A stretch of DNA of 64,000 nt from Clostridia bacterium (GTDB lineage Bacteria > Bacillota > DSM-521 > Neomoorellales > SLTJ01), in contig SLTJ01000025.1 in the NCBI GenBank assembly GCA_004347685.1, positions 1-64,000 on the forward strand, in the 5' to 3' direction. The first letter of the stretch is position 1, and every line of letters starts with the position of its first letter. The notes beneath the pieces are model-generated. The model did not search any database. It saw only the letters and a list, made by a program, of their open reading frames with translations, and was not told where the DNA came from. Shown here piece by piece: positions 1 to 64,000 of the stretch. The translations under genes were made by a program, and so were the position numbers.

Positions 1-20
1 CTTTTTCTGGCTAAAAATAC

Positions 21-260
21 CTAGCCCCTAATCATCAGGGTGCGGAAAATGGGCTCGAACAGGTTGTAGCGCCGAAATATCTTGGCTATGGGGTGGACCA
101 GCTTTGTTTCCTCGGACTTTTTGACCACCAGGACATCTACGCCCAGGGGCTTAGACGACAGGGCCACCTCGGGGATTACTTCCACCTCCCCCGGAGGGGC
201 GTCCTTCAACGCTTCTCTGACGGCGGCCACGAAGGCCGGGTGCCACTGTTTGTTGGGCAA
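21..260 (-). pseudogene. Truncated 5' copy of the PD-(D/E)XK nuclease gene
   Basis: The first 66 or so residues match the N-terminus of the full-length nuclease at 15781-16779 almost exactly, starting with the same TTG codon. The match stops at the glutamate of the putative catalytic E-Y-K motif (NLFE), after which an unrelated tail of about 12 residues leads to a stop. The fragment therefore keeps the putative motif Asp (GVDVLVV) but lacks the lysine, and I infer it has no nuclease activity. The same promoter module as the intact copy lies upstream. It lies directly downstream of an orphan antitoxin gene, where a toxin would normally be. Confidence 0.8.
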
Positions 261-375
261 GCTTAGACACTCCCCTGGTGTTTATATTATACCACGGCTT
301 GGGACGGTTGACAGTACCTGTTTCGGCAAGGGGGAGGGATTTCCTGCCGGAAGATTGGTGATCTTGAGGATCGGC
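67..375 (-). repeat. Dispersed repeat, copy A (promoter plus nuclease 5' end)
   Basis: About 300 bp on the minus strand are nearly identical to 15668-15990 and, over a shorter span, to 19040-19262, both on the plus strand. Each copy carries the motif ccggcaggaaatccct, the -35/-10 module and the first codons of the nuclease. Copy A is therefore inverted relative to copies B and C, which lie on the other side of the S-layer locus. Confidence 0.85.
286..314 (-). promoter_or_regulatory. Promoter of nuclease copy A
   Basis: On the minus strand, CTGTCA (309-314), a 17-nt spacer, then TATAAT (286-291) preceded by TGG, an extended -10. The module is conserved in all three copies of the repeat. Confidence 0.7.
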
Positions 376-460
376 CCGTGGTGGAAGCAGGAATGGCGCC
401 GGGGCCGGGCGGTGTCCCCCGGGGCGTGACGCGGAGCACCCGGAGGGCACCCCGGATGGG

Positions 461-685
461 CTATAGTTCCAAGCTCCTTATGTGGAGCCCTGGTATCCGA
501 TTGGCGTAGGTTTGGGCCGTAAACTCTTCCTCGTCAAGGTCGCCCCAGGACCCGGCAGCCCTTTCAAACCGCTCATCTCCGTGGTCGTCGGCACTTTGCT
601 TATCCAGTAGGCGCTTTAGCTTTTCACGCTCCTCCGGGTTAAGCCCCTTAATCTCCTTAAGAAGCCGTTTAAGCTCAGTAGCCAC
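461..685 (-). CDS. Orphan VapB-like antitoxin (putative)
   Basis: A 74-residue acidic and basic protein. A coiled, lysine/glutamate-rich first half (LKRLLKEIKGLNPEEREKLK) is followed by A-A-G-S-W-G-D-L-D-E-E-E-F and a Y-x-N-R ending, a layout typical of the C-terminal part of small type II antitoxins that pair with PIN-domain toxins. I chose the GTG at 685 because GGAGG lies 9 nt upstream; the frame extends to 763 without a better start. No toxin follows: the next minus-strand sequence is the truncated nuclease copy. The antitoxin assignment rests on the look of the C-terminus and is an inference. Confidence 0.5.
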   Translation of the reverse strand: MATELKRLLKEIKGLNPEEREKLKRLLDKQSADDHGDERFERAAGSWGDLDEEEFTAQTYANRIPGLHIRSLEL

Positions 686-753
686 TCCCTGGTCCCTCCG
701 TTGGCACATGTATTGATTGCCGGCTCTCTCTGCCGAGGGTCTCACCTGATGGT

Positions 754-783
754 ATTTTAGCATGGGGTGGAGAAGGGTGGCAA
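754..783 (-). promoter_or_regulatory. Promoter of the orphan antitoxin
   Basis: Minus strand TTGCCA (778-783), 18-nt spacer, TAAAAT (754-759). The context ctccttgcc followed by a C-rich spacer and TAAAAT is repeated before the DUF4160 and hicBA genes at 15.1 and 18.2 kb. Confidence 0.6.
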
Positions 784-1080
784 GGAGTTTTTCGGTCTCC
801 TCAGGCCCGCTCTGCCGCGGGGCAGAGGCGCGGCAGGGATGGCTGGGCTATGGGAGGGCGCGGCAGGCCGGGGGTGGCTACCGGGGGCTTGGCGGCGGGG
901 CCGTGGTCAGCGGGAAGAGGGAAGCGCCGGCAGGACGGGGGCGGAAAGGGGCCGTGGGCCGGGAAGGGGAATTGGCGGCTACCTTCCCCGGTGCCCCGGC
1001 CTCAGCCGCCGCCCCCTTGGCCTCAAGGGTAAAGGGAATTACCTCGGGGGGCAGCCATCTCTTGTCGCGGTATACGACAG
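764..1080 (-). repeat. C-rich intergenic spacer, family member 1
   Basis: No credible gene. Read on the minus strand the stretch is strongly C-rich. It shares a core of about 60 bp (858-920), including ccaagcccccggtagc, with the plus-strand spacer at 17980-18042. It ends in the TTGCCA/TAAAAT promoter, so spacer and promoter appear to travel as a unit ahead of small accessory genes. Confidence 0.6.
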
Positions 1081-2724
1081 TTAGGGGCCCGGCACCACTT
1101 GGATAACTGTGGTATGCGTCTGGGCGAGCTTTTGGCCCGAGGTGGCGGTCAAGCCGGCATCCACCCGCAGGGTGTACGTCTGGCCGGGTAACAGGGCGTC
1201 ACGGGGCTTGAGCCAGAAGGTGGTATAGCCCCCGGTTTCGCCCGCGTTCACCTCGCCCACAAAATAAAGGGTGCAGGGCAGTTCGGCGCTGGCGGCGGTC
1301 AGCAGGTGGAAATGGGCGGCGGTACTCCCGTCTACCTTGACCGGCTGGTTAAAAACGATCTGCAGCGTCTGGGCCGGACCCATTTCCACAGCCCCCCCGC
1401 CCGGGGTGCCGGCCTCCGCCAGTTGCGCGGCCACCAGGTCCAGGTCCAGGCGGCCGTAGCCGGCGTAGTCGTCTTTGCCCGGCGGGCCGATGTCCACCAC
1501 GCCCTGGCGGATGATCTCCGCCACCTGGTCGGGCGTGGCCCCGGGTAGCTGGGACTTGACCAGGGCCGCCGCGGCCGAAACAAAGGGCGCGGCTATGGAC
1601 GTTCCGCTGGCGGGGGTATAGTCGGGATACAACCAGTAAGTGGTGAGGACATCCACCCCGGGCGCCGCCACCATCACTTGCGGACCGTGGTTCGAGAAGG
1701 GCGCCACCCGGTCGCCGCCGTCGCTGGCGGCCACGGCGATCACATGGGGCAGGGCCGCCGGGTAGGACACCGGGCCGCCATCATTGCCGGCGGCGGCCAC
1801 CACTACTGCGCCGCGCTCCCAGGCGTAGTAAACCGCGTCGGCCACGGCCTGAGAGTACTGGGGGCCGCCCAGGCTGAGGTTAACCACCTGCGCCCCACGG
1901 TCCACGGCGTGGGCAATGGCCTGGCTCACCAGGTATGTATCCGCCTCCCCCTGCAGGTTGACGACCCTCAAGGGCAATATCTTGACATTTTGCCGCCCGG
2001 CGGTGCCGGCAATGCCGGTGGCGTTGCCGGTGGCGGTGGCGATAACACCGGCCACCTCCGTGCCGTGCCCGTCCAGGTCCAGGGGGTAGGAATCGTTTAA
2101 GACAAAGTCCCAGGCCCCGTCGAGGGAGATGCGCCCCTGCAGGTCTTCGTGATAAAAATCGAGGCCCGTGTCAACCACGGCCACAATCACCGGTTCCGGG
2201 TTGGGCGCCAGCTTGTCCCAGGCCCCGGCGGCATTGATGGTGTGCAGCGCCCACTGGTCGGGAAACAGGGGATCGTTGGGGACGTACATCATCTGCAGGG
2301 GATAATTGGGCTCCACAAACTCCACGCGCCCGCTCCGCTTTAATTCTGTCATGGCCTCCTCCCTGTCCCTTACCCGGAGCAGGGATAGGTCCCGGTTTTC
2401 GTGGATTTTTTCGGCGGCGCATTTTTTAAGAAGCGCCTCTTTGCTGGCTTTGTCCGGCGGCTGTTTCCATTTCACGATAATCTCCCGGCTGTAGTCCCGG
2501 GCGGGCATCTGCTTCTCCCGCTGGCGCCGTTCTTCAATCAAACGGCGGACAGTCTCTTTAGAGTCGTAGACATGGCCGGCCACCGAAGGCGCCCGCGGAT
2601 TTCCCTGCAGGTAGGCCTGGCCATTTCCCGGCGGCCGGGCCACCGCCCGAGGTACATAAACAGCTACGGTTGTAAGAATTAGCAACCCCGCCAGCCACTG
2701 GTAATGAAAGCTTTTCGGTGACAG
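1081..2724 (-). CDS. Secreted S8 (subtilisin-like) serine protease with C-terminal Ig-like domain
   Basis: Subtilase of about 547 residues, predicted to be exported and to cleave proteins at or outside the cell surface. The order is a hydrophobic signal segment, a propeptide-like region (to about residue 130), then the catalytic domain with Asp in VVDTGLD, His in HGTEVAGV and Ser in GTSIAAPFV, all intact. The last ~100 residues resemble a bacterial Ig-like (SbsA/Big_5-type) domain. No ATG is in place. TTG at 2685 would cut the signal peptide short, whereas CTG at 2724 has GGAGG 8 nt upstream and yields a proper positively charged signal peptide (MSPKSFHYQWLAGLL). I therefore place the start at CTG. 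It lies downstream of surface-protein genes, so a role in envelope protein processing is possible but not shown. Confidence 0.85.
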   Translation of the reverse strand: MSPKSFHYQWLAGLLILTTVAVYVPRAVARPPGNGQAYLQGNPRAPSVAGHVYDSKETVRRLIEERRQREKQMPARDYSREIIVKWKQPPDKASKEALLKKCAAEKIHENRDLSLLRVRDREEAMTELKRSGRVEFVEPNYPLQMMYVPNDPLFPDQWALHTINAAGAWDKLAPNPEPVIVAVVDTGLDFYHEDLQGRISLDGAWDFVLNDSYPLDLDGHGTEVAGVIATATGNATGIAGTAGRQNVKILPLRVVNLQGEADTYLVSQAIAHAVDRGAQVVNLSLGGPQYSQAVADAVYYAWERGAVVVAAAGNDGGPVSYPAALPHVIAVAASDGGDRVAPFSNHGPQVMVAAPGVDVLTTYWLYPDYTPASGTSIAAPFVSAAAALVKSQLPGATPDQVAEIIRQGVVDIGPPGKDDYAGYGRLDLDLVAAQLAEAGTPGGGAVEMGPAQTLQIVFNQPVKVDGSTAAHFHLLTAASAELPCTLYFVGEVNAGETGGYTTFWLKPRDALLPGQTYTLRVDAGLTATSGQKLAQTHTTVIQVVPGP

Positions 2725-2770
2725 AAAAAATTCCTCCCCCGGTAGGTAGTTCCTAAATCGTTAACATGAG

Positions 2771-2798
2771 ACCATATTCCCTCAATATTTCATGTAAA
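2771..2798 (-). promoter_or_regulatory. Possible promoter of the S8 protease
   Basis: Minus strand TTTACA (2793-2798), 16-nt spacer, TATGGT (2771-2776), about 45 nt before the ribosome binding site. The match to sigma-A consensus is moderate. Confidence 0.4.
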
Positions 2799-2829
2799 AC
2801 TTCCGTATGCCTGGGACTGCGATAAGATA

Positions 2830-2864
2830 AGGCGCCCCCGGAGGGACAAGCCCCGGGGGCGCTG
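2830..2864 (-). terminator. Terminator of the Ig-like surface protein gene
   Basis: GCGCCCCCGG (2832-2841) pairs with CCGGGGGCGC (2853-2862), a 10-bp GC-rich stem. On the minus strand it is followed by cttatctta, a weak U-rich tail. It separates the surface-protein gene from the protease gene. Confidence 0.6.
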
Positions 2865-2927
2865 GCCACGGCACACGCTTACCAATAAGTTAACAAGTTA
2901 GTGCCAGGCACCATCTTTTCCCAAGAT

Positions 2928-5630
2928 TTACTTCTTAATCGCCTGCACGTTGAAGTAGCCGACTTTACCGTTGGGAGTTGTCAGCACCACCCGGAAGGAG
3001 CCGGAGGTCTTGTCAGCGGCGAAGTCTACACCAGTTAAGGTAATTTTTACCTCACCGGTCGAAGCGTCGACACTAACAGTGGGGTTGCCCGTGAGATTCA
3101 CCATATTGGTAACTGTAGGGGCGACAACGGCATGGGCCTTCCCACTTGCATTTGCTTGCGTAACCCGGCCGAACTGATCCAGGACGCCAGCGTACACCGC
3201 CTGGGAGACGCTCCAGCTACCGCTCTCATACACGGCATTCACGGTGGAGATTTCCGTGGTACCGGTGGCAAGCTTGAGATTTGTTGCGTCTACGGCCTTA
3301 TCGACGATGTACACCTTTTGAGCGGCCAAGCCAGCGCTGGACACGGTTACGCTCTTGGTCAGGGTCTTAACGTCGTCCTTGGTGTTGAACACAACCGTGA
3401 TGGTAGCTGTGACATCGTTGTTGAGACCGGAGTTGTTACCGTAAACCTTCCGGCTTGCAGAATCAACTGCTGCCTCCGTCTTATCACTGGTGATGCTCAG
3501 GATGTCGCTCGGGTTGATGGCGTAGCTGTTGCCGGAGGCATCGGTGGCGATAACCTCGACTTTTTCTGCGTACGGGCTAGCCGCACTACCTGCGCCCTTA
3601 TACAGCACTGGGATGTCCTTGATGCTGTAGGAGAGGCTGCTGGTAGCCGCCGCGACCGTAATGGTCTTGCTGGCTTGGCTGACTGTTTCGCCGGAAGTGT
3701 TAATAAGCTTGACCGTCAGGGTATAGGTACCCGTCTTGTAAGCATCAGCAGTCAAGGTAAAAGCATTGTTAGCAACAACAGAAGTTTCATCAGTTATGTC
3801 GCCTTTTGGCGTAACATCCAGGCCAACATCATCACCCGAAACCTTAGTGATGGCCACGTTGACCTTGTAATTACCGTCATTACTCGTGGGAACGAAGTCG
3901 GCTCCGTACTGATCCTTGAACTTAACTCCGAAAGTCTGAGTGGCACCTTGCAGCATGTTGCCTACCAGGGTGTCAGGCAGGGAAACCTGGGCCACGTGGC
4001 GGGCCGCCTGGGCCGTCAGGGTGATGGAGTCCGATCTGCCGGTCTCGTTGACGGTCACAGTTATGGTGGTGGTGCCAGTCCCGCTGATGGCGGCCGTGTT
4101 AACCAGCTTGCCCTTATTGGCGCCGGTAGTCTCGATTTTTAATTGATTCGACGCTATAACACTGCTGTTCGAAGAAGTTATCGTGAAAGCGGTAGATGCA
4201 ACAGCCGCTACCTGGTCTGCCGTAAGGGTGGCGCCGAACTGGTCCTGGACAGTGAGCGGGATGACAAGCGTCCCAACACCGTCACCAGCGGCGATTACCC
4301 CGGAGGGCGCGGTCAGGCTCACGGTAGCAGGGGCAGAGGGCTTGACGATCTCCAGGGTCTTGCTCGCGGTCCGGCCGGTACCATTGCTGATTACAGTTAT
4401 GGTAACCGACTTGGCCGTGGTGAGACCGGAGGTGTTAATAGTGATCGCTGCGTCCCTCGTGCCATCGTTACCGCCGTCCTTGTCGGTCAGCGTAGCAACA
4501 ACAGCACTATCCGAAGATACTACAGTAACCTTGCCGTTAAAGTCACCATATTTGCTCAGGACGTTGCCGTACTGGTCTTGCCCGGTCAGGGCTATACGGG
4601 CAGCCGGGTTAAGGCCAGTGAAGATCCGGGTGTTGGTACCGGGCAGGCTGATCTCTCCGAGGGTGAGGGACTGGACAACGGCTTCCGCCCCTACGGTGAA
4701 GGTGGCGCTTACGGTAGTCCCGGAGGCCGGATCAATACCCGTGATGACAAAGGAGTCCCCAGCCGCGAAGTCACTACCTTTATTAAAGGTAATGGTACCC
4801 GCATTGATGTCGGTTGCCGTGCCCTGCGAGGCCGTCCACTGGATGTTGGCGGCCACGGTCTCCTTAGTCACGTCCTGACCGTACTGGTCGAAAACCTTAT
4901 AACCAATGGTACCGGTTTGAGTTCCGGTCTTCACGATGACAGTGGACGTAAACTCGATCCTGGCAACCTTCTGGGCCTCTACCGTGACGGAACCGCCATT
5001 CTTACCTTCCGCGAAGTCCGCTCCGGATACGGTGACGGTGTAGGTTCCGGCCACCAGATTCGTAGAGGAACTCAGGGTAGCCGCCGTTTTGGCCTGATTC
5101 CAGGAAACGTCCAGAACTACGGGCGAAGTCCCCCTCTGCACGGTGAAGGACAAAGCCGCGGTATTTTCCACCGCCTTGCTGAAGGTAACTTCCAGGGCTT
5201 TAGCGCTAACCGCCTTTACCGAAGTTACCTCCAGTTGGACTTGGGCGCCGGTGTTGACCGCTGTGCCGTTGGGGTTCTGCTCGTTGTACAGGGTGATCTG
5301 GGCCGGGAGGTTCTCAGGCGGGTTGGCCTGGGCCCAGGCGGCAGCCGCTTGAGCATCGTTTAGATTAGGAGCCGTGCCGGCTACCAGGGCTTGCTCGAAC
5401 TTCGCCGAGTCGATGCCCACGCCGTCGGCGATGTACTGGATAAACCTTCCTCCGGCGGCTTGAATCTCGTTTAGAATCTGGTTAACCAGGCCGTGCAGGA
5501 CCGCGTAGTCCATATCCCAGCCCTTGTTCCCGACGACAATGGTGTTGGCCGGGACCGCGGCGAAGGCCGGGGCGGCGACGAACAGCATCATCGCCAGCAG
5601 CAGGACGAGGGCGACCGCTCTTTTCCTCAT
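2928..5630 (-). CDS. Secreted surface protein with repeated Ig-like (Big_2-type) domains
   Basis: A 900-residue exported protein. The start is ATG at 5630, giving a typical signal peptide (MRKRAVALVLLLAMMLFVAAPAFA) with a G-rich ribosome binding site upstream; the frame extends further but lacks these signals. After an N-terminal region of about 120 residues the protein is a string of beta-rich modules with phrases such as VTVSGADF, KVFDQYGQDVT and VKFKDQYGADF, typical of bacterial Ig-like domains in S-layer or adhesive proteins. Threonine, valine and alanine are abundant. No SLH domain is visible, so anchoring must differ from its neighbour at 5742-8774, which ends 111 nt upstream in the same direction. 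Co-transcription with that gene is plausible. Confidence 0.75.
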   Translation of the reverse strand: MRKRAVALVLLLAMMLFVAAPAFAAVPANTIVVGNKGWDMDYAVLHGLVNQILNEIQAAGGRFIQYIADGVGIDSAKFEQALVAGTAPNLNDAQAAAAWAQANPPENLPAQITLYNEQNPNGTAVNTGAQVQLEVTSVKAVSAKALEVTFSKAVENTAALSFTVQRGTSPVVLDVSWNQAKTAATLSSSTNLVAGTYTVTVSGADFAEGKNGGSVTVEAQKVARIEFTSTVIVKTGTQTGTIGYKVFDQYGQDVTKETVAANIQWTASQGTATDINAGTITFNKGSDFAAGDSFVITGIDPASGTTVSATFTVGAEAVVQSLTLGEISLPGTNTRIFTGLNPAARIALTGQDQYGNVLSKYGDFNGKVTVVSSDSAVVATLTDKDGGNDGTRDAAITINTSGLTTAKSVTITVISNGTGRTASKTLEIVKPSAPATVSLTAPSGVIAAGDGVGTLVIPLTVQDQFGATLTADQVAAVASTAFTITSSNSSVIASNQLKIETTGANKGKLVNTAAISGTGTTTITVTVNETGRSDSITLTAQAARHVAQVSLPDTLVGNMLQGATQTFGVKFKDQYGADFVPTSNDGNYKVNVAITKVSGDDVGLDVTPKGDITDETSVVANNAFTLTADAYKTGTYTLTVKLINTSGETVSQASKTITVAAATSSLSYSIKDIPVLYKGAGSAASPYAEKVEVIATDASGNSYAINPSDILSITSDKTEAAVDSASRKVYGNNSGLNNDVTATITVVFNTKDDVKTLTKSVTVSSAGLAAQKVYIVDKAVDATNLKLATGTTEISTVNAVYESGSWSVSQAVYAGVLDQFGRVTQANASGKAHAVVAPTVTNMVNLTGNPTVSVDASTGEVKITLTGVDFAADKTSGSFRVVLTTPNGKVGYFNVQAIKK

Positions 5631-5693
5631 GTTAATTGATTTCCCCCCACTTATCCAAAGTTTTTTGAGGCATATACCGCTATGCGGCAAGGG

Positions 5694-5720
5694 GCCACTG
5701 GCCCCCTTGGGGCCAGTGGC
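5694..5720 (-). other. Strong intercistronic hairpin between two surface-protein genes
   Basis: GCCACTGGCCCC (5694-5705) and GGGGCCAGTGGC (5709-5720) form a perfect 12-bp stem with a 3-nt loop. On the minus strand no T-run follows, so it is not a standard terminator. It could stabilise the upstream mRNA or reduce read-through into the downstream surface-protein gene. Confidence 0.6.
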
Positions 5721-5741
5721 GTCAACGCTACCTCGCTAGGC

Positions 5742-8700
5742 TTATAGGTTTACCTGAATCTCCTTCAGCACGTTACTTTGGGCGTCTTTAGCCGTGACCG
5801 TGGCGGTGTTGGTCTGCGGGTTGACGAACTTGAAGATGTACTGGCCGGCGCCGCCGATGTTCTGGCCCTGCAGGGTGCCAGCCACAGCAGTGACCGTAGC
5901 CACCTTGTTGGCATCGGCACCGCCCACGGTGACGGTTACGTACTTATTGAAGCCCAGGGACTGAACGCTGGCGCTCAACTGGACGTCGGGCTGGGTGGTC
6001 CCGCCACCGCCGCCGGGGGGCTGCTGCGTGCCTTCCGGCAGGTCATCCTCGGTGGCGTCGCCCTTGGTGATGACCACGTAGTCGTAGGCGCTGCCCTTGT
6101 CGTCGGTGTCAATGACGAAGACCAGGTCGTCGCGGTCCACGCCGCTGACCTTCTTCGGGCCGGCGCCCGGAGTCAGGTCCAGGTAGACCGTGCTGGAGGT
6201 CATGAGGAAGCTCTCCACCTCGCCGCCCTGCTCGGTCAGGCCCTTGAGGGTGGAGCTCCCGGAGCTGGACTTGGTGGCAAGCACCAACTCCGCGGCGTCA
6301 AGGTTCACGTCGTCCAGATCGGCCACCTGCAGGGCGTTGCTGCCCTTGCGGACGATGCGCTGCACCTTGGTGATCTTGTCGCTGGCGTTCAGCTCGTAGT
6401 AGATGAAGTCAGCCTTCTTGACCAGAGCCGCGTCGTCCTCGTCGTCCAGGACATAGGTCTTCTTGCTGCCGTCGGGCAGGAGGAGTTCCAGGGCGGTGTC
6501 GTCGCCCGAATACTCGAAGCCGGTGACCACGGCGTAGTTGCCCTTGGCCGCCAGAGCCTCACTGGTGTACGTGATGAACATGTACTCCACGTTCACACCG
6601 TCCAGGATGTAGGCGAAGTCCATGTCCTCGGCGTCTTCCACCGCGGACCAGCTTGCCAGGTCGGCGTCCTTTAGCTCGCCGTAACCGTCAGAAGCAACTT
6701 TGACGGTGCCGCTGGCGTCAAAGATGATGGTGTCGCTGGTGATGCGGTAGGACCTGCCGTTCAGGGTGATGACGTCGTCGTCCTTGTCAATGTCGCTGTC
6801 GGTAACCGAGTTATCTACCCGCACGCCCTTGTTGATGGTGGCGCTGTCCAGGTCGCCGTCGTTGGTCAGCTTGTACTCCAGGACCACCAGGCGGTTGTCG
6901 GCGGAGAGCGTCAGGGCGTCCTGGACATCGGCCCAGGCCATCTCGTCGCCGTCCGCGTCGAACCAGTCAACGTCGTTGTCGTCGAAGGTGAAGCTGAGCT
7001 TCTGGCCCTGACTGTTGAACAGGTTGAGCTGGTAGTTGCGGGTGTCCTTCTTGTAGAAGTTGGTGACGATGCCAACCTTCTTCTTGGTGATGTCGGCGTC
7101 GGTGACCACATGGGCGATCTTGCCGTCCACGGGCACCAGGTAGGCCTCCACCTTCTCGCCGTCAAGGTCGTTGAGGTCGGCGGCTTCGACGGCGTCAATG
7201 TCGTCATTGTTGTTGGTGGAGATGGTGGCCTTCTCGGCCATGTCGTACTTGGTGCCGTCAATGTAAAGGTCGTAATCCTTCACGGCACTGCTGCCGGCGT
7301 AGACGCGGCTGACTTCGCCGGACACCTTCTGGCTGGAGGCGACTATATAGGCCCACTTCTCGGGATGCAGGACGTTGCTGGCGTCATCGTCACCCACGAA
7401 GACGCGGATGACGTCCCACTGCTGCAGGTCGCTCAGCTTGGCCGCCTTGCCGTCGCGGACGATCAGATAATTGTCGGCGTCGCTCAGGTCGAGTTCGTCG
7501 CTGGTGCCGTCGCCGATCTTGTAAAGGCTAAGGTACTCGTCGTCGGCATTTACCTCGTCCACCAGGTAGGTCTGGTCCAGGGCATAGCCGTTGGTGTAGT
7601 CCATGATGTCGGCGAAGATGATCTCGTCGTCCTCGTTGAGGATGACCTTGACCTTGGCGTTCTTCAGGGCGCCGTCGCCGTCAATGGCGTCGTCGAGGCG
7701 GTCGAGCTGGAGACCGTCGTCCTGGTCATAGTCCCGGTAGGCCACGTTGTTGATGTAGATGGTGGCGCCGTCGGCGATGGTGTATTTCTTGTCCTTATTC
7801 TTCAGGTCGAGCTTGGTGTCGCCTGCGGCCACGTTGGAATCGAGGACGTCATTGACCACTTCCTCGTCGCCAGCCGCTTCCATGAACACTACCACGTCAT
7901 CGTCGTTCACCCAGACCTTGACCTGCTGGCCGAGGAAGTCGTCCGGGTTGATGCCTCCCAGAACCTCCAGGGTGCGGCCGTGGTCACCCAGGCCCTTGTC
8001 AAACTTTACTTCGTTGGCTTTCAGCTCGCCGATGGCTACCCGCGGCGTGGCCTGCACCCGAGGCAGATTTTTCTTGTCCTTGTAAACGTCCACTTTCAAG
8101 TATCTGCTCAGGATGGTCTCGTCGCTTTCCCCATAGCTGACCTCGGTGCCGTAGGAGGTCTGCTTCATGATGCCGACGTCCAGGGAGTTGTCCAGCATCA
8201 GGAAGACGTCGCCGCGCACGGCCGCGGTACTCCAGTTGGCGAAGCTGACGTCGTCCAGGACGCCCAGTTCGCCGCCCTTGGACAGGTAGTTGTTGGGCCA
8301 GGTGCCGGCGCTGGCCTGCACCGCGGGCTCATAGCCCAGGGCGCGCACCAGCATGGTCACGGCCTCGGCGTAGTTCACGTTGGCGTCGGGCTTGAAGGTC
8401 CCGTCCGGGTAGCCCTTAAGGATGCCGTTGCCGGTGGCCAGGTTAATGTAGCCGCTGGCCCAGTGGTCGGCCGGCACGTCAGAAAACTGGGTGGCACCCT
8501 TGGCCGACTGGGCGGCGCTCTCCAGGCCCAAAGCGCGGCAGACGATGGCCGCAAACTCCGCCCGGGTGATGTTCTTGTCCAGGCCCCAGGTGCCGTCAGG
8601 GTAGCCCTGGACGAGACCGAGGGCGTTGAGCCTCGTCACTACCTGGTCCAGGTTCACCTTCTCGCCGACTGCGGCGTTGGCCACCTGGGCGTTCCCGGCT

Positions 8701-8774
8701 AGGAGCACGGCCAAGCCGACGACGAAGGCGAGGGCCACTACCACCGAGACCCATTTGTTAGCCTTCTTTAACAC
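5742..8774 (-). CDS. Large S-layer homology (SLH) domain protein, left-hand member of the divergent pair
   Basis: A 1010-residue exported protein starting with GTG at 8774 (AGGGGGAAAACAA upstream). The signal peptide is followed by SLH domains with the signatures LGLVQGYPDGTWGLDKNITRAEF, FSDVPADHWASGYINLA and NGILKGYPDGTFKPDANVNYAEA, about residues 35-200. SLH domains bind pyruvylated secondary cell-wall polymers and anchor S-layer proteins. The long remainder is very rich in aspartate, with many D-D pairs, so calcium binding is possible. The C-terminus has a Gly-rich linker (GGGGGTT) and an Ig-like tail. The first codons closely match the SLH gene at 10215. No strong promoter is seen in the 142 nt before it. 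See the candidate switch in findings. Confidence 0.9.
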   Translation of the reverse strand: MLKKANKWVSVVVALAFVVGLAVLLAGNAQVANAAVGEKVNLDQVVTRLNALGLVQGYPDGTWGLDKNITRAEFAAIVCRALGLESAAQSAKGATQFSDVPADHWASGYINLATGNGILKGYPDGTFKPDANVNYAEAVTMLVRALGYEPAVQASAGTWPNNYLSKGGELGVLDDVSFANWSTAAVRGDVFLMLDNSLDVGIMKQTSYGTEVSYGESDETILSRYLKVDVYKDKKNLPRVQATPRVAIGELKANEVKFDKGLGDHGRTLEVLGGINPDDFLGQQVKVWVNDDDVVVFMEAAGDEEVVNDVLDSNVAAGDTKLDLKNKDKKYTIADGATIYINNVAYRDYDQDDGLQLDRLDDAIDGDGALKNAKVKVILNEDDEIIFADIMDYTNGYALDQTYLVDEVNADDEYLSLYKIGDGTSDELDLSDADNYLIVRDGKAAKLSDLQQWDVIRVFVGDDDASNVLHPEKWAYIVASSQKVSGEVSRVYAGSSAVKDYDLYIDGTKYDMAEKATISTNNNDDIDAVEAADLNDLDGEKVEAYLVPVDGKIAHVVTDADITKKKVGIVTNFYKKDTRNYQLNLFNSQGQKLSFTFDDNDVDWFDADGDEMAWADVQDALTLSADNRLVVLEYKLTNDGDLDSATINKGVRVDNSVTDSDIDKDDDVITLNGRSYRITSDTIIFDASGTVKVASDGYGELKDADLASWSAVEDAEDMDFAYILDGVNVEYMFITYTSEALAAKGNYAVVTGFEYSGDDTALELLLPDGSKKTYVLDDEDDAALVKKADFIYYELNASDKITKVQRIVRKGSNALQVADLDDVNLDAAELVLATKSSSGSSTLKGLTEQGGEVESFLMTSSTVYLDLTPGAGPKKVSGVDRDDLVFVIDTDDKGSAYDYVVITKGDATEDDLPEGTQQPPGGGGGTTQPDVQLSASVQSLGFNKYVTVTVGGADANKVATVTAVAGTLQGQNIGGAGQYIFKFVNPQTNTATVTAKDAQSNVLKEIQVNL

Positions 8775-8789
8775 TTGTTTTCCCCCTTC
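8768..8789. repeat. Left arm of a perfect 22-bp inverted repeat
   Basis: This 22-bp segment covers the ribosome binding site, GTG start and first codon of the left SLH gene. It is the exact reverse complement of 10200-10221, which covers the same elements of the right SLH gene. Similarity continues into the coding regions for about 30 more bp with mismatches and stops abruptly on the inner side. Confidence 0.9.
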
Positions 8790-8828
8790 AGTCGGGCTGG
8801 CTGTACCTTACCCGAACCTGAGATTAGT

Positions 8829-8840
8829 CCGGATATCCGG
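8829..8840. promoter_or_regulatory. 12-bp perfect palindrome upstream of the left SLH gene
   Basis: ccggatatccgg is a perfect dyad about 55 nt upstream of the GTG start of the left SLH gene and inside the putative invertible segment. It could be an operator or a recombinase/accessory protein site; nothing in the sequence decides this. Confidence 0.3.
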
Positions 8841-8916
8841 TCAAGGCGCAAGGCAAGCTTTACGTCCCCCTCCTCCATCGTCGCTATCCGCCGGCCGTCA
8901 TCTTTCCACCCGGTTA

Positions 8917-9774
8917 TTAGAGAAGCTCGACAGCTCGGCTCAGTTGCCAGGGACTTAAGTGAGTGTAGATGGTAGTGGTTTGCAGCGAAGCGTGGCCCAA
9001 GAGAGTAGCGATTTCCTGCAAGCCAACGCCTCTCTGGTATAGTCCAGTGGCAAAGCTGTGCCGCAACGTATGGGGGCTCACCTTCTTTTGGAGGCCGGCG
9101 ACCTTGGCGGCACGGTCAATGCAGTTGGCGATGTAGTGAGTGCTTATTTTTCCGCTCTTGGTAGCAAAGAAGGCGCAGCTTCGAACCTTGGCCCGGGTGT
9201 GCTCCAGGTAAGCTTGGAGTATTGCCGCAAGTTTAGTGTTGAGGGGAACCACCCGTTCTTTTCCTCCCTTAGCCTGGCGAATAGTAATGAGGTTTGTAGC
9301 GAAATCTACGTCTCCCAGCACCAGATTAACCACCTCTCCGACCCGCATGCCGCTGTAGTACAGGGTCCAGATGACGGCGCGGATGGTGTCGTTTGCGGCC
9401 CCCGCAGCCAACCGATCTATCTCCCCGCTGGTGAGGTATATTGGCAAGCGTTGCGGTCGCCTGGGGCTCCTGATCGAACCTGCCGGATTGACAGCCGTAA
9501 GGCCATGGTCTGTCGCATAGGTAAAGAACGACTTCAGCGCGGCCAGCTTCCTGCAGATGCTGGCCGGAGCCAGGTGGTGGCAGGTCTTAAGGTAGGTGAG
9601 GAAATCTTCAATATCCTGTCGTGAGACCTCGCTGGTCTCAATCTGACCGTCATATTTGCCCTCCATGAAGTCCATAAACTGGGAAATGTCGATCAGATAA
9701 CCATCCCGGGTACCCTGGGCCTTACCGCTCCAGACCAGGTACCCGGTCAGAAACCGGTTAACGTCGTCGCGCAT
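8917..9774 (-). CDS. Tyrosine recombinase (XerC/XerD-like site-specific recombinase)
   Basis: About 285 residues with an N-terminal SAM-like core-binding domain (to about residue 90) and a C-terminal catalytic domain. The catalytic set is complete: Arg in YYSGMRVGE, Lys in KGGKERVVP, H-x-L-R-H in SPHTLRHSFAT, His in LLGHASLQTT and Tyr in TTIYTHLS. This family cuts and rejoins DNA at specific short sites through a 3'-phosphotyrosine. I chose ATG at 9774; a TTG two codons upstream at 9780 sits 8 nt from GAGGGGG and may be the true start. Its setting is unusual: it lies alone between two divergent SLH genes whose start regions form a perfect 22-bp inverted repeat. That suggests local inversion rather than chromosome dimer resolution, though a displaced Xer protein is not excluded. 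Confidence 0.9.
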   Translation of the reverse strand: MRDDVNRFLTGYLVWSGKAQGTRDGYLIDISQFMDFMEGKYDGQIETSEVSRQDIEDFLTYLKTCHHLAPASICRKLAALKSFFTYATDHGLTAVNPAGSIRSPRRPQRLPIYLTSGEIDRLAAGAANDTIRAVIWTLYYSGMRVGEVVNLVLGDVDFATNLITIRQAKGGKERVVPLNTKLAAILQAYLEHTRAKVRSCAFFATKSGKISTHYIANCIDRAAKVAGLQKKVSPHTLRHSFATGLYQRGVGLQEIATLLGHASLQTTTIYTHLSPWQLSRAVELL

Positions 9775-9993
9775 ACTCAATACTCGTTCCCCCTCTGATC
9801 TTCGATTCATGAGCGTAGTCACGGTGCTTGCTGCCGGGCGGTGCCTATCCAGCAAAAAATTTTTCTTCCCCGGGAACTTTTTGCCCCCTTCTTGCGTCTA
9901 AAAGAAATAGAGTGGCAGGTCAGGCCCTTAGGACCGGTCCTCCTCCGGCCGCCGGGGCTGAGCGAAAAGCCATCCCAAACGGCCCGGAGGCAG

Positions 9994-10021
9994 TTGACTC
10001 GCCGGCCTGTCCTGGTATAAT
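9994..10021 (+). promoter_or_regulatory. Strong promoter reading toward the right-hand SLH gene
   Basis: TTGACT (9994-9999), 16-nt spacer, TATAAT (10016-10021) preceded by TGG. It gives a leader of about 185 nt to the GTG at 10215. It is the best sigma-A match in the interval between the two SLH genes and lies inside the 22-bp inverted repeat pair. Confidence 0.7.
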
Positions 10022-10199
10022 TTTCATTGCAACCGGGTTGATAAGAAATGGTGCTCCGGCACCACGAACCGTTTAAGGGGGGATGCCGGGAGAGGGCGAG
10101 GAAGCAAAGCAGTAGCAGGTGGTACATAGGGTTTAGTGTAAAGCCCTGATCCCGTGCGGGTACGGGCGCAACAAGTAGGGAATTGAGAAACCGGAAGAA
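10022..10199 (+). other. Long 5' leader of the right-hand SLH gene
   Basis: Untranslated stretch of about 180 nt between the promoter and the ribosome binding site. It contains no convincing gene and no riboswitch that I recognise. Long stable leaders are common on highly expressed S-layer transcripts. Confidence 0.4.
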
Positions 10200-10221
10200 G
10201 AAGGGGGAAAACAAGTGTTAA
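10200..10221. repeat. Right arm of a perfect 22-bp inverted repeat
   Basis: Exact reverse complement of 8768-8789. It contains GAAGGGGG (ribosome binding site) and the GTG start of the right SLH gene, so exchange between the two arms would keep both reading frames intact. Confidence 0.9.
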
Positions 10222-12962
10222 GGAAGGCAAATAAATGGGTATCGCTGCTCATTGCCATTACCTTTGCGGTAAGCCTTGTGGTGCCGCTGAGCGTTGGCGG
10301 CGGCGTGGCCCAGGCAGCCCAGTTCAGCGACGTGAGCGCCGACAATCCGGCCGCCAATTCCATCACCAAGCTGACGGCCCTGGGCATCATCGAGGGCTAT
10401 CCTGACGGCACCTTCAAGCCTGAAGGCAATATTACGCGGGCCGAGTTTGCCAAGATAGCGGTGATCACCGCCGGGCTGCAGCAGGCGGCCGACGTGCTGA
10501 AGAACACTCCATCTCGCTTCAGCGACGTGAAGGCTGGCGAGTGGTATACCGGTTGGGTAAACCTGGCCGAAGCCCAGGGCTTCATCAAGGGCTATCCCGA
10601 TGGGACCTTCAAACCCAATAACAACATCAGCTACGCAGAAGTAACCACGGTTCTGCTGCGCATCCTGGGTTACAACGACAACCTGCCGGGGAGTTGGCCG
10701 TCAGACTACCTGGCCAAGGCTGCGGCTCTCGGCGTTACCAAGAACGTCTCCTTTGACGCTATGGCTCCAGCCACCCGGGGCAATGTGGTGATCGTCGCCG
10801 ACGCCACATTGGACCAGGACGTAGTTCAGTACAACAAAGACACCGATTCATTTGATGAGAAGCTGGTCAACAACGTTAAGCAAAAGCTGGTCGAGAAGAA
10901 TTATAAGGGCCAGGTAACAGAAGATGCGCTGGTAGTGGACTGGGAAAAGGATACCTCCAGTGGCAAGTTGTACCTGAGACTGTATAAAAAGGATGCGGCT
11001 GCCAGCAACGGTGTTTATCCGGCTCCGGAGCGGATCGCCATGGTGGCTGATGCTGCCATCGCCGGTGCGGCCAACATCACCGGGCTGGAAGATAAGATTG
11101 TTGACTACACCACCAACGACGACGACGAGATAGTGTTTGTGTCCGTCAAGCCATATGAAGTGCTGAACGACACCGAGCAAGATGTGACCGGCACCAGCTT
11201 GGCCGATGCTACTATCTACAATAACGGCCGGTTCACCTATGACCACGACAAGAAGACCTACACCACGGCCAGCAACGCCAAGGTGTGGGATGCCGGCTCC
11301 GGCTCATACAAGACTGTCAGCCAGTACGTGTATGACATCGCTGGCGCCGGTGTGACCTCGACGGTGGTGCAGGGTATGCGTGTCCGCGCCGTCCTGAACA
11401 AGGACAACGAGGTAGTCCTGATCCGCACCTCGAACTTTGGCGCCCCGGCTCTGGTAAAGGAAGTCGTGCAGAGCAACAAGCGCATCCGGGTCTATTCAGG
11501 CGCTGATGGGGCTACCGGGGTTCCCACCAACCTCAACGACTCTGATATTACTTACGCGGTGGCCAAGGGCGGTCAATTGGTGGATCTCAACGCCATAGAG
11601 CCAGGCGACACCGTAAGCGTCCGCCCGGACGGTCATGGCTTTGACTGGTACCTTACCGTGAGCAAGAATACTGTGACCGGCAAGCTGGAATCCGCCGAAT
11701 ACAGCGGCGGCAACGCCTGGCGCATCAAGGTGGACGGCAAGAACTACGAGGTGGCCAAAACTGCAGCTAACGCCACTCAGGCCCGTTACTCCAGCAACGG
11801 CGGCGACAGCTTTGGTGCCTTCCCGCTGGCTTCGGGCGGCCTGGATGACGTGTTCGGCAAGCAGGTCACCATCTACCTGAACCCGGCCGGCGACGTGGAG
11901 TTCCTCATCGCCGACACAGAGGGTGCGGCTGCGGCTAACTACGGTGTGGTGTCTGAGCTTACCTATAAGTATAGTGGCAGCTCGCCAACGGCTACTGGCC
12001 TGACCAGTGTCCGCATCCTCAAGACCGATGGAACCAAGGCTACTTACAGCGTGACTGATGACAGTGTTATTGACGGTGTGGCTGCGGACCGCGATGCAGA
12101 CGGAAACGGCATCAAGGACGTAGTTGACACGGCTGCACCCTTGCCCGGTGGAAGCGTGTTACTGGCATCAGGTCAACTCGTTTCCTACAGCCTGGCAGCG
12201 GACGGCACCATCGACAGCATCAACATCATCAACAGCGATACTGGGGCTACTGACAGTATAGCTCAGATAGACAGCGACAATAAACGGGTGAGATTGACGG
12301 CAGGCGGGTGGGTCGGCATTTCCGACAGCAGCGTGATCTTCGACGCCTCCACTGCCAGCGATCTCAAGGTCTCCAACTGGACGGCGCTCAAGGGCACCGC
12401 AATCCCCGTAGGCGGCATACCCGTAGTGGTGAAGCTTGACAACGGCGTGGTGAAGTACCTGGCGAGCGGCACGGGCCTCACCGCTACAGCGGATTACGCT
12501 GTGGTTACCGGGACCGGCCGCAACGCCGATGGCGACTTTGTCAGCCTGGACATCAAGGGCTCGGCTGTGACTTATAAGTCAACGGTAGGATCCGTGTACT
12601 TTAGTGCCATCGGCCGCAAGTCCCTGATTACCTACACCCTCAGCGGCGACAAGATAACAGCCTTGACCGAGTACGTGAACAACAGTTCGCCTACCACGGT
12701 TGACCTGGCCGAAGTCACCAACATCAACCTCACGGCAGGCGGTATCGAGCTTAAGGTGGGCAGCACGTATACCTGGTACTACGTGGATAAGGATACGGTT
12801 ATCTATGACCTGACCGATCCTATCCAGTACGCCAAGCTGGAGGACATCTCCATCGGTGACCAAGTGTACCTGCCGTTTGATGTAAATGGTAATGGCACCC
12901 GGGTTGACGACATGCTGGGCACCAACAGCATCCTGAAGTTCCTGGTAATCCGCAACCCGTAA
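10215..12962 (+). CDS. Large SLH-domain surface protein, right-hand member of the divergent pair
   Basis: A 915-residue exported protein starting with GTG at 10215. The signal peptide (MLRKANKWVSLLIAITFAVSL) is similar to that of the left SLH protein. SLH domains follow at about residues 35-190, with LGIIEGYPDGTFKPEGNITRAEF, FSDVKAGEWYTGWVNLAEAQ and GFIKGYPDGTFKPNNNISYAEV. The remaining ~700 residues are a beta-rich ectodomain with Asp-Gly motifs and no family I recognise. It shares architecture but little obvious sequence with the left SLH protein beyond the N-terminus. A strong promoter and a good terminator flank it, consistent with a highly expressed S-layer protein. It could be the main S-layer subunit in the present orientation. 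Confidence 0.9.
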   Translation: MLRKANKWVSLLIAITFAVSLVVPLSVGGGVAQAAQFSDVSADNPAANSITKLTALGIIEGYPDGTFKPEGNITRAEFAKIAVITAGLQQAADVLKNTPSRFSDVKAGEWYTGWVNLAEAQGFIKGYPDGTFKPNNNISYAEVTTVLLRILGYNDNLPGSWPSDYLAKAAALGVTKNVSFDAMAPATRGNVVIVADATLDQDVVQYNKDTDSFDEKLVNNVKQKLVEKNYKGQVTEDALVVDWEKDTSSGKLYLRLYKKDAAASNGVYPAPERIAMVADAAIAGAANITGLEDKIVDYTTNDDDEIVFVSVKPYEVLNDTEQDVTGTSLADATIYNNGRFTYDHDKKTYTTASNAKVWDAGSGSYKTVSQYVYDIAGAGVTSTVVQGMRVRAVLNKDNEVVLIRTSNFGAPALVKEVVQSNKRIRVYSGADGATGVPTNLNDSDITYAVAKGGQLVDLNAIEPGDTVSVRPDGHGFDWYLTVSKNTVTGKLESAEYSGGNAWRIKVDGKNYEVAKTAANATQARYSSNGGDSFGAFPLASGGLDDVFGKQVTIYLNPAGDVEFLIADTEGAAAANYGVVSELTYKYSGSSPTATGLTSVRILKTDGTKATYSVTDDSVIDGVAADRDADGNGIKDVVDTAAPLPGGSVLLASGQLVSYSLAADGTIDSINIINSDTGATDSIAQIDSDNKRVRLTAGGWVGISDSSVIFDASTASDLKVSNWTALKGTAIPVGGIPVVVKLDNGVVKYLASGTGLTATADYAVVTGTGRNADGDFVSLDIKGSAVTYKSTVGSVYFSAIGRKSLITYTLSGDKITALTEYVNNSSPTTVDLAEVTNINLTAGGIELKVGSTYTWYYVDKDTVIYDLTDPIQYAKLEDISIGDQVYLPFDVNGNGTRVDDMLGTNSILKFLVIRNP

Positions 12963-12991
12963 CAGCCGGATAGAAATGAGGTGCACGGAGA

Positions 12992-13018
12992 GAGGCGGGC
13001 TTTCCCGCCTCTTTCTTT
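12992..13018 (+). terminator. Terminator of the right SLH gene and group IIC intron target
   Basis: GAGGCGGG (12992-12999), loop CTTT, CCCGCCTC (13004-13011), then tttcttt. It is a classic intrinsic terminator 30 nt after the stop codon. The intron remnant begins immediately after its T-tract. Confidence 0.9.
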
Positions 13019-13345
13019 GTGCGCCCGGGCATGGGCGCAGGCTCGCGGGTGGAAGACCCGAGCGACGAAGGTAGCGGTAGTCGTTAGCTTAAGGTAAGGG
13101 TGTCCGTCGCGAGGCCGGGTACCCGCCGAGGTGGGTGCTGAAGGAAGCTGGCGGCAAACCTCCGGCCCGAGGACAACGAACCCCGGGTGGGGCTAGTGGC
13201 GTTGACGAGTTTACCAAACAAAACGAAGTCCTTGCTACCGGAGGCTGCCAAGAGTAAATGGGGCGATGTAGATGGAGGGAAAGACAGTACTCTTACCCGA
13301 TGGTGGATAAGGGGGCTTTCCCCGGCGGTTGCCTTGCCATGTGAG
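13019..13345 (+). mobile_element. 5' fragment of a group IIC intron (ribozyme domains I to about III)
   Basis: It starts GTGCGCCCGGGCATGGGCGC directly after a terminator T-tract, the hallmark target of bacterial class C introns. From memory of the Oceanobacillus iheyensis IIC intron, the order of conserved blocks agrees: ggtggaagacccgagc, taagggtgtccgt, gctgaaggaagc, ggcaaacctccgg, aaacaaaacgaagtcctt, gagtaaatg, gagggaaagac and cttacccg. After about 13345 the similarity fades. I find no reverse transcriptase/maturase frame and no domain V hairpin before the next gene at 13418, so this is a dead 5' remnant unless a partner exists elsewhere. The 3' boundary is approximate. Confidence 0.85.
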
Positions 13346-13417
13346 GCATGCTGGTAACATCCATTTGGAGGAGACTTTGCCCGGTAAAACAAGCATCCTG
13401 AAAGGAGTATAACTGTT

Positions 13418-14917
13418 GTGGGACGTGATCACCGGCTACATGCGGTTATGTTGCTTTTCATGTGGATGTCAATGCTACAGCCCGCCCAGGCTTTAGCCCG
13501 GATAATCCCCCTGGCTGCCACCGACGCGCGGGAGGGCAAGGCCAGCCTTGGCCAGAACTGGGCCGCCTGGGTCAGTGAGGAGCGGGGTGAGGAATATATC
13601 ACGGCGGTGTCCCTGGCCGGGGGGAAGGCCAGGCGGATAACCGCCCAGTCGGCCCGGGAGAACCTTTCCCTGGACGGCGATATACTTGTCTGGGCTGACC
13701 GGCGGGCCGGGAACTGGGACATCTGGAGCTACGACCTGCCCAGCGGCCAGGAAAAGCGCCTTACATCGAGGGATGCCGACGAGATGAACCCCGCCATCTC
13801 AGGGCACCGGGTGGTCTGGCAGGAAGACCGTGATGGCGACCGTGGTATTTATCTTTACGACCAGCGGACGGACGAGGGCCGGTGCATAGCCAGCACCGAG
13901 CACGACGAAACCCAGCCCGCCATTGATGGTGATCTCGTCGTCTGGCGGCAGGAGGAAAACGGCAAGGGAGACGTCGTTTTCCTTAACCTGGTCACAGGAG
14001 AAACCGGGAAGCTCACCTCGGACGACGCGGACCAGGTAACCCCGAAGGTTGCCGGCCGCCGGGTGGTCTGGTCCGATGACCGCAACGGAAAGTGGGACGT
14101 GTACCTTTACGACCTGGATGCCGGCCGGGAACGGCGGTTAACCGGTAGCGATGGGAACCAGATTAACCCCACCATCTACGGCGACCTGGTGGTCTGGCAG
14201 GACGACCGCAACCAGAACTGGGATATCTACGGTTACGACCTGGCGAATAACAAGGAGATAACTATCCGACTAGCCGACAAGAACCAGACGGAGCCGGCCG
14301 TATACGGCAACCGGGTGGCGTGGGCCGATGATGGCTCCCAAAACCAGGATATCCTCTGGACGGTAGTTGAGGGCGTGAACCTGGACGATGCACGCCGTGA
14401 AGACGGTGTGGCCTCTCCCGGGCCGGCTCCCGACGCCGCACGGAGGAGCAGTGCGCCAGGCGAAGGCACCGGTTCCGGAAGCCCTCCTGATCCTGGACGG
14501 CCAGGGGCTCCGGGAACGGGCGGCCAGGGCGTTGCTCCCTTGACCGGTGCCCAGATCCGATTCCTTCCCGGTATCAATGTGGTGGTCAATGACTTCCTTC
14601 TCTCCCCCGATGTATCGCCGGAACTGGAAAATGGACGGGTATTGGTACCTCTCCGGCCTATTGCCGAGGCTCTGGACGCCGCTGTACGGTGGGACGCCTC
14701 TGCCCGCGCCGTGAGTATGGTGAAAGACGACACGCAGGTAACGCTGCGCGTGGACAGCCGGGAGGCTACCGTAAATGGGAACGCGGTCACGCTGGACGTC
14801 CCGGCCCGGCTGACAGGCGGCCGCACCCTGGTGCCCGTGCGCTTTATCTCCCAATCCCTGGGCGCCTCGGTGAAGTGGCAGGAGGAACTCCAGACCGTGT
14901 GGGTGACATCCCGGTGA
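13418..14917 (+). CDS. Exported TolB-like beta-propeller protein with C-terminal copper amine oxidase-like stalk domain
   Basis: A 499-residue protein starting with GTG at 13418 (AAAGGAG upstream) and a signal peptide. Residues about 35-320 are six or so propeller repeats with the signature V-V-W-x-D-D-R-x-G-x-W-D-I/V-Y-x-Y-D-L, as in TolB/WD40-like periplasmic or surface proteins. A Pro/Gly/Ser-rich linker follows, then a ~115-residue domain (INVVVNDFLL, RVLVPLRPIAEALDA, GRTLVPVRFISQSLGASVKW) of the copper amine oxidase N1 type, common in Firmicute wall-associated proteins and not in itself an oxidase. It is probably a cell-surface protein; its ligand is unknown. It lies just after the intron remnant and closes the surface-protein region. 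Confidence 0.8.
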   Translation: MGRDHRLHAVMLLFMWMSMLQPAQALARIIPLAATDAREGKASLGQNWAAWVSEERGEEYITAVSLAGGKARRITAQSARENLSLDGDILVWADRRAGNWDIWSYDLPSGQEKRLTSRDADEMNPAISGHRVVWQEDRDGDRGIYLYDQRTDEGRCIASTEHDETQPAIDGDLVVWRQEENGKGDVVFLNLVTGETGKLTSDDADQVTPKVAGRRVVWSDDRNGKWDVYLYDLDAGRERRLTGSDGNQINPTIYGDLVVWQDDRNQNWDIYGYDLANNKEITIRLADKNQTEPAVYGNRVAWADDGSQNQDILWTVVEGVNLDDARREDGVASPGPAPDAARRSSAPGEGTGSGSPPDPGRPGAPGTGGQGVAPLTGAQIRFLPGINVVVNDFLLSPDVSPELENGRVLVPLRPIAEALDAAVRWDASARAVSMVKDDTQVTLRVDSREATVNGNAVTLDVPARLTGGRTLVPVRFISQSLGASVKWQEELQTVWVTSR

Positions 14918-15100
14918 CCGTCCCTTTCCCGCATTTATTTCGCCTGGCCGGCCGGGCAAGCTCCTACCTGCCCGGCCTACGGCCCCCGACCCGCGCGTGC
15001 CTCCTCCGGCCCTGGTCCTGGGTCCTCCGGGCCTCCGCTCCCTCCCACCCCAGGCCCAGCAACCGGCCCCCGCGCGGACCAGCCCGGCCCTACACCCTCC
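14918..15100 (+). repeat. C-rich intergenic spacer, family member 2
   Basis: No gene is visible. The plus strand is dominated by C and ends in ctccttgcccctcc, leading into the promoter of the DUF4160 gene. Composition and ending match the spacers at 17.9-18.2 kb and, inverted, 0.76-1.06 kb. Confidence 0.5.
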
Positions 15101-15129
15101 TTGCCCCTCCGTCTGAGTGGTGGTAAAAT
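15101..15129 (+). promoter_or_regulatory. Promoter of the DUF4160/DUF2442 pair
   Basis: TTGCCC (15101-15106), 17-nt spacer, TAAAAT (15124-15129) preceded by TGG. The downstream ribosome binding site is AGGAG at 15143. Confidence 0.6.
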
Positions 15130-15156
15130 GAAGTTAGAGAACAGGAGTGGGCGTCA

Positions 15157-15386
15157 GTGCCAACCGTTTTTAGTGAAAGGAAGTATAGATTTTTCAGCCG
15201 GGAGCCCAATGAGCCACCCCATATTCATGTTGAGGCAGGGGGGGCTATGCCAAGTTTTGGCTAAATCCCGTTGCGCTGGCCAATTTTGTAGGGTTTAAGG
15301 TCAATGAATTACGCCGGATTGAGGAAATTGTAGAGGAGAATGCCGAAATTTTTAGGACGGCTTGGGATGAGCATTTCCAGAGATAG
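15157..15386 (+). pseudogene. DUF4160 family gene, frameshifted at a G7 tract
   Basis: GTG at 15157 (AGGAG 9 nt upstream) opens a frame reading MPTVFSERKYRFFSREPNEPPHIHVEAGG, the DUF4160 N-terminus. At a run of seven G (15238-15244) the frame is lost, and the rest of the domain (AKFWLNPVALANFVGF, ELRRIEEIVEENAEIF) continues in the +1 frame to TAG at 15384. One extra G would restore a ~76-residue protein. DUF4160 genes are often paired with DUF2442 genes in toxin-antitoxin-like modules of unknown mechanism, as here. It could be a true pseudogene, a slippage-controlled gene or a sequencing error. Confidence 0.75.
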
Positions 15387-15633
15387 ACAGGCGGTTGGGG
15401 TAGCCAAAGAAATATGGTTCGCTAATGATAAGATGTACGTCCGTCTGGCTGATGGCCGTGAAATCGGGGTGCCAGTGGCATGGTTTCCCAAACTCAAGGA
15501 AGCTACGCCAGAGCAGCGGAGGAACTGGCGGCTAATTGGCGGGGGTATCGGGATTTACTGGGAAGACATTGATGAAGATATCGCTGTAGAAAGCCTGATT
15601 TGGCCCCAGGGGTTTCCGCTCGAATATCATTAA
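15367..15633 (+). CDS. DUF2442 domain protein
   Basis: An 88-residue protein starting with ATG at 15367, overlapping the end of the DUF4160 frame by about 20 nt. It shows the DUF2442 pattern: a strand-rich first half (IWFANDKMYVRLADGREIGVPVAWFPKLKEAT), then RRNWRLIGGGIGIYWEDIDEDIAVESLI. The family is small, often found next to DUF4160, and is thought to act as an antitoxin-like DNA-binding or partner protein, but its function is not established. The overlap indicates translational coupling with the upstream frame. Confidence 0.8.
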   Translation: MSISRDRQAVGVAKEIWFANDKMYVRLADGREIGVPVAWFPKLKEATPEQRRNWRLIGGGIGIYWEDIDEDIAVESLIWPQGFPLEYH

Positions 15634-15667
15634 GGACGCCGCCATCTCCTTCTTGCCCTCCCCAGAC

Positions 15668-15990
15668 CGGTGGCCAAGATCACCAGCCTCCCGGCAGGAA
15701 ATCCCTTCCCCGTGCCGAAACAGGTACTGTCAACCATCCCAAGCCGTGGTATAATATAAGCACCAGGGGAGTGTCTAAGCTTGCCCAACAAACAGTGGCA
15801 TCCGGCCTTTGTGGCCGCCGTCAGGGAAGCGTTGAAGGACGCCCCTCCGGGGGAGGTGGAAGTAATCCCCGAGGTGGCCCTCTCCTCCAAGCCCCTGGGC
15901 GTAGATGTATTGGTAGTCAAGAAGTCGGAAGAAATAAAGCTGGCGCATCCCATAGCGAGATTTTTCCGGCGCTACAACCTGTTCGAGTAC
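15668..15990 (+). repeat. Dispersed repeat, copy B (intact nuclease 5' region)
   Basis: It matches copy A (67-375, inverted) from caagatcacca through the promoter and the first ~66 codons of the nuclease, and copy C (19040-19262) over the promoter and first ~40 codons. Confidence 0.85.
15727..15755 (+). promoter_or_regulatory. Promoter of the intact nuclease gene
   Basis: CTGTCA (15727-15732), 17-nt spacer, TATAAT (15750-15755) with TGG before it. It is preserved base for base in copies A and C except at single spacer positions. Confidence 0.7.
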
Positions 15991-16779
15991 AAGTCACCGG
16001 TGGACTACCTGGAGGGCAACGACTACGATAAAGGCCTGGCCTTGACCTACCTTTACAAAGCCTTAAACCACTCTGACGTGGCCCTTATGGACGAATTCAC
16101 CTTAAGCTTTGTCAGCAGCACCCATCCCCGGGCCCTGCTGACCAGGATGAAGCAGCGAGGCCTGGAGGTTGGGGCAGGGCAGCCGGGGCCGGGGATCTAC
16201 GCCGTGGCCGGGACCGAGTTGCGCATGCAGGTAGTAGTCCTGGACGAACTGGAAGATCCGAAGGATTCCTACATGTTTGCCGCCTTTCTGACGCGGCGGG
16301 AAAAGAGGGTGAGGGCCGGCTCCCTGCTTTTGAAGAAGCACCTGGAGGACCCGGCCGACAAAGACCTGGAACAGTTAGTGGATTTCGCGCTGGAAAACGA
16401 GTTGGTGGAGGCCCAGGCCATCGAGGAGGTGTGGAACATGGCCCAGCAGATGCCAGTGGCAGAAAGGGAGAAGCTAGTCGAGCTTTTCAACCGGCACCCC
16501 TTCGCCCAGGAGTGGGGGAAAAGGCTTATGGAGCAGGGCCTGCAGCGGGGCATAGAGCAGGGCCTGCAGCGGGGCGAAGTGAAGGCCACCAGGACGGCCA
16601 TCCTGGACTACCTGGAGAGCCGTTTCGACCAGCGGCCTGCCAGCGTGGAAGCGGCCCTGGACACCATCACCGACCTGGAGCGTCTGAAGAAACTGCGCCG
16701 GGAGGTCTTCAAGGCCGGCACCTTAGAGGAGGCCCTGTGGGCAATCGCCCAGGCCACCAACGGCGCCGGGGAATACTGA
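15781..16779 (+). CDS. PD-(D/E)XK nuclease-like protein (Rpn/transposase-associated type)
   Basis: A 332-residue protein starting with TTG at 15781 (AGGGGAG upstream). The N-terminal half has the look of a PD-(D/E)XK fold: E-rich helix, Asp in KPLGVDVLVV (about residue 41), then E-Y-K in NLFEYKSPVDYL (about 67-69). The C-terminal half is helical with the repeated phrase EQGLQRGIEQGLQRGE and ends with a DUF4351-like segment (ILDYLESRF to the end). This architecture is seen in recombination-promoting nuclease/putative transposase families scattered as multigene sets in Firmicutes and cyanobacteria. Its last ~215 bp are repeated at the end of the next gene. Two 5' fragments and one internal fragment of it occur in this window. 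Confidence 0.7.
   Translation: MPNKQWHPAFVAAVREALKDAPPGEVEVIPEVALSSKPLGVDVLVVKKSEEIKLAHPIARFFRRYNLFEYKSPVDYLEGNDYDKGLALTYLYKALNHSDVALMDEFTLSFVSSTHPRALLTRMKQRGLEVGAGQPGPGIYAVAGTELRMQVVVLDELEDPKDSYMFAAFLTRREKRVRAGSLLLKKHLEDPADKDLEQLVDFALENELVEAQAIEEVWNMAQQMPVAEREKLVELFNRHPFAQEWGKRLMEQGLQRGIEQGLQRGEVKATRTAILDYLESRFDQRPASVEAALDTITDLERLKKLRREVFKAGTLEEALWAIAQATNGAGEY
16561..16775 (+). repeat. 3'-terminal nuclease repeat, first copy
   Basis: About 215 bp coding for the Gln/Gly-rich helix and the ILDYLESRFDQRPASVEAALD tail; about 90% identical by eye to 17616-17831. Confidence 0.8.
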
Positions 16780-16867
16780 GGCGCCTTCGCCGAGCCGGTA
16801 GACCTGGTCCGCCCGGTTCGGGCCTTGGCCCGGTGGAGAAGCAAATAATAAAAACGGGAGCCCGCCC

Positions 16868-17834
16868 ATGAACCACGAGCGCACCGACCACGACCGCCTG
16901 TTCAAGGAACTGCTGGAGACCTTCTTCGGCGGGGTTCATGGAGCTCTTCTTCCCCGAGGCGGCTGGTGCCATAGACTTTGGCCACGTGCGGTTCTTACAG
17001 CAGGAGGTGTTCACCGACCTCACCGCCGGGGAAAAGCACGCCGTGGACCTCCTGGTGGAGACCAGGCTCAAAGAAGAGCCCGGGCTCATCCTGGTGCACG
17101 TGGAGCACCAGGCCTACGCGCAGAAGGACTTTGCCGGGAGGATGTTCGTCTACTTCAGCCGGCTGTACGAGAAATACCGGCGTAAGATCCTGCCGGTGGC
17201 GGTCTTCGCCCACGACCAGGTGCGGGATGAGCCGGACACCTTCCAGGTAGGCCTCAGCTTCCTGGACGTGCTGCGCTTCCGGTTTTACAAGCTCCAACTG
17301 AAGAAGCTGGACTGGCGGGAGTTTACCAAAAGCGACAACCCCGTGGCCGCGGCCCTGTTGAGCCAGATGGGCTACAGCCCCCAGGAGAAGGTGCGGGTGC
17401 GGGTAGAATTCCTGCGCATGCTGACCAGGATGAAACTGGACCCGGCCGAGACGGAGCTGACCGCCGCCGTTTTCGAGAGCCACCTCCGGCTCGCCCCGGA
17501 GGAGGAAGAGGAATTCAACCGCGAGGTAGGGAAGCTGGACCAGAAGGAGGTAGAGGCCATCATGCAGCTCACCACCAGTTGGCACGAAAAGGGGCGGATG
17601 GAGGGTGAAGCCATTGGCCTGCAGCGGGGCAAGCTGGAGGAGACCCGCACGGCCATCCTGGACTACCTGGAGAGCCGTTTCGACCAGCGGCCTGCCAGCG
17701 TGGAGGCGGCCCTGGACACCGTCACCGACCTGGAGTGCCTGAAAAGGCTGCGCCGGGAGGTCTTCAAGGCCGACACCCTCGAGGCAGCCCTGGCCGTGAT
17801 CGCCCAGGCCACCGGCGGGGCCGGGGCGCATTAG
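16868..17834 (+). pseudogene. Rpn-family nuclease/putative transposase gene with a 1-bp frameshift near the start
   Basis: The frame from ATG 16868 reads MNHERTDHDRLFKELLETFF, the usual Rpn N-terminus. At ggcggggttc (about 16929-16938) the reading frame shifts; deleting one G would join it to MELFFPEAAGAIDFGHVRFLQQEVFTDL, which continues open to 17834. The joined protein would be about 321 residues with the family core AVDLLVETRL...ILVHVEHQAY (Asp, Glu-x-Gln variant of the PD-(D/E)XK motif) and a C-terminal DUF4351-like tail shared with the upstream gene. ATG at 16938 could still yield a 298-residue protein lacking the first ~23 residues. Rpn proteins are DNA endonucleases that stimulate RecA-independent recombination. 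Confidence 0.75.
17616..17831 (+). repeat. 3'-terminal nuclease repeat, second copy
   Basis: Direct repeat of 16561-16775, about 1055 bp downstream. Recombination between the two would delete one nuclease gene and fuse the two N-termini to the same tail. Confidence 0.8.
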
Positions 17835-18161
17835 CCGAGGGACAGCACCAGCTACACAGGGGTGGAGTGCCGCAGGGGCTCCGGCCGCAGTGGAGGTTTT
17901 TTTGTTTTTGGCGTGCTCATCTGCTCCGGCTGGCACAGCCCGCGACGCGTCGCTACCCGTCCCCGCCGGCGCGTCCCCTCTTCCCCCACCGACCGTGGCC
18001 CCGCGCCAAGCCCCCGGTAGCTACCCCCCCGGCCCGTCCCGCCATACCCTCACCCTCGGCCTGTCCCCGTCCGGCCCGTGCCGCCCTTCCCCGCCTAGCC
18101 CCTTCATACCCCGCCGCCAGGCCCAAGGCGGACCGCTATACGCTCCCCCGCCACCTCCTCC
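17835..18161 (+). repeat. C-rich intergenic spacer, family member 3
   Basis: About 330 nt with no gene. From about 17940 it is extremely C-rich. The core at 17980-18042 matches the minus strand of 858-920. It leads directly into the hicBA promoter. Confidence 0.6.
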
Positions 18162-18190
18162 TTGCCCCTCCCCCCGGCCGGTGGTAAAAT
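18162..18190 (+). promoter_or_regulatory. Promoter of the hicB-hicA pair
   Basis: TTGCCC (18162-18167), 17-nt C-rich spacer, TAAAAT (18185-18190) preceded by TGG. It is the same module as at 15101-15129. Confidence 0.6.
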
Positions 18191-18239
18191 TGAGTTAGTA
18201 AGAGACGCGATGCGAACTATCTTGGTAGGAGGTATCGAA

Positions 18240-18482
18240 ATGGTGGACCTGGCCGAATTGGGAACTTCCAGGTTCAAGTTTACTGGAAAGTTTACCCCTT
18301 GCGAACAGGGATTCCTAGGCGAGTGCCTCGAGGTAGATGTTGTCGTTCAGGGCCAGACTCTGGAAGAGACAAAGAAACGTCTGGTGGAGGCGGTTAAGTT
18401 CCACTTGGAAACCTTCGGGCCGGAGGAATTGCTTCAGTCCCGAAATGCCGTATACGAGAGCTTTGAGGTCAGCAAAGGCTAA
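18240..18482 (+). CDS. hicB: HicB-family antitoxin
   Basis: An 80-residue protein starting with ATG at 18240, with AGGAGG 7 nt upstream. The fold is the partial RNase H-like HicB domain: FKFTGKFTPCEQGFLGECLEVDVVVQGQTLEETKKRLVEAVKFHLE. HicB binds and neutralises HicA and often represses its own operon. The downstream HicA-like frame overlaps its last codons, so the two are translationally coupled. The order here is antitoxin first, the reverse of the common hicA-hicB order, though both occur in nature. Confidence 0.8.
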   Translation: MVDLAELGTSRFKFTGKFTPCEQGFLGECLEVDVVVQGQTLEETKKRLVEAVKFHLETFGPEELLQSRNAVYESFEVSKG

Positions 18483-18711
18483 GTACCCAGAGCTCAAATA
18501 CCGTCGGGTGTTGCGGCTACTTCAGGATTTTGGCGTGGAAATAGTGAGGATGAAGGGCTCTAAACACGCCTGTATAAGCCATGACGGCCATAAGTTTACC
18601 TTTGACCTGCACCCAAGCCAATCGGCTTGGCCTGCCTTGGTCCGGGCGTTGGTCAAACGCGCCGGGATAAGCGAGGAAGAGTTTCAAGAGTGGCTGAGGC
18701 AGAAGACCTAG
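18463..18711 (+). CDS. hicA: HicA-family mRNA interferase toxin
   Basis: An 82-residue protein. I place the start at TTG 18463, inside the hicB 3' end. It shows the double-stranded RNA-binding-like HicA fold: YPELKYRRVLRLLQDFGVEIVRMKGSKHACISHDGHKFTFDLHPS, then ALVKRAGISEEEFQEWL. The catalytic His expected after the K-G-S motif is present (KGSKH). HicA cleaves mRNA and halts translation when unchecked by HicB. The start codon is the least certain part. Confidence 0.75.
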   Translation: MRSAKAKYPELKYRRVLRLLQDFGVEIVRMKGSKHACISHDGHKFTFDLHPSQSAWPALVRALVKRAGISEEEFQEWLRQKT

Positions 18712-19086
18712 GCTGAGGAGTTTTGTCTTCCCCGCCCTTGCTCATCGCCCGATTCCCATCCATCCTTCTCGGCCGGTGGGTGAGGACACAGCCTGCTACT
18801 GGTCATCCTCGACCGGGTCAGGCAGTGGTCGGAGGCGACGCCCCGCTACCCTCCCGTACATCCTCCCTTGCCGCCGCCCGTCCCGCTCCCCTGGCCCCTC
18901 GGCAAGGTTAGCCCCCGGCCGGGCGCCATTTTGGGTAGACCGCCTCTCGGCCCGCCGGCCACCTCCTCCAGCTCCAGGCCATTCCCTGCCTCCCCGCCGC
19001 TTAGCCTCACACCCTCCCGACCCCTGCCTACGGCAAAGACGTCCAGCCTCCCGGCAGGAAATCCCTCCCCCTTGCCGAAACAGGTA
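18712..19086 (+). repeat. C-rich intergenic spacer, family member 4
   Basis: About 375 nt without a gene, C-rich on the plus strand, joining at about 19040 to copy C of the nuclease repeat (cctcccggcaggaaatccct). Confidence 0.5.
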
Positions 19087-19115
19087 CTGTCAACCATCCC
19101 AAGCCGTGGTATAAT
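19087..19115 (+). promoter_or_regulatory. Promoter of nuclease copy C
   Basis: CTGTCA (19087-19092), 17-nt spacer, TATAAT (19110-19115), identical in layout to copies A and B. It may now drive the HicB-like gene downstream. Confidence 0.65.
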
Positions 19116-19140
19116 GTAACCGCGAGGGAAGTGCCGAAGC

Positions 19141-19317
19141 TTGCCCAACAAACAGTGGCACCCGGCCTTCGTGGCCGCCGTCAGAGAAGCGTTGAAGGAC
19201 GCCCCTCCGGGGGAGGTGGAAGTAATCCCCGAGGTGGCCCTGTCGTCTAAGCCCCTGGGCACCGACCTGCGGGTATTCCAAAAGGACGAAGGGGTTGGGC
19301 TCAACTTCTCCGGTTAG
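19141..19317 (+). pseudogene. Truncated 5' copy of the nuclease gene (copy C)
   Basis: TTG at 19141 opens a 58-residue frame. The first ~40 residues match the intact nuclease (MPNKQWHPAFVAAVREALKD), then it diverges (TDLRVFQKDEG) and stops. It ends before the catalytic motif and is a remnant. Confidence 0.8.
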
Positions 19318-19358
19318 GTTTTCCAGCCAAAGACAGCCCGCAAAGGATGTGAGTATGG

Positions 19359-19580
19359 GTGAAATACAAGCTACCCGTTACCATTGCCCGCCTAGGCAAG
19401 GATGCTTATATGGCTCGGTGCGACGTAGTCCGGGCGACGGCTACCGCTGATACGCCTGAGGAGGCAATAAAGTGCCTCCGCGAAGCCATAGATGAGATGG
19501 TGGCCGAATATGGGGAAGGGGCCGTATTCCAAGACGTTGGTGAAGAAATTGAAGTACGGGTAATCGAGGTTGGCCGATGA
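19359..19580 (+). CDS. HicB-like antitoxin
   Basis: A 73-residue protein starting with GTG at 19359. MKYKLPVTIARLGKDAYMARCDVVRATATADTPEEAIKCLREAIDEM follows the HicB-like half-domain pattern (strand, strand, helix). Its stop codon overlaps an ATG (ATGA) that begins the frameshifted toxin-like frame, so this was a coupled pair. A fragment of the same gene recurs at 20029-20130. Confidence 0.7.
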   Translation: MKYKLPVTIARLGKDAYMARCDVVRATATADTPEEAIKCLREAIDEMVAEYGEGAVFQDVGEEIEVRVIEVGR

Positions 19581-19821
19581 GCAGGTTTAAGGAGCTTCGG
19601 CGAACCGAGTTTGAGAATTCTTGCAGGTGTTCAGCCAGCCCGGATCCCTGAAGTTCCGCAATAACAAATGGATCGGGCTTAACAGGGAGGGAAAACCTTT
19701 TACAGTGCACGTGAGGCATGGAAAGGGCAGGGGGTTTCCGCCTCCGTTGGTGGAGGCGGTGGCCAGGGACCTGGGTGTAACCCTAGAGGAGTTCCTTGCC
19801 TGGTATGAGAGGGAGCGGTGA
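19577..19821 (+). pseudogene. HicA-like toxin gene with a 1-bp deletion
   Basis: ATG at 19577 begins MSRFKELRRTEFEN, then frame is lost at gaattcttgc (about 19614-19622). One additional T would give EFENFLQVFSQPG and join the frame that ends KGRGFPPPLVEAVARDLGVTLEEFLAWYERER at 19821. The end resembles the HicA C-terminal helix (LxxAGISxEEFL-like). A TTG at 19621 might allow a 66-residue product, but without the first strand and helix. It is probably inactivated, leaving its antitoxin partner alone. Confidence 0.6.
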
Positions 19822-19853
19822 CTAATCCCTTCTATCCTAATTGTCTAATTGCT

Positions 19854-19936
19854 TGCCGCCTTTCTGACGCGGGGGAAAAGAGGGTGAGGGCCGGCTCCCT
19901 GCTTTTGAAGAAGCACCTGGAGGACCCGGCCGACAC
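19854..19936 (+). pseudogene. Internal fragment of the nuclease gene
   Basis: 83 bp nearly identical to 16277-16359 of the intact nuclease (codons for AAFLTRREKRVRAGSLLLKKHLEDPAD). It is joined to unrelated sequence on both sides. Confidence 0.8.
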
Positions 19937-19951
19937 CGCCCACATTGTTCC

Positions 19952-19980
19952 TTGTCGCCCTGACCTTCCCGTGGTAAAAT
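19952..19980 (+). promoter_or_regulatory. Promoter module before a hicB remnant
   Basis: TTGTCG (19952-19957), 17-nt spacer, TAAAAT (19975-19980) with TGG before it. No complete gene follows. Confidence 0.45.
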
Positions 19981-20028
19981 GGACCGTGGTAAGCCTGACG
20001 GATAAAGAGTCCAGGGTGGCTGAACTTC

Positions 20029-20130
20029 TCCGGTTGGGCTTTTGCTAGCCAAGGACAGCTCGTAAAGGACGTGAGTAAGATGAAATACAGGTTGCCGGTT
20101 ACCATTGCCCGCCTGGGCAAGGATGCCTAG
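20029..20130 (+). pseudogene. Duplicated 5' remnant of the HicB-like gene
   Basis: The segment repeats 19302-19406: leader sequence, ribosome binding region and MKYRLPVTIARLGKDA, followed at once by a stop codon. It marks a decayed tandem duplication of the antitoxin gene. Confidence 0.75.
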
Positions 20131-20159
20131 ACACCATCCGCCCGCGCCCACCGGTAGTA

Positions 20160-20342
20160 TCAGGAAAGCGGACCTGGGGTATCCTGGGCCCTCGCCGTGC
20201 CGGTGCGGAGGGCCAGGGCCTGACCGAGGTTGCCGATGGCCAGGGTGAGGTCGTCGAGTTTCTTCTCGATTCTCACCAAGAGGTAAACCGCCACCACCAT
20301 CGGGAAGCCCCAGTTTCCGATCTGGGCCCAGAGGGTATCCAT
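20160..20342 (-). CDS. YvrJ family small membrane protein
   Basis: A 60-residue protein starting with ATG at 20342, with AGGAGG upstream. MDTLWAQIGNWGFPMVVAVYLLVRIEKKLDDLTLAIGNLGQAL is the YvrJ pattern: one N-terminal hydrophobic segment, then R-I-E-x-K-L and an amphipathic helix. It looks related to holin-like BhlA/UviB proteins in layout, but the function is not known. It is last in a three-gene unit with DUF2922 and DUF1659 proteins. Confidence 0.8.
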   Translation of the reverse strand: MDTLWAQIGNWGFPMVVAVYLLVRIEKKLDDLTLAIGNLGQALALRTGTARAQDTPGPLS

Positions 20343-20423
20343 TATCTTGTCACCTCCTCGGTGCCGGGCAGGCAGCCCGCGCGTGCCTGCCCGGCAGTGA
20401 TTGAGGTTATGCGTTACCGGCAC

Positions 20424-20645
20424 CTACGGCATATCAATGTCGGTCACTTCGCGGTTGACAATCCTGGCCCCGTTAATGCCGGCCAGGGCGCCGCCGGCAG
20501 AGGTAAAGACGTTGCGGTCAATGATGGTCTGCATGGCCGCCTGGACCGCGGCCCCAGTCAGGGTGGGCTGCGGGTCGAGCAGGCTGACGGTCACCTGCCT
20601 CCCGGCGGCATTGGCAAAGAGAAGCTGCAGAGTGCTGGTTAGCAC
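20424..20645 (-). CDS. DUF2922 family protein
   Basis: A 73-residue protein starting with GTG at 20645, with AGGAGG 6-7 nt upstream. It has the family pattern LLFANAAGRQVTVSLLDPQPTLTGAAVQAAMQTIIDRNVF. Small DUF2922 proteins occur in Firmicutes beside DUF1659 and YvrJ genes; the function is unknown. Confidence 0.8.
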   Translation of the reverse strand: MLTSTLQLLFANAAGRQVTVSLLDPQPTLTGAAVQAAMQTIIDRNVFTSAGGALAGINGARIVNREVTDIDMP

Positions 20646-20772
20646 AGTTTCACCTCCTTTCTCTGTGGGGTTGGAGCCAGCTCTCTACCCGGGGGCAGGG
20701 CCGCCGCCCTGCTCCGGGCGGGCGTTCGCGCCCTTCTCGCGCTCCGCTCCGGGTTGGCTACCCTCCCAGACG

Positions 20773-20997
20773 TTAGACAACGACGATTTCCCGCTGCACC
20801 GTGTGGAGCACGGCGCTCAACTGGTGCTGCTGCAGCCCGGCCAGGGCCTGAGCCACGTCGTAGAGGTTCTGGTCGGCCGCCTCAGGGAGGATACGGCTGT
20901 AGCTCTGTACCCGGTAAACCGGGTTCCCGGAGGCGTCGCTGCCGGTCTGGAAACGCAGGCGCAGGCTGGCATCAACAGGGTTGGCGACTACGGCCAC
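20773..20997 (-). CDS. DUF1659 family protein
   Basis: A 74-residue protein starting with GTG at 20997, with AAAGGAGG upstream. It contains the family pattern LRLRFQTGSDASGNPVYRVQSYSRI...ALAGLQQHQLSAVLHTVQREIVV. First gene of the DUF1659-DUF2922-YvrJ unit; about 130 nt of G-rich sequence separate it from the next gene. Function unknown. Confidence 0.8.
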   Translation of the reverse strand: MAVVANPVDASLRLRFQTGSDASGNPVYRVQSYSRILPEAADQNLYDVAQALAGLQQHQLSAVLHTVQREIVVV

Positions 20998-21050
20998 GCA
21001 AAACACCTCCTTTCCCGGCCATCCTGGGGTTTGTCCCCCGGCCCACTTAC

Positions 21051-21079
21051 AGCATAAGCCACATCCAGACCACAGTAAA
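21051..21079 (-). promoter_or_regulatory. Possible promoter of the DUF1659-DUF2922-YvrJ unit
   Basis: Minus strand TTTACT (21074-21079), 17-nt spacer, TATGCT (21051-21056). It lies about 50 nt before the first start codon. Confidence 0.45.
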
Positions 21080-21238
21080 AACGCTACCGGCGGCGAGTGA
21101 ACAGACAACTGACGGCAGTCTGGCCTCCGCCTGGCCCGGAAAGGCGACCTGTCCGGCCCACCTGAGCGCGACCGCCCGTCTACCCGCGCCAAAACCCATG
21201 ATTTCTTAAGTTATTTTCAGGTTCGGCCGGCCTGGTCG

Positions 21239-21247
21239 TGGTATAAT
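21239..21247 (+). promoter_or_regulatory. Extended -10 element before the MacA-like gene
   Basis: TGGTATAAT (TATAAT at 21242-21247) about 35 nt before the ATG at 21283. No clear -35 element at the right spacing, consistent with an extended -10 promoter. Confidence 0.5.
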
Positions 21248-21282
21248 TGGCGGCAGGTAGTCAGGGGGGGAGGTAATACGGC

Positions 21283-22989
21283 ATGCGCAGGTTATGGGTA
21301 TGGGTGGCGGCGGTGGTAGCGGTCCTGGCGGTGGCCGGGCTGTGGCTCGGCTGGCTGCCGGCACCCGGCTGGCTCCCGGGTCCGTGGCCGGCCGGGCGGA
21401 CCGAGACCGCGGGCGGCAGGCTGGCAACGGTGCGCGTGCAGCGTGGCGATCTGAGTGTCACGGTTACGGGTACCGGCACCCTAGAGCCGGCCACGGCCGA
21501 GGACATCATGGCTGAAGCCGCCGGCACGGTGGGTCAGATCCTGGTAAAAAAGGGGGACAAAGTTCGGGCCGGTCAGGTGGTGGCCCGGCTGGAAAACGAG
21601 GGGCAGACGCTGGACCTGGAGGCCCAAAAGCTGAATCTGGAAATGCGGCAGCAGGAACTGGCTGACATGGAAAAGGACCTGACCCAGATGCAGGTCGTGA
21701 TCCCGCAGTCCGGTAAGCTTCAGGAACTCAGAGTCGGCTCCGGGGATCAAGTAAACAAGGGAATGATGGTGGCGACCATTGCCGACCCGGCACACCTGGA
21801 GCTGGTGGCCCCGGTGAACGTAGCGCAACGGCAGGATCTGGCGGTGGGCCAGGAGGCGGAGGTGTTCCTGCCGGACTTCCTGAGCAGCGTCTCCGGGCGG
21901 GTAACTAAAATATCCGGGGCACCCCGGGGCGGGGAAACCGGCGGGGCCCTGTACGACGTAACGGTGGAACTGGCCAATCCCGGGGCCCTGAGACCAGGCA
22001 TGGCTGCCCGGCCCACCTTTATCACCCCTGCCGGGCGCTGGCAGGCGGTGGCGGAAGGGCAACTGGCCGAGAAGGAACCGGTAGAGGTGAAGGCGCCGGT
22101 GGCCGGCGAAGTGAGGCACGTATTCTTCGCCCAAGGGGATATGGTGTCTGCGGGTGCCAAACTCCTGGATCTGGCCAACGACAGCCTGTCTTCCCAGATT
22201 GAAAGCAAGAAGCTGCAGATCCGCCAGGCGGAGATTACTGTCGCGGCCAAGGAGGCCGACCTGCCCAAAATGGTCATCGCCAGCCCCATTTCCGGGGAAG
22301 TCACAGAAGTAGCGGCGGCCCCGGGGGACGAAGTAAGGGTGGGCTCGCCAGTGGCCAAGGTGGCGGATTACACCCGGCTGGAAGCCGTGGTACCGGTGGA
22401 CGAACTGGACATAGCAAAGGTGCACCCGGGCCAGGAGGTGGAGGTGACCACGGATGCCGTCCCGGGCCGGAAATTTCCCGGCCGGGTGACTGAAATAGCT
22501 ACAGAAGGAACGGCCCAGGGAGGCGTGACTTCTTTTGACGTGCGGGTGGCCCTGGACAGTCAGGAGGGGCTACGGCCGGGGATGACCATCACGGCCTCCA
22601 TCCTGGTGGCCACCCGCACCAACGTCCTCCTGCTGCCCCTGGAAGCGGTCCAGGAGACCAGGGGCCAGACCGTGGTGATGCTGGCGCAGGATGGGGGCCA
22701 GCCCCGGCCGGTGCCGGTGAAACTTGGGCTGGCCGACGTCCGCTTTGTCGAGGTGTTGAACGGGCTGGAGGAAGGCCAGGAGGTGCTGCTCCCGCTGCCG
22801 GCCGGGGGCACCGGCAACAATTTCTCCGGCGGCTTTCGCATTCCGGGGATGCCTGGCGGCGGTTTCCCGTCGCCCCAAGGGTCCCGGTCGCCCGCGGGTG
22901 GATCCTCGTCCCAGACCAGCGGGTCTGACCGGACGCCAGCCGCCACCCAGCGCTCCTCTGGCTCCCAGGGTGGTGGTGATTCGCGGTGA
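21283..22989 (+). CDS. MacA/HlyD-type membrane fusion protein of an ABC efflux system
   Basis: A 568-residue protein starting with ATG at 21283 (GGAGG 9 nt upstream). It has one N-terminal membrane segment, then a biotinyl-lipoyl-like half (AAGTVGQILVKKGDKVRAGQVVARL), a short coiled-coil region (EAQKLNLEMRQQELADMEKDL) and beta-barrel domains. A second lipoyl/coiled unit (KAPVAGEVRHVFFAQGDMVSAGAKLLDL) makes the protein longer than typical MacA (~370-400). The Gly/Ser-rich C-terminus is probably disordered. It should link the MacB-like permease to extracytoplasmic substrates; in a Gram-positive type cell it would act outside the membrane. The next gene overlaps its stop codon. Confidence 0.85.
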   Translation: MRRLWVWVAAVVAVLAVAGLWLGWLPAPGWLPGPWPAGRTETAGGRLATVRVQRGDLSVTVTGTGTLEPATAEDIMAEAAGTVGQILVKKGDKVRAGQVVARLENEGQTLDLEAQKLNLEMRQQELADMEKDLTQMQVVIPQSGKLQELRVGSGDQVNKGMMVATIADPAHLELVAPVNVAQRQDLAVGQEAEVFLPDFLSSVSGRVTKISGAPRGGETGGALYDVTVELANPGALRPGMAARPTFITPAGRWQAVAEGQLAEKEPVEVKAPVAGEVRHVFFAQGDMVSAGAKLLDLANDSLSSQIESKKLQIRQAEITVAAKEADLPKMVIASPISGEVTEVAAAPGDEVRVGSPVAKVADYTRLEAVVPVDELDIAKVHPGQEVEVTTDAVPGRKFPGRVTEIATEGTAQGGVTSFDVRVALDSQEGLRPGMTITASILVATRTNVLLLPLEAVQETRGQTVVMLAQDGGQPRPVPVKLGLADVRFVEVLNGLEEGQEVLLPLPAGGTGNNFSGGFRIPGMPGGGFPSPQGSRSPAGGSSSQTSGSDRTPAATQRSSGSQGGGDSR

Positions 22990-23675
22990 TCCGGGTAGAG
23001 AACCTAGTCAAGGTATATAGCACCGGCGCCATCCGGGTAGAAGCCTTGCGCCGGCTAAACCTGGAGGTGGGCCGGGGTGAATTTGTGGCCATCATGGGGC
23101 CCTCGGGCTCAGGCAAATCCACCCTGATGCACATCCTGGGCTGTCTCGATACCCCCACCTCCGGCCGCTACTTCCTGGACGGAGAAGATGTGAGCCAGAT
23201 GGAGGGAAACGATCTGGCCGCCATTCGCAACCGCAAGATAGGCTTTATCTTCCAGTCCTTTAACCTGTTACCCCGCCTGACGGCGGTAGACAATGTAGAA
23301 CTGCCATTGCTGTACCGGGGGCTGCCGGCGCGGGAGCGGAGGCGGCGGGCAGAGGCCCTCCTGGAAAAGCTGGGCCTGGGGGACCGCCTGCACCACCGGC
23401 CGGCGGAGCTTTCCGGTGGGCAGCAACAGCGGGTAGCCATTGCCCGCGCCCTGGCCGGGGATCCGCCTTTGATTCTGGCCGACGAGCCCACCGGCAACCT
23501 GGACAGTCACTCCGGCCTGGAGGTCATGCAGACTCTGCTGGAGGTGCACGCCTCGGGGCACACGGTGGTTTTAATCACCCATGATGCCTCGGTGGCGGCC
23601 CAGGCAGAGCGGATAGTCCGGCTCCGGGACGGGCTGGCCGAAGAGGGACAAAAAGAAAAGGGGGAAGGCAAGTGA
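22986..23675 (+). CDS. MacB/LolD-type ABC transporter ATPase
   Basis: 229 residues starting with GTG at 22986, overlapping the upstream stop. All ABC motifs are intact: Walker [11 protein letters not shown]-loop [11 protein letters not shown], signature [15 protein letters not shown], Walker [13 protein letters not shown] and the H-loop LITHD. The [18 protein letters not shown] phrase is typical of the LolD/MacB subfamily. It powers the permease encoded by the next gene. Confidence 0.95.
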
Positions 23676-24829
23676 ACCCGGGAATGGCCCTGCGGTTGGC
23701 CCTGGCCGGCATCGTCGCCAATAAACTCAGGTCTGTGCTTACCGTCCTGGGGGTAGTAATCGGGGTGGCCGCGGTGATTGCCCTGGTGGCCCTGGGTGAA
23801 GGGGCCACCCGCCAGGTTTCTCAACAGATCCAGGGCCTGGGGTCGAACCTGGTGACGGCCACCATTTTCGGCCGAGGCAGTAACCTTCCCCTCGACTATA
23901 AAGAGGCTGTTGATCTCGGGACGCGGGCCGGCGCGGCTGGAGTGGCGCCGGTGCTCTCGGGCCGGGCTACCCTCAAGCACGGCAATCAGAATATGGATAC
24001 TTCTATTGAAGGTAGCGGCCCGGACTATCTCCAGGTGCGAAACTTTTCCCTGGCCCGAGGCAGGTTCCTCATGTCGGTGGACCTCGACCAGCGCCAGCGG
24101 GTGGCAGTGCTGGGAGCGGACGTGGTGAGCGAGCTGTTTGGCGTGCTGGATCCCCTCGGGGAAGACATCCGCATTAACGGCCTGCCCTTTACCGTGGTGG
24201 GGGTTCTGGCGGCCAAGGGCGGCGGCCAGGACAGCGTAGTGGTGATACCGGCCACTACTGCGGCCCGGCTGATGCACAGCCCTGGCGTGCGCACCCTGTA
24301 CCTGGCGGCGCCGACCTCGGAGACGGTAGATATGGTCAGCGCCCGGCTGGAGGCCCTGCTCTTACGCCGGTACCGTGACGAGAACGCCTTCCGCCTTTTC
24401 AGCCAGACGCAGATGCTGGAGACGGTGGGCCAGGTCACCGGCACCCTGACCCTGATGCTGGCCGGGATCGCCGGCATTTCCCTGCTGGTAGGCGGCATCG
24501 GTATCATGAACATCATGCTGGTCTCGGTGACGGAGCGGACGCGGGAGATAGGCATCCGCAAGGCCCTGGGGGCGCGGCGGCGGGACATCCTGGGCCAGTT
24601 CCTGTTCGAGGCGGCCACCTTGAGCGGCCTGGGCGGGGTAATCGGCCTGGCTCTTGGGTGGGGCGGGTCGCTGCTCATCGGCCGCCTGGCCGGGATGCAG
24701 ACGGCGGTGGCCCCGGACATAGCCGCCCTGGCCTTCGGCATTTCCGTGGCCGTGGGCGTCTTCTTCGGCCTCTACCCGGCCTCGCGGGCGGCCAGCCTGA
24801 GCCCTGTGGAGGCGCTGCGGTATGAGTAA
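23672..24829 (+). CDS. MacB-like ABC permease (FtsX domain)
   Basis: 385 residues starting with GTG at 23672, overlapping the ATPase stop. The N-terminal membrane helix (ANKLRSVLTVLGVVIGVAAVIALVAL) is followed by an extracytoplasmic MacB core domain and a C-terminal FtsX domain with three helices (GIAGISLLVGGIGIMNIMLVSVTERTREIGIRKALGARRRDI). The family exports macrolides, peptides or lipoproteins; this substrate is not evident. Confidence 0.95.
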   Translation: MNPGMALRLALAGIVANKLRSVLTVLGVVIGVAAVIALVALGEGATRQVSQQIQGLGSNLVTATIFGRGSNLPLDYKEAVDLGTRAGAAGVAPVLSGRATLKHGNQNMDTSIEGSGPDYLQVRNFSLARGRFLMSVDLDQRQRVAVLGADVVSELFGVLDPLGEDIRINGLPFTVVGVLAAKGGGQDSVVVIPATTAARLMHSPGVRTLYLAAPTSETVDMVSARLEALLLRRYRDENAFRLFSQTQMLETVGQVTGTLTLMLAGIAGISLLVGGIGIMNIMLVSVTERTREIGIRKALGARRRDILGQFLFEAATLSGLGGVIGLALGWGGSLLIGRLAGMQTAVAPDIAALAFGISVAVGVFFGLYPASRAASLSPVEALRYE

Positions 24830-24855
24830 AGAGCCGGCGGTAACGTCAATGCCCA

Positions 24856-24884
24856 TTGGCTTTTCCGCCGGGTTATAGTACAAT
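24856..24884 (+). promoter_or_regulatory. Promoter of the polA operon
   Basis: TTGGCT (24856-24861), 17-nt spacer, TACAAT (24879-24884). A 9-bp GC hairpin (24927-24935 with 24943-24951) without a T-run lies in the leader just before the ribosome binding site. Confidence 0.6.
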
Positions 24885-24972
24885 AGTGAGCGGAGATTTT
24901 CCGGGTGCGCCTCGCTCGCGGTCCCGGCGCCCGGCCGTCTCTGCCGGGCGCAAAGGAAAAGGTGGTTAACCT

Positions 24973-27648
24973 TTGGCGGATAGATTTCTGGTGGTGGACG
25001 GCAACAGCCTGATCCACCGCGCTTTCCATGCCCTGCCCCTCCTGGCCAATGGCCGGGGAATAGTCACCAATGCGGTCTACGGCTTTACCACCATGTTTCT
25101 TAAGGTGCTGAGTGAGCAAAAGCCAGAGTACGTGGCTGTGGCTTTTGACAAAGGCAAACCAGTCTTCCGGGCCGAGCGCTACCAGGATTACAAGGGCCAG
25201 CGGCCGGAAACTTCGCCCCTGCTGGGGCCGCAATTCGACCTGGTGAAACGTGTGCTGGCGGCTATGCGGGTGCCTGTCTTCGAGCTGGATGGTTATGAGG
25301 CCGACGACATCATCGGCACCCTGGTCCGCCAGGCCGGGGAGCAAAGCTTGGAGAGCCTCATCCTCACCGGCGACCGGGACGCGCTGCAGTTGCTGGCGCC
25401 GCGGGTCAAGGTCCTCCTGACCCGCAAGGGTATCAGCCAGATGGAGATCTATGCTAAGGAGAGGGTCGCGGCCGAGTACGGGCTGGCGCCGGAGAAAATG
25501 GCCGACCTCAAGGGGCTGATGGGGGACAAGTCAGACAACATCCCCGGCGTGCCGGGAATTGGGGAAAAGACAGCCCTGGACCTGCTGCACCGGTTCGGCA
25601 GTCTGGAAGAGGTGCTGGCCCGTCTGGACGAGGTGCCACGCCGGAAAACGGCCGAGCTGCTGGCCGAGTACGCTGACCAGGCGCGGTTGAGCCGGGACCT
25701 GGCCACTATTGACTGCCGGGTGCCCCTGGAAGTGGACTGGGAGGCCTTGCGCCTGGGTGAGGCCGATTACCCCGCCCTGCTGGAGGTATTCCGGGAACTG
25801 GAGTTTAGCTCCCTCATCCCAGAGGTAGAGGCCCGCATGGGCGCAAGGGGGATGGCGCCGCCGGCCGGGGAGGGAGTCGAAACAGAGTGCTTCACCGCAT
25901 GGAAGGCCCTGGCCGGCCCAGAGGAACTCCGCTCCCTGTCGGCCGCGCTGGCGACTGGTAGCAGGCTGGCTGACTACGAGTGGGCGGAGGAGGAGGCCGC
26001 TGTTTTTGTGGAACGTGACAAGCACGGCCGGATCCTGGCCGTGGGGCTGGCGGTTCCCGGAGAGGTGTCAGCAGCCATGGAATTGGCCCCGGAAGTGGAG
26101 CCGGGTCAGGCCCTAAGTGGCATCGCGCCCCTGCTCAAGGCGAGCAACCTCACCCTGTACTGGCACGATGTAAAGGCTGCCGCCGTACAACTGGCGGGGG
26201 CCGACCTGACCGTGCCCCCTCCCGCTCACGACACCATGATCGCTGCTTACCTGCTGGACCCCGGCACCGGCCGGTACAGCCTGCCCCAAATCGCGGCTGA
26301 CCACCTGAACTGGCAGACACCTGGCGTGTTCGGGCCCGCTGGCCTGGCCGCGTGGGGAGCAGAGGTAATTCTAGAAGCGGCCCCCATCCTGGAGGAAAAA
26401 CTGCGCCTGGCCGGCATGAATGACCTCTACCACCAGGTAGAGTTGCCCCTGGCCCTGGTGCTGGCCGAGATGGAGGCTACTGGCATCGGGGTGGACCTGG
26501 CCGAGCTGGAGAAGATCGGCACCGAGCTGGCGGAAGGCATGGAGGTGGTGGCGGCGGAGATTTACGAAATGGCCGGGGAGACCTTTAACCTGAATTCCCC
26601 CAAACAGTTGGCCGCCATCCTTTTCGGCAAGCTCGACATCGCCCCCTTAAAAAAAACCAAGACTGGCTACAGCACGGGGGCGGAGGTGCTGGAAGAGCTG
26701 GCCCCCGACCACCCCATCGCCGCCAAAGTCCTGGAGTACCGCACCCTGATGAAACTCAAGTCCACCTATATTGACGGCCTCGCCCCCCTGGTCAATCCTC
26801 GGACCGGCAGGCTGCACACCACCTTTCACCAGACAGTCACGGCTACCGGCCGCCTCTCCAGTTCCGAACCCAACCTGCAAAATATTCCCGTGCGCCTGGA
26901 ACTGGGCCGCCGTATCCGCCGGGCCTTCATCCCCCGGCCGGGGTGGGTGATGCTGGCTGCGGACTATTCCCAGATCGAGCTGCGCCTCCTGGCCCACATC
27001 TCCGGTGACGCCAGCCTGATCCGCGCCTTCCGGGAGGGAGAGGACATCCACACCCGCACCGCCGCCGAGGTTCTAGGCGTGACCCCGGAAGAGGTCACCT
27101 ACGAGATGCGGCGGCAGGCCAAGGCAGTGAACTTCGGCATTGTCTACGGGATCACCGATTACGGTCTGTCCCAGGACCTGGGCATCTCCCGTGATCAGGC
27201 CGCGGCCTTTATCACCAGGTATTTCGACCGCTATCCCGGCGTGCGGGAGTATACCCGGCAGATCGTGGCCCAGGCCAGGGACCAGGGCTATGTCACCACG
27301 CTGCTGGGCCGCCGCCGCTACTTGGGCGATCTTTTCAGCTCCAGTTATACGGCCCGGAAATTCGGGGAGCGCACGGCCATGAATACCCCGATCCAAGGCA
27401 GCGCTGCTGACTTGATCAAGCTGGCCATGGTGCGCCTGGCGCAGGCCATGCGGGAGCACGGGTTTGCGGCCAGGATGCTCCTGCAGGTGCATGATGAACT
27501 GATTTTCGAGGTGCCGCCCGAGGAAGTGGCGGACCTGGCGAACCTGGCCAAGAATTACATGGAGACGGCCATGGAGCTGGCCGTGCCGCTGAAAGTAGAT
27601 TTGCAGGTGGGGCCTAACTGGTACGATATGGAGGACCTGGCGATCTAG
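24973..27648 (+). CDS. polA: DNA polymerase I
   Basis: 891 residues, TTG start at 24973. Residues 1-~290 form the 5'-nuclease domain (DGNSLIHRAFHALP, GYEADDIIGTL, GDKSDNIPGVPGIGEKTA). The middle domain (~300-490) has the 3'-5' exonuclease fold but lacks the acidic catalytic residues, so proofreading is not expected. The polymerase domain carries motif A (ADYSQIELRLLAHISGD), the O-helix (RRQAKAVNFGIVYG) and motif C (LLQVHDELIFEVP). It fills gaps in repair and removes RNA primers. It heads a cluster with mutM, ytaF and coaE, an order shared by many Firmicutes. Confidence 0.97.
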   Translation: MADRFLVVDGNSLIHRAFHALPLLANGRGIVTNAVYGFTTMFLKVLSEQKPEYVAVAFDKGKPVFRAERYQDYKGQRPETSPLLGPQFDLVKRVLAAMRVPVFELDGYEADDIIGTLVRQAGEQSLESLILTGDRDALQLLAPRVKVLLTRKGISQMEIYAKERVAAEYGLAPEKMADLKGLMGDKSDNIPGVPGIGEKTALDLLHRFGSLEEVLARLDEVPRRKTAELLAEYADQARLSRDLATIDCRVPLEVDWEALRLGEADYPALLEVFRELEFSSLIPEVEARMGARGMAPPAGEGVETECFTAWKALAGPEELRSLSAALATGSRLADYEWAEEEAAVFVERDKHGRILAVGLAVPGEVSAAMELAPEVEPGQALSGIAPLLKASNLTLYWHDVKAAAVQLAGADLTVPPPAHDTMIAAYLLDPGTGRYSLPQIAADHLNWQTPGVFGPAGLAAWGAEVILEAAPILEEKLRLAGMNDLYHQVELPLALVLAEMEATGIGVDLAELEKIGTELAEGMEVVAAEIYEMAGETFNLNSPKQLAAILFGKLDIAPLKKTKTGYSTGAEVLEELAPDHPIAAKVLEYRTLMKLKSTYIDGLAPLVNPRTGRLHTTFHQTVTATGRLSSSEPNLQNIPVRLELGRRIRRAFIPRPGWVMLAADYSQIELRLLAHISGDASLIRAFREGEDIHTRTAAEVLGVTPEEVTYEMRRQAKAVNFGIVYGITDYGLSQDLGISRDQAAAFITRYFDRYPGVREYTRQIVAQARDQGYVTTLLGRRRYLGDLFSSSYTARKFGERTAMNTPIQGSAADLIKLAMVRLAQAMREHGFAARMLLQVHDELIFEVPPEEVADLANLAKNYMETAMELAVPLKVDLQVGPNWYDMEDLAI

Positions 27649-27660
27649 AGGTGAAGCTGC

Positions 27661-28506
27661 TTGCCGGAACTGCCTGAAGTGGAAACCATCCGCCGCGGCC
27701 TGGAGGCCACCCTGCCGGGAACGGAAATAACGGGACTAACCCTTTTCCGGCCGGAGGTGGTGGCCTTCCCGGACCCGGAGGAATTCAGCGGGTTTTTCCC
27801 GGGCAAGGTTTGGGGCCGGGCCGGCCGCCGGGGCAAATACCTGCTCCTGGAAGTGGCCGACCGGGTGCTGGTGGTCTCCCTCCGCATGACGGGGCAGCTT
27901 GTCCTCCTGCCGGGTCCGGCAGAGGCATCACCGGGGGTCCCGGCCGACCTGCCGCCCCACACCCACGTCCTCTGGCATTTATCCGACGGAACGCGGTTGC
28001 GCTTCACGGACCAGCGCCGCTTCGGCCGCCTGTACCTGGTAGGGCCGGAGCGGCTGGAGGAACTTACGCCGGCAGGAAAACTGGGGCCGGAGCCGCTGGC
28101 CCCGGAATTCACCCCGGCGAGGCTGGCAGAGATCCTGGCCAGGCACCGGCGCCCGGTAAAGGCCCTGCTCCTGGACCAGAGCCTGGTGGCCGGTATCGGC
28201 AACATCTACGCCGACGAAATCCTCTTTGCCGCGGGGATCTCGCCTTTGCGGCCGGCCGCGGAGGTGGAACCGGAGGCGGCGGCCAGGCTACACCAGGCCG
28301 CGAGGGAAATCCTCACCGCCGCCATTGCCAGCCGGGGCACCACGGTGCGCAATTACCAAGATGGCCACGGCCAGGCCGGCGGGTTCCAGGAACGCCTGGC
28401 GGTGTACGGCCGGGCCGGCGAGCCCTGCCGTCGCTGCGGGCAGCCGGTGGCGTACTTGCGGTTGGGCGGCCGGGGTACGTGCTACTGCCCCCGCTGCCAG
28501 GTATAG
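27661..28506 (+). CDS. mutM: Formamidopyrimidine-DNA glycosylase
   Basis: 281 residues, TTG start. Pro-2 and Glu-3 (PELPEVETIRRGL) form the catalytic N-terminus once Met is removed. The helix-two-turn-helix region reads DQSLVAGIGNIYADEILF, and the C-terminal zinc finger has four Cys (CRRCG...CYCPRC). It excises oxidised purines such as 8-oxoguanine and nicks the abasic site, acting with DNA polymerase I encoded 12 nt upstream. Confidence 0.97.
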   Translation: MPELPEVETIRRGLEATLPGTEITGLTLFRPEVVAFPDPEEFSGFFPGKVWGRAGRRGKYLLLEVADRVLVVSLRMTGQLVLLPGPAEASPGVPADLPPHTHVLWHLSDGTRLRFTDQRRFGRLYLVGPERLEELTPAGKLGPEPLAPEFTPARLAEILARHRRPVKALLLDQSLVAGIGNIYADEILFAAGISPLRPAAEVEPEAAARLHQAAREILTAAIASRGTTVRNYQDGHGQAGGFQERLAVYGRAGEPCRRCGQPVAYLRLGGRGTCYCPRCQV

Positions 28507-28570
28507 GCAGCCCGCACATGTTCCCTCCTCCTTCAATATAGTGGCTAGTAGTAAAGAGGAGGGGAAGGAC

Positions 28571-29209
28571 ATGGAGCTGGGTAGCGCTGTTCTCTTTGCC
28601 CTGGCTATCTCCGTAGACACCTTTGGCGTTGGCTTGGCCTACGGCCTGCGGGGGATACGGGTGCCGGCCGCCTCAAGGGCGATTATCTGTCTCATAACCG
28701 TGGGGATAATAGCCTCAAGCCTAGCCGCCGGCACTGCGGTGGGCAGCCTCATTCCCGCCGAACTGGGTGCTGGGGCCGGGGCCGCTATCCTGGTGGTCTT
28801 GGGGGCGTGGCTGCTGGCCGGCGCGTGGAGCCGGCACCAACCGGCCCCAGCAAGAGAAGCGTATCCCCTGGTCAAGTTACGGCTGCCCTCGGTAGGCCTG
28901 GCCATCGCCATCCTGCGGGAGCCGGAGACGGCTGACAGCGACTGTTCCGGGATTATCAGCCCGGCCGAGGCCGTGGGGCTAGGAGTGGCCATGGCCCTGG
29001 ACGCCATGGGGGCCGGCTTTGCCCTGGCCCTGTTGCATGGCGGCCAGTGGCTGGTCCCGCCCCTGGCCGGCGCCCTATCCCTGGCGGCCCTGGCTACCGG
29101 GCTGAAGCTGGGGCACCTGGGGGCTATCCGCAGTCACGGGCTTCCGGGGGAACTGCTCCCGGGTATCTTGCTGATCATCCTGGGACTGTCCCAGTTAAGG
29201 GGAATTTAG
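28571..29209 (+). CDS. ytaF: Sporulation membrane protein YtaF
   Basis: 212 residues, ATG start at 28571 (gaggagggg upstream). It has five to six membrane helices (LGSAVLFALAISVDTFGVGLAYGLRG at the start, LLPGILLIILGLSQLRGI at the end) and the MntP-like Asp residues typical of this cation-exporter-related family. The central loop includes DSDCSGIISPAEAVGLGVAMALDAMGAG. In Bacillus the gene lies between mutM and coaE, as here, and is expressed during sporulation. Confidence 0.85.
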   Translation: MELGSAVLFALAISVDTFGVGLAYGLRGIRVPAASRAIICLITVGIIASSLAAGTAVGSLIPAELGAGAGAAILVVLGAWLLAGAWSRHQPAPAREAYPLVKLRLPSVGLAIAILREPETADSDCSGIISPAEAVGLGVAMALDAMGAGFALALLHGGQWLVPPLAGALSLAALATGLKLGHLGAIRSHGLPGELLPGILLIILGLSQLRGI

Positions 29210-29230
29210 CAAGGTGGGTACTGACTATCA

Positions 29231-29839
29231 ATGATAACCATTGGACTGACCGGGGGCATTGCTACCGGTAAGAGCACTGTAAGCGGTATCCTGCGCCAGC
29301 GTGGAGCCCGGATAATTGATGCCGATCATCTCGCGCGGGAGGTGGTGGAGCCGGGCCAGCCAGCCTGGGAAAAGATCGTCGCTCATTTTGGCCCGGACAT
29401 TCTCCTGCCGGATAAGACCATTGACCGCAAGCGCCTGGGGAAGATTGTCTTTGCCGACGCAGAGGCGAGGCTGGCTCTGAACAACTTCACCCACCCGGCT
29501 GTCATCAGCCGCACCCAGGAAATTCTGGACGGGTGGCGGGACGAGCCCGGGGTACTGGCCGTAGTGGACGCCCCGCTGCTGCTGGAGGCTGGGATGGAAT
29601 CCCTGGTGGAGGAAGTATGGGTGGTGGCCACTGACGCCAAGACGCAGATCAGGCGTCTCATGCAGCGGGACAACCTTACCCCGGAGGAGGCCCAGCAGCG
29701 CCTGGCAGCGCAAATGCCCCTGGCGGAAAAGATCAGGCGGGCCACCCGGGTAATAGACAACAACGGCACCCGGGATGCCACCCGCCGCCAGGTGGAAGCA
29801 TACTTGCAGCATATTCAGGAGAGGCTCCAACCGAGGTGA
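29231..29839 (+). CDS. coaE: Dephospho-CoA kinase
   Basis: 202 residues, ATG start. The P-loop is GLTGGIATGKSTV, followed by the substrate-binding DADHLAREVVEPG and the lid region. It phosphorylates the 3'-hydroxyl of dephospho-CoA in the last step of CoA synthesis. It overlaps the beginning of the transglycosylase ribosome binding region, so the two are probably co-transcribed. Confidence 0.95.
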   Translation: MITIGLTGGIATGKSTVSGILRQRGARIIDADHLAREVVEPGQPAWEKIVAHFGPDILLPDKTIDRKRLGKIVFADAEARLALNNFTHPAVISRTQEILDGWRDEPGVLAVVDAPLLLEAGMESLVEEVWVVATDAKTQIRRLMQRDNLTPEEAQQRLAAQMPLAEKIRRATRVIDNNGTRDATRRQVEAYLQHIQERLQPR

Positions 29840-29849
29840 AATAGCGCCG

Positions 29850-30407
29850 GTGTATTCCTGGAAGCGGGTGGCCGCCTATGTGGCCGCGGTGGCGGCCATT
29901 TTTCTGCTCCTTTCCCCATGGTGGGGACGGCTCTATTACCCTTTCCCTTACCAGGAAGAGGTATTTCAATACGCCGCTGAATTCCACCTGGACCCCTACC
30001 TGGTAATAGCCGTAATCAGGGTAGAAAGCCACTTTAACCCTGGAGCCTGTTCCTCCAGAGGGGCGGTAGGCCTGATGCAGTTGATGCCGGAGACGGCCAG
30101 GTGGGCCGCGTCCGATCTGGGCCTAGAGTACCGGCCGGAACTCCTGGAAGACCCGGCCTATAATCTGCGGCTGGGGAGCTGGTACCTGGCCTGGTTGCAC
30201 CGCAAATTCGACGGGCAACTGCCCCTGATGCTGGCCGCGTACAATGGCGGACACGGCCAGGTGCAGGGGTGGCTGGCGGGCCGGGTGTGGGACGGCAGCC
30301 TGGGCGGGCTAAACGACGTACCCTTTCGGGAAACCAGGCAGTTCGTCCGCCGCGTTCACCGGGATTACCGCCTCTACCGGTTTTTCTACGCGGAAAACAA
30401 GAGGTGA
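29850..30407 (+). CDS. Membrane-anchored lytic transglycosylase (Slt-like)
   Basis: 185 residues, GTG start at 29850 (GAGGTG upstream). An N-terminal membrane anchor (AAYVAAVAAIFLLLSPWW) precedes the goose-lysozyme-like SLT domain: catalytic Glu in VIAVIRVESHFNPGACSSRGAVGLMQLMPETA and the AAYNGGHGQVQGWL motif. It cleaves peptidoglycan glycan strands to 1,6-anhydro ends. The position after coaE matches the mutM-ytaF-coaE-slt order of related Firmicutes. Confidence 0.9.
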   Translation: MYSWKRVAAYVAAVAAIFLLLSPWWGRLYYPFPYQEEVFQYAAEFHLDPYLVIAVIRVESHFNPGACSSRGAVGLMQLMPETARWAASDLGLEYRPELLEDPAYNLRLGSWYLAWLHRKFDGQLPLMLAAYNGGHGQVQGWLAGRVWDGSLGGLNDVPFRETRQFVRRVHRDYRLYRFFYAENKR

Positions 30408-30760
30408 GCCGTGAAAGGTCGAACTACTCCCCTATGGCGCCGCTATTTTCATCCTTTCTGCTGACGCCCGGCTGTGACGCTGGAGGCGGCGTGAGCATCT
30501 AGCTGGAAAGAGCGGGGGTGACGGCCGGAGCCGGTCCCACCCCCGGCAAGTTCCTGCCGGCACCTGATCCCGACCAGCAGGTTTTTGCCCTTGAGCGGAG
30601 AATAAATTTCAGGTACGAGAGATAACTTTGGCGCGAAAGGAGCACCTCCCGGTCCGGGTCTGGCCTTGGCCCCGGCGGCAGGCCGGCGCACTGCCGTGCT
30701 GAGCCGCAGGCCGGAGCAGATATTATTAGTCCGGGTACCGGGAATTCCGGGAATGAAGGT
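30408..30760 (+). other. 353-nt intergenic region before nicotinate phosphoribosyltransferase
   Basis: No gene is seen. It holds a GGGGGTG/CACCCCC hairpin (about 30514-30545) and the terminator at 30553-30586. I recognise no riboswitch or NiaR-like operator with confidence. Confidence 0.4.
30553..30586 (+). terminator. Probable terminator of the polA-coaE-transglycosylase operon
   Basis: CCTGCCGG (30553-30560) pairs with CCAGCAGG (30574-30581) with one mismatch, followed by TTTTT. Confidence 0.55.
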
Positions 30761-31813
30761 ATGACAGCAAACCAGGATGACAATCAAGAACTCTCCACCC
30801 TGGAGCAGGTAAGACGCCTGACAGTGGCTCCGGACCGCCCCTTTTATTCGGCTACCCACCTGGAGATCAGGCAGGGCGCCACCTCGGACATCTACTTTGT
30901 CCGCACCCAGGAAATCCTGGAACAAAAGGGTCTGGCCGCCACGCCGGTGGTGGCGGAAATTTTTCCCCGGGCTGCAGGTATCATGGCCGGGGTGCCAGAA
31001 GTGAAAAACCTCCTGGCTGGCCGGCCGGTGGAGATCTGGTCCCTCCCCGAAGGGAAACCCTTTTCGCCCCGGGAAGTGGTAATGCGCCTGGCCGGGCCGT
31101 ACCGGGAATTCGGCCGCTACGAAACGGTGATCCTGGGCCTCCTGGCCAGCTCCAGCGGCTGGGCCACGGCCGCCCGCCGGGTAAAAGAAGCGGCTGGCGA
31201 CCTCCCGGTGTACTGCTTCGGCGCCCGGCACGTCCACCCGGCGGTGGCCCCGGTCATGGAGAGGGCGGCCCTGGTGGGAGGCGCTGACGGCGCCAGTTGT
31301 ATCCTGGCGGCCAAGCTGGCCGGGAGAGAGCCGACGGGCACCGTTCCCCACGCCGTTTTTCTCATCCTGGGGGACACGGTGGAGGCGGCCCTGGCCTACG
31401 ACGAACTCATGCCCCCGGAGGCCCCGCGGCTCATACTTATTGATACCTTCAAAGATGAAGCCGAAGAAGCCCTGCGGGTGGCTCGCGCCCTGGGGAAGAA
31501 CCTGTACGGCGTGCGCCTGGATACCCCGGGCGAGCGCGGTGGCGTAACCCCGGAACTGGTGCGGGAGGTACGGGCCCGTCTGGACCAAGCCGGGTTTACC
31601 TGGGTGAAAATCTTCGTCTCCGGGGGCCTGACCCCGGAGCGGGTCACGGCCCTGACCGGGGCCGGCGCCGATGCCTTCGGCGTTGGCAGCTTTATCTCCG
31701 GAGCCAGCCCCATTGATATGACCATGGATATCAAGGAAGTTAACGGGCAACCGGTGGCCAAGCGGGGCCGCATCCCGGGCCTCATTCCCAACCCCAGACT
31801 CAGAAGGCTGTAA
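30761..31813 (+). CDS. Nicotinate phosphoribosyltransferase
   Basis: 350 residues, ATG start. It belongs to the short NAPRTase family: the N-terminal FYSATHLEIRQGATSDIYFVRTQEIL, the core FGARHVHPAVAPVMERAALVGGADGASC, and the phosphate-binding region IFVSGGLTPERVTAL...FGVGSFISGA. It converts nicotinate and PRPP to nicotinate mononucleotide for NAD salvage. It stands alone, downstream of a terminator, with its own long leader. Confidence 0.9.
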   Translation: MTANQDDNQELSTLEQVRRLTVAPDRPFYSATHLEIRQGATSDIYFVRTQEILEQKGLAATPVVAEIFPRAAGIMAGVPEVKNLLAGRPVEIWSLPEGKPFSPREVVMRLAGPYREFGRYETVILGLLASSSGWATAARRVKEAAGDLPVYCFGARHVHPAVAPVMERAALVGGADGASCILAAKLAGREPTGTVPHAVFLILGDTVEAALAYDELMPPEAPRLILIDTFKDEAEEALRVARALGKNLYGVRLDTPGERGGVTPELVREVRARLDQAGFTWVKIFVSGGLTPERVTALTGAGADAFGVGSFISGASPIDMTMDIKEVNGQPVAKRGRIPGLIPNPRLRRL

Positions 31814-31917
31814 CGGGCCGACATGATCTTGTCCAAGGTCGCTTCCCGGAGGATGGCTCGACGCAAGTGGCCAACCAGGGTGACCCCTTTATCAGTGCTT
31901 TTCACCCACAGGGGCGG

Positions 31918-33582
31918 ATGAAAATCAACCGGAGGTTCTGCACTCAACCAAGAAAAGCCCGCCGGGACAACCGCAGGCGGCCGCGTGTCTCTGCGGCCTT
32001 ACTGGTGGTACTGTGGCTCTCTTTTGCGGTCGGGTGCGCCAGGATAAGTCCGGCTCCGGAGGAGTCCCGGCCAGGGCGGGAGACGGCTACCTTTACGGCC
32101 GTGCGGGTACAGTTGCCCGGAGAGGTGACCACCCTGGACCCGGCCCGGGCGCAGACCCTGGCTGAGAGGGAAGTGGCCTCCCTGCTTTTCGCTAACCTGG
32201 TACGTCTGGACGGGATAACCCTGGAGCCGCTCCCGGCCCTGGCGGAGAAATGGTCTGTTTCCCCGGACGGGCTCACCTACACCTTCACCCTGCGCCAGGA
32301 GGCCAGGTTTGCCGGCGGCCGGGCAATGACGGCGGCCGACTGGAAATACTCGTGGGAAAGGGCCTTGCACCCGGCCACCGCCTCCCCCACCGCACCCGCC
32401 GTCCTAGGAAACATCGCCGGCGCCGACGCTTACCGTTCCGGGACCGCTCCTGAGATAAGTGGTCTGCAGGCCCCTGACCAATATACCCTGACCGTGACCC
32501 TGGTTTCGCCGGACCGTGACTTCCCGCGGCGCCTGGCCCACCCGGCCGCAGCGGTGGTAGATTCCTGGGCCGTATCCGGCCAGGAACCGGACCCGGGCCA
32601 GCCCGCCGGGGCAGACGTTAAGCCCGGGGCGCCTGGGGAAAGTGGCCCTTATTTCCTGGCCGAATGGGTGGATAGCGGGCACATATCCCTGGGAAAAAAC
32701 CAGTCTTATCCCCTGCCCCTCCCCCAGGCCCCGGACAGGATCGAATTTCGGCGGCAGGATGATAGTTTTGCCGCCATGGTAGACCTGGAGGCTGCCCGCC
32801 TGGACCTGGCGCAGGATCTCTCGCCTGACGACCTGGGCAAGCTGGCCGCAGATCCCTTCTGGACCAACAACATCTCCTTTACCCATTTGCTGGCCACCAA
32901 GGTGCTGGTCCTCAACCCAGCCAACCGGGCCGTGGACGACTTTCTAGTACGGCGGGCCATATTCCTGGCCTTGGACCGGGAGAAACTGGCCGCCTCCCTG
33001 GGCGAGATGGCCCGCCCGGCCGCTGGCCTCACCCCGCCCGCACCCGGTACCGGCTCCGGAAACATCTCCGGGGCTGACCCGGGCGCGAGCCGGGCCCTGC
33101 TGCAGCAGTACACCATCGCGCGGCCGGCGGGCGTGCCCGCGCTGGAACTGGGCTATACCTCCGGAGCCGAAAATAGCCTCCTGGCCCGCGGCGTGCAGGA
33201 TCAATTGGCCGCCATCGGGTTAAAGGTGCGGTTGTCCGCCCTTCCCCTGGAAGAACTACGGCCGCGGGTGGCGGATGGCAGCCTGGCCCTGTACCTGGCC
33301 ACCGCCAACCCCGTAGCGCCCGGCACCGAAGTTGCCCTGCTCGACCAGCCGCTGCCGGCCCTGGTGCCGGGAAGAAGGGGCCTCGCCGGCCCCGGAGACC
33401 TTCCGTCTCCCACGGGCATCCCCGCCGGCGGACAGGCAGCCACTCTAACCGCCATCGAGCAGGGTTACCTCATCCCTCTGGTTTATCCCCGCCTACCGGT
33501 AATAACCCGGCCAGAAACGCCCCATCTGGGAATAGGCCCCATGGGAGAAATAGGAGCAGACGTATACCAACCCCGGCAGTAA
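31918..33582 (+). CDS. Family 5 solute-binding lipoprotein (oligopeptide/dipeptide type)
   Basis: About 554 residues from ATG 31918; a GTG at 31867 in the same frame is less likely. The signal ends in a lipobox (LSFAVGC), so it is a lipoprotein outside the membrane. The SBP family 5 pattern is clear: TLDPARAQTLAEREVASLLFANLVRLD, LAEKWSVSPDGLTYTFTLRQEARF and DWKYSWERALHPATASP. The C-terminal lobe looks shortened, and a Pro/Gly-rich insert (TPPAPGTGSGNISGADPG) interrupts it. No permease or ATPase genes are nearby, so the partner transporter must be elsewhere or the protein is a sensor. Confidence 0.85.
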   Translation: MKINRRFCTQPRKARRDNRRRPRVSAALLVVLWLSFAVGCARISPAPEESRPGRETATFTAVRVQLPGEVTTLDPARAQTLAEREVASLLFANLVRLDGITLEPLPALAEKWSVSPDGLTYTFTLRQEARFAGGRAMTAADWKYSWERALHPATASPTAPAVLGNIAGADAYRSGTAPEISGLQAPDQYTLTVTLVSPDRDFPRRLAHPAAAVVDSWAVSGQEPDPGQPAGADVKPGAPGESGPYFLAEWVDSGHISLGKNQSYPLPLPQAPDRIEFRRQDDSFAAMVDLEAARLDLAQDLSPDDLGKLAADPFWTNNISFTHLLATKVLVLNPANRAVDDFLVRRAIFLALDREKLAASLGEMARPAAGLTPPAPGTGSGNISGADPGASRALLQQYTIARPAGVPALELGYTSGAENSLLARGVQDQLAAIGLKVRLSALPLEELRPRVADGSLALYLATANPVAPGTEVALLDQPLPALVPGRRGLAGPGDLPSPTGIPAGGQAATLTAIEQGYLIPLVYPRLPVITRPETPHLGIGPMGEIGADVYQPRQ

Positions 33583-33694
33583 TGTAGACTATGGATTGGT
33601 AAATTGTATTCGTAAGGAGGATAGCCCGGCCGGGGCCGCGGAATTTGCGCTCGATCCCCGGTTCCACCACGGTTTGGCTTCGGCCGGGGGCACC

Positions 33695-34597
33695 GTGTTT
33701 GACTGGAAATACCATGTCATCTCCCTGGCCGCCGTTTTCCTGGCCCTGGGCCTGGGTCTCCTCCTGGGGACTACTCTGCTGGGCAATGACGTGCTGGTCC
33801 AGCAACAACAAAAGGTAATCGCCTCCCTGGAGAACAACCTGCAGTCCCTGGTGCAGGAAAACCGTGGCCACCAGGAACAACTAAACGCCTTGACCAAGCA
33901 ACTGGCCAGGTACGAGGAGTTCAGCCGGAGCGCCGCCGCCTTTATCGCCGGGCAGCGGTTGTCCGGGACCAAAGTAGCGGTGGCGACCACAGCCGACTAC
34001 CCTATTCCGCCGGAGGTGGCGAGCACCCTGCAACGGGCCGGGGCGGAAATCCTCTCCGTGACCAACTTCTCCTTCCTTACTGCCGGCGACCAGACCTGGG
34101 AGGCGGCGGTCCAGGAAGCGCTGGCCAGCGAGGCGGCAGAACCCGGAGGCGAGGTGAAGAGCCTGGCCCAACAGGTGGCCCGGGGGATAGCCGGCACCGG
34201 GCAGCAGGGATTCCTTGCCCAGGCCCAGGGCCGGGGGCTGGTCTCTGTTTCCGGCGCCTGGGGACCAGCTCCGGACAAAGTACTGATCATCGGCGGCTCC
34301 CAGAAGCCGGGCGGACCCGGAGAGGAGATAGCCACGGCCCTGGCCGATTACTTCCTCCACCACGGGATAGAAGTAGTGGCAGCAGAAACCAGCACCGCCC
34401 GTTCCTTTACCCGCGCCTATCGCTCCCTGCGCGTTACCACTGTAGATAACGTAGAGACCCCCCCCGGCCAGGCCGCCCTGGTGCTGGCCCTGGCCGGTTA
34501 CCAGGGCCATTTCGGGGTGAAGGAAGGCGCTGACGGCCTCCTGCCGCCCCCGCCCGAACTCGCCGGACCGCCGCCCAGCCGGAAGAAAGAAGAATAA
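33695..34597 (+). CDS. MctB-like copper transporter family protein (DUF3186)
   Basis: About 300 residues from the GTG at 33695, which gives the family start FDWKYHVISLAAVFLALGLGLLLG. The frame extends upstream to 33596, where a strong AAGGAGG at 33612 has no start codon at the right distance, so the start is uncertain. One N-terminal membrane helix is followed by a coiled coil (LLGNDVLVQQQQKVIASLENNLQSL) and an extracytoplasmic domain. The C-terminus is Pro-rich. MctB is an outer-membrane channel of mycobacteria; in Firmicutes homologues occur near spore and cell-wall genes with unknown roles. Confidence 0.75.
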   Translation: MFDWKYHVISLAAVFLALGLGLLLGTTLLGNDVLVQQQQKVIASLENNLQSLVQENRGHQEQLNALTKQLARYEEFSRSAAAFIAGQRLSGTKVAVATTADYPIPPEVASTLQRAGAEILSVTNFSFLTAGDQTWEAAVQEALASEAAEPGGEVKSLAQQVARGIAGTGQQGFLAQAQGRGLVSVSGAWGPAPDKVLIIGGSQKPGGPGEEIATALADYFLHHGIEVVAAETSTARSFTRAYRSLRVTTVDNVETPPGQAALVLALAGYQGHFGVKEGADGLLPPPPELAGPPPSRKKEE

Positions 34598-34694
34598 CCG
34601 CCAGGGCCCGATACTTCGGCCGACAACCAATCCCCTCGGTCAATATCACGCCCTTATTCCACCAGAGAGGCTTAAATCACCGCAAACCGCCGTC

Positions 34695-34723
34695 TTGACT
34701 TGCCCCGAAGAATGTGCTAATAT
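34695..34723 (+). promoter_or_regulatory. Promoter of tRNA-Leu
   Basis: TTGACT (34695-34700), 17-nt spacer, TAATAT (34718-34723), about 20 nt before the mature tRNA 5' end. Confidence 0.7.
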
Positions 34724-34743
34724 ACCGGACAGATAAAAGATAC

Positions 34744-34828
34744 GTCGGAGTGGCGGAACAGGCAGACGCGTACGTTTGAGGGGCGTATGGCAACAGCCGT
34801 GGGGGTTCAAGTCCCCCCTCCGACACCA
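34744..34828 (+). tRNA. tRNA-Leu (anticodon GAG)
   Basis: 85 nt including an encoded CCA end. Acceptor stem GTCGGAG/CTCCGAC (34744-34750 with 34818-34824), anticodon stem TACGT/GCGTA with loop TTGAGGG (anticodon GAG), a long variable arm typical of class II tRNAs, and the T-loop GTTCAAGTC. It reads CUC and CUU leucine codons. Confidence 0.95.
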
Positions 34829-35004
34829 ACCTTATCCGCACCAAGGATAATCTTGAAGGTGACATCGACGCGGTCACGAAACACCTTACAGGCGCGTAGC
34901 CTGGCCCCCAGCACTTCGTAGTCCAGGGCCCCGTCTTCCACCGCCTTGACGATGTTCTCTATTTTCCCCTCCACTTCGGTGCTCTGCATGGATGCCTTTG
35001 ACAT
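34807..35004 (-). CDS. Small protein overlapping the tRNA-Leu 3' end (possible recombinase remnant)
   Basis: 65 residues from ATG 35004; the last seven or so codons read through the tRNA 3' half on the opposite strand. The helical part ([31 protein letters not shown]) and VDVTFKIIL resemble, loosely, the C-terminal tails of large serine recombinases. A recombinase end abutting a tRNA gene would fit the scar of an excised element. This is speculative, and the frame may simply be non-coding. Confidence 0.35.
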
Positions 35005-35073
35005 TACCAGATTTTTTGCCTCAATATGCGGAAGTTGGGCTTAATCAAAAAAGCACCACCAGCACGACGGGGC

Positions 35074-35102
35074 TTGCAATGTTACATTGAGTGTGATATT
35101 AT
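35074..35102 (+). promoter_or_regulatory. Promoter with overlapping dyad before a mini-gene
   Basis: TTGCAA (35074-35079), 17-nt spacer, TATTAT (35097-35102). The near-palindrome tgatattatatca (35094-35106) covers the -10 element and could be an operator. Confidence 0.5.
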
Positions 35103-35136
35103 ATCATGTGAAGCGTGATATTTAGGAGTGGTCGTA

Positions 35137-35244
35137 ATGCCAGGCAAACTGTTTCCCACCGGCGGCCCTGTTCCCGAAGAGGATATTAGTGTGGCCTACG
35201 CCCGGTACCTGCGGGAGCAGGCCGAACGGCGCGGCGACTGGTAA
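35137..35244 (+). CDS. 35-residue hypothetical protein
   Basis: MPGKLFPTGGPVPEEDISVA then YARYLREQAERRGDW, starting with ATG at 35137 and GGAG 8 nt upstream, with a plausible promoter and a terminator at 35329-35363. I do not recognise it. The complete expression signals make a real mini-gene or a gene remnant likely. Confidence 0.4.
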   Translation: MPGKLFPTGGPVPEEDISVAYARYLREQAERRGDW

Positions 35245-35328
35245 TATTGCGGAAGCAGAAGGAGACCTGACCCGACCGGCCGCCCCAGTTTCGCAGCAAC
35301 TACTGCCGGTAGCCATTAAGGGTATAAG

Positions 35329-35363
35329 AAAACCCCGCAGACACAAGCGCTACGAGGTTTTTT
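35329..35363 (+). terminator. Terminator, probably bidirectional
   Basis: AAAACCCCG (35329-35337) pairs with CGAGGTTTT (35353-35361) with one mismatch, followed by TT on the plus strand; a T-rich flank is also present on the minus strand. It lies between the mini-gene and the convergent anti-sigma gene. Confidence 0.55.
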
Positions 35364-35454
35364 GCTTTTCCCTGGCCAAGCGGCATCCCCGACCGGGATA
35401 AAATTTTACGGTCATGGTTCCAGGGGGACGGGTTACCCGCTATGAACCCGGGTC

Positions 35455-36705
35455 TTACCTGCCCGGCGCCGCCGGCTCACGGCCCTGCAGGGTGATGTTA
35501 ATCACGCCCCAGGAAAACTGCTCTTCCAGGTTCTTCAGCTCTTGTTCCCGTGCCAGTTTCTGCTGCTCCACCAAGGCGAGGAGCTGGCGCACGTAGGCCG
35601 TGCCCTGGCCGCCCTGTAGCTGCTGGCGGTAACTGGCAGCCTCCTTTTCGAGGCTCTGCAGTTTGCTCAGGGTCTGCTGGTACTGGGCGCTCAGGTCGGG
35701 TTCTTCCACCGTCACTGCCACCGGCACGCCCACAGCTTTAATTGTCTCCAGGGTTTCGGTGAATCTCTCAGGTGGTACCAGCACGCTCACCGGCCCGGCT
35801 GCCGCGGTATACGATACCTCCACCCTGCCTCCGGCCGTCTGGGCCGCAGCGGCAATCCTGTTCCGAGCCACGTCCGGGTTGTTTACTTGCAAAGTGAGGC
35901 TGGCCCGGTGGGCCACCGGCACTGTTGTCTGGACTGGGGCTGCAGGCTCCGCCCCGCGCTGTTCTTGCACTCCGGCTGCGGTTACCTCGCGGGAAACACT
36001 GCCGGTGCTGTCGCCGTCACCCTTCGCTGCCGGCCCTGTCACCGGGGTACCCCCGGCTTGACCGGAAATCGCAGCCTCGCCCTCTGATGTCGGCTTGGTC
36101 TGTGGCTGGCCGGCCCCCTTGTCACCCTCTTTATCGTTCCCGCCCACTCTACCCGGGAGGGCCGCGCCGTCACTTCCCGGGCCCTCCGAGGTAACCGCTC
36201 CCCCTCCCGGCGCGACTGGCGGCTGGCTGCCGGGGGTCCGCCCGCCACCCTGAAGGCGAGCATCCATATCCAGCCGGGAAACAGAATCCGTCCCCGTCCC
36301 AGCCCGCGTCTCCTCGTTCAGCGCCACGGTGACACCCGCCTGACCGTTGCCGGCTACGTGACGTACCAGGGCCGGACCCAGGAAGTTCAAGGAAAATACC
36401 ACTAGCAGGATGGCTGCCGCCGCACCGGCCAGGGGCCAAAGCACCCGCCGGCGCTCGGCCCCCACCCGCTGCCTTCTTCGCACCTCGGACATCCGACCCT
36501 GCAGGGTAGCGACCAGGTGTGGCGGCGGCGTAACGCTAGGCAAAGTCCGCAGCATATCTCTTACCACCTGCAGCCCGGCCAGAGCCTCGCGGCACGTGAC
36601 GCAGGCGGCCACATGGCCCTCTACTTCTGTGGTCCTTGCTGCCGGAAGCTCTCGGTCCAGATAGGCCGACAGCTCATCTTCAACCAGCCAATCGCAGGTT
36701 GCCAT
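35455..36705 (-). CDS. Membrane anti-sigma factor with zf-HC2 and DUF4349 domains
   Basis: 416 residues, ATG start. Residues 1-45 form the zinc-binding anti-sigma domain, with C-x-x-x-(spacing)-H-x3-C-x2-C visible (CDWLV...EGHVAACVTCREAL). One membrane helix lies at about residues 90-112 (LAGAAAAILLVVFSLNFLG). A long low-complexity Gly/Ala/Thr/Pro region leads to a C-terminal DUF4349-type domain with a coiled coil (SLTLQVNNPDVARNRIAAAAQTAGG, QYQQTLSKLQSLEKEAASYRQQL). I infer that it holds the sigma factor encoded 15 nt upstream and releases it on an external signal sensed by the DUF4349 part. Confidence 0.85.
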   Translation of the reverse strand: MATCDWLVEDELSAYLDRELPAARTTEVEGHVAACVTCREALAGLQVVRDMLRTLPSVTPPPHLVATLQGRMSEVRRRQRVGAERRRVLWPLAGAAAAILLVVFSLNFLGPALVRHVAGNGQAGVTVALNEETRAGTGTDSVSRLDMDARLQGGGRTPGSQPPVAPGGGAVTSEGPGSDGAALPGRVGGNDKEGDKGAGQPQTKPTSEGEAAISGQAGGTPVTGPAAKGDGDSTGSVSREVTAAGVQEQRGAEPAAPVQTTVPVAHRASLTLQVNNPDVARNRIAAAAQTAGGRVEVSYTAAAGPVSVLVPPERFTETLETIKAVGVPVAVTVEEPDLSAQYQQTLSKLQSLEKEAASYRQQLQGGQGTAYVRQLLALVEQQKLAREQELKNLEEQFSWGVINITLQGREPAAPGR

Positions 36706-36720
36706 GCTTTCACCCTCTTA

Positions 36721-37320
36721 CTACATTAGACGTAAAAAGGGGGTAAAAAGTTCCCGGTTAGCCGTGATTTTCTCCTGTAGGAGGTGCCGCCCCCGGTTCA
36801 GGCGTGACCGCACCGTACCCTTGGAGCAGCGGAGAATGCTGGCAATCTCGTCATAGGTAAAACCCTCTATATCCCGCAAGATTACCGCCAGGCGGTATTC
36901 CCGGGGCAACTCGTTCAACAACTTTTGGATGGCCTCGCTATCAAGCCGGCTTTCCACCAGGGCTTCCGGTGATTGGGACCAGTCCTCCAGCTCCCGGTCC
37001 ACCTCGCCTTGCTCCGTGGCTATGACCTCATCCAGGGAAATGCTGGGCCGCCCTGACCGCCGCCGCCGGTTATCCCGGCAAAGGTTGGTGGCGATCTGGT
37101 ACAGCCAGGTCCGGAAGGTGGCTTCCTGACGGAAACCGGGCATTGACTGGTAGGCCCGGATGAATATCTCCTGCGCCAGATCGCTGGCATCTTCCCGGTT
37201 GCCGGTGTAGCGGTAGGCCAGGTTAAAGAGCGCCTTTTGATAGCGAATCACCAGGGCCTCAAAGGCGGCTGCCTCCCCGGCTTTTACCCGTTCTACCAGG
37301 TCTTCGTCGCTCAGGCTCAC
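36721..37320 (-). CDS. ECF RNA polymerase sigma factor (SigW-like)
   Basis: 199 residues from GTG 37320 (MSLSDEDLVERVKAGEAAAFEALV). Region 2 is seen as YRYTGNREDASDLAQEIFIRAYQSMPGFRQEATFRTWLYQIATNL and region 4 as LPREYRLAVILRDIEGFTYDEIASILRCSKGTVRSRLNRGR. ECF factors direct transcription of envelope-stress or metal-response genes. The linked anti-sigma factor supports that role. A TGAAAC about 80 nt upstream could be part of an autoregulated -35 element, but no good -10 partner is seen. Confidence 0.9.
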   Translation of the reverse strand: MSLSDEDLVERVKAGEAAAFEALVIRYQKALFNLAYRYTGNREDASDLAQEIFIRAYQSMPGFRQEATFRTWLYQIATNLCRDNRRRRSGRPSISLDEVIATEQGEVDRELEDWSQSPEALVESRLDSEAIQKLLNELPREYRLAVILRDIEGFTYDEIASILRCSKGTVRSRLNRGRHLLQEKITANRELFTPFLRLM

Positions 37321-37584
37321 ACCACAGCCTCCCTCCCGGCGGTCAAAGGTAGGAGGTCGGCCCCTGCAAAAACCCGCCGGCGGAGTTTCAAAGTCTGGCG
37401 TTCGTTCACGGATTCGTTCATGGATAAGTAATTCGGCCACGCCGTGAATTTTCCTTGTGGAATTTGCAAGAAAGGTAATCTGCTGCCAGCCGGCAGGAGA
37501 AACCATGAAATGGGCGAAATGTATTTCTTAGCGCAGAAAGAGCCGGCCGGGCAGCCGGCCGCGCAAACACAGGGAGGTATCAGC

Positions 37585-38442
37585 ATGCAGGTGAACAAAA
37601 TAATGGTAGCCGGTGCCGGGCAGATGGGGCACGGCATTGCTCAGGTGGCGGCCCAGGCGGGCTTTACTACCTACGTCTACGATGTCAAGGATGAATTCGT
37701 CCAACGCGGCACCGGCAACATTCGCAAGAACCTGGACCGCCAAGTAGAGAAGGGCAAACTGCCGGCAGAAACGCGGGACGCGATTGCAGCGCGGCTCATC
37801 CCTACCACCGACTTGAACATGGCCCGGGAAGCAGACGTGGTGATCGAAGCTATTCCGGAAGATATGGAGCTGAAAAAAGACTTTTTCCGCCAGGTGGATG
37901 CTATCTGCCCGCCCCATACCGTCCTGGCTTCTAATACCTCGGCCATCCCCATCACCAAGCTGGCTGCGGCCACCGACCGCCCGGGCAAGGTGGCCGGTAT
38001 GCATTTCATGAACCCGGTACCGGTGATGCAGCTTGTGGAAATTGTGGAAGGCAACCAGACCTCCCCGGAAACCCTCCAGACTATCGAAGAGCTGGCCACA
38101 GCCTTCGGCAAAGTGTCTGTAAAGGCTAAGGATTACCCGGGCTTCCTCTCCACCCGGCTGGTGATCCCCTTTATCAATGAAGCCCTTTATTCCCTATACG
38201 AAGGCCGCGGCACCCTGGAGGACATCGAGAAATGCGCTAAACTGGGGTTAAATCATCCCATGGGTCCCTTTGAGTGGCTGGACTTCGTAGGGCTGGACTC
38301 CATCCTGGCCATCATGCAGAACCTGTACCAATCGTTTGGCGATACACGCTACTTCCCCTGCCCGCTGCTGGTCCAGATGGTCCAGGCCGGGCGGCTGGGC
38401 CGCAAGGTAGGCCGGGGTTTCTACGAATACAGTAATAAGTAG
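37585..38442 (+). CDS. hbd: 3-hydroxybutyryl-CoA dehydrogenase
   Basis: 285 residues, ATG start at 37585 (GGGAGGT upstream); the frame extends 141 nt further but lacks a good start there. Rossmann NAD motif GAGQMGHGIAQVAA, the catalytic region (SNTSAIPITKLA, GMHFMNPVPVMQLVEIV), and the C-terminal helical domain (KDYPGFLSTRLVIPFINEAL, LGLNHPMGPFEWLDFVGLD). It interconverts acetoacetyl-CoA and 3-hydroxybutyryl-CoA. A thiolase is encoded at 48.8-50.0 kb, but the other genes of the pathway are not in the window. Confidence 0.92.
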   Translation: MQVNKIMVAGAGQMGHGIAQVAAQAGFTTYVYDVKDEFVQRGTGNIRKNLDRQVEKGKLPAETRDAIAARLIPTTDLNMAREADVVIEAIPEDMELKKDFFRQVDAICPPHTVLASNTSAIPITKLAAATDRPGKVAGMHFMNPVPVMQLVEIVEGNQTSPETLQTIEELATAFGKVSVKAKDYPGFLSTRLVIPFINEALYSLYEGRGTLEDIEKCAKLGLNHPMGPFEWLDFVGLDSILAIMQNLYQSFGDTRYFPCPLLVQMVQAGRLGRKVGRGFYEYSNK

Positions 38443-38482
38443 CCCGCGCCTGGGGGTATACGTCAACCCCGACAGGGCGGCC

Positions 38483-39388
38483 CTAACTTCTACCCCCCGG
38501 TCCCATCCCGGCCTGCACCAGCATCTGCCGCAAGGATTCCTCCTCGGCCGGGGTAACGTCCACCAGGGGCAGGCGCGGCCGGCCCACTGGGTGGCCCAAA
38601 AACCGCAAGGCCGCCTTGACCGGAACCGGATTGGTGGTGATAAACAGACCCTTAAAAACGGGGAACAACTGGTAGTGCAACTGCCTGGCCCGCTGTAGGT
38701 GGCCGGAGATAAAGGCCTGCACCATCTCCTGGATCTGGGGGCCGACGATGTGGGAGGCCACGCTGACCACCCCGGCCGCTCCCAGGGCCAGCATGGGCAG
38801 GGTCAGGGAATCGTCGCCGCTGTAGATCGTCAGCTTATCCTTCACCAGACCGGCGATTTCGCTTACCTGGTCCAGACTGCCGCTGGCCTCCTTCAGGGCC
38901 ACCACGTTTTCCTCCTCGGCCAGCCTGGCCACCGTCGCCGGCAGCAGGTTGGTACCGGTGCGGCCGGGGATATTGTACAGCATGACCGGCAGGGCCGTGG
39001 ACCTGGCAATCTGGGTAAAGTGCCGGTACAGCCCTTCTTGGGAGGGCTTGTTATAGTACGGGACCACCAGCATTACCCCGTCTACGCCCAAGGCTTCGGC
39101 CCTGGCCGTAAGCTCAATGCTGGCGGCGGTGTTGTTGCCCCCAGTGCCGGCCAGCACCCGGGCCCGGGAGCCCACCGCTTCCTTTATCGCCTTGAACAGG
39201 GTGACCTTCTCCTCGGTACTGAGAACCGGCGATTCCCCGGTACTGCCGGAGACCACCAAGCCGTCACTACCGTTATTGACCAGGTGGTCGGCCAGTTTCT
39301 GGGCCGCTTCTACGTCCAGGCTCTGGTCTTCCTTAAAGGGCGTAACTATGGCGGTAATCACCCGCCCGAAATCCGTCAAATCTGCCAC
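38483..39388 (-). CDS. dapA: 4-hydroxy-tetrahydrodipicolinate synthase
   Basis: About 301 residues from GTG 39388; TTG at 39379 ([15 protein letters not shown]) is an equally good start. It is a class I aldolase with the Schiff-base Lys in [11 protein letters not shown] and the Tyr in [13 protein letters not shown]. It condenses pyruvate with aspartate semialdehyde in lysine and diaminopimelate synthesis and provides the precursor for dipicolinate. It follows asd by 16 nt. Confidence 0.93.
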
Positions 39389-39404
39389 CGCCTTTGAATG
39401 GAAT

Positions 39405-40415
39405 CTACAGCATCCCGTACTCCCGGAGCACCTCGGCGATCTGCACCGCATTGGTGGCCGCACCTTTGCGCAGGTTGTCGGCCACTACCCAGAGGTTAAG
39501 GCCGTTAGCCACCGTATTATCTTCCCGGATACGGCCCACGAATACCTCATCCCGGCCGCTGGCCGTGAACGGCATGGGGTAGAGGCCTGCCGCCGGGTCA
39601 TCCTGGATCACAATGCCGGGAGCCCGCCGCAGGATCTCCCTGGCTTCGGCCGCGGCGAGTTTTTTCTCGGTTTCCACGTTCACCGCCTCGGCGTGCCCGT
39701 TTACCACCGGCACCCGCACACAGGTGGCCGTTACCGGGATATCCGCCCCCATGATCTTATGGGTCTCGTTTACCATCTTCATTTCTTCCTTGGTCGAGCC
39801 GTCCGGGAGGAAAACGTCAATATGAGGGAACAGGTTAAAGGCGATACGCTGCGGCAGCACCGCCGGCTGTGCTTCCCGCCCCTCCAGGGCCGCCCGGATC
39901 TGCTCCAAAAGCTCGGCGATGGCGTCGCTGCCGGCTCCGGAGATGGCCTGATAGGTGCTCACCACCACCCGGCGAAGGCCGGCGGCGTCGTACAGGGGTT
40001 TCAAGGCTACCACCATCTGGATGGTGGAGCAATTGGGGTTGGCGATAATCCCATGGTGCCCCCGCACCGCCTCGGGATTGACCTCCGGCACCACCAGAGG
40101 CACGTCCGGATCCAGGCGGAAGGTGCTGGAATTATCAATAACCACGGCCCCGTGCCGGACCGCTTCGCCGGCAAATTCCTTGCTGGCGTCGCCTCCGGCA
40201 AACAAGGCCAGATGCACCCCGGCAAACGAGGCGGGTGTCGTCTCTTGGACCGTCACCTCTTGCCCGGCAAAGAAAACCTTCTTCCCGGCCGAACGGCTGG
40301 TGGCCAGCACCTTGATCTCCGCCACCGGAAAATGCCGCTCGGCCAGGACCGCCAGCATGGCTTCGCCTACCGCTCCGGTTCCTACTACCGCTACATTTAA
40401 TCGTGCCATATGCAT
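39405..40415 (-). CDS. asd: Aspartate-semialdehyde dehydrogenase
   Basis: 336 residues; an ATG two codons in (40409) may be the true start. NADP-binding [14 protein letters not shown], catalytic Cys in [13 protein letters not shown], and the catalytic His near the C-terminus. It reduces aspartyl phosphate to aspartate semialdehyde. The gene order dpaA-dpaB-asd-dapA follows Bacillus, without the dapG aspartokinase. Confidence 0.95.
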
Positions 40416-40673
40416 GTGTGGCCTGCCGGTCGAACCACCCCTCTATTCTTTGACCGGCAGGAACCGCTCGCCCTCCTTCTTCCCGCGCTCCGCCATTTTC
40501 TCCTGATACCTTATCATATCACCGGCCAGGATGCAACCCTCACCCGCACCGGACAGCGAGCCCGACAAAGCCTGGCGAAGTTTTGCGAGCGACTTCTTAA
40601 CCCGGACTAGCCGGAGCCGATAACCGCACCTGACTTTCTTTCCATTTCGCGAAGATGTGTCGGAAGTAAGGGC
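40416..40673 (-). other. 258-nt gap between dpaB and asd, with promoter-like element and 17-codon frame
   Basis: On the minus strand an extended -10 (TGATATGAT, ATCATA at 40513-40518) lies upstream of a small frame, MAERGKKEGERFLPVKE, with AGGAG before its ATG, ending shortly before asd. It may be a leader peptide or chance. No lysine riboswitch is recognised. Confidence 0.35.
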
Positions 40674-41258
40674 CTAGTAGCTGCGGAGCACAGGCTGCAC
40701 CTGCCGCCCCTCCAAAGCGCCGGCCACTGTCTCCGGCAGAAGCTCCATGTGGGCCACCAGGGAACTTACCTTGCCTGCCGGGTCATCCTGCCCGAAGGGC
40801 ACGAAGTAGATATGGCGGGTGTTGAGCAATACGCCTAGATTCCGCGCATTCATGCCCAGGCCGTCATTGGTGGCGATGGCCAGGACTACCGGCCTCTGGT
40901 TGCGGATACAGGCCTTGGCGGCCATGAGCACCGCGGTGTCGGTGATGCCGTTGGCCAGTTTAGCCAGGGTATTGCCGGTACAGGGCGCAATGACCAGGAT
41001 GTCGAGGAGTTTTTTGGGTCCGATGGGTTCGGCGGTCACTATGCTCTTGATCGGCTGTCTTCCGGCCATTTCCGTCAGACTCCGCATCCATTCCGCCGCC
41101 GGGCCAAACCGGGTATCCGTGCTTTCCGCGGCCGGGGAAACAATAGGAATGACTTCAGCTCCTAATGACAAAATTGTCTGCAACTGTGGCCATACCTGGG
41201 CAAAGGTACAATGAGAACCGGTAAGGGCAAAGCCCACTTTCTTACCTGCCAGCTCCAT
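40674..41258 (-). CDS. dpaB: Dipicolinate synthase subunit B
   Basis: 194 residues from ATG 41258, which has AGGAGG 8 nt upstream. It is a flavoprotein-like fold: MELAGKKVGFALTGSHCTFAQVWP, LVIAPCTGNTLAKLANGITDT, VLAIATNDGLGMNARNLG. With subunit A it makes dipicolinic acid, the spore core chelator, from dihydrodipicolinate in the mother cell during sporulation. It lies 12 nt from dpaA. Confidence 0.93.
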   Translation of the reverse strand: MELAGKKVGFALTGSHCTFAQVWPQLQTILSLGAEVIPIVSPAAESTDTRFGPAAEWMRSLTEMAGRQPIKSIVTAEPIGPKKLLDILVIAPCTGNTLAKLANGITDTAVLMAAKACIRNQRPVVLAIATNDGLGMNARNLGVLLNTRHIYFVPFGQDDPAGKVSSLVAHMELLPETVAGALEGRQVQPVLRSY

Positions 41259-41270
41259 AGCCGCCACCTC

Positions 41271-42158
41271 CTACCCCGAGTTTTGGCGAATTATCCTGGG
41301 GATGACGGCGGCCAAAACCTTGCCGGCGGTGAGCGGCGCCACCTTGCCCGGAAGGCCGGGGGCCAAAACGGCCTTGCGCTCGAGTTTTTGCGCTGCCTGG
41401 AAGTCAGTACCTCCGGGAGCCGAGGCCAGGTCAATAATCAGCACTTCCGGCAAGGTCGCGGCCAGGACCATTTCGGTGAGCACCGGGGCTGGGACGGTAT
41501 TAAAGACTATCTGGGCCCGGCCGATCTCGGCGGGCAAACTACCGAAGGCGCAGGTGGAATAGCCGGCAGCCCAGGCTTTGGCCAGGGCCGCCCGGCTGCG
41601 GGCGACCACGGTTGTCCTGGCGTGCAGGCCGGCCAGCCGCTCCGCCAGCACCTGCCCCACCCGGCCGAAACCGAGGACAAAGGCCTCGCACCCGTGGATG
41701 GTGATGGGCAGCATATGCATGGCCATCTCCAAGGCGCCTTCAGCCGTAGGGACGGCGTTGAGAACAGCCACCTCGTCTTCCTCGGCAATTTCCACCAGCC
41801 GAAAACCGAACTTCCCCGCCCATTGCCGCAGGAAGGGCTTAGCCGTACCTATTATTACCAGCGTCCCCGGCGCGAGGCGGCTGAACACCTCCCAAGTAAT
41901 CTGCACCTTTTCGCTGGCGAAAACGGCCCGGACCACACCCTGATCATCCGTGCCCGGCATGGGTAAAATAACCACCTGGGCCCCCTCTACCGCCCCGGCC
42001 ACCGTGTCCACCAGCTTGATCCCAGCCAGCTCCGGTCTAGGCGGGTAGCCGGTAACCACCACCTCGGCTCCGGCCCTGGCCAGGGCCGGAATGAGGACGA
42101 GTTCGCGCTCGTCACCACCTAGCACTGCCACCCGGATTCCTTCCAGGCCGGTTTCCAT
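41271..42158 (-). CDS. dpaA: Dipicolinate synthase subunit A
   Basis: 295 residues, ATG start. It has a C-terminal NAD(P)-binding region (AFVLGFGRVGQVLAERLAG) related to S-adenosylhomocysteine hydrolase and an N-terminal domain with VAVLGGDERELVLIPALARAG. It is the catalytic partner of dpaB. Its presence argues strongly for an endospore-former. The 76 nt before it contain catattgat, similar to but not a clean match for a mother-cell sigma-E/K -10 element. Confidence 0.93.
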   Translation of the reverse strand: METGLEGIRVAVLGGDERELVLIPALARAGAEVVVTGYPPRPELAGIKLVDTVAGAVEGAQVVILPMPGTDDQGVVRAVFASEKVQITWEVFSRLAPGTLVIIGTAKPFLRQWAGKFGFRLVEIAEEDEVAVLNAVPTAEGALEMAMHMLPITIHGCEAFVLGFGRVGQVLAERLAGLHARTTVVARSRAALAKAWAAGYSTCAFGSLPAEIGRAQIVFNTVPAPVLTEMVLAATLPEVLIIDLASAPGGTDFQAAQKLERKAVLAPGLPGKVAPLTAGKVLAAVIPRIIRQNSG

Positions 42159-42234
42159 GCCACCTGAATACCCCCAAGTTTAAGTTACTCTATCAATATG
42201 AAACCCGGGGGGCAGGGGTGCTTGTCCCTAAAAT

Positions 42235-43035
42235 CTACATGATCGTCTCGATTATCCGGTCCAGCCCGTACACCAGGCCCCTGAAATTGCCTACCTGGCG
42301 GATGCCGAGCAATACCCCGGGCATAAAGGATTCGCGACTCAAGGAGTCGTGGCGGATGGTCAACGTTTCCCCCTGGCCGCCGAAAATCACCTCTTGGTGG
42401 GCCACCAGCCCGGGCAGGCGGACGCTGTGGATCTTGATCCCCTGGTAGTCGCCGCCCCGGACTCCGGCCAGCCTTTCCAGTTCCGGCTCAGGCGCCGGCC
42501 TGTTTTCTCTCTCCTGCTGGATCAGTTCCGCCGTCTTCAGGGCCGTGCCTGAAGGGGCATCCTTCTTCTGGTCATGGTGCAGCTCAATAATCTCCACGCT
42601 GGGAAAGAATCTGGCCGCGGCCCGGGAAAACTGCATCATGAGCACCGCGCCGATGGCGAAGTTAGGGGCCACCAGGGCTCCCACCTGCTTTTCTTCGCAC
42701 AGGGCGTGCAGTTCGTCCAACTGGCGGTTGGTAAGGCCGGTGGTGCCTATCACCGGGCTGACGCCGGCGGCGACAGCCACCTTGGCGTTATCCAACGCCG
42801 CCTCAGACTGGGTAAAATCAACCACCACGCCGGGGCCGGTATCCCTGATCACCCGGGCCAGGTCGTTGCTGATCTTCACCCCGACCGCCTGGATACCGGC
42901 CAAGGCGGAAACTTCTTCGCCAACGTTGGCTACGTCAACTGCCCCCACTAGCACCATATCTTCCTGTTCCGAGACAGCGTGACAAACCTGCCGCCCCATA
43001 CGGCCGCTGGCTCCAGTTACTACTACCCGGATCAT
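42235..43035 (-). CDS. dapB: 4-hydroxy-tetrahydrodipicolinate reductase
   Basis: 266 residues from ATG 43035 (GGAGAGAGGAC upstream). NAD(P)-binding TGASGRMGRQVCH and the active-site region EIIELHHDQKKDAPSGTALKTAE with the catalytic His and Lys. It reduces hydroxytetrahydrodipicolinate in diaminopimelate synthesis. It competes with DpaA/B for the product of DapA, whose gene is in the same cluster. Confidence 0.95.
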   Translation of the reverse strand: MIRVVVTGASGRMGRQVCHAVSEQEDMVLVGAVDVANVGEEVSALAGIQAVGVKISNDLARVIRDTGPGVVVDFTQSEAALDNAKVAVAAGVSPVIGTTGLTNRQLDELHALCEEKQVGALVAPNFAIGAVLMMQFSRAAARFFPSVEIIELHHDQKKDAPSGTALKTAELIQQERENRPAPEPELERLAGVRGGDYQGIKIHSVRLPGLVAHQEVIFGGQGETLTIRHDSLSRESFMPGVLLGIRQVGNFRGLVYGLDRIIETIM

Positions 43036-43079
43036 GTCCTCTCTCCTTTCACCCAAGCCCGAAAATGGAAGTCAGAAAC

Positions 43080-43110
43080 AGGAGGCCGCTATCTTGCGGG
43101 CGGCCTCCTA
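43080..43110 (-). terminator. Terminator of ymxH
   Basis: AGGAGGCCGC (43080-43089) pairs perfectly with GCGGCCTCCT (43100-43109); on the minus strand it is followed by tgtttctg. It overlaps the ymxH stop codon. Confidence 0.6.
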
Positions 43111-43371
43111 GTAGCTCTGGCGGTAGGCCATTACCTGGTTCTGATCCAGATCCACGACCAGTACCTCCAGACCGACCTTCTTCACTGCTTCCCAGGGGAT
43201 GGTGAGATTCTGGCGGCCGCCGAGAACGCTCCACCCCCGCGCCGGCACCACCAGGGCCACAATCATCCCGGTCTGGGGGTCTATAATCAAATCCGAAGCC
43301 ATCATATGCCCCATCCTGGTACCGTCATAAATATTAATGATCTCCTTGCCTATCAGCTCGCTGAACCGCAC
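43108..43371 (-). CDS. ymxH: YlmC/YmxH family PRC-barrel sporulation protein
   Basis: 87 residues, ATG start. MRFSELIGKEIINIYDGTRMG then DLIIDPQTGMIVALVV and IPWEAVKKVGLEVLVVDL form the PRC-barrel pattern. In Bacillus ymxH lies between the M16 peptidase gene and dpaA, close to the order here, and is linked with sporulation. The biochemical role is unknown. Confidence 0.85.
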   Translation of the reverse strand: MRFSELIGKEIINIYDGTRMGHMMASDLIIDPQTGMIVALVVPARGWSVLGGRQNLTIPWEAVKKVGLEVLVVDLDQNQVMAYRQSY

Positions 43372-43378
43372 CGGAGCT

Positions 43379-43699
43379 TCACCTCCGCAGCCCCGGCAGG
43401 AAAGGCTGGACCAGGGCCAGGATCAATGCCGAGACGGCCAGCGGGTCGAAACGAACGCTGAGGATTGCCACCCGCTCTGGGATCGCCACCCCCAGAAAGG
43501 ATACCAGCATCACCAGCACCAGGTAAATGCCTCCGGCCACCCCCAACAACTGCCCCAGGGCCAGAGAAAAGGGGCTGGAGATAGGCTCGGTCGGCAGTTC
43601 CCCGGCGGCGTAGCGCCGAATGTACTTACTGCGTTGCGCCACCGAGGCCATCCCCAAGCCCAGGATAATAACCGCGGCCAGGATCTTCTCCCACAACAT
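43379..43699 (-). CDS. Hypothetical membrane protein
   Basis: 106 residues with three hydrophobic stretches: ILAAVIILGLGMASVA at the N-terminus, LGQLLGVAGGIYLVLVMLVSFLGV in the middle, and LAVSALILALVQPFL at the end. I recognise no family. It lies 8 nt upstream of ymxH in the same direction, so it is probably co-transcribed and possibly linked with sporulation. Confidence 0.7.
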   Translation of the reverse strand: MLWEKILAAVIILGLGMASVAQRSKYIRRYAAGELPTEPISSPFSLALGQLLGVAGGIYLVLVMLVSFLGVAIPERVAILSVRFDPLAVSALILALVQPFLPGLRR

Positions 43700-43750
43700 G
43701 ATTATCCCACCCCCCGGTAAACCTTATGAGGGGCAGGAAATAAATATGTA

Positions 43751-44101
43751 TCAAACGTATCCTTCCTTGGAGCTGGTGCCCTCCTGGCGGCGAAAGTTCT
43801 CCTGGTTTTTCTCCAGGTAAGCCTGATATAACCCTTCGGCCGAAAGACCGGCTTTCAGACACAAGCTGATCAGGAAATGCAGGATGTCCACCAGTTCCTC
43901 CTGCACGGCCCGGGCCTCAACCGGGCGGGGGTTTTTCCACCATTTATAATTTACTTCGTCCACCAACTCCCCCAGCTCCACCATGATGGCCAGGGCCTCC
44001 TTTTGCACCCAGGTGGAGAAATCGTAGTCCAGCCCCCGCCGCCGGGCCAGTTCCTGATCAAAGGCGGCCTGCAGGGAAAAGATATGCTCCAGCTTATCCA
44101 T
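43751..44101 (-). CDS. dUTPase/MazG-like nucleotide pyrophosphohydrolase
   Basis: 116 residues. All-alpha NTP pyrophosphatase pattern with metal-binding acids: ELGELVDEVNYKWWKNPRP and EELVDILHFLISLCL. FSLQAAFDQELARRRGLDYDFSTWVQKEALAIMVE matches the dimeric dUTPase (dUTP diphosphatase type 2) group more than classical MazG. It would hydrolyse dUTP or a related nucleotide to limit uracil in DNA. Substrate not certain. Confidence 0.8.
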   Translation of the reverse strand: MDKLEHIFSLQAAFDQELARRRGLDYDFSTWVQKEALAIMVELGELVDEVNYKWWKNPRPVEARAVQEELVDILHFLISLCLKAGLSAEGLYQAYLEKNQENFRRQEGTSSKEGYV

Positions 44102-44102
44102 G

Positions 44103-45380
44103 CTACAACCCTGCTTCCGCCTGCATTTTCTCCAGGTCTATCTCCACCTGGCTGGGGCCGATGGCCGAAAAGGCAAAGGCTCCCTGGTTAAACATCCGGG
44201 CCGCTAGTTGCTGCACCTGGCTCATGTCAATCAGCCTCACCTTTTCCAGCACTTCTTCCACACTTATCACCCGGTCAAAGCAGAGTTCGGTCTTGCCAAG
44301 ACGGCTCATCCGGTTAGAAACGTTCTCCATGGACATGAGCAGGTTGCCCCGGGTTTGTTCCTTTATGCGGTTGAGTTCGTCCCCGGTGACGCCCTGGTCT
44401 TTGATCCTGGCCAGCTCCTCCAGGATCAATCCCACCACGTTCTTCACGTTTGCCGGATGGGTGCCGGCGTAGATAGCCAGCAGGCCGCTATCTACGTAGG
44501 CCGAGTGATAGGAGTATACCGAGTAGGCCAGGCCGCGGTTTTCGCGGATCTCCTGGAAAAGGCGCGAGCTTACCCCCCCGCCGAGGATGCCGTTTAGAGC
44601 GTTGAGGGAGTATATCTCCTCGTCCTCCTGGGACAGGCCGGGTGTACCCAGGCAGATCTGGGTTTGCTCCGTGTCCTTGACCACCACCCTGGTTTCGGCC
44701 TTAGGAACCGGCCGGGTTTCGACGTCAGGCCCGCCTCCGTTCAACTCGCCCGCCGCAAAAGGGGCCAGCTTATCCAGCAGCGCCTGGTGGTTAATTTTCC
44801 CGGCAGCAGCAATGACGATATTGCCGGCCCGGTAGCGCCGGGAATAATAGTCCACTATTTGTTCCCGCGTGAGGGAGGCTACGGAATCCACGCTGCCGAG
44901 GATGGCCCGGCCCAAGGGATGTCCGTCCCAAATAGTGCTGGCGAAAAGATCATGTACCAGTTCGTCGGGGGAGTCTTCGTACATCCTTATTTCTTCTAGG
45001 ATCACGTTTTTCTCCCGGGCAATGTCCTCGGGGGCAAAGCGGGAATGCAGCAGCATGTCGCTCAAAAGATCTATGGCCAGGTCCACATGCTCGCCCAGCA
45101 CCCGGGCGTAGAAACAGGTATACTCTTTGGTGGTAAAGGCATTGAGGACACCGCCCACGGCCTCCAGCTCCTCAGCGATCTCCCGGGCCGTACGCCGGGC
45201 TGTCCCCTTAAACATCAGGTGCTCCAGGAAATGAGAGGCCCCGTGGATGTCCGGCGTTTCATGGCGGGAGCCGGTGCGCACCCAGATACCGATGGCTGCC
45301 GACTGCACGTGGGGGACCTCCTCCGTAACCACCCTAATACCGTTTGGCAATACTTCCTTGTGGAACAATAAACTTCCCAT
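44103..45380 (-). CDS. M16 family zinc metallopeptidase (processing protease-like)
   Basis: 425 residues from ATG 45380 (GGGGAG upstream). The inverted zinc motif H-x-x-E-H is in SHFLEHLMFKG, with the third ligand Glu further on in EEIRMYEDSP. The inactive-like C-terminal half has the R-Y pair region ENRGLAYSVYSYHSAY. It is the YmxG/MlpA homologue of Bacillus by position near ymxH and the deacetylase. It cleaves small peptides; the target is unknown. Confidence 0.93.
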   Translation of the reverse strand: MGSLLFHKEVLPNGIRVVTEEVPHVQSAAIGIWVRTGSRHETPDIHGASHFLEHLMFKGTARRTAREIAEELEAVGGVLNAFTTKEYTCFYARVLGEHVDLAIDLLSDMLLHSRFAPEDIAREKNVILEEIRMYEDSPDELVHDLFASTIWDGHPLGRAILGSVDSVASLTREQIVDYYSRRYRAGNIVIAAAGKINHQALLDKLAPFAAGELNGGGPDVETRPVPKAETRVVVKDTEQTQICLGTPGLSQEDEEIYSLNALNGILGGGVSSRLFQEIRENRGLAYSVYSYHSAYVDSGLLAIYAGTHPANVKNVVGLILEELARIKDQGVTGDELNRIKEQTRGNLLMSMENVSNRMSRLGKTELCFDRVISVEEVLEKVRLIDMSQVQQLAARMFNQGAFAFSAIGPSQVEIDLEKMQAEAGL

Positions 45381-45406
45381 CTCCCCACATAGAGGTTGGA
45401 TGTTCG

Positions 45407-45438
45407 TAAAAAATCTTCCGCCCCTTTTGGGTGGCGGG
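45407..45438 (-). terminator. Terminator of the dacF-like gene
   Basis: On the minus strand CCGCCACCC, loop AAAA, GGGGCGG (stem with one bulge, 45418-45437), then a run of T (45408-45413). Confidence 0.7.
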
Positions 45439-45496
45439 CCTGGTACTGACGCGGGCAAGTATTTACTTCTATTCTCCCTCGGCTACCGATTCCCTG

Positions 45497-46663
45497 CTAA
45501 CGATTCCCGGTCGGCAGAGGTGAATTTAGCCGCCACCGCCTCCGGGATACGTCTTCGGCAGCCGCCAAGGGGGAATAGTCCAAGGGCCAGCCCTGCCAGG
45601 CCACCTCCACCCACCCCAGAATCTCGCCCCGAGCCACCGGGGCGGGGATTTCCCTTGGCAGGTGGAAGTACCACTCCGCATGGCTGTCGGCTCCGGGGGG
45701 CACAGTATATAGCAGCGGCTGGGAGTTGGACACGGTGAGCTCGCTTCGGCGTCCGCCCGTCACCGCCACCTGCCGGGTCAGGCTGGCAGCCGGCCGCCGG
45801 TACAGGGCCAGGGAGGCAAACCCATAATCCAGCAACCGCACGGCATCACCGTAACGATCGTAACTGCGCAGAACCACGGCTATCAGTTGCCTCCCGTTGC
45901 GGGTGGCCGAAGCCACCAGGCATTGCCCGGCCTCGCCGGTGGTGCCGGTCTTGACTCCGTCAGCCCCGGGATAGCGTCCCAGCAATTGGTTGGTATTGTG
46001 CAGCACCCGCGGCCACTGGTAACCCGGCCAGGGGATGGTGGCCTGGCGGGTACGCACCACGCTGGCAAGGAATGGGTCCTGGAGGGCATCCCTGGCTACC
46101 CGGGCCAGGTCATAGGCGGTAGTCCGGTGCGCCGGGTGCGGCAGGCCGTGCGGGTTGACGAAATGAGAGCCTACCCCTGCGTCCAGCCGCACTTTCTGGT
46201 TCATCAACCAGGCAAAAAGTTCATCAGACCCGGCCACATGTTCGGCCAGGGCCTGGGCCGCGTCGTTGCCTGACTCCAACAGCGCCCCCTGGAGCATCTC
46301 CGCTACCGTGAGCTTTTCTCCGGCCCGCAGATAGATCGAGGACCCGCCCACAGAGGCCGCCAGTTCGCTGGTGGTCACCACCCCCTGCCGGTCGGCGATT
46401 TCAGTGGCCAGAACCGCAGTGACGATTTTGGTGGTGCTGGCCGGCGGGCGTGGCTGGTAGGCGTTCTTCTGCCACAGCACCTGGCCGCTGGCGGCCTCCA
46501 TCAATACGGCAGCGCCGGCCGTAACCGCCGGTCCCGGCTCCCGGCCCGGGCCAACCGCGGCCAGGACCGGGGCACCCACCGAACCGAGGGTCAACAGGAG
46601 CATGACCGCGAACAGCCCGTGGCTTACGCCGCGCCTTGCATACCTGAGGGGAAATGACCGCAA
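45497..46663 (-). CDS. dacF: D-alanyl-D-alanine carboxypeptidase (DacF-like)
   Basis: 388 residues with a signal peptide. The penicillin-binding motifs are S-T-T-K (PASTTKIVTAVL), S-G-N (LLESGNDAAQALAEHV) and K-T-G-T (DGVKTGTTGEAG). A C-terminal PBP5-like domain follows. It trims the terminal D-Ala from peptidoglycan pentapeptides. The DacF label is by general similarity and sporulation-rich context; it could be another low-molecular-weight PBP. Confidence 0.9.
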   Translation of the reverse strand: MRSFPLRYARRGVSHGLFAVMLLLTLGSVGAPVLAAVGPGREPGPAVTAGAAVLMEAASGQVLWQKNAYQPRPPASTTKIVTAVLATEIADRQGVVTTSELAASVGGSSIYLRAGEKLTVAEMLQGALLESGNDAAQALAEHVAGSDELFAWLMNQKVRLDAGVGSHFVNPHGLPHPAHRTTAYDLARVARDALQDPFLASVVRTRQATIPWPGYQWPRVLHNTNQLLGRYPGADGVKTGTTGEAGQCLVASATRNGRQLIAVVLRSYDRYGDAVRLLDYGFASLALYRRPAASLTRQVAVTGGRRSELTVSNSQPLLYTVPPGADSHAEWYFHLPREIPAPVARGEILGWVEVAWQGWPLDYSPLAAAEDVSRRRWRLNSPLPTGNR

Positions 46664-46758
46664 AAATAAAACACCCCATAGCCGTACCTGTATTTACCGC
46701 GCTACGGAGTAGTATGTCCAGAACGGCTGCCCGGGGGGCTGGAATTTGCTGGCGGAAA

Positions 46759-47469
46759 CTATTCGATTATCTCCGAAACCGTAAGAAAGTCGTACCCCTG
46801 CTCCCGCACGGACCGGATGATCACCGGCAGGGCCTGTAGGGTCCTGGCGGTGGGGTGCATGAGGATGATGGCCCCGTTGGTCTTCTTCTCCAGCACCCTG
46901 CGGGCAATCTCGCTTGATTCCCGCTCTTCCTGCCAGTCCAGCGTGTCCACCGTCCACATCACCGTCAGGTAACCCATTTCCCCAGCCGCCTGCACCACGG
47001 CGTCGCCATCCTCGCCGTAAGGGGGCGCGAACAGGGTCGGCCGCGCCCCAATGCTTTTCTGGATGGCCGCCTGGCCTCTCTCAATCTCCGTCTTGATCTC
47101 CGCCTGGGAGAGGGAGCCTACGTGGGCATGGGCATAACCGTGGTTACCGACCTCATGCCCGCCGGCAGCTATTTCCTGCAGGATCCCGGGAAATTTCTCC
47201 GTCCAGCGGCCGGTGGGGAAAAACGTGGCCTTGACCTCCTCAGTAGCCAGCACCTGGAGTATTTGCGGGAGATACTCTTCGCCCCAGTCTACGTTAAAAG
47301 TGAGGGCCACCGCCTTTTTCTCCGGGTTGCCCTGGTAGATGGCCTGCTGGAAATTCGCGACGCTGGCTACCTGGCCCGAACCGTAAACCAGGAGCAAGCC
47401 GCAAAGCAACAACAACCCGGCCAGTCCCCCCTGCAGCAGCCTTTTTTCCGGGAAAAAGAAAATGCGCAT
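46759..47469 (-). CDS. Polysaccharide deacetylase (PdaB/YlxY-like)
   Basis: 236 residues with an N-terminal membrane/signal segment (GGLAGLLLLCGLLLVYG). The NodB-homology domain has AVALTFNVDWGEEYLPQIL (here N-V-D-W replaces the usual F-D-D-G), the zinc-binding GNHGYAHAHVGSL, and ARPTLFAPPYGE. The altered first motif matches the YlxY/PdaB branch, some members of which may lack classical activity. The position between pnp and the M16 peptidase parallels Bacillus ylxY. Confidence 0.9.
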   Translation of the reverse strand: MRIFFFPEKRLLQGGLAGLLLLCGLLLVYGSGQVASVANFQQAIYQGNPEKKAVALTFNVDWGEEYLPQILQVLATEEVKATFFPTGRWTEKFPGILQEIAAGGHEVGNHGYAHAHVGSLSQAEIKTEIERGQAAIQKSIGARPTLFAPPYGEDGDAVVQAAGEMGYLTVMWTVDTLDWQEERESSEIARRVLEKKTNGAIILMHPTARTLQALPVIIRSVREQGYDFLTVSEIIE

Positions 47470-47528
47470 AAAAACCGCCCCCGGTACCTAATCTATGCCG
47501 GAGCGGGTACGGTTAGACCTTCCTCCCG

Positions 47529-47557
47529 TTGACACCCGGCAAAGAGGGTGATAAGCT
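47529..47557 (+). promoter_or_regulatory. Promoter of the Uma2 family gene
   Basis: TTGACA (47529-47534), 17-nt spacer, TAAGCT (47552-47557), immediately before AAGGAGG. Confidence 0.6.
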
Positions 47558-47579
47558 AGGGCATAAGGAGGTGGGACTT

Positions 47580-48143
47580 ATGAGCAGGATACAACCTCCG
47601 GCGGGCCAGATCATTCTCACCTATGAGGATTACCTGCAATTGCCGGACGACAACAACCGCTACGAGATCCTGGAGGGGGTACTCTATGTGACGCCGTCCC
47701 CGAGCACCGGGCACCAGCGGGTTTCCCGCAACCTGGGGTACTCGCTGTTTAACCACGTATTGGATAACGACCTGGGGGAAATATTTTTCGCCCCTTACGA
47801 TGTCATCCTGAGTGAGATCAGCGTTACCCAACCGGACCTGATCTTTATTTCCCACGAGCGGCAGCACATCATCACCGAGGGAAATGTGCGCGGCGCCCCG
47901 GACTTGGTGGTGGAGATCACATCCCCCCATACCAAGGGAAGGGACAAATCCCTGAAGGCGCAGATTTACGCCCGTCACGGTGTGAACTTCTACTGGGTGC
48001 TGGATCCGGCCACGCAAACCATGGAAGAATTCCGGCTGGAAGCCGGCGGCTTTCGCCTGGTGGGCCGGCACCACGGCCCCACAGTGATACGGCCAGAGAT
48101 CTTTCCAGGTTGGGAGCTGGATCTGGGGGAAGTGTGGGAGTAG
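47580..48143 (+). CDS. Uma2 family putative endonuclease (DUF820)
   Basis: 187 residues from ATG 47580, with AAGGAGGTGGGACTT before it. PD-(D/E)XK elements: TQPDLIFISHER, then GAPDLVVEITSPHTKGRDKSLKAQIYARHGVNFYWVLDP. The N-terminus (TYEDYLQLPDDNNRYEILEGVLYVTPSPSTGHQRV) is diagnostic of the family, which is abundant in cyanobacteria and some Firmicutes and whose role is unclear. It is the only plus-strand gene in a long minus-strand tract, with its own promoter, which suggests insertion into a conserved region. Confidence 0.88.
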   Translation: MSRIQPPAGQIILTYEDYLQLPDDNNRYEILEGVLYVTPSPSTGHQRVSRNLGYSLFNHVLDNDLGEIFFAPYDVILSEISVTQPDLIFISHERQHIITEGNVRGAPDLVVEITSPHTKGRDKSLKAQIYARHGVNFYWVLDPATQTMEEFRLEAGGFRLVGRHHGPTVIRPEIFPGWELDLGEVWE

Positions 48144-48295
48144 TAACTATCCGGCCTGGGGCCTCTGTATTACTGGCGCGTATGTGGCCCTGGCGCTCGG
48201 CTCAAGGTACCAAGGCGGTGCGAGCACCCGGCTCAGCGCATCCCGTTTCCGAAACTGGGCGACGGGCATGGGGTTCCCGCAGCCACTGGAGTAAA

Positions 48296-48820
48296 TCAGA
48301 ACTCTATCCCTTCCCGGGCCGCTACTCCCTGGTAGTAGTGATGTTTAGTATCCTGCACCTCGCTGACCAGGTCGGCCACGGCGACGATTTCCGGCGGAGC
48401 GTAACGGCCGGTGAGGATCAGGTCCACCCACGGCGGGCGGGACCGGACCACCTCCAGCACCGCCGCCGTTTCAAGCAGGCCGAAGGCGCAGGCTACGTTT
48501 ATCTCGTCCAGCACTACCATATCGGACCCTCCGCCTGCTATCTCCCGCCGGGCCATTTCCAAGCCCTCTCGCGCCAGTTTTACGTCTACAGACTCTGGAT
48601 TGTCCGCGTTGACAAACTCGTCCCGGCCACACTGGACAATGACTAAGCCCGGCAGCCAACGCGCCGCCTGGATCTCGCCGTAATTCGGGTTTCCCTTCAT
48701 AAACTGGAACATCTTTACCTGCCAGCCGTGGCCCACGGCCCGCAAGGCCTGGCCCAGGGCGGCCGTGGTTTTCCCCTTGCCGTTGCCGGTGTAGACCTGC
48801 ACTATTCCCCGCTTGCTCAT
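48296..48820 (-). CDS. cobO: Cob(I)alamin adenosyltransferase (CobA/CobO type)
   Basis: 174 residues, ATG start. P-loop GIVQVYTGNGKGKTTAALGQALRA, then MVVLDEINVACAFGLL and LILTGRYAPPEIVAVADLVSEV, the family hallmarks. It transfers adenosyl from ATP to cob(I)alamin or corrinoid intermediates. It follows the thiolase gene by 6 nt; no other cobalamin genes are near. Confidence 0.93.
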   Translation of the reverse strand: MSKRGIVQVYTGNGKGKTTAALGQALRAVGHGWQVKMFQFMKGNPNYGEIQAARWLPGLVIVQCGRDEFVNADNPESVDVKLAREGLEMARREIAGGGSDMVVLDEINVACAFGLLETAAVLEVVRSRPPWVDLILTGRYAPPEIVAVADLVSEVQDTKHHYYQGVAAREGIEF

Positions 48821-48826
48821 GGCGCC

Positions 48827-50011
48827 CTATCCTTCCGCCTCTACCAGCAGGGCCTCCCCCTGAGCCGCGCCGCCACAGATGGTGGCTATCCCCAGCCCCC
48901 CACCCCGCCGGCGCAACTCGTAGACCAAGGCCATGATAATGCGGGTACCGCTGGCGCCGATGGGGTGGCCGAAGGCCACGGCGCCGCCGTTCACGTTCAC
49001 CCTCTCCAGGTCCCAGCCGGTAATCTTCCCGCTGATAAGGGGCACAGAGGCAAAGGCCTCATTGTTTTCTATCAGCGTAATATCCTTGATACTCATGCCC
49101 TTGGCCTGCAGCAGCTTGTTGGTGGCCAGCCCCGGCACGGTGGCGATATAGGCCGGTTCGGCCGACACAGAAGCGTGGCCCAGGATTCTAGCCAAAGGCT
49201 TGATCCTCTTTTGCCGGGCCTTGTCTTCCGACATGACCACCACCGCGGCCGCGCCGTCGTTGATGCCGGGGGCGTTGCCGGCCGTCACCGTTCCCGTATC
49301 CTTGACGAACGCCGGCGGAAGGGCCGCCAGTTTTTCCGCGCTGGTATCCCGCCGCGGCCCCTCGTCTTGGGCCACCATGGCCGTTTTCCCCTTGCCCAGG
49401 GGTACAGTAACCGGGACTATCTCCTCGGCCAGCAGTCCCGCCTCCATGGCTCCTATGGCCCGCTGGTGGCTGCGCAAGGCCCAGACATCCTGGTCCGCGC
49501 GTGTAATCCCGTATTCGGCTGCCACCCGGTCGGCCAGCACTCCCATGTGTACGTTATAAAAGGCACATGTAAGACCGTCATAGACCAGCATGTCCACCAC
49601 CGTGGCGTTATTCATGCGGTAGCCCCAGCGGCTGCCGGGCAACAGGTAAGGGGCGTTGCTCATACTCTCCATGCCGCCGGCTACTACCACCTCGGCCTCC
49701 CCGGTCCGGACCATCATGTCGGCCAGGACCACGGTGCGCAGTCCTGAGATACAGACCTTGTTCACGGTGTCCGAAGGCACGCTCACCGGCAGGCCGGCCT
49801 TGACAGTAGCCTGCCGCGAAGGGATCTGCCCGGCTCCCCCCTGGAGCACCATGCCCATCAGGCAGTAATCAACCTCATCCGGCCCGATGCCAGCCCGCTG
49901 CACGGCTTCCTTAATGGCAACCGCTCCCAATTCCACCGCCGGCACATCCTTGAGAGCGCCGCTAAAACGCCCGAAGGCCGTCCTGGCCGCCCCTACGATC
50001 ACGCTCGCCAC
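48827..50011 (-). CDS. Acetyl-CoA acetyltransferase (thiolase)
   Basis: 394 residues from GTG 50011 (GGAGAG upstream). The nucleophilic Cys is in VNKVCISGLRTVVLADM (about residue 88), the base His in GGAVAFGHPIGASG, and the second Cys in GIATICGGAAQGEAL. It condenses two acetyl-CoA to acetoacetyl-CoA or works in the reverse direction. Together with the separate hbd gene it could belong to a butyrate-type or beta-oxidation route. Confidence 0.93.
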   Translation of the reverse strand: MASVIVGAARTAFGRFSGALKDVPAVELGAVAIKEAVQRAGIGPDEVDYCLMGMVLQGGAGQIPSRQATVKAGLPVSVPSDTVNKVCISGLRTVVLADMMVRTGEAEVVVAGGMESMSNAPYLLPGSRWGYRMNNATVVDMLVYDGLTCAFYNVHMGVLADRVAAEYGITRADQDVWALRSHQRAIGAMEAGLLAEEIVPVTVPLGKGKTAMVAQDEGPRRDTSAEKLAALPPAFVKDTGTVTAGNAPGINDGAAAVVVMSEDKARQKRIKPLARILGHASVSAEPAYIATVPGLATNKLLQAKGMSIKDITLIENNEAFASVPLISGKITGWDLERVNVNGGAVAFGHPIGASGTRIIMALVYELRRRGGGLGIATICGGAAQGEALLVEAEG

Positions 50012-50040
50012 CGACTCATCTCTCCTCTCCCGTTTTCCAA

Positions 50041-50068
50041 CTCCCGGCAACCTGGCGGCTGCCGGGAG
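50041..50068 (-). terminator. Possible terminator after pnp
   Basis: CTCCCGGCA (50041-50049) pairs with TGCCGGGAG (50060-50068), a 9-bp stem. On the minus strand only ttgg follows, so termination may be weak. Confidence 0.45.
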
Positions 50069-50108
50069 CCACTTAGCTCGTTCACGGCCTGGTATAAGCC
50101 AGCAACGG

Positions 50109-52352
50109 TTACGGCCGCCGGCCCTGCCGCGGCGGGCGCGGGCCCCGGCGGTCACGTCCGGGATTGCCGGCCTGCTCATTCCGCTCCTTCCCGCCGTCCA
50201 CCGGCCGGGGGAGGGCGTCCTTGTGGGACAGGCGCAACTTGCCCTGCGAGTCTAGGCCAATGGCCTTCACCAGGAGTTGTTCTCCTTCATGAATGACATC
50301 TTCTACCCGGGCCACCCGGCCCTCGGCGAGCTGGGAAATGTGCACCAAACCTTCCTTGCCCGGCAGCCCCATGACCCCGGGGATCACCTCCACAAAGGCA
50401 CCGAAGTCGGTGACGCGGGTTACCCGGCCCAGGTACACCTGACCCACTTCCACCCCCTGGGTGATACTGCGGATAACCTCGGCGGCCCGCTCCCCGGCCT
50501 CGGCATCCAACGAGGAGATAAACACCCGCCCGTCGTCCTCGACGTCTATCTTGGCCCCCGTCTCTTCAACAATCTTCTTGATAACCTTGCCCCCGGGGCC
50601 GATTATTTCCCGGATTTTATCCGGGTCCACGGTAAGACAAAGCATCCGCGGCGCCCAACGGGACAGTTCCGCCCGAGGCGCCGGGATAACTGCCAGCATC
50701 TTCTCCAAGATGGCCATCCGCCCTACCCGGGCCTGCTCCAGGGCCCGGGCCAAAATCTCCCGGGTAATGCCGGCCACCTTGATATCCATCTGCAGGGCGG
50801 TAATCCCGTCCTTGGTTCCGGCCACCTTGAAGTCCATGTCTCCCAAGGCATCTTCTATCCCCTGGATGTCAGTGAGGACGGCAAAACTATCCTCCTCCTT
50901 GACCAGGCCCATGGCCACCCCGGCCACCGGAGCCTTAATTGGCACCCCGGCGTCCAACAAGGCCAGGGTGCTGCCGCAGACGCTGCCCATGGAAGTGGAG
51001 CCGTTGGAAGACAGGACTTCGGACACCAGGCGGATAGTATACGGAAAGTCTGCCTCACCGGGGATAACGCTCTCTAGGGCCCGCTCAGCCAGGGCCCCGT
51101 GGCCTATCTCCCGCCGGCCCGGCCCGCGGATGGGCTTGGTCTCGCCTGTGCTGTAGCCCGGCATATTGTAGTGGTGCATAAACCGCTTGCTTTCTTCAAC
51201 CCCGAGGCCGTCCAGGATCTGCTCATCGCCGACGGCGCCCAGGGTGGCCACCGTCAGCACCTGGGTCTCGCCCCGGGTGAAGAGCCCACTGCCGTGGGTA
51301 CGCGGCAGCAGCCCCACCTCGCACTGGATCGGCCGGATCTCATCCAGCCGGCGGCCGTCAACACGTATCCCTTCACTTAGAATCAGACGCCGCACCTTTT
51401 TCTTCTCGGCGGAAGCCACCACCTCCCTGACCCGGCCGGACAGTTCCGGATCGGCTGCCACCTCTTCCTGGTGGGCCGCCAGGAACTCCTCGAACACCTG
51501 CCGCTTGGCTTCTTCCAGCCTGGCTTCCCGCTCCTTTTTCCCGGGCCGCTGGGCCAGCAATTCCCTGATGGTTTCCTCCAATTTCGCTTCCGCCCGCGCC
51601 GCCAACCCTTCTGCCCATTCACCCGCAGCCGGCAGCGGCGGAAACTCCGGCCTTGGTTTTGCCACCCCATGCACGAGGGCCTCGCGGTAAAAGTCCTCGA
51701 TAAAGGCCACAATTTCCTTGATGGCTGCGTGGGCCTGGGAAATGGCCTCCAGCATGGTCTCCTCCGGCACGACAGCCGCCCCAGCCTCCACCATCATGAT
51801 GGCCTCGGCCGTTCCGGCCACCACCAGCCCGAGGCGGCTTTTTTCGCTCTGGGCCAGGGTGGGGTTGAGAACGAGATCGTTGTCCAACAAACCAATGGCC
51901 ACTGCCCCGATAGGGCCGGCAAACGGGATGCCGGAAATGGTGAGGGCGGCAGAAGCCCCGATCATGGCCGCCAGATTGGGCGGACAGTCCTGGTCTACCG
52001 AAAGCACCGTGGCCACCACGTGAACGTCGTTCCGGTAATTCTTGGGGAAAAGGGGACGGATGGGCCGGTCAATAAGGCGGGCCGAGAGAATGGCCTTTTC
52101 GCTCGGCCGCCCTTCGCGCTTGATAAAGCCTCCGGGAATGCGGCCTACGGCATAAAGCCGCTCCTCGTAGTCTACCGTCAAGGGAAAGAAGTCTATTCCT
52201 TCTCGGGGTTCAGCCGAAGCAGTCGCGGTAACCAATACCGCCGTTTCTCCGTACCGTACCAGGACAGCTCCGCCGGCCTGTCCAGCCAGCCGGCCGGTTT
52301 CCAGACTCAAGTTTCGCCCGGCCAGCGACAACGACTTTAATACAGTTGCCAT
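50109..52352 (-). CDS. pnp: Polyribonucleotide nucleotidyltransferase
   Basis: 747 residues, ATG start. Two RNase PH domains ([40 protein letters not shown] first; [21 protein letters not shown] second) are joined by a helical linker, then KH ([34 protein letters not shown]) and S1 ([21 protein letters not shown]) domains. The basic, Arg/Pro-rich tail is low complexity. It degrades RNA phosphorolytically from the 3' end. It lies downstream of rpsO as in most bacteria. Confidence 0.97.
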
Positions 52353-52375
52353 ATGATGTTTTGTGAACCTCCCTT

Positions 52376-52399
52376 AAAAAAGAGCGGGAATATCCCGCC
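52376..52399 (-). terminator. Terminator or attenuator between rpsO and pnp
   Basis: GCGGGA (52384-52389), loop ATA, TCCCGC (52393-52398); on the minus strand followed by six T (52376-52381). A partial terminator here would set the rpsO:pnp ratio. Confidence 0.75.
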
Positions 52400-52401
52400 C
52401 T

Positions 52402-52668
52402 TTATCGCCTTAAACCCAGCTCGGAAATAACCTGGTGGTAGCGCTTGACATCGGTATCCCGCAGATAATTCAGCAGCGCCCTTCTCTGACCTACCATCTT
52501 CAGCAGCCCCCGCCGGGAATGGTGGTCCTTGCGGTGTACCCGCAAGTGCTCGGTGAGAGAGTTGATCCTCTTGGTCAGGATGGCGATCTGTACCTCGGGA
52601 GAGCCGGTGTCATGTTCATGGCGCCGATACTTGTCAATGATCTCCTTTTTTTCTTCCGCCGAAATCAT
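52402..52668 (-). CDS. rpsO: 30S ribosomal protein S15
   Basis: 88 residues from ATG 52668 with AGGAGGTGCAGC before it. It matches S15 throughout: [72 protein letters not shown]. It binds the 16S rRNA central domain. Own promoter at 52739-52767. Confidence 0.98.
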
Positions 52669-52738
52669 GCTGCACCTCCTAATCGCCTTGAGGCCCAGGA
52701 CGGGGACAGGCCCGGCCCGCGCCCAGGTTCTAACAGGT

Positions 52739-52767
52739 ATTTTAGCGCACCCGGAAAATAAAATCAA
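52739..52767 (-). promoter_or_regulatory. Promoter of rpsO
   Basis: Minus strand TTGATT (52762-52767), 17-nt spacer, TAAAAT (52739-52744), giving a ~65-nt leader. Confidence 0.65.
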
Positions 52768-52813
52768 CCTATTTCGGCCCGAGGCCCTGGCGGCCCGAGC
52801 CAAGGAGGATACC

Positions 52814-53044
52814 TTAGATCTTAGCCTGGCCAATAATGGTTATGACTAAACGCCCGGCCGTCACATCCTTGGCCACCAGGTCAAAGATTCTCCCCGAGGC
52901 CGCCACAAACCCCCGGAACCGGGTGGCCGCCGGCACGTGGCCGGGGATGCTTTGGGCCGCTTTGATAATGTCCGCAGCCGTAATTTCGCCCTGGCGAAGA
53001 TCCAAGAGGCGTTTCCTGGCATGACCGGTAATTATCACTCGCAC
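52814..53044 (-). CDS. Small hypothetical protein (DUF4258-like)
   Basis: 76 residues: [72 protein letters not shown]. The strand-helix-strands layout with [11 protein letters not shown] and a late V-I-T-I-I recalls DUF4258/BrnT-like proteins, some of which are toxins. No antitoxin partner adjoins it. It sits between ribF and rpsO, where no gene is expected, and may be an insertion. Confidence 0.5.
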
Positions 53045-53128
53045 CGCTATCTTCCCCTTATAATGAACCCCCGCTTTGCTTCATTTTACGCTGGGGGCCG
53101 GCAGGGGGTGCGGGCAAGAGAGGTCGCC

Positions 53129-54061
53129 TTACTCGCTGTCGCTGTCGGAAGCCAGGGCGGCCCTGGCCTGCTCTACATCAGCGGCTATCTGCCGGGCAAG
53201 CTCCTCGGGGCCGGAGAGCCTTCTCTCCGCCCGCAACCTGGCCCGCAGTTCAATTACCAGATGCGCTCCGTAGAGGTCGCCGCTGAAGTCCAGGAGGTAA
53301 ACCTCCACCGTGCGTTGCCCGTCCCCAAAGGTGGGCCGGACGCCGATGTTCAAGACGCCGCCAAGGGATCGGCCGTTGACCCGGACTTTAACCGCGTAAA
53401 CGCCGTCCGCCGGCAACAGCACCTGCTCCGGTACCGCTAGATTAGCGGTAGGAAAACCGATCTCACGGCCGACGGCCCGGCCGCTCACTACCCGACCCTC
53501 AAGCAAGGGCCAGTAACCCAGAGCCGCGCGGGCCTCAGCCACTTGGCCCCGGCTGAGGATTTCGCGGATGCGGGAACTGCTGACCGGCTGCCCGTCCACT
53601 TCTACCGGGGGGATAACTACCGTAGCGAAGCCCAGGCCCCGGCCCAGGCGTTCCAGCATGGCCGGAGTGCCGGTCCCCCGGTAGCCGAAGGTGAAATTAA
53701 AGCCTACCACCACCACCCGCGGCCGTATCGGGCGCATGAGCACCTCGGTCACAAAGTCCTCGGCCTTTACCTGCGCCATCTCCAGGGTAAAGGGCAGGCA
53801 CAACAGACAGTCGGCCCCCAGCCGCTCGAGCATGGCTGCCTTGCGCTCCGGGGTGAGAATGAGGCTGAAGGGCTCCCGGCCCAGCACCTGCATAGGGTGC
53901 GGTGAAAAGCTCACCACTACCGCCGGCCGTCCCAGGGAGCGGGCGCGGGACACCATCTCCCGCACCAGCCGCTGGTGGCCCAGGTGCACCCCGTCAAAAT
54001 TGCCCAGGGCTACTGCCGCCCCGGGAAGATCAAACACGCCCAAATTGTCGAGTATACGCAT
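53129..54061 (-). CDS. ribF: Bifunctional riboflavin kinase/FAD synthetase
   Basis: 310 residues, ATG start. N-terminal nucleotidyltransferase domain with ALGNFDGVHLGHQRLV and VVVGFNFTFGYRGTGT plus SSSRIREILSRG; C-terminal riboflavin kinase domain with REIGFPTANLAVPEQVLLPADGVYAVKV. It makes FMN and FAD. It follows truB in the conserved order. Confidence 0.95.
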   Translation of the reverse strand: MRILDNLGVFDLPGAAVALGNFDGVHLGHQRLVREMVSRARSLGRPAVVVSFSPHPMQVLGREPFSLILTPERKAAMLERLGADCLLCLPFTLEMAQVKAEDFVTEVLMRPIRPRVVVVGFNFTFGYRGTGTPAMLERLGRGLGFATVVIPPVEVDGQPVSSSRIREILSRGQVAEARAALGYWPLLEGRVVSGRAVGREIGFPTANLAVPEQVLLPADGVYAVKVRVNGRSLGGVLNIGVRPTFGDGQRTVEVYLLDFSGDLYGAHLVIELRARLRAERRLSGPEELARQIAADVEQARAALASDSDSE

Positions 54062-54188
54062 GTAACCACGCCGCCCTACTGCAACCTGGAGTATCTCCAG
54101 TTTCTATCAGGCTCGGCCGCCTAACCCGGCTGACAACTCGGCGAAATTCTCGCTTGGGGCCGGGCGGCCACCGCGAGGTGGGGATACA

Positions 54189-55100
54189 TCAGTACCGCAG
54201 CACCTTACGCGGCCGCAGGTGCCAAGCCTCTGCCGGGACGCCCGCCGCCACCACCCCGATTCCGGCCAGCCGGCCGTCGCCGGTGTAGACGCGGCAGTCA
54301 TATCCAGGCGCCAGCCCGGGTGGCATCTGGGCCAGGTCCCCAGCGCCCACAGCCTGTCCGTGCTGCCACCTGGCCCCGGCCCCTGCCGCCAGGGTAACGG
54401 CCGGGAGATGCTCCACCCCCGCCTCCAGGGGCTGGAGAAAAGAAGTGTCGCCCGCCTGAGTCATGGCCTCCAGTTCCGCCAGGGTATAACTGTCCCCCAC
54501 GAGGAACGGCCCCACTGCGGTGCGCACCAAAGTCAGCACACAGGCCCCGGGACCCATGGTTTGTCCAATATCGGCACAAAGAGAACGGATATAAGTTCCG
54601 CCCCCGCATTTCACTTCCAGGAGGAAACAGGGAATCCGGAACCAAAGGAGGCGCAGGTCATGAACCTGCACCCGGCGCGGGGCGATGTCCACCTCTTCCC
54701 CCCGCCGGGCCAGCTCGTAGAGCCTCTGTCCCCGGTGGTGGATGGCGGAAAAGGCCGGCGGCTTTTGCCATATTTCGCCCACAAAGGCCGGGAGCACCGC
54801 GGCCACATCCGCCGCCGTCAGCCCGGATACCGGCCGGTGGCTGGTAACCTGCCCGGTGGCGTCCAGGGTATCGGTGGTAATTCCCAGCACCACCTGGGCC
54901 CGGTAGGCTTTAACCAGGGAAGACGTGAATTCAACCAGGCGGGTAGCCTGGCCGCAGGCCAAAACCAGGACACCGCAGGCCGCCGGGTCCAGGGTCCCGG
55001 CATGCCCTATTGTCTTCTGACCGAGGAGACGGCGTACCCGCTGCACCGCCTCGTGGGAGCTGATCCCCGGAGGTTTGAGGAGGTTTACGAACCCGTCCAT
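54189..55100 (-). CDS. truB: tRNA pseudouridine(55) synthase
   Basis: 303 residues, ATG start. MDGFVNLLKPPGISSHEAVQRVRRLLGQKTIGHAGTLDPAACGVLVLACGQATRL contains the catalytic Asp (TLDP); Y-R-A-Q-V-V-L-G-I-T-T-D-T and GGTYIRSLCADIG also match. It modifies U55 in the T-loop of tRNAs. Its start overlaps the nrnA end by 16 nt. Confidence 0.96.
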   Translation of the reverse strand: MDGFVNLLKPPGISSHEAVQRVRRLLGQKTIGHAGTLDPAACGVLVLACGQATRLVEFTSSLVKAYRAQVVLGITTDTLDATGQVTSHRPVSGLTAADVAAVLPAFVGEIWQKPPAFSAIHHRGQRLYELARRGEEVDIAPRRVQVHDLRLLWFRIPCFLLEVKCGGGTYIRSLCADIGQTMGPGACVLTLVRTAVGPFLVGDSYTLAELEAMTQAGDTSFLQPLEAGVEHLPAVTLAAGAGARWQHGQAVGAGDLAQMPPGLAPGYDCRVYTGDGRLAGIGVVAAGVPAEAWHLRPRKVLRY

Positions 55101-56086
55101 TTTTCACCGGTTGCCTGGCAGAGCATCTCTACAGCCCGGCCCACCACCCGGCGGATAACCGCCTGCAGCTCGCCCCGCACCGTGCACCCAGCCGCCCGCT
55201 GGTGGCCGCCCCCGCCAAAACAGGCCGCCAGCTCGTTCACGTCCAGGTACGTCTTTGAACGCATCCCTACCTTGACCACCCCAGGCTCCACCTCGCGGAA
55301 AAACATACCGGCCTCAACGCCGATAATGGAACGGGGGTAATCGGCCAACCCCTCGCAGTGCTCACTCCGCGCCCCCAGGGCCGTAAAAGTGGCCAGGTCA
55401 ACATACATCCAGGCGATCTGCCCGCCTGCCGCCAGTTCCAGGGTCGGCAGGACCGCCCCCAGTACCCGCAAGGCCACTAGTTCCTTCTCCTCCCAGAGGT
55501 GCAGGCTGGCCCGGACCACGTCCACGCCGTGGGCAATGAGCTCGGCCGCGATGGCATGGGCCGCAGGGGTCGTATTGGCGAAACGAAAAGAGCCGGTATC
55601 AGTGGCCAGGGCCGTATACAGGGCCGTGGCTATGGCCGGGGTAATCTCCACCCCCATTTCACGGATCAAGCTATAAACAAGTTCCCCGGTGGCGGCCGCC
55701 CCGGGATCAACCCAGCTCAGATCCCCAAAACCAGTGTTACTGATATGGTGGTCGAGATTAACGACAATGGCCCCGCTCTCCTGGATGCGCTCCTTGAGAT
55801 CACGGCCCGGCCGCTCCATGTCCGAGCAATCCAGCAAGATCACCAGCCCGGGCACCGCTGCTACGTCCTGCGGCCGCTTGATTCTCTCCATCCCGGGGAT
55901 AAAGCTGTACATCCTGGGCACCGGATCATGGTTGACCGCCGTCACCTCCAGGCCCATTTGCTCCAGGGCCAGGGCCAGGGCTACCGTCGAACCGATGGCG
56001 TCGCCATCAGGCAAATAATGGGCAGCCACCAGCGCCTGCCGCGCCCCCTTGATAACCCCGGCCATAGCCCGCGGTTGCTCATTCAA
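55085..56086 (-). CDS. nrnA: DHH/DHHA1 phosphoesterase (NrnA-like nanoRNase/pAp phosphatase)
   Basis: 333 residues. DHH signature: AHYLPDGDAIGSTVAL (HxxPDGDAxGS), LLDCSDMERPG, VVNLDHHISNTGFG, then the DHHA1 motif FGGGGHQRAAG. It degrades 2-5 nt RNAs and dephosphorylates pAp. Position between rbfA and truB is the usual one. Confidence 0.93.
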   Translation of the reverse strand: MNEQPRAMAGVIKGARQALVAAHYLPDGDAIGSTVALALALEQMGLEVTAVNHDPVPRMYSFIPGMERIKRPQDVAAVPGLVILLDCSDMERPGRDLKERIQESGAIVVNLDHHISNTGFGDLSWVDPGAAATGELVYSLIREMGVEITPAIATALYTALATDTGSFRFANTTPAAHAIAAELIAHGVDVVRASLHLWEEKELVALRVLGAVLPTLELAAGGQIAWMYVDLATFTALGARSEHCEGLADYPRSIIGVEAGMFFREVEPGVVKVGMRSKTYLDVNELAACFGGGGHQRAAGCTVRGELQAVIRRVVGRAVEMLCQATGEKWTGS

Positions 56087-56442
56087 AGAGAGTCTCCCTT
56101 TTCCATTTCTCTGTTGATCAATTCCAGAACCCGCGCCCCTTCTTCCAGGGAGGAATCCAGGTGGAAGACGATCTCCGGGGCAAAGCGCAGTCCCAGCCGC
56201 TGGCCCACCTCACGGCGGATGTAGCCGATGGCCCCGCTCAGCGCCGCCATAGTATCCTGCCTGGCCCTGGCATCGCCGAAAACGCTGACGCATACCCTGG
56301 CGTGGCGCAGGTCGCGGGAAAGCTGAACCTGGGTGATGCTGGCCATACCTATCCTGGGGTCCTTGAGCTCATTATCAACAATGTCGGCAATATCTTTCTT
56401 CATCTGCTCCGCTACCCGCTGGACTCGTTTGGGATCGGCCAT
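56083..56442 (-). CDS. rbfA: Ribosome-binding factor A
   Basis: 119 residues from ATG 56442 (GGTGGGAGC before it). MADPKRVQRVAEQMKKDIADIVDNELKDPRIGMASITQVQLSRDLRHARVCVSVFGD, then IRREVGQRLGLRFAPEIVFHLDSSLEEGARVLELI, covers the KH-type family in full. It assists 16S 5'-end maturation, and in the cold in particular. Confidence 0.95.
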   Translation of the reverse strand: MADPKRVQRVAEQMKKDIADIVDNELKDPRIGMASITQVQLSRDLRHARVCVSVFGDARARQDTMAALSGAIGYIRREVGQRLGLRFAPEIVFHLDSSLEEGARVLELINREMEKGDSL

Positions 56443-56454
56443 TGCTCCCACCAC

Positions 56455-59400
56455 CTATAGCTCGCGTTTTATCTTCTCAATGGTATAAGCCTCCAGCACG
56501 TCGCCTTCTTTTACATCGTTAAAATTCTCGACCCCGATGCCGCACTCGTAACCCTGGACCACCTCCCGCACATCGTCCTTAAACCGCTTCAGGGAGTGTA
56601 CCTGCCCCTGATACACCACCACCCCATCGCGGATGACGCGCACCCGGGCGTGGTTCAGCACCTTGCCTTCGGTCACGTAGCTCCCAGCCACCGCGCCTAC
56701 CCGGGGCACCCTGAAGGTCTGACGCACCTCCGCCCGGCCCAAAATAACTTCCCGTTCTTCGGGTTCGAGCAGACCGCTCATGGCCTTGCGGACATCGTCA
56801 ATAAGTTCATAGATAATCAGGTACAGCCGGATGTCTATTTTCTCGGCTTCGGCAGCCTTGCGGGCACCGGCATCGGCCCGGACGTTAAAGCCGATGATGA
56901 TGGCACCGGAGGCGCTGGCCAGCATTACGTCAGTTTCGGTGACCGCTCCCACGCCCCCGTGGATGACAGTTACCTTCACCTCGTCAGTTCCCAGCCGGGA
57001 CAGGGCCTGGATAACAGCCTCCAGGGAGCCCTGGACATCCGCCTTGACGATAAGCGGCAACTCTTTGGTTTCGCTGGCCTTAATGTTCTTAAAGAATTCG
57101 TCCAGGCTGACCACCTTGTTCTTGGCCAGGGTCTCCTTGCGCCTGACATCCTGGCGGGCCAGAGACACCTCCCGGGCCACTTTCTCGTCCGAGGTTACCT
57201 GGACGATATCCCCGGCTTCCGGCACATCATCCAACCCCAACACCTGTACCGGCGTGGAAGGGCCGGCCTCCTCCAGCCGCTCGCCCCGAAAGTCGAACAT
57301 GGCCCTTACTTTGCCGGCCACGGCCCCGGCCACCAGGCTGTCACCCACCCGCAGGGTCCCCTTCTGGACCAAAACCGTAGCTACTGGACCGCGACCCCGG
57401 TCCAACTCAGCTTCAATGACCGTACCCCTGGCCGGCCGGTCGGGGTTAGCTTTCAACTCGCCCATTTCCGCCACCAGGAGAATCATCTCCAGCAGCTCGT
57501 CAATGCCTATCCTTTTGGTGGCGGAAACATTGACGAAAACGGCATCTCCACCCCATTCCTCGGACACCAGGCCGTGTTCGGTCAACTGTTGCTTGACCCG
57601 GTCGGCGTTGGCGTCCGGCCGGTCTATCTTATTTACGGCCACGATTATGGGTACCCCGGCGGCCCGGGCGTGGTTAATGGCCTCCACGGTCTGGGGCATT
57701 ACCCCATCGTCCGCGGCCACCACCAGCACGGCAATATCGGTAACCTCGGCCCCGCGGGCGCGCATAGCCGTAAAAGCCTCGTGCCCGGGAGTGTCCAGGA
57801 AGGTGATCTTCCGGTCACCCACTTGCACCTGGTAGGCACCGATGTGCTGGGTTATCCCGCCGGCTTCGGTAGCCGTTACGTTGGTCTGCCTGATGGCATC
57901 GAGCAGTGAAGTCTTGCCGTGATCCACATGGCCCATCACCGTGACCACCGGCGGCCGCTCCAACAAGGATTCGCGGGCGTCGGGCAGATCCTCCAGCTCG
58001 GTAGGCCGGTCTATCCGCACTTCCACCTGGGTACCGTACTCGTTAGCCACCAGCGTGGCCGTGTCGGCGTCTATTTCCTGAGTAAGGGAGGCCATTACCC
58101 CTATTGCCACCAGCTTTTTCACCACTTCGGCCCCGGATTTGGCCAACTTCTGGGCCAGATCCTGGACCGTGACGGTTTCCCCGATGACTATCTTCTTTAC
58201 CACCGGCTGGGGTACTCCCGGCAGCGCTCCCTGGCCCCTCCTCTTCTTGTTCTTAGAGAGAGGACGCCTGGCAACGGCACCGGCCCATTCTTCTTCACCA
58301 CGGTAATCGCCCGAGTGGAAATCCTGGCTTTTGGCCTTGGCTGCCTCGCCGGGACGATTTCTCCCATAGCCGTCCTTCCCAGGCCGGCCGGTGCCTTTGC
58401 CGGGGCGGTTCTGGCCGCCCATTCCTTTGGCCGGTGCCGGCGCGGTTGCGGCCCGACCGGGCTGTGCCGCTGTCAGCGGGCGACCTTGGCCCGGCCGAGA
58501 CTGTCCGCCACCGTATCCCGGGCGGCCTTGGCCCGGCTGAGACTGTCCGCCTCCATATCCCGGGCGGCCTTGGCCCGGCCGAGACTGTCCGCCTCCATAT
58601 CCCGGGCGGCCTTGACCCGGCTGAGACTGTCCGCCTCCATATCCCGGGCGGCCTTGACCCGGCTGAGACTGTCCGCCTCCATATCCCGGGCGGCCTTGAC
58701 CCGGCTGAGACTGTCCGCCTCCATATCCCGGGCGGCCTTGACCCGGCTGAGACTGTCCGCCTCCATATCCCGGGCGGCCTTGGCCCGGCTGAGACTGCCC
58801 GCCTCCATATCCCGGGCGGCCTTGGCCCGGCTGAGACTGCCCACCTCCATATCCCGGGCGGCCTTGGCCCGGCTGGGACTGCCCGCCACCGTATCCCGGG
58901 CGGCCTTGGCCCGGCTGAGACTGTCCGCCCCTTGTCTGCTCGTGGGCCACAGAACCTCTGTCGGCCCCGGCACGGCCCGACCCGTGGGACCCAGCCTCCC
59001 GCGAAGGGGCCGCTCCTTCCCGACCATAGCCGGCAGCGCCCGCGCCTGTACCTCGTACTGGCGGAGAGCCGGCTGGACGTTGCTCCTGCCTCGCCGGCGC
59101 TGGTACCGCTCCGGCCGCCGCATGGCCCGGGCCCCGGCCCTCCCGCGGCTGGGCCGGCCTGGCTCCCTGGCCGCCGGGACCTTGGCCTCCGGTCTCCATG
59201 GCCGGCCTACCTGCTGCAGCCTGGCCTGCTCCCGGCTTTTCCCGGGGCGGGCCGGCGGCCGCAGGCGCGGCACTCCCCCCTGGCTTTGCCGCCTCCACCG
59301 GCACGGCTCGACCCTGGTCCGTGACCGGCGCCACCCGTTTCCTGACCTCATCTATCTGCGCTTCCTCAAGGATGCTCATGTGTGACTTAACGCTAATACC

Positions 59401-59481
59401 CACGTTATGAAGGAGAGCCAGCATCTCTTTGGTGGAGAGCCCCAGATCCTTTGCTACCTCGTATACTCTAGTCTTAGCCAT
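56455..59481 (-). CDS. infB: Translation initiation factor IF-2 with expanded Gly/Gln/Pro repeats
   Basis: 1008 residues from ATG 59481 ([20 protein letters not shown], the usual IF2 N-terminus). Residues ~50-390 are low complexity, with eleven tandem 14-residue units of [14 protein letters not shown]. The GTPase domain begins with the second N-domain ([21 protein letters not shown]) and holds GHVDHGKTS (about residue 515), DTPGHEAF and NKID; domains II-IV follow. It recruits initiator tRNA to the ribosome. Next upstream is ylxR; the L7Ae-like ylxQ gene often found between is absent. Confidence 0.97.
58479..58937 (-). repeat. Eleven 42-bp tandem repeats inside infB
   Basis: A 42-bp unit (14 codons, [14 protein letters not shown]) is repeated eleven times with few differences; units 4-7 (about 58607-58760) are nearly identical. 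The unit length is a multiple of three, so copy number can change without breaking the frame. Confidence 0.95.
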
Positions 59482-59504
59482 GTTTTCACCCCCCAACTTG
59501 CCAC

Positions 59505-59768
59505 CTATAACAACTGCCGCCGCAGGTCTTCTATCAGTTCATCTGAAACCGGTACTTTTAAGGCCCTTTCCAGGGCCCGGCTCTTTATCGCCCGCTTGAG
59601 GCACTCCTGGCTGGGGCAAAGGTAGGCTCCCCGCCCCGGCTTTTTGCCTCCTAGATCAACAAAAATCCCGGCCTCGTCCGGAGAACGCACCACCCGCACC
59701 AATTCCTGTTTTTCTTTTCTGGCCCGGCAGCCAATACACATGCGCTGCGGAATTCTCTTGGTGTGCAT
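59505..59768 (-). CDS. ylxR: YlxR family RNA-binding protein
   Basis: 87 residues. [57 protein letters not shown] fit the YlxR (DUF448) family. In recent work the family has been linked to RNase P modulation. It lies between nusA and infB as in most Firmicutes. Confidence 0.93.
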
Positions 59769-59771
59769 CCT

Positions 59772-60824
59772 CTATTCCTCTCCAGCAGCAACTCCGGTGG
59801 CAGGAAAACTCTTGATGTCAATCTTCCACCCGGTTAGTCTGGCAGCCAAGCGGGCATTTTGTCCTTCCCGGCCTATGGCCAGGGACAACTGGTAGTCCGG
59901 GACTGTCACCTGCGCCAACCTGGTTTCTTCATTCAGGGTAACCGATACTACCTTGGCCGGGCTCAAGGCATTGGCCACGAACTGTTCTGGATCATCCTCC
60001 CAGCGGATGATATCTATCTTTTCACCCTGCAGCTCGTTGACCACGTTTTGCACCCGGGTCCCGCGAGGCCCGACACACGCCCCCACCGGGTCCACATTGT
60101 CCAGATGCGAAGCCACCGCTATTTTGGTTCGCAGCCCCGGCTCCCGCGCACAGGCCTTTATCTCTACGGTGCCGTCGTGAATCTCAGGCACTTCCAGCTC
60201 AAAAAGACGCCGCAGCAGTCCCGGGTGCGTACGTGACAAAATAATTTGCGGGCCTTTGCTGGTCTTACGCACCTCTATCACGTAAGCTTTCAGCCGGTCG
60301 CCCGGGCGGTAAAGCTCACCCGGTACCTGTTCCGCCGCTGGCAGGACCGCCTCAGTACGTCCCAGGTCAACGAGGACGTTGCGCATCTCCAGCCGCCGGA
60401 TCGTACCGGTGACGATGTCCTGTTCCCGCTCGACAAACTGTTGAAAAATCAGGTTGCGTTCGGCCTCGCGCAGGCGCTGGGTCACCACCTGTTTGGCCGT
60501 CTGCGTAGCGATACGGCCAAATTCCCGAGGCGTAACCTCAACTTCCACGCAGTCCCCTATCTCGTAATTGGGGTCCAGCTCTCTGGCCTCGGCCAGGCCC
60601 ATCTCTCCCGTACTATCGGTGGCCTCGTCCACCACCATCTTTTGCTGGTAGACATGCACCTCGCCCGTATCACGATCAATACGCACCCGCGCGTTTTGGG
60701 AGGAACCAAAATTTTTCTTGTAGGCCGAGATGAGGGCCGCCTCAATGGCCTCCACCAGCACCTCAAAGGCCAGGCCTTTTTCTTTCTCCAGCTCCTTTAG
60801 AGCCCCCAGAAACTCCGTATTCAC
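59772..60824 (-). CDS. nusA: Transcription termination/antitermination factor NusA
   Basis: 350 residues, the usual Firmicute length without the C-terminal acidic repeats of enterics. N-terminal RNAP-binding domain ([40 protein letters not shown]), S1 domain ([25 protein letters not shown]), and KH1/KH2 ([47 protein letters not shown]). It promotes pausing and intrinsic termination. Confidence 0.97.
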
Positions 60825-60856
60825 TTTACCTGCCTCCCAGAAATTCCGCTCCGGCC

Positions 60857-61312
60857 CTACTCATCCAGCCTGGCCTGGGCCACCCCGGCCAAGGGCAGGC
60901 TGATTTCCTGCCCGTCAGCCTGGAGAACCACATGATCGCCAGCCAGGCCGCCAAGCACTCCGCGAAACGTCCGCCGTCCGTCCACCGGAGCATAGGTTTT
61001 CAGCAGCACCTTCCTCCCGGCGAACCGCTCGTAATCGGCGGCCTTTTTCAAGGGCCGGTCAATGCCGGGCGAAGAAACCTCCAGATAGTAATGTTCGGGG
61101 ACCGGGTCGCTGGCGTCCAGAAGCGGCTCCACGGCCCGGCTTACCTGCTCGCAATCGTCCAGGCCGACCCCCCCCTGCCGGTCTATGAAAATGCGCAGGA
61201 TGTAGCGCCTGGCTTCCTTCACATACTGCACGTCAACCAGCTCGTATGCCATACTGGTTATTACCGGTTCAATTAGGTTCCGTACTCGCTCCGCCACCCT
61301 CTGAGTTGCCAA
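60857..61312 (-). CDS. rimP: Ribosome maturation factor RimP
   Basis: 151 residues from TTG 61312, which has AAAGGGGG 8 nt upstream; a GTG three codons earlier (61321) is less well spaced. MATQRVAERVRNLIEPVITSMAYELVDVQYVKEARRYILRIFIDRQGGVGLDDCEQVSRAVEPLLDASDPVPEHYYLEVSSPGIDRPLKKAADYERFAGRKV spans the two RimP domains. It aids 30S assembly. First gene of the rimP-nusA-infB operon. Confidence 0.95.
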   Translation of the reverse strand: MATQRVAERVRNLIEPVITSMAYELVDVQYVKEARRYILRIFIDRQGGVGLDDCEQVSRAVEPLLDASDPVPEHYYLEVSSPGIDRPLKKAADYERFAGRKVLLKTYAPVDGRRTFRGVLGGLAGDHVVLQADGQEISLPLAGVAQARLDE

Positions 61313-61335
61313 AGGCGGCACCCCCTTTAAACAAA

Positions 61336-61359
61336 GGAAAAAGTGGGCTTATACCCACT
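61336..61359 (-). terminator. Leader terminator (possible attenuator) upstream of rimP
   Basis: On the minus strand AGTGGG (61354-61359), loop TATAAG, CCCACT (61342-61347), then TTTT(T) (61337-61341). It lies between the predicted promoter (61388-61416) and rimP. It could equally end read-through from the gene at 61483-62928. Confidence 0.6.
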
Positions 61360-61387
61360 CGACAAGGATACCAACTCCACGTGCAAT

Positions 61388-61416
61388 ACTATATCATACT
61401 TTCCCCGGATACGCAA
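61388..61416 (-). promoter_or_regulatory. Promoter of the rimP-nusA-infB operon
   Basis: Minus strand TTGCGT (61411-61416), 17-nt spacer, TATAGT (61388-61393). Confidence 0.6.
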
Positions 61417-61482
61417 GAACTCCGGAAAATGTTACCCGGGGAAACCCGCCACCGCCCGGATTTCAAACCTTCCTCACCTGCT

Positions 61483-62928
61483 TTATTCACCATGGAGACC
61501 TTCCCTTACCTCGACCCACCGGTCGCGGGCCAACTCGCTCACCAGGGGATGCTGCTTGATCTCCGGGTGGCGGATGGCCTTTTCCAACCACCTGGCCGCC
61601 TCCCGGTAATTGCCCAGCCGGCGGTTGATTTCGCCGGCCAGATAAAGCACGCCCGGCTCCCCCAGTTGGGCCGGGAACTTACCCTTTCCCTTCTCAAAGG
61701 TCTCGACGTACTTCTCCAGAGCCAGGGCCAGATACCTTTTCTCTTGTTCCTCGTCACCGGCCTCCCGGTAGAGCCAGGCCAACTGGTGGTAAAGGCCGGC
61801 CACGACTGAGGCATGGCTCTTGCGAACCTGATACGCGGAGAGGGCGAGTTTGTGCCGGGCAATGGCCTCCTCCAGGTCGGGCAACGCCGCGGCCGCCCGC
61901 ACCGCCAACGGGTCCACCCGGAAGTCCGGATCCAGCATCTTGCGCAACTGCTCCAGTTCCTCGCCGGTCACCTTGGTAAAACTGTCCCGGTAGGCGGCGT
62001 AACGGCACCTGGGGCAGACCCAGATGGCGTGATACAGCCCGTGCTCGCCCTCGTAATGCGGCCGCAGGTCGCCGTCCCGCTGACCGATGTGAAATTCCCG
62101 CGAGCTAACCCACGGCACCTGGAACTTGAACCGGCATACCGGGCAGGTGGTTTCCACCAGGCGGTATTTGCGCTCGCCGCCATTGCCGGCCTCCGTGCCG
62201 GACTGCCCCTGACCGGCAACCGGACCGCTGGCGCCGGCTCCTCTCTCCCTGGCATCCGGGAGAACTGCGTGGTCGGCAGCAGACCTTGCCGCCCCGCCGG
62301 TCATATCCAGCACACCGGCGACCTCCTCTCCCCCTACTGGCCCGGAAAGAGTTGCGGCCCAGACCTGGGGCCCCGACCGGACGATCCCTTCGTCCCCGGC
62401 CACGTTCCCGGCCTTTTCCTGCACCAGGCAGGCATCAGTAGCGGCCAGACGCTGGCACAGGCTTTCAATGAGCCGCATGGCCAGCTCGGGCCTGGCCTTG
62501 ATCACCGCCATGGTTTCCTCGCGGTTCAAAGCCAACAAGCTTACCTTGGTAACGGCCTCAGCCGTGCCGGAACGCGACTGGCCGGTAAAAACCGCCATTT
62601 CGCCGAAGAACTCGCCCGCGCTCATGGTGGCCAGGGTGATCCGCCCGCTCTCTGAGCCGGCCTCCTGCGGCGCGCTATTCTCGTTTTTGCACCGCCTCCC
62701 GGAATCCTGCAGCGTGCTCCTGGTAATGCGCACTGATCCTTCCAGAACAAAATACATCCTGTCCCCCGGTTCCCCTTCGCGAAAAATCACCGTCCCCGGC
62801 TGGTATATCCGCGTGAATCTAGCCAGACCGGCCTGGGAATCCTTTGGCTCCACGGCTGAACCCGGATGACACAGTCGCACCTGGAGGATGATGCCTCCGC
62901 CGGCGACCCACCCGGTCTTTCCCCCCAA
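61483..62928 (-). CDS. Cyclic-nucleotide-binding domain fused to a DUF2225 domain
   Basis: About 481 residues from TTG 62928; the start is uncertain, and a GTG near residue 26 is possible. N-terminal half: Crp-like cNMP-binding barrel with YQPGTVIFREGEPGDRMYFVLEGSVRI and FFGEMAVFTGQSRSGTAEA (phosphate-binding cassette Glu and Arg kept), but with a ~20-residue insert between them. C-terminal half: DUF2225, with paired Cys (TTCPVC...WVCPRCRYAAYRDSF) and TPR-like helices (LYHQLAWLYREAGDEEQEKRYL; YLAGEINRRLGNYREAARWLEKA). No DNA-binding domain. I infer a ligand-gated regulatory protein. Confidence 0.85.
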   Translation of the reverse strand: MGGKTGWVAGGGIILQVRLCHPGSAVEPKDSQAGLARFTRIYQPGTVIFREGEPGDRMYFVLEGSVRITRSTLQDSGRRCKNENSAPQEAGSESGRITLATMSAGEFFGEMAVFTGQSRSGTAEAVTKVSLLALNREETMAVIKARPELAMRLIESLCQRLAATDACLVQEKAGNVAGDEGIVRSGPQVWAATLSGPVGGEEVAGVLDMTGGAARSAADHAVLPDARERGAGASGPVAGQGQSGTEAGNGGERKYRLVETTCPVCRFKFQVPWVSSREFHIGQRDGDLRPHYEGEHGLYHAIWVCPRCRYAAYRDSFTKVTGEELEQLRKMLDPDFRVDPLAVRAAAALPDLEEAIARHKLALSAYQVRKSHASVVAGLYHQLAWLYREAGDEEQEKRYLALALEKYVETFEKGKGKFPAQLGEPGVLYLAGEINRRLGNYREAARWLEKAIRHPEIKQHPLVSELARDRWVEVREGLHGE

Positions 62929-62987
62929 TCCCGAAAGTACTTTGCTGCCAGCGCTATGTTTGGCTACAGTACCCGCGCGGCGAAATG

Positions 62988-62996
62988 ATTATACCA
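62988..62996 (-). promoter_or_regulatory. Extended -10 promoter of the cNMP/DUF2225 gene
   Basis: Minus strand TGGTATAAT (TATAAT at 62988-62993); no clear -35. The leader is about 50 nt. Confidence 0.5.
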
Positions 62997-63187
62997 CAAG
63001 ACAGGAGACAATTGCCAGATCGTCCTGGTTCACACTGCCAGGCCGGTCGGGGGTCTGAAAATCATTTTATTTTATCTACCTTGGTCCAGTTCAGCAGGAA
63101 TCACCCGGCCTGATAGCGAATAGACAGTAGAATTTTGTTTGCAATTAGGCCCTTAAGTCTCACCCGCACGATCGGGAGGCGGATTAC

Positions 63188-64000
63188 ATGCATAGACGAA
63201 CAGACCGGTATGGGCGGTGGATGGCAATAACCTGTTTTAGGCTTATCTTGGCGGCTACCATGGTATTAATATTCGCCGCCACTGCCACAGCTCAAGAGAC
63301 CGCGGTACGTCCGAACGAGAGACAAACTTCAGGCCCAGGCACCTTTCGTGATTTCAGCCCGGAGGACCCCGCCGGGAACTATGTTATCTTCCTGCAAAAC
63401 AAGGGAGTTGTTGCCGGCTTTCCAGATGGAACTTTCCGGCCGCAGAGTATGGCCACGCGAGCCCAGGCAGCCAAAATGCTCGCCACTTTGTTAGACCTAT
63501 ATACCTCTCAGCCAGAATCCCCCACTTATAGCGACGTACCTGAAGGACATTGGGGATACGGTTATGTCGAGGCTACCACCAAAGCCGGCCTCTGGCAAGG
63601 CTATTCCGATGGCACCTTTAGACCAGATACAGTCCTGACCCGGGCCGAAGTGGCTACCGTCCTATCGCGGCTAGTGGGGGAAAAACCTCCCATCACCACT
63701 GGGAAAATTGCTGATGTTCCCAGAGACCACTGGGCCTATATGCCCGTTGCCGAAGCCATGGAAGCTGGATTGTTGCCCCCGACCGCCACCGGGTTTTCTC
63801 CCGACGCCGCCGCCGGCAGGCTGGAATTATCCCGGGGACTCGCCCTGGCCTACACCCTCGCGCCGGAGCGGGTATGGGTAGAACTCAAGCCCAGAGTACG
63901 GGTACTGGAACCCGAGGTATGGATAACCACTGCTGCTGGCCGCCAGCCATTGACCGCCCCGGTCAGGGCGCGGGCCGGGGATATCATAGAGACCGGAAGC
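63188..64000 (+). CDS. SLH-domain surface protein (partial, runs off the window)
   Basis: First 271 residues of a longer protein, ATG at 63188 with GGGAGGCGG upstream. A signal peptide (about residues 1-36, ending ATATAQ) is followed by three SLH domains: FRDFSPEDPAGNYVIFLQNKG, VVAGFPDGTFRPQSMATRAQAAKML; YSDVPEGHWGYGYVEATTKAG, LWQGYSDGTFRPDTVLTRAEVATVL; IADVPRDHWAYMPVAEAMEAG. The last has lost the usual Y-P-D-G turn. It should attach to the secondary cell-wall polymer. Its sequence differs clearly from the two SLH proteins at 5.7-13 kb. The rest lies beyond the window. Confidence 0.9.
   Translation, partial: MHRRTDRYGRWMAITCFRLILAATMVLIFAATATAQETAVRPNERQTSGPGTFRDFSPEDPAGNYVIFLQNKGVVAGFPDGTFRPQSMATRAQAAKMLATLLDLYTSQPESPTYSDVPEGHWGYGYVEATTKAGLWQGYSDGTFRPDTVLTRAEVATVLSRLVGEKPPITTGKIADVPRDHWAYMPVAEAMEAGLLPPTATGFSPDAAAGRLELSRGLALAYTLAPERVWVELKPRVRVLEPEVWITTAAGRQPLTAPVRARAGDIIETGS

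Follow-up and report, generated by a model that had tools for sequence, protein, structure and literature searches.

A 1.45-kb segment (8768-10221) between two divergent S-layer genes could well be an invertible promoter switch like slp of Lactobacillus acidophilus, a tentative reading whose chance of being right falls just short of even. The segment belongs to the window, the whole stretch of 64,000 nucleotides of DNA that was analysed. Its parts and the two genes beside it are, from left to right:

5742-8774, minus strand: left SLH gene, winL (1010 aa, two SLH domains, intact)
8768-8789, minus strand: left arm of the 22-bp inverted repeat, covering the ribosome-binding site (RBS), GTG and codon 2 of the left SLH gene
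8790-8916, minus strand: left SLH leader, short, after the recombinase stop
8917-9855, minus strand: tyrosine recombinase gene (312 aa, intact; the true start may be further in)
9994-10021, plus strand: sigma-70-type promoter, TTGACT-16-TATAAT, with an extended -10 and 11 of 12 consensus matches
10022-10199, plus strand: right SLH leader, with a hairpin at 10050-10063 and a purine-rich element from 10072
10200-10221, plus strand: right arm of the 22-bp inverted repeat, covering the RBS, GTG and codon 2 of the right SLH gene
10215-12962, plus strand: right SLH gene, winR (915 aa, two SLH domains, intact)

In the proposed switch, the internal recombinase would recombine the 22-bp arms over the RBSs and start codons of the two genes, and the inversion would place the single promoter and its long leader in front of the left gene instead of the right one, so that alternative S-layers could be made. 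The recombinase gene would flip with the segment and would always point at the gene that has no promoter. In the assembled orientation, the left gene would be silent. Since the RBS and start codon lie inside the arm, neither protein would be altered by inversion, just as the initial annotation had argued.

The letters of 8768-8789, TTAACACTTGTTTTCCCCCTTC, match the reverse complement of 10200-10221 exactly, which verifies the perfect inverted repeat that had been described at the divergent SLH gene starts. Read in gene orientation, the arm is GAAGGGGGAAAACAAGTGTTAA, made up of the RBS AAGGGGGA, a 6-nt spacer, the GTG start, the second codon TTA and one further base. The arms are separated by 1410 bp, and no longer exact inverted repeat is present between 2.9 and 15 kb; the inverted repeats of the window that exceed 22 bp belong to an unrelated dispersed family at 0-0.4, 15.7-16 and 19-19.3 kb. 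When up to three mismatches are allowed, the 22-mer has only two copies in the 3.12-Mb genome, both of them the arms, and this restriction to the two gene starts favours the switch. Among 397 other genomes of the phylum, a search with up to two mismatches yields one genome with a single two-mismatch site, and viral contigs contain no match. A further arm-like sequence within the segment, GAAGGGGGCAAAAAGT on the minus strand at about 9876-9893, was rejected as a third copy, its score of 12 standing beside window background scores of 13, 11 and 11. Folding of the start regions reveals nothing unusual. In a scan of the arm for two inverted half-sites round a short spacer, about 10% of shuffled sequences reach the best score, and this want of a clear dyad disfavours the switch. 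The similarity continues beyond the arm into the signal-peptide codons with mismatches, as had also been noted, 26 of 30 nt being identical over codons 1-10; of the four changes, three fall at third positions and one replaces Lys by Arg. Upstream of position -15 it breaks off abruptly. Coding similarity is superfluous for a bare recombination site and the arm doubles as a translation start, both of which speak against the switch.

The promoter at 9994-10021, judged by its consensus match only, is the single strong one in the segment and reads toward the right SLH gene, in agreement with the initial annotation; that it faces right only favours the switch. On the minus strand, the best site in a relaxed scan matches 8 of 12 positions. 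The further claim that no promoter is directed toward the left gene holds for sigma-70 consensus sites and is open to challenge from read-through out of the recombinase gene. Between the end of this gene and the left SLH gene, which has the same orientation, lie 142 nt in which no terminator is detected, so that read-through could give the left gene some expression.

Both SLH proteins, winL and winR, have two stretches above the PF00395 cut-off and are predicted from their sequences to be SLH-domain S-layer proteins; they share 32% overall protein identity. In a tree of 20 SLH proteins, winL pairs with G032 (support 96/96), while winR pairs with G023b (100/99), far from winL. The two genes are ancient paralogues that split before the bacterial families did, and a recent duplication of the start region is ruled out since an orthologue of each is found in another family. 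The start blocks, compared by local alignment from -40 to +35, score 38 between winL and winR, whereas against every other gene, own orthologues included, winL scores at most 14 and winR at most 15. G023a and G023b, an ancient pair within one genome, score 11. Because the paralogy is ancient and the starts are closer to each other than to those of their orthologues, a single recent duplication fails to explain them, and shared descent of two paralogous start regions, which had been put forward as the chief alternative, is weakened. The start block is a form common to winL and winR only, and it is absent from the other SLH genes of the window genome. Both the score of 38 between ancient paralogues, against at most 15 elsewhere, and this absence favour the switch. 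On the comparison of these genes, it seems that either the starts exchange DNA or selection keeps both the same.

The main rival explanation, quite possible though we lean against it, is that there is no switch. Both genes would need the same strong initiation and export-signal start, possibly with past gene conversion; the recombinase would be incidental, and the left gene would be read from the recombinase transcript or from an unrecognised promoter. Selection acting on translation initiation and the signal peptide, whether or not gene conversion once took place, may account for the starts, because the start regions of other S-layer genes can remain alike over great distances. The RBS AAGGGGGA is very frequent at the starts of the phylum's S-layer genes in many genera. 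G099 and G058, of two genera, have 36 identical bp at S-layer gene starts without any switch. A stretch of 36 identical bp is also found between tandem, same-direction paralogues of G043, and a score of 38 is likewise reached by the start blocks of G032 and G058, which lie far apart in the tree. These resemblances disfavour the switch. G055 and a Syntrophomonadaceae MAG also have proteins that begin with MLKKxNK. A degenerate start pattern has 11 matches in genome contigs, one of which (L163, in a Syntrophomonadaceae MAG) is an SLH start with the related beginning MLKKHNK. An account without a switch also fits the arm, which is exactly the functional start region with changes beyond it mostly at third codon positions, and the genes, since both SLH genes are intact and the recombinase and left gene have no terminator between them. 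It fits less well with the start form of winL and winR, which is seen in no orthologue and is not used by the genome's other SLH genes. With just five occurrences in the genome, close to the background rate, AAGGGGGAAAA does not serve as a strong start in general use there, which also counts against an account without a switch. The proposal of a promoter switch is strengthened by the anatomy of the segment, by the paralogy and by a recombinase that is neither XerC nor XerD, and is weakened by the coincidence of the arms with conserved S-layer initiation signals; the evidence moves towards recombination but stops short of proof.

The recombinase between the arms is complete, as had been stated, matching PF00589 with an E value of 2e-36 and retaining the full catalytic set of R, K, HxxR, H/W and Y (R171, K196/K199, H262, R265, H288 and Y297). 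Its alignment with solved structures of XerA and XerC-like proteins extends over every catalytic position. It is neither XerC nor XerD, since it scores 213 bits against NCBIfam cut-offs of 335 and 330 and is separated from both at 100/100 in a tree; elsewhere, the window genome encodes XerD (C11) and another Xer protein (C29). A profile search of 398 genomes of the phylum gives much better matches in about ten genomes (272-567 bits) than the generic Xer background (up to 211 bits), with scores that favour G054, because the proteins of the window and G054 went into the profile; a tree gives a fairer comparison. One tree of 34 rows places the window recombinase with this orphan clade, away from XerC/XerD (100/100), and one of 59 rows joins it to the clade core with support of 81/94. 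In both trees it is the outermost member, on a long branch. No close relative was found, a search of genome contigs giving nothing, and no relative was found to share the locus. The long branch of the clade link, the want of a close relative, and the lack of a relative with the locus or of an inverted molecule or strain all disfavour the switch.

The clade includes G054, G367, G027, G249, G216, G309, G378, G355, G371 and G209 (loci L193-L202 for all but G054). In nearly all complete clade loci, a conserved partner protein of 220-290 aa, which has no Pfam match and belongs to PHROG 2727 of unknown function, adjoins the recombinase. The partner is missing from the window and from the whole window genome, a point against the switch. 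The neighbours of the clade include Big-type surface proteins, some of them leaderless, in G054, G355, G367 and G309, flagellins, one with an N-terminal domain only, in G027 and G371, and, in G249 and G378, pilin-like fragments that match nothing in Pfam. The association of the clade with surface-protein loci is suggestive, and an intact recombinase that lies between the arms and comes from a clade often found beside surface-protein genes and leaderless cassettes favours the switch. A broader proposal, which we consider rather unlikely, is that an unnamed orphan lineage, mostly paired with the partner, rearranges surface genes (S-layer/Big, flagellins and possibly pilins), and that the window holds a partner-less branch which flips a promoter and leader between ancient S-layer paralogues at their translation starts.

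The nearest relative of the window recombinase, in G054, is located beside an S-layer cluster (L132, G054:C3:34000-53000, 1850-13413). This locus has an exported Big-type gene at 10489-13413 on the minus strand and a leaderless Big cassette at 6504-8369 on the plus strand, 6.6 kb away and facing the opposite direction. The similarity of the gene and the cassette begins at a common 16-mer, TAAGTGCTATTAACGC, and two more related repeats are present at 1850 and 2642. The locus looks like a shufflon-type surface-protein system.

It is improbable that chance placed between the two genes a recombinase that is an orphan or remnant integrase, inactive or acting at other sites. PHROG integrase families match, relatives of the window protein in G309 and G216 lie at the end of phage tail modules, and its isolated position on a long branch would suit such an origin. 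Its gene, however, is intact with a full active site, no attachment-site-like direct repeats and no phage or transposon genes flank it, and no relative was found in viral contigs. A mobile element around the recombinase is rejected on the lack of such flanking repeats and genes and of a relative in viral contigs.

The slp segment of L. acidophilus is longer than the segment described here, and its recombination sequence resembles serine-invertase sites. In the window, the candidate enzyme is a tyrosine recombinase encoded inside the segment and the surface proteins carry SLH domains. Of the two S-layer genes of L. acidophilus, one is expressed, and inversion of chromosomal DNA exchanges it for the other (PMC7858073, PMC5893755). 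The slpA/slpB inversion of the slp segment is credited to Boot et al. (1996) in the passages of PMC7858073 and PMC6176008 that cite it. Inversion at slp has been demonstrated, whereas inversion in the window is predicted from sequence.

At cwpV of Clostridioides difficile, which encodes a cell-wall surface protein, the Xer-type tyrosine recombinase RecV acts with imperfect 21-bp repeats (PMC2784873). The window resembles this system in having an Xer-type tyrosine recombinase, short repeats and a surface protein. At cwpV, however, 195 bp between the promoter and one gene are inverted, control operates through transcription termination, and recV is elsewhere in the genome (PMC2784873), while the window segment holds both the promoter and the recombinase and lies between two genes. 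In layout, with the recombinase inside the segment and a promoter choosing between alternative surface proteins, the window resembles hin of Salmonella. Hin is a serine recombinase, and the second flagellin of Salmonella is controlled partly by a repressor, whereas the window has two divergent genes. In the Salmonella system, the recombinase gene is within the inverted segment and the promoter chooses between surface antigens (PMC2784873). The invertons of gut bacteria combine inverted repeats of 10-40 nt near surface genes with tyrosine recombinases (PMC11892184). The perfect 22-bp arms are within this range of lengths, and the internal promoter facing a gene outside the segment, by which invertons are also recognised, is found at 9994-10021, directed toward the right SLH gene. 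Invertons were called from reads in both orientations and the window is known from one assembled orientation; the window arms also differ in lying inside the initiation regions of the genes.

If the promoter switch is real, it would be an SLH-type S-layer switch with its recombinase, promoter and sites in one 1.45-kb cassette. The crossover site would be the RBS and start codon, so that either gene could be driven with the proteins unchanged, and this would explain why anciently diverged S-layer paralogues have kept identical starts. The analysis also points to a recombinase lineage that may be relevant for the S-layer and flagellin loci of other species.

The right SLH leader has the length of about 180 nt that had been assigned to it. 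In other genera (L133, L134, L141, L142, L148 and L151), S-layer leaders have a hairpin, CTAAAGG-loop-CCTTTAG, followed by TTGAARGGRGKGAT and then AAGGGGGA, the purine-rich element TTGAARGGRGKGAT lying at -80 to -143. The hairpin and element of the right leader (10050-10084) are similar to these at the motif level only. This layout is possibly an undescribed S-layer leader element, as judged from the shared motifs. A profile search did not rank the right-leader element site, an alignment of eight leaders has no convincing covariation, and Rfam contains no RNA family for the leader. The left leader has no promoter and neither the hairpin nor the element of S-layer leaders; a perfect 12-bp palindrome, CCGGATATCCGG, is present in it at 8829-8840.

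The dispersed repeats of the window, at 54-384, 15657-15987 and 19032-19291, are about 260-330 bp long and 87-90% identical, occur in both orientations and overlap pieces of a repeated gene family. An exported protein of 920 aa without a Pfam match is encoded at 2928-5690 on the minus strand, immediately downstream of the left SLH gene; its start resembles, by eye, that of the Big-type protein which follows an SLH gene in G054.
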